Below are positions 1-64,000 of a stretch of 64,000 bases of DNA, piece by piece (position 1 is the first letter of the stretch; each line of letters opens with the position of its first letter). The stretch comes from Gonocerus acuteangulatus (taxonomy: Eukaryota > Arthropoda > Insecta > Hemiptera > Coreidae), in contig OX328123.1 of assembly GCA_946811695.1 (NCBI GenBank), positions 121,671,118 to 121,735,117 of the forward strand, written 5' to 3'. The translations under genes and the position numbers were made by a program. Below the pieces are notes generated by a model, which saw only the letters and a program-made list of their open reading frames with translations, made no database searches and had not been told where the DNA came from.

Positions 1-362
1 TGTAAGTAATTGTTGTAGTATAAAGGATGTACTGTATAAGTGACAAGAAGTTTTGTCCAGTCATGAGGCATGCGCGTGATAGTGTGGGTAATTTTAAGTT
101 GAGCCAATATGTTTTCTTGGCGTCTGGTAGCTGTTTGTCCAGTTTCCAGTGTCATACTTAATTCTGACAAGTGACACGAAGTGTATAAATCCGTTCAGTA
201 CTGTTCGCCCAGTAACTTAACTCGTCAGTAAACACTTTTTAGGTGGCGGCTTTTTACACGAAGGGACAACGAAGTAGTAGAACATTGGTGGGGGAATAGA
301 GTCCACTCACGCTCACTTGTACTTGCTGGGTTTACTAATATGTAATATTCACTCGCCACTAA

Positions 363-393
<31 letters not shown>

Positions 394-1322
394 TGTTTAT
401 AGGTAGGTACGAATGTATAGGTGACAAGCTCATTAAAACTAAGCATAATAATTTGTAATTTTCTCTCAACTAGTTAAATCTAGTAAATATAAGTATTTTT
501 GGTGTTTGTTGGTCGAGGACACGTTCTTTTGCTGTTGGCAATACAAAGATCTAATAGAAAGCCTTTACCGTACCTTCCTGGGCGGGCAGCTCGTACATTG
601 CGCTTGTTAGGTGAGTTAATTGAATTGAAAATGTCGATTATTACAGACGGGAGTTTGTCTGGCCACTAGTGCTTTCAAGCACAACTGCGGTTTCATCATT
701 TATAACAAGAATAAATTATTCTAAAAATTCATGAAGCAAAACCAATGTTCAAAGGAATGAAACTCTTGAACATGGTTACATTATACAAGAGGCCTACAAG
801 GAAAATACAATGCTATATACGGTGACGTCAAACACAGACGATGGGCGCATAATAGAAATGACGCTATCATGGAGAGTGACAGGGGAAGCGATAGCTGCCG
901 CAACTTCTACCGTTGGAAATTCTGTTCGGTTTCAGCTGTCACAAGTTGTGTTCGGCGTTTCCTCTCATCTTCCTCGTTCCTGGCGTTTCTTCATCAGCCG
1001 AGTTCTCTACATGGCTTACCAACCCTCCAAAACTATATTCCCACATTACAGAGCGACTGTAACTTCTTAAATTATTAAAATGAAGAAATAAAAGCAATAA
1101 GTCATTGTAAAAATTGACTTCTTGCATAAATTACATAACACCGCAAGAATTCATTTATTTGTAGTAGCATATCGAACTAATGAACTTTTGCAGCCATGAT
1201 TCGATATTTATAATTTTTTTGTACCACCAGCCAATATAATGCAATGGTTTTTTTTTTACATTATCCTGAGATACTGAGTGGCTTGCTGTCCCAGAAAAAT
1301 GAAGCAACCTGATTCTCATATA
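1..1322. other. Unassigned A+T-rich DNA
   Basis: I see no gene or recognisable transposon here. There is a 25-base A run at 361-385. Short open frames around 810-1078 overlap each other in different frames and show no domain, so I do not call them genes. Confidence 0.5.
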
Positions 1323-1493
1323 AAGGTAGGAATTGTCAGGGTTCAGTAGTCATTTCTTAATAAAACTACATGTGGATGGTACTTTACATGTGGAAATGGT
1401 TTTATTGTTTGCTTTCCATTCGGCTTGAAATTCAAGCCTTCATCAGGCTTGTAAAATAAGTAGGACAGAGTTAATATTAGTTTATAAGTTTGC

Positions 1494-1544
<51 letters not shown>

Positions 1545-1705
1545 GAAAATCATTATACAGAATAGTTAAGTGTTTTACAGCCCTGATGAAGGCTTGAATT
1601 TCAAGCCGAAACGTCGGCAAACAATAAAACCATTTTCACGTGTAATGTGTAGTTTTATTAAGAAATAACGACCGAAACCTGGCAATTCCTACCTTCGCAT
1701 CATCA
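1323..1705. repeat. Fold-back repeat carrying hammerhead-ribozyme-like motifs (Penelope-like remnant)
   Basis: Two arms of about 150 bp (about 1323-1470 and 1560-1705) are imperfect reverse complements, separated partly by a 48-base A run (1495-1542). Both arms contain the same AATAAAACCATTTT-type and AAGGCTTGAATTTCAAGCC-type blocks. The right arm keeps a hammerhead-like core and the left arm has a decayed version in which GAAACGTC has become GAATGG. Hammerhead motifs in repeats of this kind are known from Penelope-like retroelements. No reverse-transcriptase coding remains, so the family assignment is inferred from the motif. Confidence 0.55.
1580..1618 (+). ncRNA. Hammerhead-ribozyme-like motif, copy 1
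   Basis: The core CTGATGA lies at 1583-1589. Stem II is GGCTTGA/TCAAGCC, then GAAAC at 1608-1612 and the potential cleavage triplet GTC at 1613-1615. The flanking bases GCC (1580-1582) and GGC (1616-1618) pair as stem I. Stem III would be only the self-complementary ACGT, so a monomer would be weak and a dimeric form is more likely. One extra A sits between CTGATGA and stem II. The second copy at 21.07 kb has the same plan with different but still complementary stems. Confidence 0.55.
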
Positions 1706-2160
1706 ACGGTCAACGACCTCCTCTAAATTGATTATCATATTATTGTGTAGATCCTAAGTTGAAGACTAAAATGCAGGAAGTTGGTAGCAGCTTTATTCAG
1801 TCCTCAAATATATTTTTATTTTCAAGCTACTTAGGGTGCGGTATGCCGCACACTAAGTTATTTAAGATTTTTCCCAAAAACGATTCGGCTATAAGCCATT
1901 TTCAATCAGTAGGCACACTTTCGTTAACACCTAGACTTAGGTCGTTAGTTTACATTGATGAGTAAAGTTCTGACTACAAGAAGACTACAAATGGCCATTG
2001 ATTATCATATGTAGGAATTGATGATCAAAAGGATGAAAAAGTCCAAAATTTCCAAACGTATTTTTTGTTTTTTGCAGAACGTTTTCAGGGACTAGGCCCC
2101 ACTTTCGATGACCTTGCATAGGTTCTTATTTAGTCGAGCCTTGAGTCTAGGAAAAAGTGC
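1706..2160. other. Unassigned DNA
   Basis: No gene is recognised. The stretch near 2010-2060 resembles the fold-back repeat at 39.96-40.09 kb, sharing an AAAAAGTCCAAAATTTC-like block. Confidence 0.4.
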
Positions 2161-2168
2161 CTACAGAG

Positions 2169-3541
2169 CAGAGTTGGGCAAACGTTAGCGCGCGCTAAAA
2201 GCTGATAAGTACCTCTCCGCTAATTTAGCGAAACTGTAGAAAGCCAGCGCTAATAATTAGCGGTTAGCGGCGCCAGTGCGCTAACCGCTAATCTATTTAT
2301 GAAATATCGTAATTGCTAATAGCTTAAGCTATAGTTACAACATTTTGTCATCTCAAAGTTCACTTCCGGTCTGCACTGAGCAACCTCTATCCTGTTCAAC
2401 TTCCGCTTCAATCTACAGGATTTCCGATCACATGAATGTCAATTTCGGTTACTTCCGGTCGACGCATGCCTATCAGTGGGTAACTCCTGTTCGATCTGGC
2501 TCACTTCCGGTCACTCACAGACAATGTCACACTCTGACACTCCTTAATCTAGGTTACTTCCGGTCCTATATTCACCCCTGGGTCGTTTCCGGAAGTACCC
2601 CAGGGCCTTCCAGGCACTCATGATAGACCGGAGGTGAACCGGCAGTGACCCGGAAGTAATTGTAAGCAACCGGAAGTGAAACCGGAAGTGGCCAAAAGTT
2701 GGCCAGATTCATCCGGAAACTGTCCAGGAGTAATTTTGGTGACCCGGAGGCTATTTTGAGAACCCGGATGTGAAACCGGATGTGGTCTTAAGTTGTCCAG
2801 ATTCATCCGGAAACTGTCCCGGTGTAATTTTGGTGACCCGGAAGCCATTTTGAGAACCCGGAAGAGAAACCGGAAGTGGTCTAAAGTTGTCCAGATTCAT
2901 CCGGAAACTGTCCAGGAGTAATTCTGGTGACCCGAAAGCCATTTTGGGAACCCGGAAGTGAAACCGGAAGTGGCCAAAAGTTGCCCAGATTCATCCGGAA
3001 ACTGTCCAGGAGTAATTATAGTGACCCGGAAGCCATTTTGAGAACCCGGAAGTGAAACCTGAAGTGGCCAAAAGCTGCTCAAATTCGCCCGGAAATGCCC
3101 CAGGGATATTCAAAATGGCTTCCGGGTCACCAAAATTACTCCTGGGCAGTTTCCGGATGAATCTGGACAACTTTTGGCCACTTCCGGGTTCTCAAAATAG
3201 CTTCCGGGTCACCAAAATTACTCCTGGACAGTTTCCGGATGAATCTGGACAACTTTTGGCCACTTCCGGGTTCTCAAAATAGCTTCCGGGTCACCAAAAT
3301 TACTCCTGAACAGTTTCCGGATGAATCTGGACAACTTTTGGCCACTTCCGGTTTCACTTCCGGGTTGTTATTGTTGTAACTATAGCTTAAGCTTTCAGCA
3401 ATTACCATATTTCATAAATAGATTAGCGGTTAGCGCACTGCCGCCGCTAACCGCTAATTATTAGCGCTGGCTTTCTACAGTTTCGCTAAATTAGCGGAGA
3501 GGTATTAGGTTTTAGCGCGCGCTAACGTTTGCCCAACTCTG
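2169..3541. mobile_element. Non-autonomous hAT-like element with long TIRs and an array of CCGGAAGT motifs
   Basis: The element starts CAGAGTTGGGCAAACG and ends with the reverse complement. It is flanked by the 8-bp duplication CTACAGAG (2161-2168 and 3542-3549). CAG-type ends with an 8-bp TSD are the hAT signature. The terminal inverted repeats are about 175 bp and closely similar. The core has no transposase. It holds direct repeats with a 94-bp period (the CCAGATTCATCC block recurs at 2703, 2797, 2891 and 2985) and inverted versions with an 82-bp period (3147-3330). I count about 16 perfect CCGGAAGT octamers on both strands. The element is clearly non-autonomous. Confidence 0.85.
2630..3365. 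repeat. 94-bp and 82-bp tandem repeats in inverted arrangement inside the hAT element
   Basis: Monomers carry ATCCGGAAACTGTCC, GACCCGGAAGCC and CCGGAAGTGAAACCGGAAGT. They run in one orientation to about 3080 and in the opposite orientation from about 3100, so the core is itself a palindrome nested within the TIR palindrome. The short open frames here are by-products of the periodicity. Confidence 0.8.
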
Positions 3542-3549
3542 CTACAGAG

Positions 3550-4229
3550 TGACTCGCTAGACAAGTTCAAGATGAAAAGTTAATCTTTGATTTTAAATTG
3601 TCATGAAATTTTGCTTATTTTAAAAAACCAAGCAACAATTGTTTAAATGCTACAGTGCAGAGAGAACGTCTGACTATTTTGCTAAAAGTGTTTGTGCAAT
3701 GTTTAGACGGCGGGAATTCACCTACCTCAATAACCGACATCCACGTATTATCTAATCAGCTGTACCTCGTTGAATGCAAGTTTTACAAACACCTATCGAG
3801 GATTACTCGGAAAGTTTCAAAGAAATTTTTAAAATTGTAATTAGCTAATGTATATTTTCGAGCAAAACTAGCCACGAAAAGGCCTACGCTTGACTTTTAA
3901 TATTTTGATCTCAGCGTACTTAAAATAAAAATTCTACAAACTAAAGTACTGTGAGAACTAGCAAATGAGTTATTAATAAACAGAAAACGAATTTCGAGAC
4001 ATTAAAAATACAACTGAAGCCTGGTCAGACGAATACTTCTTCCCGCCACGACAAAGTAATTATAAGCAGGCTTCGAATAGGCCACTCCCTACTTACCCAT
4101 TCGTACTTACTAGACAAAGGCAGACTGGTCGTTTCGTTAATAGGCATATAACTACAGCTGTTTAAATATAATTTCACGCGTAGTATCGAATAAAACCATT
4201 TTTAAAGTTAAAACCGGTTTCTTGAAAAA
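3550..4229. other. Unassigned DNA
   Basis: No gene or known repeat is recognised. A 61-codon open frame at 3655-3840 has no domain I can identify. Confidence 0.4.
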
Positions 4230-4371
4230 ATGGAAAATAACAAGAATTTTGGATTCGGAGACTCCAAAGGAACGGATTGAGTTTTTTATTTGTGACTATT
4301 ATTTATTTGATATTTAATACGTTGTCTGCTCCAAATTCAATCAAAGTTTGTTTATATATATGTGTACACAC

Positions 4372-4423
<52 letters not shown>

Positions 4424-4433
4424 GTGTACACAC

Positions 4434-4482
<49 letters not shown>

Positions 4483-4612
4483 AAAATTCGATTAAATTTG
4501 GAGCACACAACGTATTAAATAAATAATAGTTACGAAAATGAGGAGTTCTGGAATTTTCACAGGTTTTCTTAAAAATCGTGATAAGTGAATCGTGAACGAT
4601 CGAAAGCTTAAC
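4230..4612. repeat. A+T palindrome of (TA)n with TGTGTACACA blocks and inverted flanks, HINE-related
   Basis: Arms at about 4285-4362 and 4478-4545 are inverted copies sharing TTTAATACGTTGT and the CTCCAAATT block. They surround (TA)n tracts with two GTGTACACAC palindromes. The right side (4574-4612) resembles the HINE-A block with AAGTGAATCG and CGAAAGCTTA seen near 9.44 kb and 10.86 kb. It is probably a derivative of the same repeat family. Confidence 0.5.
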
Positions 4613-5023
4613 AAATCCCCTACAATGTCTCATGCGTTTATCTCATTAGGACCATATCAGCCGGAGAACACGATTTTTGAAGTATGTGTTGGTTTCGATA
4701 CATTCTGAGCTTTACAAATTACACCAGATATATTTAAACTTGATATAGAAAGATGTTATAGATCGTGCGAGTCGTAGCCGTGGTTCATATACTTTTAATC
4801 TAAACTATTGAAGTCTGAACAATCAACTGTAGCAAATGAAGTTGTCAAGAGTATGTTAACCGTTTATGGTCTATCTCTGAGACTGAAGATATCAGCAATA
4901 TAAAACTTCATGCACGTACAGTTTTTAGTCCCAATGACCAAAGCAGTCGAGACATCCAAATAAAAAAAAAAAAAAAAAAAAAAAAAATACAGCTTTTAGA
5001 ATCATAACGTACACCGGCAATAC
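4613..5023. other. Unassigned DNA with poly(A) run
   Basis: Nothing is recognised except an A run at about 4962-4987. Confidence 0.4.
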
Positions 5024-5230
5024 CTACGGAGCGGATATTCTGAAGACGAATGGAAAAGCGGAAAAGGTCCTGTATCGCGGAGAGTACGTGTGCAGGATAT
5101 AGCAGCTGGCCAAGGTGCAGCCCACGTTCGCTACTGTATTTGGACAGCTTCCGCCTGAATGGAGGGGCTGCCGTGGTGTCTCCTCTTCCTCATCATTATT
5201 CATCCTTACACCTTCCACGTTAGGGCTCAT
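5024..5230 (-). CDS. Possible host coding segment, product unknown
   Basis: A 68-codon minus-strand frame starts with MSPNVEGVRMNNDEEEE and is locally more G+C-rich and more protein-like in composition than its surroundings. It has an acidic N-terminus and several cysteines. I do not recognise the product. There is no convincing acceptor upstream and no clear donor. It could be part of an exon, or chance coding in a non-repeat island. Confidence 0.2.
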   Translation of the reverse strand: MSPNVEGVRMNNDEEEETPRQPLHSGGSCPNTVANVGCTLASCYILHTYSPRYRTFSAFPFVFRISAP

Positions 5231-5488
5231 TAAAATTCAATGAGCTAGCTTAATTAAATCAAACTATCGATAAATAGCAGGAGTTAATTGCACAACTATC
5301 TCTATTTTTCGCTTTTCGTGGTAGGGGAAGGGAAAGCATCGTACAGCTGTCATATGCTTGTATGTATATGAGATGTACATAGCTTTTGTGGTAGGACTCG
5401 ACAATCGATTTCTTGAAACTTTCTTCAATCAATATCCAACTAGATACCGAAAATGACTCCCGTAAAAAAGTATTTAAATAAATATAAG
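5231..5488. repeat. Unassigned DNA ending in a HINE-B-like fragment
   Basis: Bases about 5400-5467 resemble the 5' region of the HINE-B family, with a degraded TTTCTTGAAACTTTC block followed by ACTAGATACCGAAAATGAC. The rest is unassigned. Confidence 0.45.
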
Positions 5489-5498
5489 AGAGTGAATA

Positions 5499-5680
5499 GG
5501 GGTCTCCCGGGGTTTAATGGCTAGCGCCTTGGATTCATAAGCGGGAGATGGTGGGTTCGATTCCCAACCTCTGGCAGGAATTTTATCATCCCACGGCTCG
5601 CTGATAAAATTCCTCGCTACACCCTGGATGTCGGCGCAAATGACCTAGATGTAGATGCGCCGTAAAAAAAAAAAAAAAAA
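5499..5680 (+). mobile_element. tRNA-derived SINE (SINE1), copy a
   Basis: The tRNA-like head (5499-5570) has an A-box-like TGGCTAGCG and a perfect B box GGTTCGATTCC (5554-5564). It is followed by a body containing CCCTGGATGTCGGCGC and an A tail (5663-5680). GAGTGAATA occurs just before the head (5490-5498) and just after the tail (5683-5691), a likely target-site duplication. The head lacks a clean tRNA fold and runs into an A-tailed body, so this is a SINE and not a tRNA gene. Confidence 0.8.
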
Positions 5681-5723
5681 GTGAGTGAATAAATTTAAAT
5701 ATTTTTCTTGTTTTTCGTTTTTG

Positions 5724-5822
5724 TTTTTTTTTACGGCGCATCTACATCTAGGACATCAGCGCCGACATCCAGGGTGCAGCGAGGAATTTTGTTAACGAGC
5801 CTTGAGATGATTCCTGCCGCCG
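5724..5822 (-). mobile_element. SINE1 copy b, 3' half (split by the Transib-like element)
   Basis: This is the reverse-oriented body of SINE1, with the T run marking its A tail on the left. It stops exactly at the CGCCG duplication. The tRNA head of the same copy resumes at 6897. The uninterrupted copy near 46.8 kb reads straight across the junction. Confidence 0.85.
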
Positions 5823-6896
5823 CACAGTGTAAGGAAGTAATGGAGATTATGGACAAAAATCATTAACCACTAGTTATTTTCAAATAAACCTTTTTATTAA
5901 TTGAAATCAACTCAAAACAAGGTAAAAATAGTATAACAATGCATGCTATACGGCTATAAAAATATTAATTGTAATATTAATAGAAATAATATAGCAGGTA
6001 ATAATATTATTAATAACAATATTATAAAATATAATATAACTGTAACATATAATGTAGTAATAAACTCTTGTTTATGTCTGCCTCTAAGGAAGCAGAAGGG
6101 CCATCAGAACGAGAATATCATTTTTCTTGATAAAAATTTCTTATAAGTTGATATATAGTTTCAACCAGTATTTATGTAAGAGTTTTTTTTCTCTGCGGTG
6201 AACACGTTCCCACATTTTTTACATTTAATATAAGACTAAAGTGGCAGTCTTTCTAATATTGCTTAATATTTCTTTAGAAGCATCCTGCAGATCAAATAGA
6301 ATCATTTGTCCAAGGATTGATACCGTTTTCTTGGATTTATCCACATTTTTTCAAATTTGGAAGAAAAAATAAATTGATGGATCTAAAAATAAAAATCTTT
6401 GGAATCGGCAAATTTCGGCAAACTAAATTGCTGTCAGTAGATTATACTTGAGGTAAACTTTAAGCTCTAAAAAACTTGGGATGTTTGCAGATGAAGTTTT
6501 TTTGCTATGGTGTATCAAAATTTTGTACATAAGAAAAATGTCAAAAATTAATGAAGAATAATTCATGATAAATAACAAGGGAGTAATTACCCGTAATCAA
6601 TTATATCAGATAAAAAAGGAATAGTTTTGACGTAATTTCCTTCGGATGACTTAATAAAAACACTGTCCTATCTTCAACGAGAGAGGTTCAAACTAATTGT
6701 TGGTATAAAGCAGATTTTGAAGACTTTGCCTTGTTTATAATGCTGCTAAAGTGTTTGTTGATCAAAATAAAGCTAATATTTATTAGTTTTATACGATTTT
6801 AATTCCTTGAATAGTTTCTAAACTTAGCTAGAGGATTAAAAATTAAATATAAGAAATCAAAAATTCGGGTTTTTCTCCATTGGACGTTACACTGTG
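5823..6896. mobile_element. Non-autonomous Transib-like element with RSS-like ends
   Basis: The 1,074-bp element has CACAGTG at both ends in inverted orientation. It is flanked by the 5-bp G+C-rich duplication CGCCG (5818-5822 and 6897-6901) and sits inside SINE1. Transib family termini are CACWRTG-like with 5-bp G+C-rich duplications, which this matches. The first 23 bp or so of each end are imperfectly complementary and share TAA and AATGGAGA. At the left end ACAAAAATC follows the heptamer after 23 bp. At the right end AGAAAAACC follows after 13 bp. The interior is very A+T-rich and I find no transposase, so it would need one from elsewhere. Confidence 0.75.
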
Positions 6897-6970
6897 CGCC
6901 GGTGGGAATCGAACCAACCATCTCCCGCTTATGAATCTAAAGCGTTAGCCACTAGACCACGGGGAGACCC
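6897..6970 (-). mobile_element. SINE1 copy b, tRNA-like head
   Basis: On the minus strand this reads the A-box-like TGGTCTAGTGGC and a B box GGTTCGATTCC. Together with 5724-5822 it makes one SINE. It abuts a SINE2 fragment directly. Confidence 0.8.
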
Positions 6971-7030
6971 CACTAGGGAGATAGAGTGTTCAGTACTATG
7001 CTTCGGCCGCCTGATTTTTCCCTTTGCTAG
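6971..7030 (-). repeat. SINE2 body fragment
   Basis: ACTAGGGAGATAGAGTG through CGGCCGCCTGATTTTTCCC matches the body of the longer SINE2 copies at 13.3, 27.5, 42.1 and 46.1 kb. Confidence 0.7.
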
Positions 7031-7721
7031 ATAATTTAAATATTATTTCAAACTGATGATTTTGTTTTAGAGAAAATTTTGAATCCTAATTATAATCAAA
7101 ATGCTAAAAGATAGTATATGATTCAATAAGGATACTAGCTATAATATATAAAGGCTATTACCTTTTAATTCTTCATAAATTAAATGTATAAATTATTTAA
7201 TAACTAGTTTATATTAAAGTACAATTTTACTTAAAATAACTCCTAAAATTCCTACATGAAGGATGTGGTTGAGTAGAACAAGGACCTAATAATGCATGTT
7301 GAGATCATTAGCAATCTAATTTAACTAACAAACTATAGATTGCTAATTAATTCTAGCATGCAGCACGCTCTTAGGCAATTAGTATAATGAAAATCCTAGC
7401 TGTTCTAGCTACTTTATCATAAGTTACAATAGTGAACAGGAACCGATACTATAAATATATATGATTGACTTATGCTATGTTAATAAAAAAATAAATAAAT
7501 ATATAAAAATTGAATAATGGCAGAACTTAGACGATACAATGTATCCCGTCTTTTTGTATAACAAAACCAGATGTTACATCAAAATCCACGAGTGAGACTG
7601 CAATATTTTAAGGCGTGATAACAGCCCATACAAACTAACACATACTTACACTTACACACATAAACATTTGCTCACGCCAAGCATTATTATAATGAATATT
7701 TATTTATTTGTATGTTACTAT
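7031..7721. other. Unassigned, strongly A+T-rich DNA
   Basis: No gene is visible. A short inverted repeat (about 7308-7350, GCAATCTAAT / ATAGATTGC) is the only structure I note. Confidence 0.4.
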
Positions 7722-8067
7722 TTTAGCAGAAATATGCTATATGCTAAAATAGAATATGCTTTATATGTGACTAAACTGGAAAAAACGTCACAAAAAAGTG
7801 ACCGCGGGCGTTCGCGCATGCGCATGCTCAGTTGCGTTCGCACATGCGCAATAGCGTTCGAGCATGCGCAGTAGCCATGTACGAAAAAGAAAACTGTATA
7901 TGTCACATAAAAGTGTTCGCTGGCGTCCGCGCATGCGCAGTGGCGTGGCCATGTACGAAAAAGATGACTGCATTTTATAGAGTTCATTACATAGGATTAT
8001 CGGGCGGACCTAGCGTTTAAAAAACGTGTCACCAGTCGCCATGTACGAAAAAGAAGATTGTACGTTA
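7722..8067. repeat. Repeat E copy with GCGCATGCGC palindromes
   Basis: Tandem modules each contain a GTGTCCGCTGGCG-like block, a CATGCGC palindrome, GCCATGTACGAAAAAGA and an ACATTACATAGG-type block. Two perfect GCGCATGCGC decamers occur in this copy (about 7815 and 7930). The same modules occur at 56.9-57.5 kb and, truncated, at 11.24-11.34 kb. The three overlapping open frames are by-products of the modules. Confidence 0.7.
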
Positions 8068-8199
8068 TTAGCACGGTTACTCCCTATCTCCATAGGGAGA
8101 ACCCGCTTATGAGGTTGACCTCATGACGCAATCCGGGAGTACCGACTAGAAACTTTCACGTTTCAGACCCTATAGATCACGAAAATATAGGTGGCTAAA

Positions 8200-8259
<60 letters not shown>

Positions 8260-8869
8260 GTATATATTTATATATATGCTTGTCTGTTCGCGCTCCTGAC
8301 GGCTCAAAAATGGCCCGATTTTGATGAAATTTGGCACAAAAATCTGTATTCTAATTTGAAAGGTCAAGTTCGTTAACCAGCAGAATCCGCCCACTATAAG
8401 ATAGTGTTTGGGACGAAATTCGCGCAAAAAAAAAATCGTAACGCTTACGTTTTTGAGTTCATATGCTTGCAGGTACTTGTTTTATAGGTTTGTTAACATA
8501 AGAAAACGAATGAAACCATTTTTAAGACAATATCTGTAACCGTTTCTGAGAAAAGTAGAATCAATGTTTTTTTAAGTCATTATTTTTTTGTGAGTACTTA
8601 GAATCGCGGGATTCAATTGAAATATTTTCTACATCTTGGAAATTAATCCCAAGATGATTAAATTTTGGTTATATTTGAAGTTAAGGAAGTATGCGAAAAA
8701 AAATATTTTAGCGCGGTTCCTCCCTCCCCCATAGGGAGGAACCCCGCTTATAAGGTTGATACAATGAAACAATCCGGAAGTGCCGACTAGAAAATTTTGC
8801 GTTTCAGAACCCCTAGAAACCGAAAATAACGGTGGTTCAAATTTGTATATATATATATATATATGTATA

Positions 8870-8924
<55 letters not shown>

Positions 8925-11241
8925 CTGTTCGCTCTCTAAATAGAAGACGAATGGTCCGATTTTGATGAAATTTGGTACAAAATTCTGTCGTCCAATTTGA
9001 AAGGTCAAGTTCGTTAACCAGCAAAATCCGCCCACTGGAAGATGGCGTTTGGGGCGAAATTCGCGCAGAAAAAATCGTAACGCTTACGTTTTTGAGTTCA
9101 TAAGCTTGTAAGTACTCGTTTTATAGGCTTCTTGGGCTAGAAAAACGAATGAAACCATTTTCAAGGCGATAGCTTTAACCGTTGTCGAGAAAATTGGAAA
9201 AATAGTTTTTGAATACCGTTTTTGGTTTGGGTACTTAGAATAACGGGATTCAGTTGAAACATTATCTGCATGTTCTACTTTCATTAAAACTAATATGTTG
9301 AAAGTTATGTTACGTTTGGAGTTAAGGAAGGGTTAGAATAAAATATTTTATGAACAGATATGAAAAGTTTTGGAAACTTCGTATACTTTCATTAATATCT
9401 CGAACACGGTTGGGAAATCGTGGTAAGTGGATTGAAACTATATGAAAGCTTACTAAATTCTCTACAAAAATGATTCTAAAACTATTTTTGATTAGGTTAT
9501 GTCAATCGGAGAAATAAATGCTTAAAACTTCAAATACGTCTGTTTTGTTCTTATGAACGGCTTTTTGTCGTTCTTTTTGTAATTTATGTCTCTTTTCCTT
9601 GGTTTTTTATTGCTTTTTATTTTTTTATGAAATGGGAAGACTTGTCCCTTGTCCTTCTGTATCAATTAGATAGGCTTTATTAGCCGTATTATTCTATATA
9701 GGCTTTATTAGGCAGGGGAATCTAGTCGATCGTGAAGACTTGTTCTTGGTCCTTCAGTATCGACTAGATAGGCTTTATTAGGCTTTCTATCCTATAAGGC
9801 CATAAGTGGGAAGGGGTTTCTACTTAAACTTGAATACTTGTTCTTGGTCCCTTTGTTTTGGGAACTTTGTATAAAATAAAATATTTTATTAAAAGACAAG
9901 AAAAGTTTTGGTAACCTTTTATACTTTCGTTAGTATCTCGAAAACCGTTGAGAATCTTGGTAAACGGATGGTTTCCATTCGAAAGCTTGCTAAATGCTCT
10001 GGAAAACAGGTTCTGAAGAAAGTTTTGATTAGGCGATGTCAAACGGAGAAATAAGTACATATAACTTAGAAGTTTGATAAACGATAATTGATTTCGGTAA
10101 TTTATACGGTTCTTTTTGTCTGTTTTTATTTCTTGTTATTTTGTTATTGCTTCTAGGAGGAGGATGTATTTCTCAATAAAACAGGGGAATAAATACAAAT
10201 TCTTTGAACCTGTAACAGAACTGAAAACGTAAATATTCTCTGTGTAGAGTCAGTCCGGGTCGAGATAGTAGGCCGGTTCAGGTAGGCTGTTATTGCACTT
10301 CATAAATCAAGATTCATTGTTCTCATCAAGCATTCTAGGACAGCTGACAGTTACCTTTACCTGTAGGAAGTCATGCAGCCAAATTCTATACTAGAAATAT
10401 AATTATATTTTGTGGTTGAATGTGGCCGTAGTTCAATAAAAAATAACACTACTTTCTCATTTTCATGTACAATTTTATTTTGTTTAATTTCATTTAAAAG
10501 TAAAATGGATATGTTTGCACTGCAAGTTAAGTAAATTAGAAATATATTCGTAGAAGAGTCTTCGTAGACCGAAACTTGGGACGGCAGAAAGAGTAATTTC
10601 TGCTTAGGATAGTTTCATCCCTAGCCGAAAGTCATGTTTTTTTTTTGTTTTTTTTTTCATATTTGTTTACATTAGGAATGATGCAAACAAAGTAATAACT
10701 GTTTCTATTCTAAGTCTAAAAAATAACACTAGGGATATGAATGGAACCGCGCTAAGATGACGCAGTTCCTGCGAGTCGGACTTTTATTAATAGACGTGAA
10801 AAGTTTTCGGATCTCCATACATTTTTCGAAAATATCTCGATAACGGTTGGGAAATCGTGGTAAGTGGAAAGTGACCATTCGAATGCTTACTAAATTCTCT
10901 ACAAAAAATGTTCTGAAGCAATATTCGATGGGACAACGTCAATGAGAGATATAAGCGCATAAAACTTACAAAGTGTTTGTTTTGAAATGGTTTTTCTCTT
11001 TCTTTATCTCACTTTTTAATTGGTTGTTTCTAGTTTTAAATTGCATTTATCAGTAAAATTAGTATTGTAGTAAAATAAGCTAACAACCGGTGAAAGGTAT
11101 TGGTAATAAGTTTGGAGTGGCTGTGGTAATCATGATGGCATTGGCTGTCAGTTTCCTGTGATTTGTGATGCTAATCTATTCAATTTCTTCAAGATGTACG
11201 TAACCGCGCTAAGATGACGCAGTTCCTGCGAGTCGGACTTT
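8068..11241 (+). mobile_element. HINE-A (Helentron-type, DINE-1-like) outer copy, interrupted by an inner copy
   Basis: The 5' end is TTAGCACGGTTACTCCC, a variant of the family end TTAGCGCGGTTCC. The 3' end has the inverted AACCGCGCTAA at about 11202-11212, then a CGCAG-TTC-CTGCG hairpin and GTCGGACTTT. An end repeat whose complement lies internally, just before a 3' hairpin, is the asymmetric terminal inverted repeat of Helentron-type non-autonomous elements. A (TA)n tract lies at about 8201-8256. The copy is broken at 8708-10784 by a second HINE-A in a T run, and the two halves join to match uninterrupted family sequence near 9.35 kb. Confidence 0.8.
8708..10784 (+). mobile_element. HINE-A inner copy nested in the outer copy
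   Basis: It begins TTAGCGCGGTTCC, followed by a strong hairpin (GGTTCCTCCCT / AGGGAGGAACC). It ends GGAACCGCGCTAA (about 10743-10755), the CGCAG-TTC-CTGCG hairpin and GTCGGACTTTT. The interior has (TA)n at about 8845-8920, diverged tandem copies of a block with AAATCGTGGTAAGTGG and GAAAGCTTACTAAATTCTCT (9360, 9900), and a local repeat of TAGATAGGCTTTATTAG (9660-9800). No Rep/helicase coding is present. Frames in this stretch are artefacts. Confidence 0.8.
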
Positions 11242-11340
11242 AGAGTACATTACATAGGTTTGCCGGGTGAACCTATGCGTTACAAAAAAGTGCCACAAAA
11301 ATGTGTCCGCTAGCGTCTGCACAACTTTGCTTACTGCAGT
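11242..11340. repeat. Repeat E fragment
   Basis: Contains the ACATTACATAGGTTTGCCGGGTG, GTTACAAAAAAGTG and GTGTCCGCTAGCG blocks of repeat E without the CATGCGC palindrome. It is adjacent to the HINE-A 3' end. Confidence 0.6.
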
Positions 11341-13212
11341 TCATATTTTTAAATTTAGTTTACTATCAAATTGAAACTTTGGAAAAATGGAGGAATTGGG
11401 ATATTTTCAAGTTCAATCGCGAACTTTTGACAGTGAAATATTACTTACGGCTTCGCCATTTGTAAATTGTTATTTCAACGAGCAAGCTACTTGAAACAAT
11501 AAAAACTAATTATATTTCCTTTATTATCATGTAAAGCTGATAATAAAACGTAGCCAAAGCGGTTATTTAAAACCCTGGAGTGAAAAATTCCCCGTGATAA
11601 CGGAATAACAGAAGACATTTCTAAGGTGGAGTTACTCCACAGGAATATAGGCCACGCTCCTTTTCTCTTCAATGCTCGGCACGATCTATTTAAAAGTTAA
11701 GGGATGTTTGTGAGTGGGCACGTCAAAAGTTAGTTGTGGTTACTTTTGGTACCAAGTAGATAGCATCGAAAAATAAATCGAAACAAAAATATTTTCCCTC
11801 TGTGGCTACGTTCAATACGAATTTGTTAAACAGAGGAAATCAAGACGTTTTGGCGCCCAATTGAACATTTTGATGTTTGATAGGATTCTCCATAGGCATA
11901 ATGATACGCAGACTCGTTATCATTTGTCAAAAAATGGCTTCCCTCTATTTGTAGTATTGACCTATTAATTAGTGGAATTAAAATCAGAGAAGGTTTCACT
12001 TGCATCAAGAGCGTGGAATACTAGGCCAATATGAATGGAAGAGATAGAGAGAACCTGTTTAAAACCGGTTTATCTATTGAGAAGCCTTGCTATGCTAGCC
12101 TTCCCGTTCACGAATCAAGGTTAGAAGGAAACAGTCGGATTATCTCCTTCAGCTTATGCATTGGTTGTTCACAAGGAAGCACTCCAATTATTCGCTCACA
12201 ACTCACAGAACAAATTATAAATAAACCAATATGACTCATAATATCAAATGCAAATGGTAAGTCCGGGAATATTTGGGGTACGGATAATGAAAATAATCCG
12301 AATTTCAGAAAACTGTATAATTTAGACGTTTGGTTGCTCTTTCTGCGGCAATAAGTGCCAAGAGGAGAAAACTAGACCAAAGAATCCGGTTTTGTGGAAA
12401 ATCTGGATGTTTTACTAATCCGAAACCCAAACTATTCCTTGACTACTCATCAATTCGACGGCTTACTATTTGCATCTCATATTATTTTTAGTTATACCGC
12501 CATTTACTCTTGTACAGAGGTATGATTTCGAAATATTGATTCATATCTTCATCGATCCTTCTAATGAACTTATGAGAAATTGTATGTATTCGCGCAATAC
12601 AGACACTTTCAATATTCATGTACCGATTTCTTCCTATATATAGGAGATTAGAACGGGTGCCCGGAGAAAACCCGGAAGGAACTTCACCGAGACCTAAAAG
12701 GCCTATTGTGCCAAATATATAGGAGATAGTCCTATCGCCAAATTTTATAGGAAGCTCGTTCGCAGGAAATTATGTAATCTTCTGTTTCCTGCCCTTCAAT
12801 CTTTTCGACATATTCAAGAATAATGAGGACAATTTTAAAACTGCTCATGTCTGATATTTTTTTCATCTTCTTCCTCGTCACCAAACGTTTAAATAGTTTT
12901 CAAATCAGTCCGCCATTTCGGAGTAACCAAAACGAAAAAAGAAATTATACTATTTGTTAATTTTCTCGAAAATGGTTATGCATATGACCTTGGTTTCATT
13001 TGATTCCCAAATAAAATTAGTTCCAAGATGTTTCCCTGGAAGCCTAGAAGCACCAAACTGTAATTACTACGATTCTTGTAGCAAAAATTTCGATGAAAAC
13101 AGTGTTCCTTTAGGCCGATTCTGCTGGATAGAGAACTTGTCCTTATGTTTACGACAAAGTATTTTTGTGGTAAAAATCCGAAATTGGAGTATTTATGAGG
13201 CTGATATATAGG
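11341..13212. other. Unassigned, possibly single-copy DNA
   Basis: I recognise no repeat here. Open frames of 60-85 codons (for example 12031-12234 plus and 12954-13211 plus) show no domain or splice context that I trust. This is one of the longer non-repetitive stretches of the window. Confidence 0.4.
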
Positions 13213-13475
13213 CGAGGATTCCTCAGCGGTTATATATATATATAATCAGCCCCGTAACAGGCACCGAGGGCCCTGAGAGGCAGATACTATAGAGGTATCT
13301 GATTCATGACCCTTCGGTACACTAGGGAGATAGCCTAGTCTGTACTACGCTCCAGTCGCCTGACTTTCCCCTTTGCAGGTACCCATTAATAAATTATTTA
13401 AAGGCTGGATTGGTCTAGGGACGGCCACGGAGGCCGAAATAAACCTATGAACAAACACTCGAAAGCTGACATTTG
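13213..13475. repeat. SINE2 fragments
   Basis: A short plus-strand piece of the head (GGCGAGGATTCCTCAGCGG, 13213-13231) is followed by (TA)n. A minus-strand SINE2 body (about 13245-13450) then contains GAGGGCCCTGAGAGGCAGATAC and AAAGGCTGGATTGG. The body copy lacks its tRNA head. Confidence 0.65.
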
Positions 13476-13587
13476 ACATCGTCACCTTCAGTTTGAGGAC
13501 GAGTCGACAGAATAAGTAGATTTTCTCCCAATTCAGAGAGGAAGGGAACACACCTCAGATATGACTAATTGCTGAGTACCTGCATTG

Positions 13588-13871
13588 TAGGGATAGGCGA
13601 TAGAAGATAGTTCAACATTATCGACAGGCCGATACTATCGGTTAAAATATATCGATACTATCGATAGTTGTTCGATAGTGGCTTCCAGACGTGTCAGTAT
13701 TTAATACCACAGCCCTCCAGAAGCTGAGTACTTCAATTCTAGAAAAAAAAGTAAAAACTCTATCGATAGTTCATGACTATCGATAGCTACTGTTGATAGT
13801 TATGAACTATCGATATATCGATAGTAACTATCGATATATCGATAGTAACTATCGATTATCGCCCATCCCTA
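13588..13871. mobile_element. hAT MITE with an array of TATCGATA
   Basis: The 284-bp element starts TAGGGATAGGCGATA and ends TATCGCCCATCCCTA. It is flanked by the perfect 8-bp duplication CTGCATTG (13580-13587 and 13872-13879), which indicates hAT. The interior contains eight perfect TATCGATA octamers by my count. There is no coding capacity. Confidence 0.85.
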
Positions 13872-13879
13872 CTGCATTG

Positions 13880-14557
13880 CAGAAACTGTCCGCGATAACC
13901 TTGGACCTGCTGTAAACTGTCTAATCCTTGACAGCTATCCGGCATATTTCCAAGTCTACGAACACAGCGTTTTCTAGCCGGTCTACCAAGGGATCAGCTC
14001 TAGTGAGAAACCGCGATTACACAAAAAGCCCAATAACACACCATTATATATGAACTTCCTGCTCTGTTTTAGCCTCATATGTACATAGTTTGTCGAAACA
14101 AAGTAAAATTCTTTTAATTTTCATGTTCTCTGATTATTTTTATGATTTTAAAAGAATGTATAACATAAGCCGCACGCGTTTCAGTGTTTACACACACATG
14201 CTAACGTTTAAACAAATTTACAAATTAGATATGTATATCCAATAAATCCAAAAAATAAATTTCCATTTTTACTAATAAATCTATTCGATATATTTCGATT
14301 ATCTAACTAAAAGGCGATTGAAATAATCAAATATTAATTAATTATTTTACTCACAACTCAGAACAAACAGAAGACCAATTGTATTGCTTACCTGCAACAA
14401 TAAACACAACAAATGATTACTTTACAAATATTAACAAATCCATTTTCAAGTAAGCAGCTTTTTCTATAAAAATAAATAAATATTTATAAAACATTTGAAG
14501 AATATTACTCATTTATTAAAACATATTTCCTAAACTATTAATAGTGTTAAATATAAA
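13880..14557. other. Unassigned A+T-rich DNA
   Basis: No gene or known repeat is recognised. Confidence 0.4.
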
Positions 14558-15712
14558 TAACTAGCTGAATACCCGTGCTTCGTCACGGCAGATAAGTAGT
14601 TATTTTATTGCGTTAAATAATGTTTCATTAAAATTACATTACTATACAATTCTGTGCAGTTTATTACAGCACGGTTCCCGTCATACTATATTTTATTCAA
14701 TGGGCGTTAAAATTTAAAAGTTTATGTTTCCAAGAAGTCATATGGTAACACCCAATATATTTACGAGTATTACCAAGGTTATAGGCGAGGAGGCTGTGCA
14801 AGGGTTCCGGATATTATTACCTCGCCTGAAAAACCTAAGGATATGCCATACATCACGGTTTGACCGGGACTGTCCCGGTATTTTGCAATTGTTTCGGTGT
14901 CCCGCCCAGTTTTATCAATGTCCCGGAAAAGGCTGTAAGATGTAAAAAGTAATGAATTCATGTTTATAAGAATCTTTTTTAAATCGGTTACTTTTCTACA
15001 ATTAACATTTTTACTACTGCTCACAGTGTCAAAGAAATCAGAAGTAATCTAACTTTAAAACGCTGGAACTACCTGCACAGCGCTGCCAGACACTACTATT
15101 TGGCTGAGAGATTGTTTTAAGAAAATCAAGTAGCAAAAAAAGTTCCGTTCTTATTTTTAAGGTTTGGGTAGACTAACAGTTTAGGATTCCCCCTTCCCGT
15201 TAGTTGCTAGGCTTAAAACTCACCAACCATTTTGCTTATAATTTGTACTCTTTTTATCCCCCCCCCCTGGTATGCCCATCCCATATTAATGTGTCCCGGT
15301 TTAACCCTCCAAAAATATGGCAAGCCTATCTGACGGGGACAGGCAGAAAAGAAACGCATTAAAACTCTATGAGGGACAGTTAATTTCTAGTAATTCAAGG
15401 ACTGCCATCATAGTTGAAATTAACCTCAATTAGAAATAAAACTATGAAATAGATAATGTAAGGTAACAGTTGTTCTTTGTCGTCCTAGCAGCGCAGGCTG
15501 CCTAGGCTTGCCTTCTCTAACCAACTCGAACTTTAAACCCCCCTAAAAATGCTTAAAAATACGAATATCAAAAAATCCTTTCTTATCGAGCGCCTACGTT
15601 ATATTGGGAGTGTCCATGCAAAATTTCAAAATTTTCTGTCGAGCGGTTTGGGCTGGGCGTTGATAGATGAGTGAGTGAGTGGTATTTGACAAATATATAG
15701 TAGATTTAGAAT
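14558..15712 (+). repeat. Interspersed repeat with CTAGCTGAATACCCGTG start and ATATATAGTAGATT end
   Basis: The start (GCTGAATACCCGTGCTTCGTCACGGC) and the end (GATAGATGAGTGAGTGAG, then ATATATAGTAG) are the paired ends of a repeat type common in arthropods and related to the family C copy at 40.15 kb. I do not assign a superfamily. It is interrupted by a family F element at about 14837-15333. Confidence 0.55.
14837..15333. mobile_element. Family F TIR element (GGCTTGCCATA ends), uninterrupted copy
   Basis: It has GATATGCCATAC and GTCCCGG-rich sequence at the left, and CCAAAAATATGGCAAGCCTA at the right. A second copy at 35404-36978 shares both ends and much of the interior. At about 15172-15190 this copy reads GACTAACAG straight through, which gives the empty site for the Harbinger insertion in the 35-kb copy. 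The superfamily is uncertain. Confidence 0.6.
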
Positions 15713-16194
15713 AAATACATATAAATTACTTATTTTTTTACGATTATCATTTTCATGGCTGTATAGCGTGCTCTGCTAATATTAATAATTAAAATAAAAT
15801 AAAACATTTCATTTTCAGGAAAATGCATCGAATGGCCATGCATCGTAATGTATTTAAAAATGACAATGATACTGCAGATTTCGTTACGAAATATTGCAAA
15901 AACCTCTTTGCATGTATTAAAATTTAATATGAAGTTGTTAATAAGGCTGTTTCTTGTGTATTTATTATTGTCATTTCCCTTGCATTCCTAAATCGCCTTT
16001 GTATCCTTTGCACATAAAATGGGAAAATTCTATTTAAAAAAAAAATAAAATAAATAAATAAATAAAATGCAATAACTTTAGTATTAGGGCTATGATGACA
16101 ATCGATGAAAGGGTGAAAATGTTTATAAGAGTAAGACTCCACTAATTTATTTCCTAAGTTTTCATAAGAACAGAGAAGAAATGTTTGAAAGCTA
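15713..16194. other. Unassigned A+T-rich DNA
   Basis: No feature beyond short A runs near 16036-16075. Confidence 0.4.
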
Positions 16195-16202
16195 GTAGTT
16201 TG

Positions 16203-16486
16203 CATGGGCGTATATAAGGGGGGGAGCTGAGGGTGCTCCAGCCCCCCCCCCCCGAAATTTTGAGTTGGTCGGTAAAAATGAGTCATAAACCGTTAAAAAT
16301 AAATTAAATAAGATCACTTAGTTCATAAAAAATATTTTATTTTGTGTGTAATAACGTTTTAGTTGGTTAAAACTATTCCAAGTTCTAAATTATTAGTATT
16401 CCATTACCCGGAAAAGGTCTCAGCCCCCCCCCCCCCCTCGAAATTTTCCCAGCCCCTCCCTAAATTATTTTCTATATACGCCCATG
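16203..16486. mobile_element. MITE with CATGGGCGTATATA ends and 8-bp TSD
   Basis: Perfect 14-bp terminal inverted repeats CATGGGCGTATATA are flanked by the 8-bp duplication GTAGTTTG (16195-16202 and 16487-16494). An 8-bp duplication suggests hAT, although the ends lack the usual CAG. C/G homopolymer tracts lie just inside each end. The minus-strand open frame over the left end is not a gene. Diverged copies lie at 46.57-47.02 kb and 62.97-63.23 kb. Confidence 0.8.
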
Positions 16487-16494
16487 GTAGTTTG

Positions 16495-18417
16495 TATATA
16501 GTATAGAGTTAGAGTGTTGGGCCTTATAAGAGATTTCGCTGGGGCGGCAGATCAGCTGATAGTGCAAAATAAAAACCTTTATCTATTTTTATCTTGTGAG
16601 CCAGGAGGTTCAGGCCAAGGTTGCGGCTCCCATCCCTACCTAGATGCAGCTGCACTACCTCCAGGTGGCAGATATTTCTAGTCCAAGGGGAAGTTAACCT
16701 TTCTAAAGGCACGCATTCTGAATTACCAGGATCCATATTTTCAAACAACTTTGGGGTATCTTTTTACATGTATACCCCCTTAAACGTGTCTGCCTTATTT
16801 ATTATTCATTGTAAAATTGTCTTAATTTTACATTAAAGTTTGTTGGCTTCAGAATAAATCACTTTTTTGGACCATATTTTTTTACACATTTGCCTATGCA
16901 CAGTGCCTCAAGCCACAAGGTAAGTATAGCCAACGCTTACTTACTTACCTTCTTATCTACCCAAGAGATGCATTATAGCAAAATTTCAAAGTGCATAAAA
17001 CACTTCATGAAACGTGCGTTATCAGCTCTCCCCGTCGAGGTGATAAGAAATTAGGGAATAGTTGGACTTCGTCTAAGAACAACAATTGTATTTTCGGAAA
17101 AATCTATATTTTTCACACTGGAAAAATGTTGTCCCACTTTCGTTCAATGTTTTCTGAAGACCTACATCACATATTAACCGTGCCTCCATCCTGCTGAATC
17201 CTTATACCTTCGAGGTTTGAATCTCCACAGAGATTTGTCGAGACTTTTGACGTTGCGATTGTATTCCTGCCAAAAAATACACATTATCCCTAAATTGTGC
17301 GTAGATGATTAATGTTTGCTTTTTGAATGATTTTTTTTTTTTTACATTAAAAGATGTTAGTAAAATGATTTTAAATGCCGAACACATTAACGTAGGGTCT
17401 CTAGACTACTGCTCTATTGCAAGCTTATATATGCAGCTTGAAAATCTGAATATGGCATGCTTTATTCAGTTCTTTCTTTCTTAGACTGATAAAAAAAAAT
17501 GACTTCACATGGGAGGGAAATAATATAAGAAAGGAATTGAATAGGGCTTAATGTAAAATATTTGTCGGTAAAAGCGTAGCAAAGAAAGCTGTGACGCAAT
17601 TATTGCGCAATGCCAAGCCTCTTGCCAAACGCTGCCTCACTCAGCTCGATCAAACTACGAAAATATACCAATGCAGCAATAAGAGGATTGCCGATGCAGC
17701 AGAAACATTGAGAATGTAGGTCACTCATTCTCGGCTCGAAGGGTAGGATTTCATTTATCAAGACAATAATCTAACCTCAAGCAAGTATAGCATTGCCTAT
17801 CTTAAACCATACTTACTAAGGGTGCTTACAGATGGGAGAGATGAAAGAGGAAGATCGAAGAAATCATAAGACGGGAGGAGTGGAACAGCTGGCAAAGCAA
17901 AGCAGAGAGCATTGCTCTGTCTACGCTCCACTCTGTAATTACCCTAAGGCAAATAGAGCATTACTCATATCAATACGGGGTGATCGTGAACATTTTTACT
18001 ACGAAGCCAAAGCAATTTAATGACTCGAAAATTTATTTTGTAAGTTGTGCCAAAAAACACCTCCAAGATTTCGCATGCCTTTTGATTTCCCCCCTCCCCC
18101 TCAAGCAAGCCCTCGTAGTATTGCAAGTATTCTGGTGCGGCAAATCTGTTAGAAATGTTTTAGAGAAATAATGATAAGGTTTGAGTATTCGTCCCAACAT
18201 CGATTTTTTTGTGTTGTTCCAATTACACTGGAATAATTGGAGGGGTTTTATTTATCTCAACGGAATGGCTGAAAAAAAAAAAGTAGTTCAAGAGAAAGGT
18301 TGGAAACCTTATTAGTTTTCAAAAATGAAAATTGTAAAATGATACCTGCTGAGGGGGAGCGCCTTAAGTTTCTGAGGACATCTATAATCTAATCGTAAAA
18401 TGTCCCTTTCTAGGACC
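16495..18417. other. Unassigned DNA
   Basis: No recognised repeat or gene. Short open frames (16524-16836, 16991-17197, 17832-18020) overlap on both strands without domains. Confidence 0.4.
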
Positions 18418-18420
18418 TAA

Positions 18421-18625
18421 GGTTGGGTTTAAACTTGCAAGTTATTGCAGGATATTTATATCAGAGAGAAATTGCGACTATTGAAAACCCATGTAAAATA
18501 TATGTCAGTAATAAATTGCTCATGGTAGAATTTATTGCCGACATACATTTTACATGGGTTTTCATTAGTCACAATTTCTCTCTGATATAAATATCCTGCA
18601 ATAACTAGCAAGTGTAAACCCACCC
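18421..18625. mobile_element. Palindromic MITE of the PIF/Harbinger family
   Basis: The 205-bp element is nearly all inverted repeat. It reads GGTTGGGTTTAAACTTGC at the left and the complement of GGGTGGGTTTACACTTGC at the right, and is flanked by TAA (18418-18420 and 18626-18628). The first 50 bp or so match the ends of the Harbinger remnant at 35718-36813, including AGTTATTGCAGGATATTTAT, so it is a MITE mobilisable by that family. Confidence 0.8.
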
Positions 18626-18628
18626 TAA

Positions 18629-20890
18629 GAATCCAAGCTACAGAACGAATTAAGAATATACATACTGAAGAATGTACGATTATAACTAACTGAATTTTAT
18701 TTTATCCGGAACATATAAAATGAGAAAGAACAGCTGCGAAAACTAAACAAATTTCTCAGCAAGGTAAAAACACTTTTTAAGTTTATAAAATAAAATACTA
18801 TCAGAAACTAGGAAACTCAATTAGTTCTTACAAATAAGTGAAACTTCAAGAATTTTAACAAAGAACAAAGAAAATAAAGGAGAACAGGTATACCATAAAA
18901 AAGTAATAAAAACTGAGTAGTTATTAATAAGAAAAATAAATTAGTCATCGACTGGAGTGTAAAATTTGAATCCTTTATATATTTTATTTTAAGTAATTTT
19001 TTTTTTTTTTTTTTTCATATTCCTGAAAGTAAGAAAATCGACACGAAGCTGATATGTGAAAAACGTTAATTCCTTCAATAACTAGTAATGTTTTAAAGTG
19101 CCGGAGAACCTGTTTGCTCGCACAAAATAGAAAGTCATCCCGCAGGCGAAACCAACTATCTCTAATTGCTTGGGGGATTCCCGGAACTAAACGCAGTTTA
19201 ATGATCATATTGTTTGCAATACTCGGGAAGATTTATCTACTCACACTCGGACCGTTAAAAACAAACAAATATAAAACTCTCAAGAGTATTCCACTTTTCT
19301 CTAGTTGCATTTCCGCCCCAAAGATAACCATTTCATTGAACGCTATGTCGTCGCCAACAATCATCAATCTTGGGTCTTATTCTAAGATCCAAGATTGATG
19401 AATGTCCAAGATGGTCGATATCTAGCTCTACGATTATCCTCCTGAATGTCCTTGGCTTCTCAATGGAGAGAGCAATAGCATAACTGCGCAAACCTCTTTG
19501 CCTGATGTTAAATGCATATTATGAGTCCAAAAGGATCTTAATATCATTCATAGGTGTTCAAAATATTGTCATGATATCTTCTTCATTTATATATATTTTG
19601 GCCCACACACATATAGACCTTTAGCGCCGGGCTGGCTATAGGTTGGAAGTTCAATTGTAAAAGTAATTATTGATGTACGTGATCTATTAAAACGCATGAG
19701 CGAGGATGAAAAAATAAATAAATGTGTTACATTTTGTTGAGATGTTTAAAAATTGGACTGCATTTACTGTTGTCTGGAAGTAATTGCATATACTTTCCCT
19801 CGTTGCCTCGATTTCGACGTATGCAACATTAAATTAGAGTGTGTTTCACAGTACGTTTTACACGTTTTACTTTTAAGTTTTCCAAAGAAGGAAACCTTGA
19901 ACTGACATCTCTTTTTCTGATTTTCTCATCTCGATCACAGGAGTGTGAAGAAAAACTTGAATTTTCTAACCTTCAGGGAAGTATAGTTTCATAAAAAAAG
20001 TCCGGGTATAAATGTATATGGAATAAAAATCGTAGCAGATAACGCATGATTTATTACACCCCATGAATATAACATCCGTTTCGCCACCTCGACGCTGAGG
20101 GTCCTTCGATTTCTGTATTACTTCAACGTTATGAACGATGAGACGGAGTAAATACATCTCTAGAAATTAGTAATTTTTAGATACTTAGTTCAAAACCACA
20201 AAGATCCAAAATATTTTGAAGTGCCGATATTCAAAATGTCCTCGGCTTCTATCGAACTTAAATGCTAAAAACTCAAACACCACAACTCTCAGTACTAGAA
20301 GGGTTAATCCTTAATCCCCCGATCCTAAATCCGCAATGCTTGCTCGGGGTGCAACATACATTCCTGAGCGCCATAGATTTATTTTACCATCCTCCTTTTT
20401 GATCACGGGGTTGCGGGCAGTAGTGGAGTTTAAAATATTTAAACTATTTACAATATTCAACAAATTTATATTATTTAAAACTTTACATGAGTTCTCCAAT
20501 TGTTTTGACCTATACAGGTTTTTTTACATTATTTTTAATGTAATAATTTTTCAGCACATGTTACGGTTTGAAAAAGAGAGATTAGTAAAATGTTTCGTTG
20601 CATTTCTTGCAAAAATATTGGAAGGCATTCTCGGAAACGAAGCGAAGTAAAGTTCAAAAGAACTACGGAGAAAGAGATGAGTCCACTGATGATTTGAACA
20701 AGAAGAGATGGTTGACCTTGGACCATAAAGATGACGTAGATAGTCGGGCTTTATTAATACTACTTGTGTAAAACTACATGTTTTTTTTTTTCTTTCTTTT
20801 TTTTTTTTTTTTTTTTTTATTAGCTTGCATATTCCCGACGGTTAAGGATTAATTTCCAAGCCTTTATACGGCGAGTAAAATACAAAGTGA
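18629..20890. other. Unassigned DNA
   Basis: No gene is recognised. It includes a perfect 12-bp stem at about 19359-19397 (CATCAATCTTGG / CCAAGATTGATG) and long T runs at 19000-19016 and 20780-20819. Confidence 0.4.
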
Positions 20891-20894
20891 TTAA

Positions 20895-21185
20895 GTAAAG
20901 ATGGAATGGTTGGGATTCGGCTAAAGAAACCTTAATACGATTTTAGTTAAAAAGATCTATATTTAGGACGTTTCGGCTACTCTTTGGTAGCCTTCGTGGA
21001 AGTCTGTCTACTTTCACAATGGTTACTTAACTTTCAACATTGGTCTTCCTCTGCCTCCAGGCATTTCCGTAGCTGACGAAGGCTACCAATGAGTAGCCGA
21101 AACGTCCTAAATATAGATTTTTTTAACAAAAATCGTATTGAGGTTTCTTTAGCCGAATCCCAACCATTCCATCTTTACTTATCAC
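20895..21185. repeat. Second fold-back repeat with hammerhead-like motifs
   Basis: Arms at about 20898-21000 and 21076-21182 are inverted copies containing GGTTGGGATTCGGCTAAAG, ATATTTAGGACGTTTCGGCTAC and their complements. The right arm holds an intact hammerhead-like core and the left arm a decayed one (CCACGA in place of CTGACGA). It has the same architecture as the repeat at 1.32-1.71 kb with different sequence, so it is a related but distinct family. Confidence 0.55.
21070..21109 (+). ncRNA. Hammerhead-ribozyme-like motif, copy 2
   Basis: CTGACGA lies at 21073-21079. Stem II is GGCTAC/GTAGCC, then GAAAC at 21099-21103 and GTC at 21104-21106. TAG (21070-21072) can pair with CTA (21107-21109) as stem I. 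Compared with copy 1, stems I and II differ in sequence but remain paired. Stem III is again only the palindromic ACGT. Confidence 0.55.
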
Positions 21186-21785
21186 CTCGACGGCTAACTA
21201 TCTAATCATCATGACAAAGTGATTGTTAGTTCATTTATTGAACTATCATTAATGAGCACCCTCAGTCCTTTAACCCATTCACTAAAAAATTTAATATTAT
21301 ATAAAGACAGAAATAGTTTACAATTTTTGGAATTCTCATTTCATTTGGCGCTGAGTAGCTATCGAGCCAAATGAATCTTAACTCAGTGACTTCCTACCTA
21401 CATTAACGTTGTTCATGGTAAGGATTCATGGCTAAGAAGCGAGCCGTAGTAGGTTAACTGTATTCCATTTTTTTTTCTTTTTAAAAGATGGCTGAGCCAC
21501 TGATTAGGTCAAGCATTCCCGGACGAGACGGGCAGTTTTCTAGAAGAAAGCGGAACATGTCCCGTTACTTACACTTCACAGCGGCCTTTCTCTACTTGCA
21601 ACCTGCAAACCTGTCTCCTGCTCCGTGTGCAATGTATCAGATGGAACGGTAGAGCAAGTGGAGTACCGCTTCCTTATGACTAATCTTGTTTTGCTGTTTA
21701 CCTAATAGTGTAAATAACGCTAGAACGTATTTTTCTGAGTTTAAGCTGTATTCTCAGCGCCAGTTTGTAAAGTACTTTTCATAAG
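21186..21785. other. Unassigned DNA
   Basis: No gene or repeat is recognised. Confidence 0.4.
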
Positions 21786-22147
21786 CATGATCCGATTTGA
21801 AGGCTTACAGTCAAAATGACAATCATTCAAGAGCGGATATTTAGAAAACTGAAGATATCTCGAAAAACCTGATTGAGCAGAACATGTAGCAAATTTAATC
21901 AGCTTTTACTTGTTGTAGAATGGTCATGTCGCAAGGACACATGGTTTCCGAGATATAAGCGAAACTCCGAAAAATGGGACCTTCTAAACCCCTCTCCTCA
22001 CCGGCTCAAAGGCTACGGTCGGGGACTTATGGATGGACTTACGGAGGGGATATGTTCACCTCCTAACTATCCCAAACAAAGTAACGAAGTCAACAATATT
22101 GTTCAACAAATTTCCATCTATAACTGTTCGTTGCCTGGACTCTTATA
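21786..22147. repeat. Repeat D, copy 1
   Basis: It shares two blocks with 30.6-31.2 kb. One, with AAGAGCGGATATTT and GATATCTCGAAAAAC, is in inverted orientation there. The other, with AAAGGCTACGG, ATGTTCACCTCCTA and TTCGTTGCCTGGACT, is in the same orientation. The open frame at 21873-22148 runs over the repeat and is not a gene. Confidence 0.6.
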
Positions 22148-24466
22148 GGAGAATTGTCTAGAGCCTTATGATGATGCGCCGTTTGTCTACAGTTTCAGCT
22201 CCATTGGATGAATTAACTTATTATGCAGTGACAAAGCCCGATAACGAAATAGGTAACGCGCCCGTGCGTACCCTATGGAAGAATCTGCCTCAGATCCCAG
22301 TCTGGCGAGAGTTATTCGCTTCTAAAAAATAAAGGTACGAAATTGTAGTTCGAGTTAAGGTATGATTAATTTTTCTGAAGTGTATTATCGCCTTACGGCA
22401 ATGCTTATGAAGGTTAAATGTTGTAGTTAGTAATAGACAATGTGATGAAGAGGGAATACCGAACATGTAGGTATGTAGTCCTCAAGCCTAGAAGCAAAAT
22501 ACATGATAATCATGTCGTGACAACCGGGCACCAGCCACTGATATGGTGTATTAGATATAGTGCCCTCAATGGCTGATGGTCCGCCAGGAAATGTGTGTCA
22601 GAGAGTCTGCCAGTTTATCTTTCCCCTCCCCATTCGTATGATAATTTAGCCCATTCCAGGCTTCCTTTTCATAAGCTTCAATCTTCACTGAGAATTCTAG
22701 CCAACACTATACTCCCTTCAGCACGCCACATACATTTTACCTCATAATTTACCATAATGTATTTCCCCATTAACGTCATGGTGGCGTCATACGACGAGAC
22801 GTCTCCAACAATTCGACTTAATAAAGGACGCAAATGATGTTTTCGAAAACAAGCTGCGTTAAAATTTAGTAAAACTCATTTGAGCAAGTAAATAGTTCCC
22901 CTATGTCTCCCAGGAGTATGGTAGCACTGCAAGAAAGGGAGATTTGGATCGAAGACCAGTGTTTACAACGGCGGTGGAAGAATGTCAGATCAACATGCAT
23001 GAATTACGCTAAGAATAATAAGTAAATAAATTTGCTTGGAGAACACAAAATAACGCCCGAAAATAAGTATACAAAAATATGTTTGCGATTGCATCTTATT
23101 CTGAAAAAATGCAATCATTCTAATGGAATTTGCATTAAATGAGCCACATAAATGTATTTGATTCTTTGCAGATCAATTGCAAATGACCAAGAAAAAAAGT
23201 AGTTTATTAAGAACCATACTCAAACCACTCCATGATTTCCCTCAAAATCATGGAGAAATAGACGTAAACCACCAAGATCGAGCCCACGGAGAAGGGATCT
23301 TCGTGCGCTTCCGGGGCGTAGTCTGTTCATCCATGTCTCTGATTGGTCGGTTCCAGTCTTGCTCGATCCTGATGGGTGGGTTCCATCTGGACCGTTTATT
23401 TGCTGATTTTCGTTCCTTTTTTTTTTTCTCGTGGTTGAATCGCTGGATGCCATAATTTGCTAAACTTGTGCCCATCTTTTGAGCCCTCAGGAAGCTAGCA
23501 GCATTAATAACGAAACAAATCCATTTTACTAACTCATTAACACCATATGTTTCCTGATTTTGGAACTTACCCCAAGGAAGTTGTACTTTAAGTTAAATAT
23601 ATTCTGTTTTTAATTTTACCAGTTTTTTTTTTTTTCATTTACACAGCCCTTTTGGCTAGTTCAGGGATCTAGACAATATAAAAAATGGTAGATAGATCAA
23701 ACAATTATTGAGCCTAAACATTTACTTCTATCATTCATCCATGCTCAATGGTCAACAATCACTCCTAAGATACAAACTTAAGTCCTTCCTTGGACCGTAA
23801 TGAAGACAGAAGCAATGAAACGATGTTAGTATAACCATTATAAGAATACCGCCAGTGGTAAAAGAAAAGGGCCGACCGAGACGTTTGTAATTGGGCTCGT
23901 CGGGGAAGAGTAAACCTCGACGAAAGGTTCGTTAAAAAGTTTCCTTACGGGTTGACAGAAGAGAAGGGGGTGGGCGAAGGAAGGGAGCTTTAATTCATCC
24001 GATAGAGATCTTTTTTAGAACGGGAGGGGTGCGCGTTCTTTAGGTCTTTTTATAACACGGAGCCAGGGGACACTCTAAATGTTGTCAAAACTAATTTCAA
24101 ACAACTTGTTCCTTTTTCCCCCCTTCCTGTCTCTACCAGTGCCCGTTCTGCCATTTAACAAGACAAGCCATTTAATTTATATTTTAAAATATGTAAAATC
24201 GCGAAGAATATCATTGAAAACATAATTATAAAGGAATTGATTGAGTGTGGCGTGTTTTCGTGCCAAAAACACAGAGACAAGTCTAGGTCCCTCTCTTCAA
24301 AGCTTCCAGGAACCCCATGAAGCAGTCATCCATAAAACCACTTCCTTAGTGGAGAGTGAAAGCAACCATCCTTTGGGCTATTATGAAAATAGTTCCTGGA
24401 TGAACAATTTAATTAATACGGCATCAACTAAATTAAATACCAAAAGTTAAAATCTGTTAGGCCCAG
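22148..24466. other. Unassigned DNA with a G+C-richer patch
   Basis: The segment 23255-23415 is G+C-richer than its surroundings. It has open frames on both strands, a GCTTCCGGGGCG block and an inverted CCAAT-type ATTGGTC. It could be a promoter or first exon, but I cannot decide the strand. The rest is unassigned. Confidence 0.3.
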
Positions 24467-24765
24467 CGCACATGGTGAGACTGTTTTGCAATTCCAGTTG
24501 CAAGCTAGTTGCACGCGCAACTGTTTTGTGACTTCGGCAATGTATTTCAATGGACAGGCGCACACGACGCAACTGGTTTTTGACGATTTCAAACTAGTCT
24601 GAAACCAATCACATGTTAAGGCCCACCTAACACGATGCAACTCCAGTTGCACGCCCAACTGTTTTGCGACCTCGGCAATGTATTTAAATGGGCAGGAACA
24701 CACGACGCAACTTGTTTTTCACTATCTCAAACCAGTCTAACACCAGTCACATGCAACTCTGGGCC
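24467..24765 (+). repeat. Tandem dimer of a roughly 150-bp repeat
   Basis: Two successive units (from about 24467 and 24617) share AGGCCCA, CCAGTTGCA, CAACTGTTTTG, CGGCAATGTATTT, CACACGACGCAACT and CCAGTCACATG-type blocks. The second-unit start TTAAGGCCCACC resembles the TTA plus GG ends of Harbinger-like MITEs, but I see no inverted partner. Confidence 0.6.
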
Positions 24766-24985
24766 CGCGATTGCAGTTTCGTTGTACGAGACTTTCGTCG
24801 GACAGCCATGCATTCTATCGATATTTGCGGTTGCTTAGTTACAAGAAGGTTGATTTATTACATATGTTTTTCAGCTATGTTATGTTGTGTTATGTAAATA
24901 AAGGCAGTTTTAAGTAAATTGTATTTAAGCCATATAGCCAATAACAACATGTGCGATCAAGAACTTAACGTGAAGCAATTCGTAA

Positions 24986-25014
24986 TGCGTGTGCGTGTGC
25001 GTGCGTGTGTGTGT

Positions 25015-25062
<48 letters not shown>
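24986..25062. repeat. (GT)n/(GC)n microsatellite
   Basis: Alternating purine-pyrimidine tract including a GCGCGCGCGCGC core, which is capable of Z-DNA. Open frames across it are artefacts. Confidence 0.9.
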
Positions 25063-25066
<4 letters not shown>

Positions 25067-25301
25067 GTGGCTTAAGAAGAGAAAATAAAGTCCTCTTATA
25101 AAATTTCTACGAATACAGACACAGACATAATAATGATTTTTATCTTGCAATAAAAAATTATTTTACTTACTATTATCATATTTTTTCAATTTTTATTATT
25201 TAACTGTGTAATTTTTCTTGTATATTTTATTTTCATCTATTTCTTTATTTTCTCATTTTTTTTTATTATTTTTTTGTATAAATTTTAAATTGTTTATTAT
25301 T

Positions 25302-25335
<34 letters not shown>

Positions 25336-26270
25336 AACCATTTATGTGAGCAAATCGCCTTGCTGTTGTGAAGCTCCGTAAATCAATAAATAAATAAATT
25401 CGTAATTTAAAAACGGATGTCAGTTTCGTTTTTAGCACATTTAAAAACCCCCTAAATTCAAATTTTGGGAATATTACAAAAAAAAAAAAGAAATTAATTT
25501 TAAATTTCCCTAAGGGGGGACCCTTAAAATTTTGTTAAAGATTCAACAATCCGGCCATATTTCAAAGAATATTTACCCGATTCAAACCAAACTTGGAGGG
25601 TCGATAAAGGCACTAATGTGAAACATTTGCCTCCAATCGGGGTGTTACTACGTATTCTGTGATCGACGTTATATGGAAAAAGGTTTACATTTTATTTTTA
25701 TTTTGAGAACCATTTTTTGCATAGTATGCTTTTCTCTTATCCTCCCAGAAAACGCTTCTTAATATATTACCACCAAGCAAAACCAGACTAGTTATGTATA
25801 TTTTGTTGTTGTTTCCCCCGTTTAATTAAATCCACACTTGTTTTTCTTTTTAGTGGTATGAATCATTTTTTCCAAACTATTTCCTCTTTTTCTTTTGTTG
25901 ATTAATTTATTTCTTTATTCATTTGCTTTCATATTCTTCATTTTTGTAAAATATGTATTTCTTTATATTTTACAATTTAATTATATTCTTATCCCACTCT
26001 GAATATTGTATCATCGTTGCTCCACCCTCTCTCATCCTCTTCTTACTCCAGTATTCCACAATCCCTCAGTAATCACTGTCTTATTTCTATTAATATCATT
26101 TATGTACATATGTACTTATGTATTATTATAATATTTGAATTCGTTTTTTTTTTTTTCTGTTTTTGTCCCTTCTCTTTAAGTATAACTATATTTTTATGTT
26201 AAATTTTTATATTTAAACACATGTATCTATTTGTTATTCTGATGGGACGAAGTCCAAGAATGAAGTATTT
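25063..26270. other. Unassigned, T-rich DNA
   Basis: Several long T runs (for example 25304-25332). No gene is recognised. Confidence 0.4.
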
Positions 26271-26337
26271 CTTTCATTCATTCATTTATTTTTTTCAGTC
26301 GTCCTGCTCCACTTTTGTGGACATTCATGATTTTAAA

Positions 26338-26387
<50 letters not shown>

Positions 26388-26847
26388 CCACACATAAAAT
26401 ATATGTGTATATTTTTTTCTTTACTCTTCCTCTATTCAAAACGTAACCAAAATTAAAATCTTGGTTTGCATTAATGTGGGACACATGGGTTGAAACTTTA
26501 CCCCATGTTGTTTTTTTTCTTTTGAACGGGTTTTTGTCTTCGTTGAAATCACTTTTTAATTTTTTTTAAATTGCATTTATTTGTAAAATTAGTATTATAG
26601 TAAAAGAAAATAAGAAACATTAAGTAGTGCGTTTCTAGAGGGAATCTTGACAAGGCCTGCGAGTCATTTTTCTACGACAGGTATGAGGTATGTACCCTTG
26701 CAACTGTGAGCTATTTGGGGTCGTAAATTATTTCATGAAAGGTCTAGCCAAAATTGAAACTCTTTCTATTTCAACCTTTTCAAATGACACTAGGAATAAG
26801 AACGGAACCGCGCTAAGACGATGCAGTTCCTGGGAGGCGGCCTTTTT
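26338..26847 (+). mobile_element. HINE-A 3' portion with (TA)n
   Basis: The (TA)n tract at 26338-26378 is followed by family sequence with a TTGAACGGGTTTTTGTC block and the TAAAATTAGTATTATAGTAA block. The 3' end GGAACCGCGCTAA (about 26804-26816), a weakened hairpin and GGCCTTTTTT follow. The 5' terminus is missing. Confidence 0.65.
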
Positions 26848-27097
26848 TAAATTTAATTTTAATTTTTGAGGCATACTATATTTGTAAAATTATTGTACGT
26901 ATAAATGCACTGATTTATTCTCTTGCAAGTAATTTTATTAAGCGTCGTTCTATATTCATTTTAAATGTTTATTATATTTTGTAATTTATAATCAATAATT
27001 ATTACCTTGATATTCATGTATTTGTCTATTATTAATTTTGTTATCCGTCACATCCAACAGTTATCTTGTGTAAATTATTTATTCTTTGCGCTTTTAG

Positions 27098-27251
27098 CGA
27101 TGTCAATGAGCGTAGAGAATAACTTAGCAGATTCGGGAGAGACGAGACGAGAGAGTCTGAGGACAAGGTTGGCCGTTCAGAGAAAGAGAATCGATAGAGC
27201 TAACTGCTACGATTTCGATTGTAGAGTTTTGAAAAGGTTTGTAGATGGCAG
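27098..27251 (+). CDS. Candidate host exon, product unknown
   Basis: A pyrimidine-rich tract ending CTTTTAG (27091-27097) looks like a 3' splice site, and GGCAG/GTGACT at 27251/27252 looks like a 5' splice site. The 154-bp interval is open from ATG at 27100. It encodes MSVENNLADSGE, then an Arg-rich stretch, then YDFDCRVLKRFVDG. It is rich in GAGACGAGACGAGAG-type purine blocks that often act as splicing enhancers, and it lies outside any repeat I recognise. I do not recognise the protein. The frame also opens upstream without the acceptor, so this remains a hypothesis. Confidence 0.35.
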
Positions 27252-27469
27252 GTGACTAGGTTTTAGGTTACTTTAGTAACCGTCAGGGGCTTCTAAACTG
27301 CAAACAACAGTATCTGTTATTTCTTGTCGTTCGCAGTAACTTACTAACGCTAATGGCGATTACTGCTAAAAAATAACAGATCTGCTAATAGCAAAACATC
27401 AAGAATATGGAAGTATAATATTAATATTACAATGAGTAGCTCATAAATAGCTTGTCTTTTAATTCATAA

Positions 27470-27819
27470 AAAAAAAAAAAAAAAAAAAAATCAGTCTCTT
27501 AACAGGCCAAGAGGGCCCTGAGAGGCAGATACTCTATAGGTATCTGATTCATGACCTTTCGACACACTATGGAGATAGTGTGGTCAGTACTATGCTCCGG
27601 CCGCCTGATTTTCCCCTTGCTTCTTCGACTGCTCAGGTCATTAGCACCAAAGTACCCATTAATTAAATATTTCAATGCTGGGTTGGCCAGGGAAGCCATC
27701 CCATGAACGTAGGCACCAGAAGATAAAAATCGCTAGTCCTTGCTCGGGATTTGAAGTCAGCTCCTCTAGCACATTAACATTAGTCCAGTGCTCTACCACT
27801 GAGCTAATAACCTCGCCTC
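27470..27819 (-). mobile_element. SINE2, tRNA-derived, with T-tailed 3' end
   Basis: Read on the minus strand, the 5' head is tRNA-like: TAGCTCAGTGGTAGAGC (A box) and a B-box-like GACTTCAAATCCC. The body runs to GGCCTGTTAAGAGACTGA, followed by a run of more than 20 T. The 14-bp duplication CTTTTAATTCATAA flanks it at 27456-27469 and 27820-27833, so the boundaries are firm. A T-tail on the sense strand is unusual for a SINE. Confidence 0.8.
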
Positions 27820-27896
27820 CTTTTAATTCATAAGGTCTTTATAATTAATAGGGAAATGCTAAATTTTTGTAATAAGGGTTAAAGCTGGCGAAGTAC

Positions 27897-27898
<2 letters not shown>

Positions 27899-27958
<60 letters not shown>
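27899..27958. repeat. (TA)n microsatellite
   Basis: An uninterrupted dinucleotide tract of about 60 bp. Confidence 0.95.
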
Positions 27959-27960
<2 letters not shown>

Positions 27961-28504
27961 AGGAAGGTAGAGGAAGAAGAGGAAAGAGTAATCATTCTTG
28001 GCCGCCCTGATAAATGAGAAAGGCTGGGGATATACCACAACGGAGAAAGCCCTTCCAAATCTCATTTCCCAACTTGAAATTACAGGAGCCCCTTTCAAAC
28101 ACTAAGCTTAATTACAATCTCCTGAAGAAAAAAAAAGTATCAGTATTCTGAGAGTATGCGACCACGTTTACATTTTCTCAAAAGCATCAGCAGTAATTGA
28201 AACTACACAAAGTAGATAATATAATACAATCTGAAAATTCCGTGAGAGTGCAATTTACTGAAAACCTCATTTCGTACGAAGTTTCGTGTAAATGAAGACT
28301 ATCGTAAATATGTTTATCGGGGGAGAGTAAGTTTAGTGGATGAAAATATTGATCGAATTCTCATTGACAATCATTAATATATTTAAAATTGTTGTACTAG
28401 ACATTCCGAGATGGTGAAATTTCACAAATTGCCAAATTATTGTAGAAAAACAATCAAAAAGTAATCACTTTGGGTACTTTTCTCCTATTGTCCCACCAGT
28501 AAGA

Positions 28505-28537
<33 letters not shown>

Positions 28538-28633
28538 TTTTGCTTTTATCAAATAATTTATTTGCATTTTAACGTCCATTTGATTTTGACACAGAATTAC
28601 AGGACCAATGATGATCTACTGTGAAAGTACATA

Positions 28634-29313
28634 TGAGGAGCTTGGTATCGAAGTTGGACAACTCCATTTTTTTCAGTTTTGAGATTTTAGTGGATTTTTA
28701 TGCTGCATTTGGTTTTACAAGTTTTCTGCATTAAAAACAGACCAAACTTAATAAAATAGCATGTATTTGATCTGTTCAGAATCAGAATATGGAAAATTCC
28801 ATTTAGTTCAGTTTCAAAAAATGATAACTCCTTCAGTAGCCAATGAGAAGCTTGCATTCATGCCATCTGCTCCCAACATGCACTGCAAATCCATCAGGCT
28901 GAATGCCAAGAACCTCGGAGAAAATTGGGAAGAAATAGATCGTTTACATTATTTTAAAACACCCTCATGCCTTAGAGTGTAGACGAAGAAAATATAAATT
29001 TATTGATAACGAGTTCATAATTGTTTGGTTTCAAAAAATTATAGATTACATTTAAAATGGTTCCCTTTGGCTTCAAAACAGACTACTCCATGACTTGGTT
29101 TCAAACATGGACAACTACACTTTTTGAAGTGTAATTACGGCCTTAATAATCATATTATTTTGTAGTGCGTTTGTAAAAATGTTTCTGGGGCCTAGAAGAA
29201 TGACATATAAAAAAATCACCTGATACTGACATCAATATAGTAGATATGGTTTTTTGCCTCTCCTGTAAAAAAAGCAAAAGTGGAGTTGTCCAACTTTGAT
29301 ACCAGGCTCCTCA
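28634..29313. mobile_element. Non-autonomous TIR element with TA duplication (Tc1/mariner-like)
   Basis: The left end TGAGGAGCTTGGTATC continues into AAGTTGGACAACTCCA, and the right end is its reverse complement, giving TIRs of about 33 bp. TA flanks both ends (28632-28633 and 29314-29315), consistent with Tc1/mariner. The 680-bp interior has no transposase. The open frame at 28761-28982 has no domain. Confidence 0.65.
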
Positions 29314-29315
29314 TA

Positions 29316-30195
29316 TAATGAGTATTTCTTCCATTTTTTATCAAAGAACTGCTTGAATAGTTTTTTTTTGCAGAATTTCTTCAATTATAATAAGTTCTTG
29401 ATTGAAACCCTATTCAATACTGGGACAAAAAAGAAATATCTAAGTCCATCTTGAAGGAACTGTGCCATCTTGTCATTTGTGTCTCCCTTTTTATTCCTTG
29501 AGTCATTTAGACACAAACTTGGAATACAAACGTTTAAAAGTGAAATCTGTTAACTCCTACAATATAATCGCAAAGGAAAGCAAGAATTAGTATGCCAAAT
29601 TGCACAGGAAACGGACAATACCCTAAGCGTTAAGACTAATAATATTTTATATTTCATGCAATAATATTTTATTTTATTTTATTCTGAGCTTCGCAACTTT
29701 AACAATTAGCTCATGATCAGGAAAATCTCTGTCCATTCAAGAAGGAAAAAAACAAAACAAGAACAACAAGAATTAAATAAGCCAGTAACATGCAATTAAA
29801 AACAGAGGCAAAGAGACCTATTAATATTATCGAAACGGTGTTCTTCTCTATAAAGGAAACAAGATGATGGAAAATGAAAACGCAAAGAAATGAATTTTAC
29901 GGATACAAGAGATGATAAAAAAAAATACACAATTACGGTATAAGGTTGCACTTGAAACGTCCAACGAGCTTCACATAAGCAATAGCGATTAGGAACAATA
30001 GAATCAGAGAGCCTTACACTATATAGACTATTGACCGGAAATGAAGAGGAATCAAAAGAAAATACAGTCAACTCAGAGCCGCCAATGAATGGATACAACT
30101 TCCTTATTACAATTAATCGGTAATTGACACCAGATCTTTAACGCAGAAAAACATTTCTGATGTTATTTAGTTCCATATTCAATTTATTCTAAAAA
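29316..30195. other. Unassigned DNA
   Basis: No gene is recognised. The minus-strand frame at 29796-30098 lacks any domain or splice support. Confidence 0.4.
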
Positions 30196-30560
30196 ACGTC
30201 CGACTCGCAGGAACTGCGTCATCTTAGCGCGTTTGTATTTATATCCCTAGCACAATTACTAAAGGAATAGAAAAATATAAAAAAAAAAAAAATCTCTTAG
30301 AGAATGAAGATTTAAGGGGCCACAACAGGAAACTGACAGTGTCATAAGCGAAATGACTCCCCCGTCTTCTCTACGTTCGCTCTCTGAAAACACAATTACC
30401 AATATATTTCAAATTTTCTTATCGTGTGTTATTAAAATACTAATTTTACAGACAAATGCAATTAAAAAATAAATAAATATGGTACAACTCTCAGGAACTG
30501 CATCATCTTTGCGCGTTTCTGTTCTGATCCCTAGGGTCATTTGAAAAGATGTGTGTGTGT
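30196..30560 (-). mobile_element. Two HINE-A 3' ends on the minus strand
   Basis: GTCCGACTCGCAGGAACTGCGTC and ATCTTAGCGCG at 30198-30230 form one 3' end. The block with AATACTAATTTTACAGACAAATGC (about 30435-30460) is family interior. A second, diverged 3' end (CTCTCAGGAACTGCATC, ATCTTTGCGCG) starts at about 30487, so two copies are joined. A GT/GC tract follows at 30550-30590. Confidence 0.65.
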
Positions 30561-30599
30561 GTGTGCGGGTGCGCGCGCACGCACACACACGCCTTTGTG

Positions 30600-31190
30600 C
30601 CCGGGGGGGGGGGGTTAGAAGGTCCCATTTTTTGGGTTTTCACTTATCTCTCGGAAACCCTGCGTCCTAGCGACATGACTATTCTATAACAAATGAAAGC
30701 TGATCAAATGTCCTACAAGTTCTATTCAATAACGTTTTTCGAGATATCTTTAGTTTTCGAAATATCCGCTCTTGAAAGTCTGTCATTTTGGGGAAAAACA
30801 CTTTTGCCGCATATGGTTTCCCGGTTTTGACCCGATATCTCTTCAACGATGAACCCAAAAAATAAATAACGGTTATAGGGTTGTAGAGTATTGCATTCCC
30901 TTCAATATTATATATTACTTTGCTATTTTATGTATTTTCCTTCAAACGTAATAATAATTTCAGTTTTCATCGTGAAATCTGAAATTTAGCGACTAATAGT
31001 CCAGGCAACTAAGAGTTATAGATGGAACTGTATGGAACACAATTTTTGACTTTGTTTAAAGGCTACGGGCGAGGACTTTCAATATGTTCACCTCCTATCC
31101 AGCCCAAACAAAGTTACGAAGTCAAAAATTGTGTTCCAAACATTTCCACCTATAGCTGTTTTAAGCATTCGTTGCCTGGACTGATGAGGT
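30600..31190. repeat. Repeat D, copy 2, ending in a small fold-back unit
   Basis: It shares blocks with 21786-22147. The terminal part (about 31000-31183) starts AGTCCAGGCAAC and ends with its complement GTTGCCTGGACT. Both arms contain GGAACACAATTTTTGACTT, giving a hairpin-like MITE of about 185 bp. No clear target duplication is visible. Confidence 0.55.
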
Positions 31191-31501
31191 AAATTTCATA
31201 AACGGGATTTCTTCCTATTGAGCTAAAATTGTTAAAATGGAAATACTTGTTTACATACTAGTAATTTTTATTATAATTGCCCTACTGGTTACACATGTTT
31301 CTGTTGCCCCTTAAGGGACACTAAGTCTAGCTAACTAAGTTTACAGCCTACCTACAGTCAGGAGAATTGTCTGCTAGAAGAGGTGTACCCAAACTGATAT
31401 CATTTACAACAGTTATGGGCAACCTTGGACACGTTATGCGCAATACTTTAGTGTGCAAATACGTTCCCTGCCGCGGATATGGTTCAAAATAAAATAACAT
31501 C

Positions 31502-31562
<61 letters not shown>

Positions 31563-31720
31563 ATATATCTCCTTTATTGATATTTACAATCTGTACAAAT
31601 ATGTACAATAAGTAAATTTGAACTAACAATGGCAACACACTGGATGAGATGAGGGGAGAAGGCAGACATTACTGCTACTCCCAATAAAATTGGTTGAACT
31701 ATGTACACTATTTACAATAT

Positions 31721-34429
31721 TTACACAATTTCTTGCAATAAGTTGTCTCGTGGCCAATGGCGGCGGAGGCGGCGAGGAGGATTATCAGGAATAACATTGG
31801 AAGAAAGGGATCTGCCAAGAGGATTGGGGTGGGCTGGGAGTTTAGAGAAAAAGGTCAGGAAACGGGATTTGGCTAAATCATGGACAAAGGGTATATCAGT
31901 GTCTCGGTGGATGGTTAGGTTTGAAACGTAGAAAGGAGCGTTAAGGATTTTACGGAGGACTTTGGATTGAAAACGTTGGATAATGTTTATATTTGATGGC
32001 TTAGCTGATCCCCATAGTTCTATCCCGTATGTCCATATCGGTCTTATTATAGTCTTGTATATTGTCAGTTTGTTTTTTGTGTAAAGTTTCGATTTAGGTC
32101 CAATAAGTCGTCGGAGAAGTCCAAAGCGTTTGTTCAGTTCTTGTCTCTTGTGTTTTATGTGTGTTTTCCAGGTAAGTCGCTTGTCGAGGTGGAACCCTAA
32201 ATATCGAACCTCGTTGGATTGGGGTATTGGGATATTGTGGATTTTTACGGAAGGGCACTCAGCTCGTCGCAGGGTGATGGTTACATGTGTACATTTCTCT
32301 GGGTTCATTTGAATCCTCCATTTGTTGACCCATTTCTCGACGCCATTGAGGTAGGTTTGCAGTTTTTCAGATGCCAATTTAGGATCGGGAGAGGAAATAA
32401 GGAAGGCAGTGTCATCGGCAAATGTACACGTGACAATATCTGGGGTTGTTGGGATATCTGAAGTAAATATAGAATAAAGGAGAGGAGCTAGGATACTACC
32501 TTGGGGGACACCTGCTTTAATGGTTCGAGGAGTGGAAATTGAAGAGCCGTATTTAATGTGGAAGGTACGATTTTCAAGATATGATTTTAGGATCAGATAG
32601 AAATGGAAAGGAAGGAATGTTTTGAGTTTGTAAAGAAGTCCGGGATGCCACACTCGATCAAAGGCCTGAGCCACGTCAAGAAAGACACCGGAACACAAGC
32701 ACTTTTGCTCGAGTGTGGAGGAAATAGTGTCAACTACACGGAAGACTTGTTGGGTAGTGGAATGCTGGGTACGGAAGCCAAACTGGTGATCAGGAATTTT
32801 ATGGTTTGAGTTTACTATGGGTAGGAGTCTTCTATACAGGAGTTTTTCGAATACTTTTGAAATTATTGGGAGAAGGCTAATAGGACGATAGGAACTGGCA
32901 AGTGTTGGAGTTTTAAGGGGTTTGGGAATAAGGATTACTTCGGAATGTTTCCAGGATGTGGGAAATCGAGTAGTACGGAGGATGCTATTAAATATTAAGG
33001 TAAGGAACATCAGGGTTTTGTGTGGCAGGTGTCGGAGGATATTGGCAGTTATTAGATCGGGACCTGGAGATTTCTTACGAGGGAGATGGTGAATTGTATA
33101 TTTGACATCTGCAGGACTGATGGATTTAGGTGGTTCCGAAAGAGGAAGGGGTTCATCAAGAGAGTTCAGGATTTCAGTTGTGAGTGTGGGATTACCTTCA
33201 GGATTGGGAGTGAAAACGGATTGGAGATGGTCGGCAAATAATGTTGCTTTTTCCTCGTCACTTCGTGCCCAGGAACCATTCTCTTGGCGTAAAGGAGATG
33301 AGGTAGGTTGGAATTTTAAGATATGCTTTGTTGCTTGCCATAGGGAGTTGTCACTGGTGGTGAGGGAGGAAAGGTAAGTGTCGTAATTGTCAGTTCGATG
33401 GTTTTTAAGTTCGTCTTTTAGCCGTCTCGTTAGGTTGTTGAATAAGGTTTTATCGGAAGGGTATCGGGATCTCTGCCATTGGGCTCGTGCTCTGCGTTTT
33501 GCTGACAAGAGTTCAAGGATTCGGGGAGGGAGTTTTGAATGTTGAGGAGAGGGTACTGGTTTCCGTTGCTTGCTTGCAACTTTCATGCTGAACTGTATGG
33601 CCTGCGTAACTATTTCTGCAGCTCTGTCCACGTCCTGTTGTGTTTTCAGAGCTACTTTCAGATCAATAAAACAGTCTACTGTCGATCGAAACAATGGCCA
33701 GTCCACAGGTCCAGGTGTAAGAGTAGGTTTAGGAGGAAGGGGGATCGGAGAGGAACTAAGGGTGAGAAGGAGAGGAGAGTGGTCCGAGGAAAGGTCATCT
33801 AGAGTTTTCACCGAAGAGTAAATGCCTCCTAGGCCAGAAGAGACGAAGAAGTCAACAATATCGGGGACTCTGTTTAGGTCGGAAGGCCAGTAGGTAGGAT
33901 TAGGTTGGGAAAGAAAAAGGTAGTTTTCGGAGTGTATGACATCGTTTAGCACACGGCCTCTGGAGTTGGTAGTTCTGCTTCCCCATTGAATATGCTTCGC
34001 ATTGTAGTCTCCCCCTGCGACGAAGTGAGGGCCTAAGGAACGGAAGATGGTGAGAAAATCTGGATGATAAATTGTTTTATTAGGGGGACAATAGACAGAA
34101 GCAAAGATAATGGGATGAGGGTGCATTTTGACTGATACGGATGTAAGTTGGTATGATTCACTTGAGAGGGTCAAGTGAAGGTGGTGGGATAACGAGGATT
34201 TTATTAGAATAGCTGTTCCACCGTGTCCTGTCATGTCTGGGTGATCTGTTCTATATGTCCTGTATCCTGGTGTGGTATATGTGAGTTGTGGACGTAGGTG
34301 TGTCTCTGTTAATAGTACAATGTCAACTTGTTTGTCAGTTAGTAGAAGTTCGAGTTCATGTTTTCGGGATAGTAAGCCATTAGAATTCCAGAGGAGGATG
34401 GAGAGGGATTGACAGTTGGAGGGGATCAT
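31721..34429 (-). CDS. ORF2: AP-like endonuclease plus reverse transcriptase
   Basis: This 902-residue polyprotein nicks target DNA and copies the element RNA at the nick (target-primed reverse transcription). The endonuclease occupies roughly residues 10-225. Visible motifs are WNSNG (14-18), the catalytic Glu in TETHL (Glu42), GDYNAKH (140-146) and SDHSP (215-219). The reverse transcriptase lies at about 450-720: KSPGPD, YRPISLLP, FLDVAQAFD with Asp585, GVPQGSILAPLLY, and FADD with Asp672 and Asp673. A C-terminal Jockey-type tail (LTIYKTIIRPIWTYG) follows, with no zinc knuckle and no RNase H. There are no internal stops and the length fits Jockey-clade ORF2. The start ATG overlaps the ORF1 stop as ATGA, suggesting coupled termination-reinitiation. 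The plus-strand frames beneath it are shadows. Confidence 0.93.
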   Translation of the reverse strand: MIPSNCQSLSILLWNSNGLLSRKHELELLLTDKQVDIVLLTETHLRPQLTYTTPGYRTYRTDHPDMTGHGGTAILIKSSLSHHLHLTLSSESYQLTSVSVKMHPHPIIFASVYCPPNKTIYHPDFLTIFRSLGPHFVAGGDYNAKHIQWGSRTTNSRGRVLNDVIHSENYLFLSQPNPTYWPSDLNRVPDIVDFFVSSGLGGIYSSVKTLDDLSSDHSPLLLTLSSSPIPLPPKPTLTPGPVDWPLFRSTVDCFIDLKVALKTQQDVDRAAEIVTQAIQFSMKVASKQRKPVPSPQHSKLPPRILELLSAKRRARAQWQRSRYPSDKTLFNNLTRRLKDELKNHRTDNYDTYLSSLTTSDNSLWQATKHILKFQPTSSPLRQENGSWARSDEEKATLFADHLQSVFTPNPEGNPTLTTEILNSLDEPLPLSEPPKSISPADVKYTIHHLPRKKSPGPDLITANILRHLPHKTLMFLTLIFNSILRTTRFPTSWKHSEVILIPKPLKTPTLASSYRPISLLPIISKVFEKLLYRRLLPIVNSNHKIPDHQFGFRTQHSTTQQVFRVVDTISSTLEQKCLCSGVFLDVAQAFDRVWHPGLLYKLKTFLPFHFYLILKSYLENRTFHIKYGSSISTPRTIKAGVPQGSILAPLLYSIFTSDIPTTPDIVTCTFADDTAFLISSPDPKLASEKLQTYLNGVEKWVNKWRIQMNPEKCTHVTITLRRAECPSVKIHNIPIPQSNEVRYLGFHLDKRLTWKTHIKHKRQELNKRFGLLRRLIGPKSKLYTKNKLTIYKTIIRPIWTYGIELWGSAKPSNINIIQRFQSKVLRKILNAPFYVSNLTIHRDTDIPFVHDLAKSRFLTFFSKLPAHPNPLGRSLSSNVIPDNPPRRLRRHWPRDNLLQEIV

Positions 34430-34587
34430 TTTAGGAGCTTAGGAAGGCATTGTTGCATAAACGTGGTCAGTAGGGAAATTAAAGGTGTGATAAGTGATTC
34501 AAGTCTATCGAAGAAGGACTGAAAGAGTGCGTTGGGATCAAAGGGTTGGGAGTGTTGTAGAGGTACAGGCTTAGTGGTATGGGGAGG
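34426..34587 (-). pseudogene. C-terminal remnant of ORF1 (Gag-like)
   Basis: In the frame whose TGA overlaps the ORF2 ATG, 53 codons are open from the 5' truncation point. They encode a segment with PFDPNALFQSFFDRLES and ending CLPKLLK. Jockey ORF1 proteins bind the element RNA. Only the tail survives, and the zinc knuckles expected further upstream are lost. Confidence 0.8.
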
Positions 34588-34601
34588 TAACATCGGATTT
34601 T

Positions 34602-35403
34602 AAAGTTGCGTTCATAATTGTTAGCGATAGATACCAACACCAGACATGAAATAATAAGACAATGTGATTATAATACAATTTTTTTAAATAATAAAATTAA
34701 ATGAAAAAATAGGTACAGCATTATATTTAAATCGTGAAATTATTACAAAATAAGAAGGTTAAATAGGGACACAAAATGAATGAGACACTCGGCTTGCTCG
34801 CTAACTTGGCCTCTTCTCACTCGATCTTCCTCATTTCATTTGGAGTGAGTGTGAGTAAGTAGTGTAATATATTTTTTTTTTTTTTAACTGGGTTTTTCAA
34901 AATGTCTTGCGACCGCGTAAAATCTTACGGAGGATCGGATCCGGCACGCGCGCGGGCCAGTTTTGTCCACATATGATCAACACAAAATCAATATCGGGAA
35001 GAAGTTTATTTCGAATAACGATTTTAATCGATGGATTTTTTTTTATTGTAATATGAATGATATTGAAGCCCACAAATGATAGCGATCAAGAACTGAAATG
35101 ATGCCTCTTATGACTCTGTCATAGAAGTCGCAAGTGGAGAAGTATAGTGGTGGCCTAGACTGGTGGAAACTCACCCATCTCTGGCGCACTCAAGGAAGCA
35201 GTCGTCGAAACGCAACTCCTGAGTAAGTTCGAAACCACTCGATAAATTCACTCTCTATCAAAAATATTTTTATGGTTAGGATATTTTTCTTCACAATACT
35301 ATGAATTTTTCTCCTTGCCGAAAATATCCTATGAATATTTACTGTGACCATTCTATTATTAAAATAATAAAATATCCTTAATGATCCTAAACGCCTTGAT
35401 AGG
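34602..35403. other. Unassigned DNA
   Basis: No gene is recognised. A G+C-rich patch with CACGCGCGCGGG lies near 34945-34960. Confidence 0.4.
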
Positions 35404-36001
35404 TAGGCTTGCCATACGTCCCGGTATTTTGCTCTTGTCCCGGTGTCCCGACCGGTTCTAACAATGTCCCGGAATCGGCTGTAAGATTTAAAAAGTTATG
35501 AATTTATGTTTTTTATAGAATCGGATACTTTTCTACAATCAACATTTTTGACTTCTGCGCACAGTTCCAAAGAAGTGAATGAAGTATTCTACCAGTAATC
35601 TGAGCAAACGCTGAACACTTATTGCTCAACGTTGCCAGTGGCCTGCCCCTCTTCTTTGGCTGGGCCATTTTTTTTAAGTAAGTTAAATAGCAAAAATTCC
35701 TAACATGGGTAGACTAAGGGTGCGTTTACACTAGGATAGTTATTGCAGGATATTTATATCAGAGAGAAATTCTGACTAATGTAAACCATGAACAATTTCT
35801 GTCTGATATATATATTTCTATCACGAGCTATAAGTGTCGACACTTCTATATCGTCAGGTGTAAACACTGATTATAGAGAGAAGAATAAATGTCAGGGAGA
35901 AATATCTTGGTTTCTAGCTGTATTTTCGACACTTCTATACCAACGGATGTAAATACTGATTATTTTCTAGTTGCAACAGAAGATTTGATTTATCGCTGGA
36001 G

Positions 36002-36253
36002 TTTAAACAGTTCGTCTACTTTCCTCTTGCAATATGGGAGATAAAAAAAGACTGGTTAAAAGTTGAAGTTAATGAACTAATCAATATATACCAAAGCAAA
36101 CCGGAGCTGTGGGACTTTAAGCGTATTACTTATAAAGACAAAAAAAAACAAAAAAAAAAAAAAAATCATGCTTTAACGGAAATGGTCGAATCATTCAGCA
36201 CAACATTTGTGAAATATATCAAGTGTACAGTTTCAAAACATAGTTCATATTAA
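36002..36253 (+). pseudogene. MADF-domain (Myb/SANT-like) protein remnant of the Harbinger element
   Basis: The frame from about 36002 to the TAA at 36251 encodes DWLKVEVNELINIYQSKP, then ELWDFKRITYKDK, a Lys-rich tract, and HALTEMVESF. This matches the MADF pattern (LI..Y...P.LWD.....YKD) and its second helix. MADF-type proteins are accessory DNA-binding partners of Harbinger transposases. There is no initiating ATG in place, and the A-rich stretch 36139-36165 has probably expanded, so I call it a pseudogene. Confidence 0.65.
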
Positions 36254-36289
36254 TAAAATTTCATAATATAAAATGGTATTTCATCAAGT

Positions 36290-36547
36290 AAATACCTACT
36301 CACCAGATCCTAAAAATCGCAAAGCTGAAGCTATTCATTTTGTTACACTAATAGCCTTTCTGAATTTTGTATCTTGCTTTGATATAAGACGACCTATTTT
36401 ACAAGCAAGGTTTTCGAAATCTGCTCGTTTCATTCTTAAAAAAATCGAAAACAGTGCTGGATCCTGGATACAGAGCTCAGCCATTAATTGACTGAAGAAA
36501 CCTAATTTTTCCCGTCTCAAAATCCATTCTCGAACCCATGCAGAACG
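36290..36547 (-). pseudogene. Harbinger transposase N-terminal remnant
   Basis: The minus frame reads WVREWILRREKLGFF, then DPALFSIFLRMKRADFENL, then GRLISKQDTKFRKAISVTK. This is the conserved region before the DDE domain in PIF/Harbinger transposases (HARBI1-like). After a frameshift near 36334 it continues as IASALRFLGSGE and is then lost. No start codon is seen (an A run abuts the left edge), and the catalytic DDE region is deleted. Confidence 0.8.
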
Positions 36548-36978
36548 TTTTTTTTTTTTTTTATTTCCAACATGTAATAATTACATAGGCCGCGATTTTG
36601 CGTTTCGATACTTTCTTCATTGTTAGTTAGCAGAATTGACTACACAGGACATATATAGGAACGGGCCGTACATTTATCGCAAATCTAGAACTGTCGTATA
36701 CATATCCATGATATAAATGTCTAGCTATTTCTGTCCGTATGTAAACTTGCAAGAGAATATCTATCCTCTTATACATATATATCCTGCAATAACTATCAAG
36801 TGTAAACCCACCATAACAATTCCAGATTCCCCACTCCCTCTACTTGCGAGGTTTCAAAAAAAGCTTAAAACTCACCATTTTGCTTCTAATTATTCCTATT
36901 CCATACCCCCCCCCCACCAGTATACGCATCTCATCCTAATGTGTCCCTGTTTCACTCGCCAAAAATATTGCAAGCCTA

Positions 36979-37235
36979 TTATAGGAGATGCTGACAGAGC
37001 AGGGGTGCGGTAGGTAGGAAGAACCGGTAAAACGAACAGTGCATGTTCCCATCTCGATGGTGGTCATACCTTTATCGGCGCCAAAACACCGTGAAGACAG
37101 GGTCCATCGTTCGCTGAACCCCTTCATTGTCATCCCCACTACCTAGTCTTCTTCGACATTTTACAGCACGTTTCGTCTTATCAAAAACCTTTCTGACTCA
37201 TTCCTAGAAAAGCACTTATTTTTTTTTTCAAGGAC

Positions 37236-37268
<33 letters not shown>

Positions 37269-37789
37269 AGTTGGGTGTTGAGAGGGACACGCCCATGTTT
37301 TACACATGGGTATGTTGCTAATTGTGCTACCAGGCTACGTATCCCACCATAACAGGTCAATAATTCTAATGGAGTGATATTTTCCGCCGCCAGACTGTCT
37401 GAAGCTTGGCGCACATTGGCTACATTATACGTACTTTCAAACCGAGATATGAAGCCCGACAACGTAATCGTTATCGTCAACGAACCCAAGTCCGTAACGC
37501 AGGAGCTCCATAAGTAAGCACAATCCTCAGAAGGTAAGTAGTATACACTCCATAAGTTAATAATTTGCGTAAAATAGCATATATACATAAATAAATAAAC
37601 ATGAATAGTTTTGGTAGTTTATATTTTTCATTAGCTGGTGGCTTAATTAATAAGTATTAAATTAATTTTCTTCCTGTGTGTTGTATATGCAAGGTACTAT
37701 CTATACTTAATAATCAGAAAAACTTGTCATTTTACATTATTCATCTTAAAGAATAATAAAAGCACCCACATATAAACAGAGAACATCCC
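36979..37789. other. Unassigned DNA with long T run
   Basis: A T run at about 37239-37267 follows TTCAAGGACG. The sequence to its right could be a minus-strand A-tailed retroposon, but no head is recognised. The 135-codon minus frame (37181-37588) translates the T run as poly-Lys and is not supported as a gene. Confidence 0.35.
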
Positions 37790-38170
37790 ATAATCATAAC
37801 AACGGAGAAACCGGATACAGCGCTCCTAGTGGTAGAAGTAACAACCAAAACGGTTTGACGGCTTAATTATATTTGAATACAATAATGATTAGACTTCTTC
37901 TTCTAATGAACCGATTTAGTTAATTTTTTTTTAAACGCACTTTTCTCTTTAGGTATCCAAAACAAATGCAGCGTTTCGTTACAATGTAAGACAAATTACG
38001 ACCGATCTGACCGATTTAGTTATTATTTACAAGACATCTTTCTCTTCAGATGCCCAAGGCATTTACTTAGTTTTGTTGTAATATAACAAATATAGGTCGT
38101 TATTAGAAAATTAGGAATTTGCGTTCGGAGTAAACCCAAACCTCTAGATGGACCGATTTTGTGGACACAC
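37790..38170 (-). repeat. Diverged HINE-B fragment
   Basis: The complement contains CGCTCC-type and CTAGTGGTAGAA blocks and twice the AACTAAATCGGT block, in the order seen in the HINE-B copies at 44.6 and 58.2 kb. Both ends are eroded. Confidence 0.55.
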
Positions 38171-39489
38171 ACACACATGTATATTTGATTTCGTTAAAAA
38201 TTCCTTTATGAGTAACACCTGAATAGCTACAATCCTTCAGAAAGTGCTAGAAAGGAGATTAGGGGATGAAATAAGCGAATTTCAAAAAACAAGTCCTTAA
38301 AGTAAAGATACTTCCTGAAGTTCAACATATAAATAAGAGTCAATACTAAAACAGAAGAATCATAGAAAATATCAAGAGGAACGGAGTCAATGAACCCTCC
38401 GAGAAGTTCGAGAGAAATTGGGACGTCTGACCGCTTCTGAGTGAAGAATGAAGCCGAGGCCTTCGGTGTAGGCAAGCCCGCAATGCTTTCATTCCCTTAA
38501 ATAATTACTTGCAAATTTTTTTTTATTTTCCTTCCAACATTTTTTCTCCTGTTCTCTACATCCTAAGGGGACCGGAAACATCAATACCTGTAGCCGACGT
38601 AACGGAACTTCCTACCCTTATCAGGACTTTTACAACTCGTAAACGTTTTTACACGCCTTTATAATTCCCATTAATAAAGCTTCTGCTAATTGAGTGAACT
38701 ACATTCTGAAACCGATTCATAACATTTCCCTTTATCATATACTACTGCTCAAAGCTCATAAAACCACCACACAAAAACTACTGTGTTGTCTGGAACGCTC
38801 GAGGAAATTTTGAAAATAACATTTTATCTCAATTCTTTTAACTTATAATAAATAAAGTGGCTATCTTTTGTGTGTTTGTGTGTGACAGAGAGTGCACGCG
38901 CGTGTCTTTATACATATACATATATGTTTATGGCTGAGGACAAAAATCGCGAAAAAACTCTGATTCATTGATAAAAACAGAAGTGCGTTATTGGACGTCC
39001 AGAAAGTATCTTTTAATAATGGTTCTAGTGAATTAAATTACTGTTTTTTAAAGGACATTTTATCTTTTTTATGTCGGCATAATTCGAATTTAATTATCTT
39101 GAATAGTTTTTCAGCAATCCTTTCTTGTTCATTAAAAAACATGACTACGTTAAAAAACAGAAAATTGGACATAGCTCCTTTTCCTTCCGGAATCGGACCA
39201 TGCTTCGAATGAAAGTTTTTGTAGGAAATTATGTCTACAATCGCCTCCTAGATTTTGGCTACTTAGACCTGAATCACCCTGTATAAATATAAACATATCA
39301 CATCCTCAAGGTATAAATAGCATCGAATCTTTAATTATTGACTGAGCCGGGGTTGGGGGAAGGTTTGGCCCCATGGGCCGTCTGTAATTTTTAATGATGT
39401 GGCCGGAAATATTTTTGGTTATAAACTCCTGAAAAGGTGTCAGAAAGGTTTGAAATGTATAGAGCATTGAATAAAGGATTTGGTGTGTC
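38171..39489. other. Unassigned DNA
   Basis: No gene is recognised. GAATCACCCTGTATA at about 39272-39286 resembles the end of a TIR element (TATACAGGGTGATTC), but I find no partner end. Confidence 0.35.
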
Positions 39490-39626
39490 TTAGCGCGGTT
39501 CCTCCCTCCCTCAATAGGGAGAGACCCGCTTTCGGGACAGAAAAGTTTCATTTCAGAACCCTTAGAGAACGAAAATAACGGCGATTCAAAATTGTATATA
39601 TGTATGTGTGTGTATATATATATATA

Positions 39627-39680
<54 letters not shown>
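39490..39680 (+). mobile_element. HINE-A 5' fragment with (TA)n
   Basis: It starts TTAGCGCGGTTCC with the CTCCCT / AGGGAG hairpin, then the GAAAATAACGGCGATTCAAA block and (TA)n to about 39679. Sequence beyond the microsatellite is unrelated, so the 3' part is lost. Confidence 0.7.
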
Positions 39681-39681
<1 letters not shown>

Positions 39682-40139
39682 TAGGAATGAGGCGTAAAGT
39701 ACGGAAGTTGCGTGACGGAAGTTTTAGTCTAAATGTCGTTAGGCTAGTTTAAGATATTTAGACACCAAAAGTGTAAAGATATTTGCTTAATGTTTGTTCC
39801 AGGTAGAATAGTTTTTCTAATATTCCAATTTTGCTTATCTTTAAAACAAGCCTTATTAATTGTGTTCGATGAATACTGAGTTTCGTGGCAAGGAAGCAAA
39901 AAGACCAATATGGGCAAAATAATTAGTTTGTTCCGGAGTAAGCAAACACTCCTTTTAGATAGAAACAGAAAGAAGAAAAAGTTCAAAATTTCAACACGTA
40001 TTTTATTTTTTTAAAATACCTGTGGAAATATTGGACTTTTTCTTCTTTCTGAACATCAATAACCACCATCCAGGAATTCCTACAACACTCCTCTTAGATA
40101 GTGCATAAAATAAAATATATTTTACGCATTGTATGAATA
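39681..40139. other. Unassigned DNA with a fold-back
   Basis: GAAAGAAGAAAAAGTTC at about 39968 and GGACTTTTTCTTCTTTC at about 40033 can pair as a hairpin. A related block occurs at about 2030-2060. Confidence 0.45.
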
Positions 40140-40151
40140 TTATATAGTAAA

Positions 40152-40396
40152 CTAGCTGTTACCCGCCGTGCCGATGCTACACCTACTTTCTGCAAATAGA
40201 AGAGCCTAAAAAAATTAGAAACCAAAAGAGTATTATTAAAATCTAATAACACGAACATGTAACTGTTTCGAACCCGTGACCTCCCAACTTTGAGTCCTAG
40301 ACGACTTTGACCTAACCTATAACACCCCCCCGTATCAAGACATACGTGTATGCCAAGTTTGGTGAAAATCGGTCTAACGGAGTGGATTTTTATTAG

Positions 40397-40440
<44 letters not shown>

Positions 40441-41145
40441 CATACAGACTGCAGCTGGTAGAGGTTTTTGACCTAGCTTACGGCACTCTCCAGATTAGGA
40501 TCTACCTGTGTACCGAGTTTAGTCAAAATCGGACGAACGGCGTGGATTTGTATGAGGTAGAAACTTACTGACAGACAGCTGGTAGACGTTTTTGACTTAG
40601 CCTACGACACTCCCCAGATTAAGATCTACATGTGTACCGAGTTTAGTCGATATCGGACGAACGGTGTGGATTTGTATAAGGGACAAACATAATCGAACGA
40701 ACGGTGTGGATTTGTATAAGGGACAAACATACAGACAGACAGTTATAAGACGTTTTTGACTTAGCCTAAGACACTCCCCAGATTAAGATCTACATGTGTA
40801 CTGAGTTTAGTCGAAATCGGACGAACGGTGTGGATTTGTACAAGGGACGAACATACAGACAGACAGTTATAAGACGTTTTTGACTTAGCCTAAGACACTC
40901 CCCAGATTAAGATCTATATGAGTACCGAGTTTAGTCAAAATCGAACGAACGGTGTGGATTTTTATAAGGGACAAACATACATACAGACAGACAGCTGGTA
41001 GATTTTTTTGACCTAGCCTAGGAGATTTCCCGAATGAAGACCTACCTGTCTGCCAAGTTTGGTCCAAATCGGTCAAAGGGGGTGGATATGTATAAGGAAC
41101 AAACAAACAGACAAACAGAAAAACAGACAGACACGTGATTTTTAT
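40152..41145 (+). repeat. Family C repeat with GACA-rich tandem monomers
   Basis: It starts CTAGCTGTTACCCGCCGTG and ends CACGTGATTTTTATT. TTATATAGTAAA occurs at both edges (40140-40151 and 41146-41157), either a target duplication or a family-specific end. The interior consists of monomers of about 120 bp containing CAAAATCGGTC-like, GTGTGGATTTGTATAAGG, ACAGACAGACAG and TAGCCTACGACACTCCC blocks, plus a 40-base A run (40398-40438). The same monomers form the array at 52.7-55.2 kb. The superfamily is not assigned. Confidence 0.65.
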
Positions 41146-41157
41146 TTATATAGTAAA

Positions 41158-42044
41158 TTACATTACAAAATTACGCCAACAAGACACATAAAGCAGATAG
41201 CATCGACTAATGGGTTTCAAATAATAAAAAAAAAAAATTAGAAACAAACACACTATTAGCAAGAGAACTCCTCATAAAATTTCCCTTTATCATTTTAACA
41301 AAAAGTATATACTAAGAAGAAAGGAATACTAAGAGAAAGAAAAGAATGAGAGAATAGAGAAGAGGGAAATAATAAAATTGAAGAGAGAAGCGATTTCAAT
41401 TTAAACTCACCCTTTTCTTTTCTTAACAAGATATACCCTAGAGGCCTTAGAGGGCCCATTTACTGGAATTGTACCAACAGTAATACCCTTTCCTCTCAGC
41501 CAACTATTTTCAATATAAAATGACTCTTTAGGGCAATGTTAAATAATTAATATAGTGCCCAAAGTATATTACGTTAATATTATTAAGGTTAATCCAAATT
41601 AATTGTCACGGAATGAAATGTAAACGTGATGAACTGTGTTTAAATAAATATATTTATATATATCGTCCTTACCATGTCAAACTATCGAATTTGAAAATCG
41701 GTACTTTTCAAGAGAGCAAGAAAAAGCTTTAATAATGGCTCAGCGCCTTTACAAAGGACAATTTTACACATTTTTTCTATTTATATTGTTAATAATTTAA
41801 TAAGTTATATTATGAAGAAACTGTTTACTGTTTTTTTAATTACCAAAAAAATCATATTCGTGGGTTTGCATCTTGGCGTTTTTAAGTGATTTTTCTTGTA
41901 TCGCCGTTTCAAATAGTCGAATGTGGTATTTTCGATAGTTTGGTGATTCCGAAAGAGTAACTGTATAAATAGTTTAGTATTAGGGATATCTACAAATCGA
42001 AGTAACGAATATACTCGTACCATTTTCGTTAGTTTGCCAATTCA
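41158..42044. other. Unassigned DNA
   Basis: No gene is recognised. The minus frame at 41805-42023 lacks any domain. Confidence 0.4.
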
Positions 42045-42302
42045 GTATTGATAGTGTGGCCAGTACTATGCTCCGGCCGCCTGATTTTATTCCTTTGCTG
42101 CTTCGACTGCTGGGGTCATTGGCACCAAGGTAATCATTAATAAATTAATTAAAGGCTGGGTTGGCCTAGGGACGGTCAGAGAGGCCGAATCAAGCCCATG
42201 AACGAAGACACTAGAAGATAAAAATCTTTAGTGCCTGCTCGGGATTTGAACTCAGGTCTTCCAGGATATTAGTTCAGTGCTCTACCACTTAGCAATCCTC
42301 GC

Positions 42303-42303
<1 letters not shown>
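42045..42303 (-). mobile_element. SINE2 copy, 3'-truncated
   Basis: The minus strand reads a GGCGAGG head, the CTAAGTGGTAGAGCACTG A-box region and a GAGTTCAAATCCC B box, then the body to GGCCACACTATC. A (TA)n tract directly abuts the head (42306-42360). Confidence 0.7.

Positions 42304-42305
<2 letters not shown>

Positions 42306-42360
<55 letters not shown>
42306..42360. repeat. (TA)n microsatellite
   Basis: A pure dinucleotide tract. Confidence 0.95.
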
Positions 42361-42362
<2 letters not shown>

Positions 42363-42539
42363 TCTTATAACCGTAGCCTTCAAAAGAAAAGTAAAACAAA
42401 TTAGATATAATTTTGTTTTAACCTCCAGAAAAAATATTGAATGTCTATGTAAATTTAATTATTTACGTATGTATATATATATTTACACGCACACACACAC
42501 ATATACTGAAAGCAAGTGATTAAATTTAATTAAAAGAGA

Positions 42540-42915
42540 ACGAGATTGAAGTAAAGAAAAGTTGGGCATGTAATCAGCTGAGAGGAGTTTAATTTCCTCC
42601 TTTAGGGTTCTAAGGCCTGAAGCAAGAGAGAGGGGGGTGAGACATTGGGGCTTATTGGAGGCGAAGGGCTATGGGACACACCCATGGAAGTCGATAGCGT
42701 CGGCGGCGGGAGGCTGCCAAGTCGAAACTTCGGTCCGCGTGGTCAGACCAACGCCCGGCAGTCAAGTAGACCACCTGGCAGCCCAGGAAATGCAGGAGGA
42801 ATGCACCAAGGACGTTCTCTCAGTCCTTTCCTATATGCTATACCCTCACAAAAGATATTCGGATGAATTTTATTCAATATCTGAACATTATAACAGTGTA
42901 CAATTCAACATCTGA
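42540..42915 (+). other. G+C-rich island, possible exon
   Basis: Bases about 42606-42840 are markedly more G+C-rich than the surroundings and lie outside recognised repeats. CCTCCTTTAG at 42596-42605 resembles a splice acceptor. Two overlapping frames are open across it. One reads PMEVDSVGGGRLPSRNFGPRG and continues Pro/Gly/Ser-rich. I recognise neither product and cannot choose a frame. Confidence 0.25.
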
Positions 42916-43619
42916 ATTTCGATAAAACCATATTGAATATTGAAAATACTGTGTGGACGTTTGTAAAGTATGTCCCACAACATCAAGTTTTACCTTTTTT
43001 TGTTTTAAAGGAATCAAAACTTTTGAACGAAGCTATAATTATTAAAAGAAGGTTATAATTATTCCGCCGTTTCCTTCCCCTAAGGCCCCATGTTGCAGGT
43101 ATATTCAAGGACAGTAACCATGTTAAACCATTCAAAAGAGGTTCGATAATTCTCGCTCAATATTTACTGGGAACACTGCGAAATAGGATAAAGAATATTC
43201 TTTATTTTACTTCCGTATGTGAGGAGTTAGGGAAAGATTATATCAAAGATTGGAAGTCCAAACTTCAGAAAAATACGTTTTTTATTACGATATTGGTTAA
43301 AAGTAGAAGAAAACATGTTTTACTACAAACAATTAATATAGTGGCCTGCCCAACTTTATAGGGTGTCCCAAAAATGATTTTTTTCATAAAAAAATTAATT
43401 CATGAACATTTGTTCAATCATGTAGACCAAAAATAAAGACTTACCTCAACAAAATCACTGAGAAAATCTGATTGTTCTCATACGTATCCGACAGAGCGTT
43501 GATAAGGTTCCTTCGGTACACTAAACGAAACACAAGTCCGTACAATCACAGTAACTTTTTGAAATTCACGAAAGTTGTTCAAGTTCCTAAGCGTGACAGT
43601 TGTCACTTTGAGAGAGAGC
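42916..43619. other. Unassigned DNA
   Basis: No gene is recognised. AGGGTGTCCCAAAA at about 43362-43375 resembles the end of a TIR element, but no partner is visible. Confidence 0.35.
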
Positions 43620-43930
43620 TAAAGCGTAAGCGGAGGATTTGAGAGTGCTAGAGAGATATTGAGAAGAGCTGGTGGTCACGTGAGTAAGTTGCCGATGTTG
43701 GATGAGAGAGCGACAATACTAACACAGGTGGCGTGTGACGTGTAGACTCAGCTAGATGAGACCAGAGCGGAGACCCGCAGCACTCTGAAGTCCTGCCACT
43801 CCCCGCCTCACGACGGCCATATTTCCCCTCCCCCAGCTCTTTAGTTCGCCGGCCGGCTTCCAGAGGCCGCGACTAGGACGGCCACTCCCCATGCGTTTCC
43901 GCGGTACCGGGCCCCCCTGTTTTATAGTTC
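43620..43930. other. G+C-rich, CpG-containing island
   Basis: A stretch with GCCGGCCGGC, GGCCGCGACTAGG and TTTCCGCGGTACCGGGCC stands out from the A+T-rich surroundings. It could be a promoter or 5' exon, or a fragment of foreign or repetitive DNA. I see no rRNA or coding match that I can support. Confidence 0.3.
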
Positions 43931-44494
43931 CTTAACGATGTCAAATAAACTTTAACATAATGTTCTTAAAATCTTCTGGGTACGACCGTGTGAAATTGGT
44001 AATATCTGAAGTTCGCCAGTCATTACGCCGGCTTCCTTGGGGTCCTTTCAGACAAACCCCTTTTTGCTCCTCAGGAAGGCTGAGGACGTTGCCTGCATGT
44101 CTGGCGAATCGTCAAAGCATTTATTTACAAATTTATTACTCTATAAAATGTATAGGATGGTACATACCATGAGTGAATTTATTTTCGAATCGTTAATGAT
44201 TTGAAAGCTTTACTTATCTTTGAGCCTAGAATCTCCCGGTTTAGGCTCGGGTACTGCACAAATCACAGACAAGGTAATTTATCGAATGGAGCCAGAGGGC
44301 TAAGTTTTACACTTTTACGTGAAATGTTAAGTAAAACAATGTAAGAAAGCGAGAAACACGTTTGCAAAAGATCTTTCCTTAAGAATATACGAAGGAGAGT
44401 GCAAGAGTCATTTTCCCTACTGCGAGTTCCATTTTCTTGTAGAGCCCAAAATCTCGCCTAAATATAAGAAAAAAATTAAATGTTTCGAAATCCT

Positions 44495-44556
44495 ACTAGG
44501 AATAGGAACGGAAAAACCTAAGGATGACGCAATTCCTGTAAGTATGTCTTTTTAAT
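44495..44556 (+). repeat. Diverged HINE-A 3' end
   Basis: GGAACGGAAAAACCTAAGGATGACGC, ATTCCTG and TATGTCTTTTT follow the family 3' end with mutations. It lies just upstream of a complete HINE-B. Confidence 0.5.
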
Positions 44557-44600
44557 TGTTATTTAAATATTTAATTTTTTTAAATATAGTTATTTAGTTC

Positions 44601-44730
44601 TTAGCACTTTCCTCCGAAGGAAAGTAGCTATTGAGGTTGGACTCATGACGGAATTTTTGAAAAATTTCTTCAAATCTTTATCGATCCTACCTAGTAGACA
44701 CCGAAAATGACCCCCGTTAAAATTTATATA

Positions 44731-44809
<79 letters not shown>

Positions 44810-45866
44810 CTGTTAACACGATAGCGGCCAGAGTTTTTGTTTTTTCGTCACGAAACTTGGTATATAGCATTCAATTAGCAAACGATTGAACGAGTTCGTT
44901 AACCACCAAAGTCGGTCCACCGGAAGGGGGGGGGGGTTACCCCGAACCCAAAACACTAATTTGACTATGTCAGCCGTAATATTTGTTATATTTCAACGAA
45001 ACTTGGTATTCGTAGTGGTAATATAGAGAGAAAAGTGAGATATAAAAATGAACTAAATCGGTTCATTAGAAGGGGGGGTTTACTCCGGACCCACAATACC
45101 AATTCGCCACTACCAGCCGTGATTTTTGGTATATTTCGATGAAACTCGGTATTCGTAGTGGTAATCCACAGGTAAATAACTGTTGTAAAAATAAACTAAA
45201 TCGGTTCATTAGGAGGGGGGGTTTACTCCGGACCCACAATACCAATTCGCCACTACCAGCCGTGATTTTTGGTATATTTCGACGAAACTCGGTATTCGTA
45301 GTGGTAATCTAAAGGTAAATATGTGTTGAAAAAATAAACTAAATCGGTTCATTAGAAGGGGGGGTTTACTCTTGACCCAAATTCTTAATATACTCATACC
45401 GGTCGTAATTTCTGCTGTATTGTAACGAAACGCGGTATACGTCGTGGGTAACTCATGAGAAAGAAGTGTTGTAAAAATGAGCTGAATTGGTCAATCGGAA
45501 AGCGGGGGTTTAATTTGTAATATATTTCAGTAGAAAAGCCCGTCAGACGTAGGTTCACAAAGCCGCCGCAAGGAGCGCTTTCTACCACTAGAGTGACTGT
45601 ATCCTGTTCCTGCGTTAGATCAAAATACGATAATATGAGGTTTTTTGTATTTATTACGTAGTGTAATAGGTACCATGTGTAAACATAACTCTGGAAGCAA
45701 ATTATTAATTGATCAGTTACTCATTACAAATTTAAAAGAGAACTATTCATGTTTTTATTTTATTTATGTAGGATATTTTAAGCAAATTGTTCTGGAAAGC
45801 AATCTACACTACCCAAATTCTGAGGAAAGTGCTTAGTTATGCAGCTCCTGCGTGACGGACTTTTTT
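44601..45866 (+). mobile_element. HINE-B copy 1, complete
   Basis: The 5' end TTAGCACTTTCCTC forms a hairpin (ACTTTCCT-CCGA-AGGAAAGT). Its inverted partner GAGGAAAGTGCTTAG lies at 45822-45836, just before a GCAG-CTC-CTGC hairpin and the 3' end GACGGACTTTTTT. This is the asymmetric inverted-repeat layout of Helentron-type elements. The interior has (TA)n (44726-44806) and three diverged repeats of about 150 bp, each with AACTAAATCGGTTCATTAG and a G run. No Rep/helicase is encoded, and the short minus frames are repeat artefacts. Confidence 0.8.
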
Positions 45867-46112
45867 AATATGCGCTCTAGTAATATAAAATTTAATACTA
45901 TTTACAACAAAAGGTCCAACGACGTCTGATACATTTTTATTTCCTTATAACGGCTTATTTTGTCTTGGCACTAGTTTTGCCGACCTGTGCGCTTTCATGA
46001 CTTCATTTTCCACATTGAAAAGGTTGGATATTTTCAATTTGTGTATCAGAACAAGAACTGATTTGAAACCTCCCTAATAAAATTAAATGATTTAAAAAAA
46101 AAAAAAAATCAT
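45867..46112. other. Unassigned DNA
   Basis: No feature recognised. Confidence 0.4.
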
Positions 46113-46384
46113 TCCCAAGGCTTAGAGGGGCATCGAATTCTTGACTGTATGGCACACTAGGGAGATAGAGTGGTCAGTACTTTGCTCCAGTCGTCTGATT
46201 TTCCCTTCGCGGGTACCTATTGATACATTTATTAAATGCCGAGAGGGACTACGGACGGCGTATGAGTCACAATCCAACCCTCAAATACGACACTAGAAGA
46301 TAAACTCTTCAAAGGCGCTCGAGTTTTATATTCAGGTCCTCTATATTAGTAGGGCGCTCTACCGCTGAGCTATCCTCGCTCCCC
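46113..46384 (-). mobile_element. SINE2 copy
   Basis: The minus strand has the head GAGCGAGGATAGCTCAGCGG with A box, the degraded B box GACCTGAATATAAAAC, and the body. It ends in a T run, seen as an A run at 46094-46108 on the plus strand. This is the second copy showing a T-tailed sense strand. Confidence 0.7.
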
Positions 46385-46569
46385 AATTCGAGATAGAATA
46401 TAATTAAATAATAAAGACGTGTTAAATTTAATTAGTTAAATAGGATTTTGTTTATGTTTTGTTCCGCTTGTAATAGTGTTGCTGCGAGCGAAGGCTGCGC
46501 GCTGCAGACTAATGTGCAGCGTCCTCTCCCTCGTATTGGCCTTGTTGCTATGTAGCGTCCATAAAAATA

Positions 46570-47024
46570 TAGACGTATATAGGAAATAATTTCGGAGAGC
46601 GCTGGGAAAAGTTCGGAGGGGAGAGGCTGAGACCATTTCAGGGGCATGGAATACTAACAATTTAGAACTTGTTCTATTATTATTATCTAACTATTAGGAA
46701 TAGTTTTAGCCGCCTAAAACGCTTTCGACAAATCTGGACCATTAACGCCGACATCCAGGGTGCATCCGAGCCCTGTGATGAAATAATTCCTGTCGCCGGT
46801 GGGGATCGAACCCACCATCTCCCGCTTAAGAATCTAAGGCGCTAGCCCCTAGACCATGAAAGACCCCTTCTAAAACGCTATTACAACTAAAAAAATATAT
46901 TTTTTATGAACTAAGTAATCTCATTTCATTTATTTTTAAAGGTTTTATGACATTTTTACCGATCAAATCAAAATTTCGGGGGGAGGGGCACAGCCCCCTC
47001 AGTCCCCCCTTATATAAGCCCATT
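46570..47024. mobile_element. CATGGGCG-type MITE, copy 2, split by SINE1
   Basis: The ends are eroded (CGTATATAGG at the left, TATATAAGCCCAT at the right). The interior matches the reverse complement of the 16.2-kb copy (TGGAATACTAACAATTTAG, TTTTTTATGAACTAAGT). It is interrupted at 46724-46869 by SINE1. Confidence 0.7.
46724..46869 (-). mobile_element. SINE1 copy d
   Basis: The minus strand reads an A-box TGGTCTAGGGGC, a B box GGTTCGATCCC, and a body with ATGTCGGCGTTAATGG. The duplication CTAAAACGCT flanks it (46714-46723 and 46870-46879). The 16.3-kb MITE copy carries the empty site (ACTAAAACGTTATTAC). This intact copy also proves the junction split by the Transib-like element at 5.8-6.9 kb. 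Confidence 0.85.
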
Positions 47025-47882
47025 CATAAAAGCTCTCTTTTAACGAATGGTTTGCTTTAATTAAGAACTGATACTAAGAGAATGTGCTACTGAAAAAAAA
47101 ATCCCACGTATGATTAAAAATGAATAAATTGCTGACTTCAGGTCTCATTTCATCTTTCATGAAATGTTTTTAATAAACAATTGCCTTTTAACCTCCATTT
47201 AGTTACTCCTTCATAAATGTTTTCAACAATTAAAATAAAATACACAAACAATACCTATATAAATAAGCTACCTAAAAATTATTTCTCAAATTCTTCTTTC
47301 ACTATCTTGCCTTTACTATAAATATTAAAATTAATTATCATCTGAACCGTTATGACATTCAAATGCTTGATTCCGAAATACGTTTACGAAAAAGCACCCT
47401 TATAGACTCTTTGCTTTCTAGTTGACTATTAGGAACATTTTTGGAAGGAGAGGAAACGGCTTCTAATCAAAATTTGATACGTCTCCTGGAAGACTGATTA
47501 CTGTATGTGATAGGGCTTCCTCTTTAGGAACTGCCCATTGATAAAGGATATTCGTCTCTTGTCCCCTTTGTGTGCTACATCTAAGAACACATATACGTAT
47601 ATACATAGCTATAATAATGAAAGATCTTAAATATTATGTCCTTGCCACGAGCTATAGTTAAATTTATTCGGCTACTATTTGGTTTGAATTTCTTCATCCT
47701 CTGAATAATAACTATAAAACTATTCGTCTTACGAAGATTTTGTTTACTAAACCAATACATAAATGAAATAACCACTTAAGAGATGGCAAACACTATGAAC
47801 ATACTGTGAGCGACAAAAGTTTTTATACTGTTGAAAAATGAACCTTTTAAATAGAAACCGAACCTTATAAAGGAAAGGAACC
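47025..47882. other. Unassigned DNA
   Basis: No gene or repeat is recognised. Confidence 0.4.
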
Positions 47883-47885
47883 TTA

Positions 47886-48572
47886 GGGTGCACCTACACT
47901 GGATCCGTTTCGATCCGATCCAATAGCCACCGACTGTCGGAAGATGAACAAACACATGCATCTCAATGGAGGTGCCTACATTGGTCACGACCCGATCCAA
48001 TCCAACGGCCACCGATTCTTGGCCATTCAAACTTGTTTGTTTCTAGACCCATTTCGGACCGACGAAGCAAAATGGCGCCAACCCACATACTGTGTTTCAA
48101 AAAGGTCTACAGGTTCGAAATCTTAACCGATTTCAATGCATTTTTTTTTTTTAAATATAAGTAAATAAAATTTAGAACAACTTTGTCATTTTTTTTTTTT
48201 TTACTGTCCCTTGTTTATTAAATTGCGTGGAAAGATGTTCATTACCATCCAACGTCTATAACCTTCCAATGTTTATAACATTCTAATGCTTATAACCTTC
48301 TAGTTACCTTTCTTATAAATCATTTTAAAATATGAATACCAATACTTCTCTTACCTCCCACATTCAACCTAATCAAAGGTTTCTATGCTTATTAGATGGT
48401 ATTTCTTAAACTAATCACTCATTTTCACTTCACTACGTGGTCATTACTGACGAGCTGTGACTAAATTGAATCGGATCGGGTCGAGACCAATGTAGGCACT
48501 CACGGCGGTCGCTGTCGATCAAACGAAATCGGATCGGATCGGGAGAAATACGAGTCCAATGTAGGTGCAGCC
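47886..48572. mobile_element. Harbinger-like MITE with layered ends and GGATCGGATC clusters
   Basis: The ends GGGTGCACCTACACTGGA and the complement of GGCTGCACCTACATTGGA are flanked by TTA (47883-47885 and 48573-48575), a Harbinger-type duplication. A second, inner inverted pair (GTGCCTACATTGGTC at about 47980 and its complement at about 48490) repeats the end motif. Both layers are followed by GATCCGATCC-type clusters. The minus frame at 48500-48811 overlaps it and is not supported. Confidence 0.7.
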
Positions 48573-48804
48573 TTACAAAGAGATAGAGGGGGAGGGGCAG
48601 TGGCCGGTAGAGTATTTCTTTGATAGGGATAAATGGAGAGTCGGACGAAAAATAACTCTATCAGCAAAATACACAATTCAAACTTTACAAAGGGAATCAA
48701 CTTAGAGCTTAGCAAATTGGACAGCCCTGACAAAATCTCATAGGTCCAAAGCATAAATGAAAAACGTGATGATCGTACGTATGAAAAAATTTCATTAATT
48801 GATA

Positions 48805-48894
48805 ATGGCATCTTGGGTAAGTAGCATCCTATTGTTTGCGGGTTACCTAATGAAGGGGCTGCAATATGCGAAGACGCTCCAAAACTACATCGAA
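48805..48894 (+). CDS. Candidate first coding exon of a membrane or secreted protein, product unknown
   Basis: From ATG at 48805, in good context (ATAATGGC), 30 codons are open. They read MASWVSSILLFAGYLMKG and then LQYAKTLQNYIE, followed by a strong 5' splice site (GAA/GTGAGT at 48894/48895). The segment is hydrophobic at its start, like a signal anchor, and has near-balanced codon use. A second potential donor GTAAGT lies at 48817. If unspliced, the frame stops 12 bp later. It lies outside recognised repeats. I do not recognise the protein. Confidence 0.35.
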
Positions 48895-48900
48895 GTGAGT

Positions 48901-50040
48901 ATGTAGACTCAGTTGAGTTTGTTTCTTATAATCATAAGTATTAATATAATTAAGTGGATAATAGTAGTTAAATAAAATTTAAGAAATCCATCGGATTACT
49001 AATTCTTATTCCGTAAATTTTAAGCGGAAATTCTAAACTATAGTGCTATTGGATTGAACATGAACACGTAACGAACACATTTTCGGATTCCTGTCTTCTA
49101 AGCTTGTATATTTTTAAAGATTTCACTTAATTGTTTATTGAAATTAATTATATATTATAAAGAAATATTAACTAATCAGGAAGAAGGGAAAGTTCCCCTG
49201 TTTTGTAAGAAAAACTACTACTATAACGCATAGCGATTTAAAAGTTTTTACTGGATTTCCAAATATGACTGCTTATAGAGCGTTGGTAAGAAATGACTGG
49301 CAAGAACATGTCTATATTTATTGGGTCATTACAGCGCACATTAAGTAAGTACACAGATCTATTAATAATCAACAAAAATCACGTTATTGCCATAATCAAG
49401 TATTTACATTGAGAATTGAAGAGATGGAGCAGGATGTATAAGGAAAATATCATATTCTAAAGAAGAATTAAAAATATCTTGTGAAAACTAAATTGACCAG
49501 TAGAGAAAAACGTGACATATTCTGATCATTTAACTAAGTAAGGCTTCAGAAAACCTTAGTAATGCCAGTCAGCTGTTGTTCTCTCTTTATCTCCCAGCAA
49601 CACACCACATTTCGCCGTAGAAGTATCAGCTTCATTTTAGAACTTTCAAGCAATTAACTCATTCCCAAGAAGGAACTTTGGATAAAGTATTCAAATTTTT
49701 ATCCATGTTATCAACTCGGTAGGAGAAAGGCCCAGGTAATTAAAATATGTACTTATTACATAAGAAAGTAAGTACCTAAAATATATTATAAATGTACTGA
49801 TGCATCTTGTCATTAGCACCCGTGTAACAGATACGACGTACAGGCATATTTACAAACACACAAAGTAGTTCGTTAATTAGGGAAATTAAATGCGCTACCA
49901 GATCGAAATATACACATCATACAATATCAGCCGTAATTATTATTTCCGAAAATATTTGAAATCTAAACAAATTAGGAAGATATGTTCTATGCACCGGAAA
50001 AATAAGTTTTTTTTTTGTTGTTTTTTTTTATAAAAAAACA
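48901..50040. other. Unassigned DNA
   Basis: No gene or repeat is recognised. If 48805-48894 is an exon, this would be intronic. Confidence 0.35.
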
Positions 50041-50125
50041 GTTGGAAGCCCGATATCCGTCAATATGCACTCCTTGCCTATGGCTGTGCGTTCGATTTCC
50101 ACTAGGGGCGAAGGCTTTTCTTTTA
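50041..50125 (+). repeat. Possible tRNA-like SINE head
   Basis: CGTTCGATTTCCAC (about 50090-50103) resembles a B box, with a preceding region of tRNA-like length, but no good A box or fold is seen. Confidence 0.25.
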
Positions 50126-50384
50126 AATTAAAAAAAGTGCATCAGCCCTATCCTGGCTAGAAAAAGGTGGTAACCTGTAAAAACCCTGTCCCAAAAAACT
50201 TTGGCATGCAGAAGAAGACGTTAGAAATTAAATTAAAATAACTATCTACTAGCTGGTTAAAAAAAAATACATATGAAAATTCGACTCGCAAGAACTGTTA
50301 TATCGTCGCTACAAAGGCAAAGTATCGAATGTGAAAATCACCACTTTTCAGAGTGGAAAAGAATTTATTCATAACTTTTTTTTG

Positions 50385-50545
50385 GACAGTCAAATATTCG
50401 GCAGATTTGACCTTTTGATAGTGGAATACTTTCCCTTTAATAGAGTGAAGTAAGATGCAAGAATTTGCCGTACATAAGTCCAGCAGAAATGAGTAAAGAT
50501 TGACAATGAAAGATGCATTTTTTCACATTCGTTACTTTGCATTTT
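50385..50545 (+). repeat. Repeat shared in inverted orientation with 61.2-61.35 kb
   Basis: Blocks TAGTGGAATACTTTCCC, AAGAATTTGCCGTACATAAG and TTCACATTCGTTACTTTGCA recur as the reverse complement at about 61215-61350. Confidence 0.75.
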
Positions 50546-50708
50546 TATCGACGGTATCTTACCGTTTCCATCACATTTTAGCGCGGTTCCTCTTTTAGGT
50601 CGAAAAACTCGCTTATGAGGTTGACCTCATGAGGCATCCGGATGTGCCGACTAGAAACGTTTAGTATCAGAAAATAACGGTGGTTCAAATTTGTGTGTAT
50701 GTGCGTGC

Positions 50709-50800
<92 letters not shown>

Positions 50801-51363
50801 GTCTGTTCGCTCTGTCACAGGTACAAAAATGGACCGATTTTGATTATATTTGGTACAAAAATCTTTCGTATAATTTCAAGGCCGTTAACAAATAGAATCC
50901 GTCCGACAGAACATGGTTTTTGGAGCGAAAACAACGGAACGCTTACGCCTTCTGGTCATAATGTGCCTACTGACATATTATGCCAGAAAGTTATTAAAGA
51001 AAAGGTTTAAAGCAATTTTCGATGGGGCGATATCAATCGGGGAAATAAGTACTTAAATCTTCGTTAGTTTTGTTCTTTGGTACGGGCTTTTGTCATTGTT
51101 AGACTTGCTTTTTAACAGAGTTGGGCATTATTCAATAATTTTTTTATTCAATGATCATTCAAATAAATTTTTATTGAATAATAATTTATTCATTGATTAC
51201 GTTATTCATACACTGAATAATTTTTTATTCTATGAATAACAGGTTTGGATCATTATTCAATAAATTTTTATTGAATAAGAATTCATTCATTTATTCAGTT
51301 ATTCATTGACTGATTTTTTTTTTTTTTTTTTTTAACTTTTTTTATGTGTGTATATATATATAT

Positions 51364-51430
<67 letters not shown>

Positions 51431-51435
<5 letters not shown>

Positions 51436-51935
51436 TAATCACGTGTCTGTTTGTTCTGTATACACAACCAGACCGTTTGACCGATTTTGGCCAAACTCGG
51501 CACACAGGTAGGCTTGATCCACGAAGTGTCGTGGGCTATTCCAAAAAGGCCTACCAGCTGTCTGTCTGTATGTTTGCTCCTTATAAAAATCCACACCCTT
51601 CGTCCGATTTTGACCAAACTCGGTACACAGGGAGATCTTGATAGGGGAATTGTCATAGGCTAAGTCAAAAACGTCTACCAGCTGCCTGTCTGTATGTTTG
51701 TTCCTTATACAAATCCACACCGTTTGACCGATTTTGACCAAACTCGGCACACAGATAGATCATGATATGGGTAGTGTCGTAGGCTATTTAAAAAACGTCT
51801 ACCAGCTGTCTGTCTGTATGTTTTTTCCTTGTACAATTCCACATCGTTTGACCGTTTTTGACTAAACTTGGGACACAGTTAGGTATTGATCTGGGGAATG
51901 TCTTAGGCTACGTCAAAATGGTGTACGTAAAACGA
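51431..51935 (-). repeat. Family C monomers, minus orientation
   Basis: About four monomers carry GACCGATTTTGRCCAAACTCGG, CTGTCTGTCTGTATGTTTG and CGTCTACCAGCTG. A (TA)n tract at 51373-51427 adjoins the end. The open frames here are periodicity artefacts. Confidence 0.75.
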
Positions 51936-51949
51936 AAGTGTAAGTATGT

Positions 51950-52470
51950 GTGTACTACTGCAGACATCTCGTCTGCAAAACGCAGACGTTTTTCTTTTGG
52001 CGTGACTGCTCGCTGGATGGACAACAATTTTTAAAGGCAGTCAGCTGCTCTTGCTTGCCGCCCATTTCAAAATTCCCATTCATTTGATAGAATAGCATTT
52101 ATGTTGAGTGATATCCATGCGGAATTGAAACTTGACGAAATTTTTGGATTTTTTAAATAAAACGTTTTAGAAGAGGTAAATGCACTAATGGAGGTGACAC
52201 CTACAGCTCGCCTATCTAATGTTAATGATTTTTTTGATTTTGGAAATGTCGATACCGTAACAAGCGACGACTCTCTTACGAAAGCAGAAGTCCAAGTTTG
52301 CAATTTTTTGAAAATCAGGAAGAAGAGTATGTTAAATAATTTTAAATATCTGCGCCAGTTGAAAGACTGTTTTCATTCGCTAGCAAGACAAATATTCCCC
52401 AAGCACATAAGCTCAGTTATGAACATTTTGAAAAGTGAGCGACCTTGAAAGCTTATTTGAATAATTAGTT
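51950..52470 (+). pseudogene. hAT transposase C-terminal remnant
   Basis: At 52352 the frame reads APVERLFSFA, the hallmark of the hAT C-terminal dimerisation domain. After two frameshifts it reads HKLSYEHFEK, a TGA stop, then ATLKAYLNN and TAG, matching the end of that domain. Upstream, the open frame at 52188-52448 contains a KAEVQ..NFL-like stretch that plausibly precedes it. A deletion and stops make it non-functional. It lies within an element bounded by hAT ends, so the assignment is consistent. Confidence 0.65.
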
Positions 52471-52569
52471 CTCGTGTGATAGAAAAACATAATTAGGCAT
52501 TATAATTTTTTTTAAATAATGGCTATTATAAGCCTATTATTAAAATTTAATTTTCATGGCAGCAACGTT

Positions 52570-55245
52570 ACAAACCAAGTAAGTAATATTAAAATCTAAT
52601 AACACAAATCTGTAACTGTTCGGGTTTACAGTTGCGAACCTGTAACCTCCGAACTGTGAGTCCTAGACAATTTTTACGTTGCCTGTAACACCCCCGGATC
52701 ACGACCTACATGTGCGCCAAGTTTGGTCAAAATCGGTCAAACGGTGTGGATATGAATAAGGACCAACCAGGCAGACAAACAGATGGTACACGTTTTTGAC
52801 CTAGCCTATGACACTCCCCGTATCAAAACCTACCTGTGTGTCAAGTTTGATCAAAATCGGTCAAACGGTGTGGATTTATATAACGAGTAAACATTCAGAC
52901 AGACAGCTGATAGACGTTTTTGACCTAACTTATGCCAATCCCCCTATCAAGACCTACCTATGTTCCGAGTTTGGTCAAAATCGGTCAAAAGGTGAGGATT
53001 TGTATAAGGAACAATCATACAGACATACAACTGGTAGACCTTTTTGACCGATCCTATGACAATCCCCCTATCAAGAAATACCTGTGTTCCAAATTTGATC
53101 AAAATCGGTCAATCGATGTGGATTTGTATAAATAACAAACATACAGACAGACAGCTGGTAGATTTTTTTGACTTAGCCTATGATACTCCTCGTATCGAGA
53201 CCTGCCAGTGTGCCAAGATTGGTCAAAATCGGTCAAACGGTGTGAATTTGTATACGGAAACATACAGATAAACAGCTGGTGGACGTTTTTAGATTAGCCT
53301 ACGACACTCCCTGGATAAGACCTACCTGTGTTCCAAGTTTGGTCAAAATCGGTCAAACGGTGTGGATATGAATAAGGACCAACCAGGCAGACAAACAGAT
53401 GGTACACGTTTTTGACCTAGCCTATGACACTCCCCGTATCAAAACCTACCTGTGTGTCAAGTTTGATCAAAATCGGTCAAACGGTGTGGATTTATATAAC
53501 GAGTAAACATTCAGACAGACAGCTGATAGACGTTTTTGACCTAACTTATGCCAATCCCCCTATCAAGACCTACCTATGTTCCGAGTTTGGTCAAAATCGG
53601 TCAAAAGGTGAGGATTTGTATAAGGAACAATCATACAGACATACAACTGGTAGACCTTTTTGACCGATCCTATGACAATCCCCCTATCAAGAAATACCTG
53701 TGTTCCAAATTTGATCAAAATCGGTCAATCGATGTGGATTTGTATAAATAACAAACATACAGACAGACAGCTGGTAGATTTTTTTGACTTAGCCTATGAT
53801 ACTCCTCGTATCGAGACCTGCCAGTGTGCCAAGATTGGTCAAAATCGGTCAAACGGTGTGAATTTGTATACGGAAACATACAGATAAACAGCTGGTGGAC
53901 GTTTTTAGATTAGCCTACGACACTCCCTGGATAAGACCTACCTGTGTTCCAAGTTTGGTCAAAATCGGTCAAACGGTGTGGATTTGTAGAAGGAATAAAC
54001 ATACAGACAGACAGCTGGTAGACGATTTTGATTTAGCCTACGAGACTCCCCGTATCAAAACCTACCTGTGTGTCAAGTTTGATCAAAATCGGTCAAACGG
54101 TGTGGATTTATATAACGAGTAAACATTCAGACAGACAGCTGATAGACGTTTTTGACCTAACATATGCCAATCCCCCTATCAAGACCTACCTATGTTCCGA
54201 GCTTGGTCAAAATCGGTCAAAAGGTGAGGATTTGTATAAGGAACAATCATACAGACATACAACTGGTAGACCTTTTTGACCGATCCTATGACAATCCCCC
54301 TATCAAGAAATACCTGTGTTCCAAATTTGATCAAAATCGGTCAATCGATGTGGATTTGTATAAATAACAAACATACAGACAGACAGCTGGTAGATTTTTT
54401 TGACTTAGCCTATGATACTCCTCGTATCGAGACCTGCCAGTGTGCCAAGATTGGTCAAAATCGGTCAAACGGTGTGAATTTGTATACGGAAACATACAGA
54501 TAAACAGCTGGTGGACGTTTTTAGATTAGCCTACGACACTCCCTGGATAAGACCTACCTGTGTTCCAAGTTTGGTCAAAATCGGTCAAACGGTGTGGATT
54601 TGTAGAAGGAATAAACATACAGACAGACAGCTGGTAGACGATTTTGATTTAGCCTACGAGACTCCCCGTATCAAAACCTACCTGTGTGTCAAGTTTGATC
54701 AAAATCGGTCAAACGGTGTGGATTTATATAACGAGTAAACATTCAGACAGACAGCTGATAGACGTTTTTGACCTAACATATGCCAATCCCCCTATCAAGA
54801 CCTACCTATGTTCCGAGTTTGGTCAAAATCGGTCAAAAGGTGAGGATTTGTATAAGGAACAATCATACAGACATACAACTGGTAGACCTTTTTGACCGAT
54901 CCTATGACAATCCCCCTATCAAGAAATACCTGTGTTCCAAATTTGATCAAAATCGGTCAATCGATGTGGATTTGTATAAATAACAAACATACAGACAGAC
55001 AGCTGGTAGATTTTTTTGACTTAGCCTATGATACTCCTCGTATCGAGATCTGCCAGTGTGCCAAGATTGGTCAAAATCGGTCAAACGGTGTGAATTTGTA
55101 TACGGAAACATACAGATAAACAGCTGGTGGACGTTTTTAGATTAGCCTACGACACTCCCTGGATAAGACCTACCTGTGTTCCAAGTTTGGTCAAAATCGG
55201 TCAAACGGTGTGGATTTGTAGAAGGAATAAACAGACAGACACGTG

Positions 55246-55250
<5 letters not shown>
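52570..55250 (+). repeat. Family C array with 616-bp higher-order repeat
   Basis: AATCGGTCAA recurs at 52731, 52855, 52979, 53103, 53227 and 53347, giving monomers of 124, 124, 124, 124 and 120 bp. The set repeats with a 616-bp period (52731, 53347, 53963, 54579, 55195), so four full higher-order units are present. Units 1 and 2 share one version of the first monomer, and units 3 and 4 share another. The array ends in CACGTGATTTATA and (TA)n. Repeated open frames here are not genes. Confidence 0.9.
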
Positions 55251-55299
<49 letters not shown>

Positions 55300-55629
55300 A
55301 ATATCACTCTTATATATAGTTTTCATTAAAAGAAAGAAAAATTTTGATGTACTTAACGAAAAATTTCACTCAAATAAAACATTTTTATTCAATAAAAATT
55401 TTCATTCAAATAAATCATTTTTATTCAATAAAATCATTTTCAATCAATAAAAATTTTCATTCAATAAATCATTGTTATTCAATAATGAATAAAAATAAAA
55501 ATTTACGTTATTCATTGATTCACTGAATAATGAATGAAAAATTATTCATTATTCAGAATGAAATATCAAATTTATTCATTATTCATTATTCATTATTCTG
55601 AATGATTTTTGCCCAACACTGCTTTTTAA

Positions 55630-56910
55630 TTGGTTGTTTTTTTTTTTTTACATTGCATTTATTAGTAAAATTAGTATTTAAAGAAAAGAAGGCAAGGCAA
55701 TGAGAAACTTTTGGTAATAGCGTTTTACTAGAGCGAACATTGAGAATGCGAGGGAGTCATTTCCCTTTAGGATACTTTCAGTTGCCTGTTGTGGTGCCTT
55801 AAACTTCCTCCTATTTGAGATTATCTTTTACATTTTTAATCAAAGATCAAACCCTACTAATAACGGTAAAACTGAAGTTTCACGTCCTCTAAACCGATTT
55901 CTTTCAAATTTTGTACAATAACGTATTTTGATGCACTAAGAATCCGTTAAAAAAAACTTCGCATTCAACTAGGAAAGAAGTTATTAAGCACTGAAGTTCA
56001 CTGTTATGCGGGTTATGCCAAAAAGTATCACTAAGGATAAGACCGGGTACGCGCTAAGAACAAGCATTTCCTGCGAGTATTTCCTATTTGATGCCACTTC
56101 ATGGTCGTCTATCAATTCCTTACCACTGGGCCTTTTAAATGGAATGCACAAATAATGGTTGCCATATGCACGGCAGCCTTAGGATAGTATGACTCACACC
56201 CTGAGTCATAGGGCCATGATCTAATTATCAGCTGCATCTATCTACTACAGCTTCTCTCCCGTGTTTGACCGACATAATATGTCTTCCAAATCACACGAAA
56301 ACACTAAAACAATATTATTATTGATATTATCAGCTAAGGAAATTGAATTCCACTTCTGTGAAGGGTTAGATTCCCATCCAATCAATTGCCCTTGTGTCAG
56401 TAAAACCACAAAAATATAGACAAAACACCATCATTTTTACCATGTAAAAACTACAGGGAAAATGCCTTTGTTTACAATACATCACAAAATGATAAAAAAC
56501 TTCAAGGACGTTTTGTTATGATTTGATTTTGGGCATCCTCACACCTCTACTTTTATCCTACTATCTCCCCCTCGTCCACACTACCCCTTTACTTTGATTC
56601 ATGGGAGAGATATGACAACACGAAAGTGAAAACAAAAATCAAAGAAATTCATAAGATTGACAACCAGGCATTTTGAATAAAGTAATGCTCAGTAGACATC
56701 CATGTGAGAATCTGTTTTCTTGTATATCTGGGTCACATCAGGAGCATCCTTGTCTCACTCGGAATTCATAAATTATTTTTAAAGTTTTTCTATGCTATTT
56801 GAAAGCAATTGAAATAATTCAGTATCTTCCTCTTTATGATCAATATGTGACCCACTGCAGAATGAATTTTTGTGGTTACTCTTCTCAACGAAACATAAAA
56901 TGTTTTTTAG
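55630..56910. other. HINE-A interior (to 56083), then unassigned DNA
   Basis: From 55630 to 56083 this is the resumed HINE-A copy. From 56084 to 56910 I recognise no gene or repeat. Confidence 0.5.
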
Positions 56911-57462
56911 CATAAATATGCTTTAGCCGTGACTAAACTGAAAAAAAAAAACCGTTACAAAAAAGTGTCCGCTGGCGGTCGCGCATGCGCAGAGGCCATG
57001 TACGAAAAAGATGACTTTATGTTATAGAGTACATTACATAGGTTTATCGGGTGGACCTAGCGTTACAAAAAAGTGTCACAAGAAGGTGTCCGCTGGCGTT
57101 CGCGCATGCGCGGTGGCCATATACGAAAAATAAGACTATATGCTATACAGTACATTTGAATCTGGTTCTTATATCTAGTGGACATTTGAATCTGGTTCTT
57201 ATATCTATACAATTTTTTAATAAGAATAATTTTTTTCCAAAGCAAGATTCTCACAAATACAACATTAATAACACAACTCCATCTCAAACACACAATACTG
57301 AAAACACTCTCCATCCTAGCATTAAACTTGCACAATTATACTTTAATTATACTCTTAGGGCGGAGATGACCAAGTAGTTTTCTGCCCTTAAAATATCAAC
57401 CCAACCCAACCCTATACAGTACATTACATAGGTTTGTCGGGTGGACCTAAAGCATATTTATG
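56911..57462. mobile_element. Repeat E with 16-bp TIRs and GCGCATGCGC modules
   Basis: CATAAATATGCTTTAG (56911-56926) is matched by CTAAAGCATATTTATG (57447-57462). Modules of about 110 bp contain GTGTCCGCTGGCG, TCGCGCATGCGC, GGCCAT.TACGAAAAA and ACATTACATAGG. Two perfect GCGCATGCGC decamers occur here. No target duplication is evident. It is interrupted by a retroposon at 57157-57411. Confidence 0.65.
57157..57411 (+). mobile_element. Truncated non-LTR retroposon with CCAACC tail
   Basis: The 14-bp duplication CTATACAGTACATT flanks it (57143-57156 and 57412-57425). The 3' end is ATCAACCCAACCCAACC. A short frame ends LRAEMTK and may be the C-terminus of an ORF2. A 24-bp block including TTGAATCTGGTTCTTATATC is tandemly doubled at the 5' end. 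Confidence 0.7.
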
Positions 57463-58182
57463 TTCCTGAATTTGAGCAGAAGGCTCTACACGAAATCATT
57501 TTTTTCCAATCCATTGGAAAACTGGATATACAGATGCTAAGGGCATCGGTCATAGCTTTTAGGTGCAGTCTTGTCTTCAAGGGGTTTTAATATTGGGATA
57601 ACAATGTGTTCTTGCTAACTGATCGGAAACGTGCTACTACAACATATGTTATTTTTCGATTTCTAAGAGTACAGGAACACCGGAATTTAAAATATTTTTT
57701 ATTTCTCATAAATAATTTTCTAATTATTTTCGGTTCGAAACCCGATATATTATTGTATTAAATATTATTAAAGGAGAAGTCGAAATTTGCTAAAGTTTCC
57801 GACCAACTAACCCACATGAATGTTAATTAGTTATTGGATTTACAAGTCTGCAATGAAGCGATTTGCTCGTTTTATTGTTTCATCTTAAGATTGACACACT
57901 GGCCTGGAGAATTATAATTTCAAATACAATTTTTCTGAAGTACAATATAATATGATAATAATATCATGAATGTTATGACATTACATTAAAGGGTAATACT
58001 GTCTTGTGCAATCGAAATCAAAGTCATTTTCCTGAATATATAAAAAAAAAAAAATCAATATTTTTATAATTCTTTATATAAAACGTTTTAAATGGGATGT
58101 TAAAGTACCCCCCCCCCAAAAAATTTTTTCAATTATTCCCAAAAACATGGCGGCGCTGTGTCTCACGAACGGACGCCCTCTT
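57463..58182. other. Unassigned DNA
   Basis: No gene or repeat is recognised. ATGGCGGCGCTGTG near 58147 is a G+C-rich speck. Confidence 0.4.
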
Positions 58183-59381
58183 TTAGCACTTTCCTCCGAA
58201 GGAAACTAGCTATTGAGGTTGGACTCATGACGGAATTTTTGAAAAATTTCTTCAAATCTTTATCGATCCTACCTAGTAGACACCGAAAATGAACCCCGTT
58301 AAAATTATATATATATGTCTGTTAACACGATAGCGGCCAGAGTTTTTGTTTTTTCGTCACGAAACTTGGTATATAGCATTCAATTAGCAAACGATTGAAC
58401 GAGTTCGTTAACCACCAAAGTCGGTCCACCGGAAGGGGGGGTTTACCCCGAACCCAAAACACTAATTTGACTATGTCAGCCGTAATATTTGTTATATTTC
58501 AACGAAACTTGGTATTCGTAGTGGTAATATAGAGAGAAAAGTGAGATATAAAAATGAACTAAATCGGTTCATTAGAAGGGGGGGGGTTTACTCCGGACCC
58601 ACAATACCAATTCGCCACTACCAGCCGTGATTTTTGGTATATTTCGACGAAACTCGGTATTCGCAGTGGTAATCCACAGGTAAATATGTGTTGTAAAAAT
58701 AAACTAAATCGGGTCATTAGGAGGGGGGGGGTTTACTCCGGACCCACAATACCAATTCGCCACTACCAGCCGTGATTTTTGGTATATTTCGACGAAACTC
58801 GGTATTCGTAGTGGTAATCTACAGGTAAATATGTGTTGTAAAAATAAACTAAATCGGTTCATTAGAAGGGGGGGAGGTTTACTCCGGACCCAAATTTCTA
58901 ATATACTCATACCGGTCGTAATGTCTGCTGTATTGTAACGAAACGCGGTATACGCCGTGGGTAACTCATGAGAAAGAAGTGTTGTAAAAATGAGCTGAAT
59001 CGGTCAATCTGAAAGCGGGGGTTTAATTTGTAATATATTTCAATAGAAAAGCCCGCCAGACGTAGGTTCACAAAGCCGCCGCAAGGAGCGATTTCTACCA
59101 CTAGAGTGACTGTATCCTGTTCCTGCGTTAGATCAAAATACGATAATATGAGGTTTTTTGTATTTATTACGTAGTGCAATAGGTACCATGTGTAAACATA
59201 ACTCTGGAAGCAAATTAATAATTGATCAGTTACTCATTACAAATTTTAAAAGAGAACTATACATGTTTTTATTTTATTTATGTAGGATATTTTAAGCAAA
59301 TTGTTCTGGAAAGCAGTCTACACTACCCAAATTCTGAGGAAAGTGCTTAGTTATGCAGCTCCTGCGTGATGGACTTTTTTT
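58183..59381 (+). mobile_element. HINE-B copy 2, complete
   Basis: Near-identical to copy 1 at 44.6-45.9 kb over its whole length, with the same TTAGCACTTTCCTC start, inverted partner and GGACTTTTTTT end. The (TA)n is much shorter (about 58306-58317), and the G runs differ in length. Confidence 0.85.
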
Positions 59382-60652
59382 ACTGGCGATAGTCTACAGG
59401 CGGCAATTATTAATCCAGAACGAAAGAATGAAATTATTTTGAAAGAAGAAGGTTAAACCTAGGTGAACACTTATTCATTTCTGATAACAAATCCCTCGAA
59501 AGTCGGTCATAAAATCGTTATAAATCATTGAATCGGAAAATCCTACGTACATTACTAGCAAATGATCATTAGGAAGCTGCAATTAAATTTTGATTTCGGG
59601 CAATTATTGAAGACGCCAGAGTATCGCTAAGTTTGAAAAACATAGTTTTGATAAAACGACTTTTAAGTTCAATGTTCATTTTTTTTCTATTTAATTATAT
59701 TTTTTTCATACTTTCTTGTAAAAAAGATTAAAAAAAATGTTTTTTTTTTAATTTATTGAAGGGGGACAAAAAAAAAACTTAATAATTAAGAGAGGGATCA
59801 ATCGAAGCTCGCTCAAAAAATTATCTTTAAATCAGCATCGCGTTCACTCGGCATCGGGGCTTCATTCCGCAAATCGTATTTTTTGCCCATTTAAAAAATT
59901 CTTTTTCACATAAAGACTCTCGGATATCACTTTTCATTAGTTAAGGAAGACTTTAAGTCCATAAAAAAATAGTAAAAAAAAGTCCCCCTAAGATAGATGA
60001 TGACTATCATATGAATAATTTGACAGTTAAACTATTCTAAAGATTCTAATAGAAGATGAGAGCACATTCATGATAATTTTACACCAAATATCGTAAATTT
60101 ACTTCCAGGAAAATTTAGGCTAGCGATTTAATTTTAAAATCATTATAAAATTCATTCAGTAGGTGATAATAACATTCAAAATTCTTGCAAAGCGTGGCAA
60201 GTTATTTACTACATACAGTGAAAAAAGGTTCCTCAAATCGTAAATATGATTGAACAAAACCTCTCTAAACAGTGAGCCAGAAAGAAAAAAAAAAAAAGAG
60301 AACGAACCACAATGTGATTTTCCTCAAAATGTTCCTGAACAAATATGACCTATAAGAATTTCTTATAAGGATGAACAATATGAAACGATATCTACTGGTA
60401 GGTAGCCTTTTTCCAATATTTTATTGAAGCAGAGCGAGTAGAGCTCAACAAGGATCTGATATAGAATGGAAAATGCATGGAGTGTTTCCCAATCTCCATG
60501 GAACAGTTCTCCAATTTCCTAGGGATCAGTGAACCTATTCCGCCCTACCATTTACAATATTCCACTTATTCGCCTCAGATTCTTCCCTATTATGGCTTTT
60601 ATTAGAAACTTCATGCTTCACTGTACAAAGTCACTTATTCATTCATGCCCTT
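59382..60652. other. Unassigned DNA
   Basis: No gene is recognised. Frames such as 60529-60735 run into the diverged HINE. Confidence 0.4.
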
Positions 60653-61206
60653 TTAGTGTATTGTGGAAGCATCTCTTGATGTTGGATTCTTCAAAGATTT
60701 TTTCAAAATATTCATCTATCCTACCAATTACTTAGTGAGAAAGATACCCGTAGATGAGTCAGGCAAGTGAGATTTTGGTCAAATATGAACCTAAATGGAT
60801 TTCAATAGTGCGAAAGGTGGAATAGATAGATTAAATATAAGTTCTGAAATTGGATATTGTTTTCCCCTTGTGAATATTATAGATTTTGTCTTTTCAATGG
60901 AGGCCATTAGAGCATTTGTTCGTCTCCAATTTTCCAATCAATGAATCCAGTTTAAGGATTGAATTTTCAACGATCTGGGGACTTCTGATTTCTGAAGAAT
61001 GAACAGATCGACAAACAGGCAGTAAGACACATCGTGTTGATATGATGATTTCTTCATATATGTGCCTGCTAACTAGATACCGGACACACAGTTTTTTTCA
61101 TTTCGCCACAAAACGCTGCACGCAAAATTCTTGTAACGCCGACTGGATTAGTTCGTTAACAAGCAAAATCGGACCTTTTGGAGTGAAGTGAGTTCCAGAC
61201 CTACAT
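60653..61206 (+). repeat. Diverged HINE-B-like copy
   Basis: Degraded counterparts of the family order are visible: TTTTAGTGTATTGTGG, TGATGTTGGATTCTTCAAAG, CATCTATCCTACCAATTA, then TTCGTTAACAAGCAAAATCGG. There is no (TA)n tract. Confidence 0.5.
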
Positions 61207-61214
61207 ATCGTCGA

Positions 61215-61350
61215 TACAAATGCAAAGTAACGAATGTGAAAAAATGCATCTTTCATTGTCAATCTTTACTAATTTCTGCTGGACTTATGTACGGCAAATT
61301 CTTGAATCTTAGATCACTCTATTAAAGGGAAAGTATTCCACTATCAAATA
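61215..61350 (-). repeat. Inverted partner of the 50.4-kb repeat
   Basis: Reverse complement of 50385-50545 with few differences, including ACTTATGTACGGCAAATTCTT. Confidence 0.75.
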
Positions 61351-61359
61351 AAAAGTTTT

Positions 61360-61525
61360 ATTCCATAAAAGTTTATTGAAACATAAGCCAGCCCTGTTAT
61401 TCATAGAATAATAATAAATCAGTGGATGAATAACTTAATCAATGAATAAATTCTTATTCAATAAACATTTATTTGAATGATTATTGAATAAAAAAATTAA
61501 CGAATAATGCCATACTCTGCCACAT
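61360..61525 (-). repeat. End fragment of the 4.5-kb hAT family
   Basis: The reverse complement matches the left subterminal region at 51120-51310 (TTTTTTTATTCAATAATCATT, TTCTATGAATAACAGG). The terminal CAGAGTTGGGCA is mutated to CAGAGTATGGCA. Confidence 0.65.
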
Positions 61526-62150
61526 ATTAAGATTCTTCTGACGGTAGGAAAATTTGTCAATGAGAGTTGCAACATAAACTGCTATACTGAAATAATTGAT
61601 AGAAGTGTTATATGAAAATAAGCAAACTCGGTCGATTAGAAGTAGTGCCCAAAGTTATAAGAATTTGACTATTTAAATCAAATTTTCCGCCACTGTTAAT
61701 CTAAACAAATGGGCAACAACCAACAAATGGTATTTCATAAGAAATTTACTGTTTGTAAAAACCGCTGTAATGTATGTATGTAATGGTACGTGACAAGTAT
61801 CAGCTTGAATTTTTTGTAATATCTATAAGTGAAATAATAAGATGAGAATACATAAAAATTACACAAATAATATATAAACTATAAAATGACACTGATATCT
61901 AGGGCACGGATGTTATTGTATTTACATATTCTTGTCCAAGTCTTAAATCGTAATAGTTGATGTAATTCTGCACGCTCTAAGTGATTTTAAAGCATTAGGT
62001 TTTTATTTTAGATATTTAGTCAAAAATCCCTATTTTTACATATTCTGCTATAAATACAAATTTTTGCTACATATTTTGATATGCTTTTAATTTTACAAAA
62101 TAAAAAATAAAGAGGAAACCGAGAAAATAAAATAATGCTTTACCCATTGG
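61526..62150. other. Unassigned A+T-rich DNA
   Basis: No gene is recognised. Confidence 0.4.
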
Positions 62151-62724
62151 GTGGAGTGAATAAAAGCTAGCAATTGCTAGAACTAAGTATTTTCCAAACA
62201 ATTGCTAAGGGCCGAGTGAATATAAAGGTTAGCTGCAGCTAGGGCTAGCATTTGCTTAGTTTATCACGGTTCCTAGTTGTAGCTAGGTAGAAGGTGTGAA
62301 TAAAGAGCTCTGACTAGGTTCTAAGGGTAGCAATTGCTAAGGGAAAAGCTAGTCCGGTCTGGGTCATGCTAGCTTTGTAGTTAGTCGTTTCTTTTTCCTC
62401 AATCATGGCGGCGATTTTCCTTACGATGTTCGTAAGGAAAAGGAGTATTATATGCGACGGGACGAGTTCACGTTTTATATTCGTCTTCTTTAGCTACATT
62501 TCCTGCAGTAAAACGATTCTTTGAAGTTTTGGAGTTTACGGTTATTTTGTTTCTTCCGTACCGTAAACCTCAACCATTTTCGAACTTTTTCAATTTTTTA
62601 TTTGCAATTTGTTGTGAAGCAGTGTTGGGTTCCTACTTCCTTGTACCTGACGATTGTCGGTGAATTCATTTGAATTCTTCCTGGGATTTTTGCCCCTGAT
62701 CAATAATTTGTAAAAATCTTTTCC

Positions 62725-62925
62725 CTACTGCTTCAATTTTATAGGCTTATTGCCGCTGGCTTTTTGGTCAGTTTTCTTCTTTATGCTTGATTTAATGTTA
62801 CTCAGCAACTTATTTAACTGTGCAACAGTGACCTTTCGCGCTATGGAAAATTCATTACTAATGCTGAACCAAGGAGGTTTTCTTTCTTTAATAGCAGCTA
62901 GTAATTTAGATTTTTCCATTGCCAC
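62725..62925 (-). pseudogene. Possible Myb/SANT-like DNA-binding domain fragment
   Basis: The minus frame reads KSKLLAAIKERKPPWFSI, then SNEFSIARKVTVAQLNKL, then LSNIKSSIKKKTDQKASGN. The pattern (E.FN..., T..QL..L..N.K...KK) resembles the C-terminal helices of Myb/SANT-like adaptor domains found in Harbinger-type and related elements. The N-terminal helix is missing and the frame upstream is taken over by a MITE. It is inside the TIR element and so probably element-encoded. Confidence 0.35.
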
Positions 62926-62972
62926 AGGATCATTGACTAATACTGTTATAAAAAGTGACCGATCCAGGTCGG

Positions 62973-63225
62973 CATGGGCGTATATAGAAAATTATTGGAG
63001 TATTTGGGGGGAGGGCTGAGAGCATTTGGGGGTTATGGAATATTATCAATCTAGATCTTGGAATAGTTAGCCAATTAAAATGATATTGCACCAAAAAATT
63101 ATTAAAAAAATGATTTTTTCTGACCAAAGTGGTCTCATTTAATTTATTTTTGTTTTGTTTTGTTTTTGACCAAATCTTTACCGATTTCGAAGGGGACTGC
63201 AGCCCCCCCCCTAATAGGACCCATG
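62973..63225. mobile_element. CATGGGCG-type MITE, copy 3
   Basis: It starts CATGGGCGTATATAGAAAA and ends with an eroded GGACCCATG. The interior has GGGAGGGCTGAG, TTATGGAATATTATCAATC and a C run, like the 16.2-kb copy. No clean duplication is seen. Confidence 0.6.
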
Positions 63226-63264
63226 CGTGACGACAGTTGCACAAGACACACGCAGCTCGATGAG

Positions 63265-63266
<2 letters not shown>

Positions 63267-63320
<54 letters not shown>
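63267..63320. repeat. (GA)n microsatellite
   Basis: Pure GA tract. The Ser-Leu repeat frames on the minus strand are artefacts. Confidence 0.95.
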
Positions 63321-63324
<4 letters not shown>

Positions 63325-63755
63325 ACAAGCAACAAACCCTGACAGGAAGGAAGAGGGATGAGGGAGGGAGGTAGGAATCCTTGCTGCAGCTAGGGGTTAG
63401 CAACAGCTGCCCTTAGAATTCCCTTAGTTTATCAGGAGATAAGGCTAACTTACTTAGATCTTGCTACCTAGAAGTTGCTCTTGTTTATTCACTCCGTATT
63501 GCAAATAAAAAATTGAAAAAGTGCGAAAATGGTTGAGGTTTACGGTGCGGAAGAAAAAAAACATCCGTCAACTCCAGAACTTCAAAGAATCGTTTTACTG
63601 CAGGAAATGTAGCCAAAGAAGATGAAAATAAAACGCGAAGACGTCCCGTCGCATATAATACTCCTTTTCCTTATGAACATGCGTAAACGCCGCCATGATT
63701 GAGCGAAAAGAAACGACTAACTAAAAAACTAGCATGACCCAGACCAGACTATCTT

Positions 63756-63887
63756 TTAGCACTTTCCTCCGAAGGAAAGTAGCTATTGAGGTTGGACTCA
63801 TGACGGAATTTTTGAAAAATTTCTTCAAATCTTTATCGATCCTACCTAGTAGACACCGAAAATGACCCCTGTTAAAATTTATATATA

Positions 63888-63926
<39 letters not shown>

Positions 63927-63947
63927 ATATATATATATATATATATA

Positions 63948-64000
<53 letters not shown>
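63756..64000 (+). mobile_element. HINE-B copy 3, cut by the window end
   Basis: Starts TTAGCACTTTCCTCCGAAGG and matches copies 1 and 2 through GACACCGAAAATGACCCC. It then enters a long (TA)n with a few CTA interruptions that runs to the last base. Confidence 0.85.

Follow-up and report, generated by a model that had tools for sequence, protein, structure and literature searches.

Our data show that a 1,074-bp element in the window (the whole 64,000-nucleotide stretch of DNA analyzed here) belongs to a family of high copy number, with hundreds of copies in a genome of 1.1 billion bases. We consider it likely that the window copy was moved by a Transib (RAG1-type) transposase through heptamer-nonamer ends with spacers of 23 and 13 bp. 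As read from the DNA letters, the heptamers, the nonamers, a 10-bp difference in spacing between the ends and the 5-bp duplications are all present in this family.

The element, a non-autonomous Transib-like copy, occupies 5823..6896 (no strand assigned), and the majority consensus of 40 aligned rows is 1,084 bp long. It is flanked by the target-site duplication CGCCG on the left (5818..5822) and on the right (6897..6901), and is bounded by inverted CACAGTG heptamers at 5823..5829 (+ strand), where CACAGTG is also the majority sequence in 34 aligned rows, and at 6890..6896 (- strand). On the left, a 23-bp spacer (5830..5852, + strand) leads to the nonamer ACAAAAATC (5853..5861, + strand); on the right, a 13-bp spacer (6877..6889, - strand) leads to AGAAAAACC (6868..6876, - strand), which is one base off the perfect consensus nonamer of the right end. 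Each block matches the canonical nonamer at eight of nine positions. The preliminary description had reported these inverted heptamers, the CGCCG duplication, the 23- and 13-bp distances and one mismatch per nonamer, and all of them are borne out. Within the window, CACWRTGTAA without mismatch occurs at the element's two ends only, as does a longer pattern common to both, CACAGTGTAA-N{3,8}-AATGGAGA. Comparison of nine frames of the window copy with Pfam, and of one with PDB, revealed no coding remnants above the cut-offs.

Unequal bipartite ends across the family

To place the window copy within its family, we searched the genome (1.106 Gb, 135 contigs) with the element. With the best 40 of 1,555 candidates scored, we obtained 44 match rows, representing the window copy, 39 other copies (87-95% identity) and four smaller pieces of those. 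Alignment of the 39 copies with the window copy gave 40 rows; after removal of six rows from the left-end comparison and three from the right-end one, 34 and 37 remained. The majority left end is CACAGTG-TAACGAAGTAGTGGAGATTATGG-ACAAAAATC (34 rows), with a 23-bp spacer and a nonamer matching the canonical one at 8/9 positions; the majority right end is CACAGTG-TAACGTCCAATGG-ACAAAAACC (37 rows), with a 13-bp spacer and a fully canonical nonamer (9/9), both scored against the heptamer and nonamer as printed in the excerpts of PMC8289069 used here. The RSS-like signal is thus stronger in the family consensus than in the window copy. Common to both ends are CACAGTGTAACG and an inner 11-bp block, ATGGACAAAAA, separated by 4 or 14 bp, so that the left end is the same bipartite site as the right with its blocks 10 bp farther apart. 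The consensus therefore keeps unequal spacing, along with CACWRTG-type heptamers and CGNCG duplications. The two ends had been likened to a 23-RSS and a 12-RSS: the asymmetry and both nonamers hold in the consensus, at 23 and 13 bp and so within 1 bp of 23 and 12, but the short spacer measures 13 bp rather than the canonical 12, as seen for the window copy and for 46 of 100 genome matches listed.

Those matches come from a genome search for CACAGTG-N{1,31}-ACAAAAAYC, which gave 1,300 matches against 60 for the reversed control pattern. Among the 100 listed, the spacer was 13 bp in 46 and 23 bp in 46, with 1, 11, 12, 16, 20, 21, 22 and 30 bp once each. A second pattern, CACAGTGTAACG-N{1,18}-GGACAAAAA, gave 1,045 matches against 0 for its control, with spacers of 13 bp in 50, 23 bp in 49 and 16 bp in one of the 100 listed; for both patterns, the listed places are the first ones on contig C1. 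Because the patterns demand an intact or mostly intact nonamer, these counts speak to spacing and abundance, not to conservation. In wider collections, the shared end pattern was found in 34 stretches of genome contigs, about the level of chance (an estimated ~45 in 257 Gb), and in one stretch of viral contigs.

The preliminary description had cautioned that A-rich nonamers could arise by chance in A+T-rich DNA. We subjected the consensus ends to 20,000 dinucleotide shuffles with the heptamer kept, and found a nonamer of at least 8/9 at a spacer of 22-24 bp at a rate of 0.00125, a 9/9 nonamer at a spacer of 11-13 bp at a rate of 0.0001, and at least 8/9 at both ends in 0 of 20,000. Allowing any spacer from 0 to 40 bp raised the two single-end rates to 0.014 and 0.002. 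Since these rates are low, the caveat is answered for the family consensus.

Conservation of the nonamers among copies, which had been proposed as a check, was seen at one end. In the aligned rows, the left nonamer shows 4 changes among 306 cells, compared with 57 among 1,734 at the other positions of the first 60 (p = 0.07; 34 rows), and the right nonamer 11 in 333 against 67 in 1,887 (p = 1.0; 37 rows). Loci from a search with the right end only supplied 16 left ends, of which four repeated earlier places and 12 were added, giving 46 rows on which changes were tallied by hand. In this enlarged set, the left nonamer has 6 changes in 414 cells compared with 49 in 1,058 for the left spacer (p = 0.003); on the right, the nonamer (11/333) does not differ from its spacer (21/481; p = 0.47). 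The left nonamer is thus modestly conserved, varying less than its spacer, and the right one shows no such effect, so that the absence of conservation named beforehand as evidence against the RSS reading occurred in part, at the weakly conserved right block. The heptamers do not vary less among copies than the spacers, and by the same count the left heptamer (16/322) is not conserved. Because this heptamer is expected to be essential, the test has little power, and because the copies share ancestry, its cells are not independent.

The same genome contains other end sequences of this type. When a non-T was required after the heptamer, we found 75 matches, compared with 25 in the control. One further end sequence, CACAGTG-CATCGACCATGG-ACAAAAATC, has a 12-bp spacer and occurs with similar spacers in 13 places as judged by eye (G000:C22:14298511-14298538 and 12 others, with the nonamer ACAAAAAYC); around one copy, a search out to 2.2 kb revealed no partner end. 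There are also several unlike ends with 23-bp spacers, such as GGCAAAACATCTATTTTACGGCG and GTATTTTTAACTGATCTAGCTGG: unlike spacers of this length lie between CACAGTG and ACAAAAAYC at C9:6568224, C31:126675652, C31:126755320 and C18:16099861 of G000, and more such ends lie at C26:39040299, C22:18216295 and C5:45850204. A script filed 37 of the 75 matches as resembling the element's own family, including five of the thirteen 12-bp rows. The remaining 38 form 26 clusters, with a spacer of 23 bp in six and 12 bp in four where chance would give about 1.7 for each length (pooled P ~0.002, for lengths chosen post hoc).

These results bear on whether the nonamers matter at all. In a Transib relative that depends on the heptamer and the first dozen bases alone, the nonamers would be inherited passengers and the 23/13 arrangement would have no function. 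The copies are similar and probably young, the right nonamer lacks extra conservation, and Hztransib is symmetric with little or no nonamer similarity according to excerpts of PMC8289069, all of which fit such passengers. We nevertheless judge this account unlikely: the 11-bp block sits at different distances in the two ends and was reached in 0 of 2,000 shuffles, the nonamers match at 9/9 and 8/9 positions, and the other ends in the genome place the same block at 12 or 23 bp with the post hoc excess given above.

Superfamily assignment and a longer form

The family begins with CAC, has inverted CACWRTG-type heptamers and is flanked by 5-bp, GC-rich, CGNCG-like duplications, as expected of a Transib. 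A search of the 1.1-Gb genome with the Pfam profile PF12940, which could miss multi-exon or divergent enzymes, detected no RAG1-type core, and the profile had no match in 14 control genomes. A single sub-threshold genome match (20.9 bits) contains two stops, and only chance-level end matches lie within its 9.9-kb stretch; we read it as chance. Because no RAG1-type core was found, the family is Transib-like by its ends and target-site duplications rather than proven so by an enzyme. The earlier assignment to a non-autonomous Transib-like element thus stands for the ends and duplications, and its counterpart, a RAG1-type transposase in the genome, did not appear. Likewise, the proposed search for an autonomous Transib with the same ends returned none, either by the PF12940 profile or in five inspected stretches of 2.3-3.3 kb between distant ends. 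These candidates consist of parts of the longer and short forms with extra, partly nested insertions, and contain no recognized transposase of this family. One copy (L133 with L134, G000:C1:19226104-19228419) harbors a nested mariner-like transposase fragment as judged by eye.

Longer copies (such as L086, L093, L101, L124 and L128) carry about 300 bp of extra sequence at consensus position 240, and the window copy likely derived from this longer form by loss of the ~300 bp. The extra stretch and its neighbor form one minus-strand frame, unbroken in some copies, that reads through a zinc-finger-like CKKCGNVF, then FLRGRHKKEFTALCERSKKRRV, then an acidic tail. A GRP motif is found in two diverged copies (GRPKKEF and GRPKKEL, in L143 and L133), and GRH in others with this part intact. 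We searched the genome with the frame of L127 and obtained 152 matches (best 150 of 1,631 candidates scored), many of them stop-free in the ~139-aa frame, which stays open in many copies (L124 and L127 among them) though it is no recognized transposase. Compared with Pfam up to E = 1, the frame matched nothing; PDB offered nothing convincing, and the protein database gave no match either. We take its GRP-like motif to resemble the GRP motif found in the nonamer-binding domain of RAG1, and regard this likeness as a lead only. In excerpts of PMC9435367, Transibs are described as keeping an equivalent of the nonamer-binding domain, with GRP among the conserved positions. The frame is possibly the DNA-binding N-terminus of the lost transposase. 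In L115 (positions 1-1107), 27-bp units repeat in tandem by the dozen; they derive from the frame's acidic tail and make up a minisatellite that arose inside the element.

The missing core and the retained frame without a known match could instead point to a different cut-and-paste superfamily that has CAC ends and 5-bp duplications, in which the RSS likeness would be convergent. We regard this as very unlikely, as a CAC heptamer with a nonamer and a GC-biased 5-bp target-site duplication is the set of features that excerpts of PMC8355894 and PMC8289069 give for Transib and RAG-like elements.

A palindromic landing site in a tRNA-like SINE

The window copy splits a tRNA-like SINE at 5732..6975 (- strand; extents estimated by eye). 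We identified this SINE by its poly(A/T) tail, its GGTTCGATTCC box and similar copies at 5499-5790 and 46732-46856; the GGTTCGATTCC box is presumably a B-box, and the window SINE copy had no tRNA match and no Rfam match. Next to the element, at 5499-5822, two inverted copies of the same SINE are joined at their poly(A/T) tails and could form a long hairpin.

We assembled an insertion set from 70 rows (the 40 aligned rows and 30 loci of the right-end search), restricting it to copies with both ends and no more than one mismatch between their 5-bp flanks. We then removed nine rows whose flanks were identical to others, though some of these rows represent distinct places within SINEs of nearly the same sequence, and 36 non-redundant insertions were left. 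The target-site duplication is exact in 22 of these, and in a minority it is not CGNCG. One site in the tRNA-like SINE holds 27 of the 36 insertions (28 with L112, which we assigned there by eye); L054, counted among the 27, has SINE sequence on its left flank only. By comparison, the window has 75 CGNCG sites outside the element, a single one of which we identified by eye as the SINE site; this yields a binomial probability of 2e-43, a rough figure given that the background comes from one window. The nine remaining insertions, L112 among them, reveal a symmetric preference extending to ~9 bp from the center, TTCC-N-AC-CGNCG-GT-N-GGAA; its symmetry follows from counting both strands, whereas its bases do not. 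The sequence at the SINE site, TTCCCACCGGCGGCAGGAA, agrees with this palindrome. The simplest reading of the hot spot is a sequence preference for the extended palindrome, not tethering to tRNA genes. In the open-licence literature searched, we found no description of a SINE landing site for a Transib, nor of an extended palindromic target that directs most insertions to one.

That 27 of 36 insertions share one SINE site could also mean that they are not independent, and that a single SINE-element composite was multiplied by retroposition or duplication. Two loci about 12 kb apart, L067 and L068 (G000:C6:84974855 and 84963122), have identical flanks in keeping with this idea; they also share the same broken right end and are probably a segmental duplication. 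We consider such multiplication extremely improbable as an explanation of the set. Relative to the SINE, 14 insertions point one way and 13 the other, and the duplications vary (CGCCG, CGGCG, CGTCG, CTATG, CATCG, CTCTT, CAGCT, CAACC and AGTCG), which together contradict it as the main route; insertions outside the SINE show the same palindrome as well.

Proposed mechanism and relation to RAG-type signals

We propose that the transposase would grip each end at CACAGTG and an A-rich nonamer, which are separated by 23 bp at the left end and by 13 bp at the right, and would bring together a long-spacer end and a short-spacer one, in the way that RAG joins a 23-RSS to a 12-RSS in a pair. We infer the moving enzyme and a functional need for the asymmetry, the pairing of unlike ends being suggested by the same bipartite site lying about one helical turn farther on one side. 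Both ends would then be cut, and the element would be pasted by 5-bp staggered cuts into a palindrome close to TTCCNAC-CGNCG-GTNGGAA. A close match to this target lies where the tRNA-like part of the SINE ends, which would make the SINE the main landing site. More speculatively, and on balance doubtfully, the genome may contain, even with no RAG1 core detected, a working 12/23-type system, in which several families with complete signals (12/13 and 23) would be served by a RAG1-like enzyme that pairs unlike ends only, without RAG2, and long forms would spread an isolated nonamer-binding protein as a regulator of pairing.

Compared with vertebrate 12-RSS and 23-RSS signals, the heptamer and the right nonamer are identical, the left nonamer matches at 8/9 positions and the long spacer is likewise 23 bp; the short spacer differs at 13 bp, and the signals here are ends of a mobile element with no antigen-receptor context. 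Among Transibs, the names N1-N3 suggest non-autonomous members. Asymmetric spacers in an arthropod element, expected beforehand to be unusual, have already been published for insect Transibs (excerpts of PMC8355894 and PMC9435367): ends of 12/23 ± 1 bp are listed from earlier work for Transib5 of D. melanogaster and for Transib2, N1, N2 and N3 of An. gambiae (PMC8355894), and Subgroup I Transibs are all asymmetric-ended with both kinds in Subgroup II (PMC9435367); most Transib families are said to be symmetric-ended (excerpts of PMC8289069). Because 12/23-asymmetric Transibs are in print, the present family adds a new and well-populated example to an arrangement already described. It shares with the fly and mosquito elements a heptamer and nonamer at both ends and one long and one short spacer; going by the excerpted description of those elements, it is set apart by its 13/23 spacing, its fully canonical right consensus end, its more than 1,000 matching ends and its SINE hot spot.

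More distant systems share parts of this design, as far as excerpts of their descriptions go. AanRAGL, like the Subgroup I and II Transibs, has asymmetric bipartite ends, and it makes a 5-bp target-site duplication, but its blocks are 4/13 bp apart and of other sequence (PMC9435367). Amphioxus ProtoRAG, in which asymmetric pairing is favored, also has two conserved blocks at two spacer lengths and a GC-biased 5-bp duplication; it differs in its 27/31-bp spacers, in ends unlike the canonical RSS and in its RAG1L and RAG2L genes (PMC8289069). On the target side, hopper and transib2 of D. melanogaster make 5-bp duplications in a palindromic target, GC-rich in the case of hopper, with a 7-bp motif, CCANTGG (PMC3276498), as opposed to ~19 bp and one SINE hot spot here. 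Dada DNA transposons likewise cluster at a single site within repeats of small-RNA or small-RNA-like type, but with 6-7-bp duplications, RNA genes as targets and other ends (PMC3706591), compared with 5-bp duplications in a SINE site here.

These findings address the origin of the 12/23 rule. The family supplies more than 1,000 natural, near-perfect RSS ends, in which an ordinary transposon combines spacers of 13 and 23 bp, and the same genome has other end sequences with 12 and with 23 bp. This makes the need for unlike ends, and the use of such ends by RAG1/RAG2, testable. The palindromic SINE landing site is a second point, separate from the RSS-like ends: a GC-rich target preference can make a repeat a home for a DNA transposon, and we infer that a SINE is a relatively harmless one.

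Elsewhere in the window, a 29-bp stretch around CGACG is present in three identical copies, at 45280, 58645 and 58790, and is probably part of a longer repeat. The window also contains an uninterrupted 902-aa frame at 31721-34429 (- strand) that by eye encodes the endonuclease and reverse transcriptase of a non-LTR retrotransposon.
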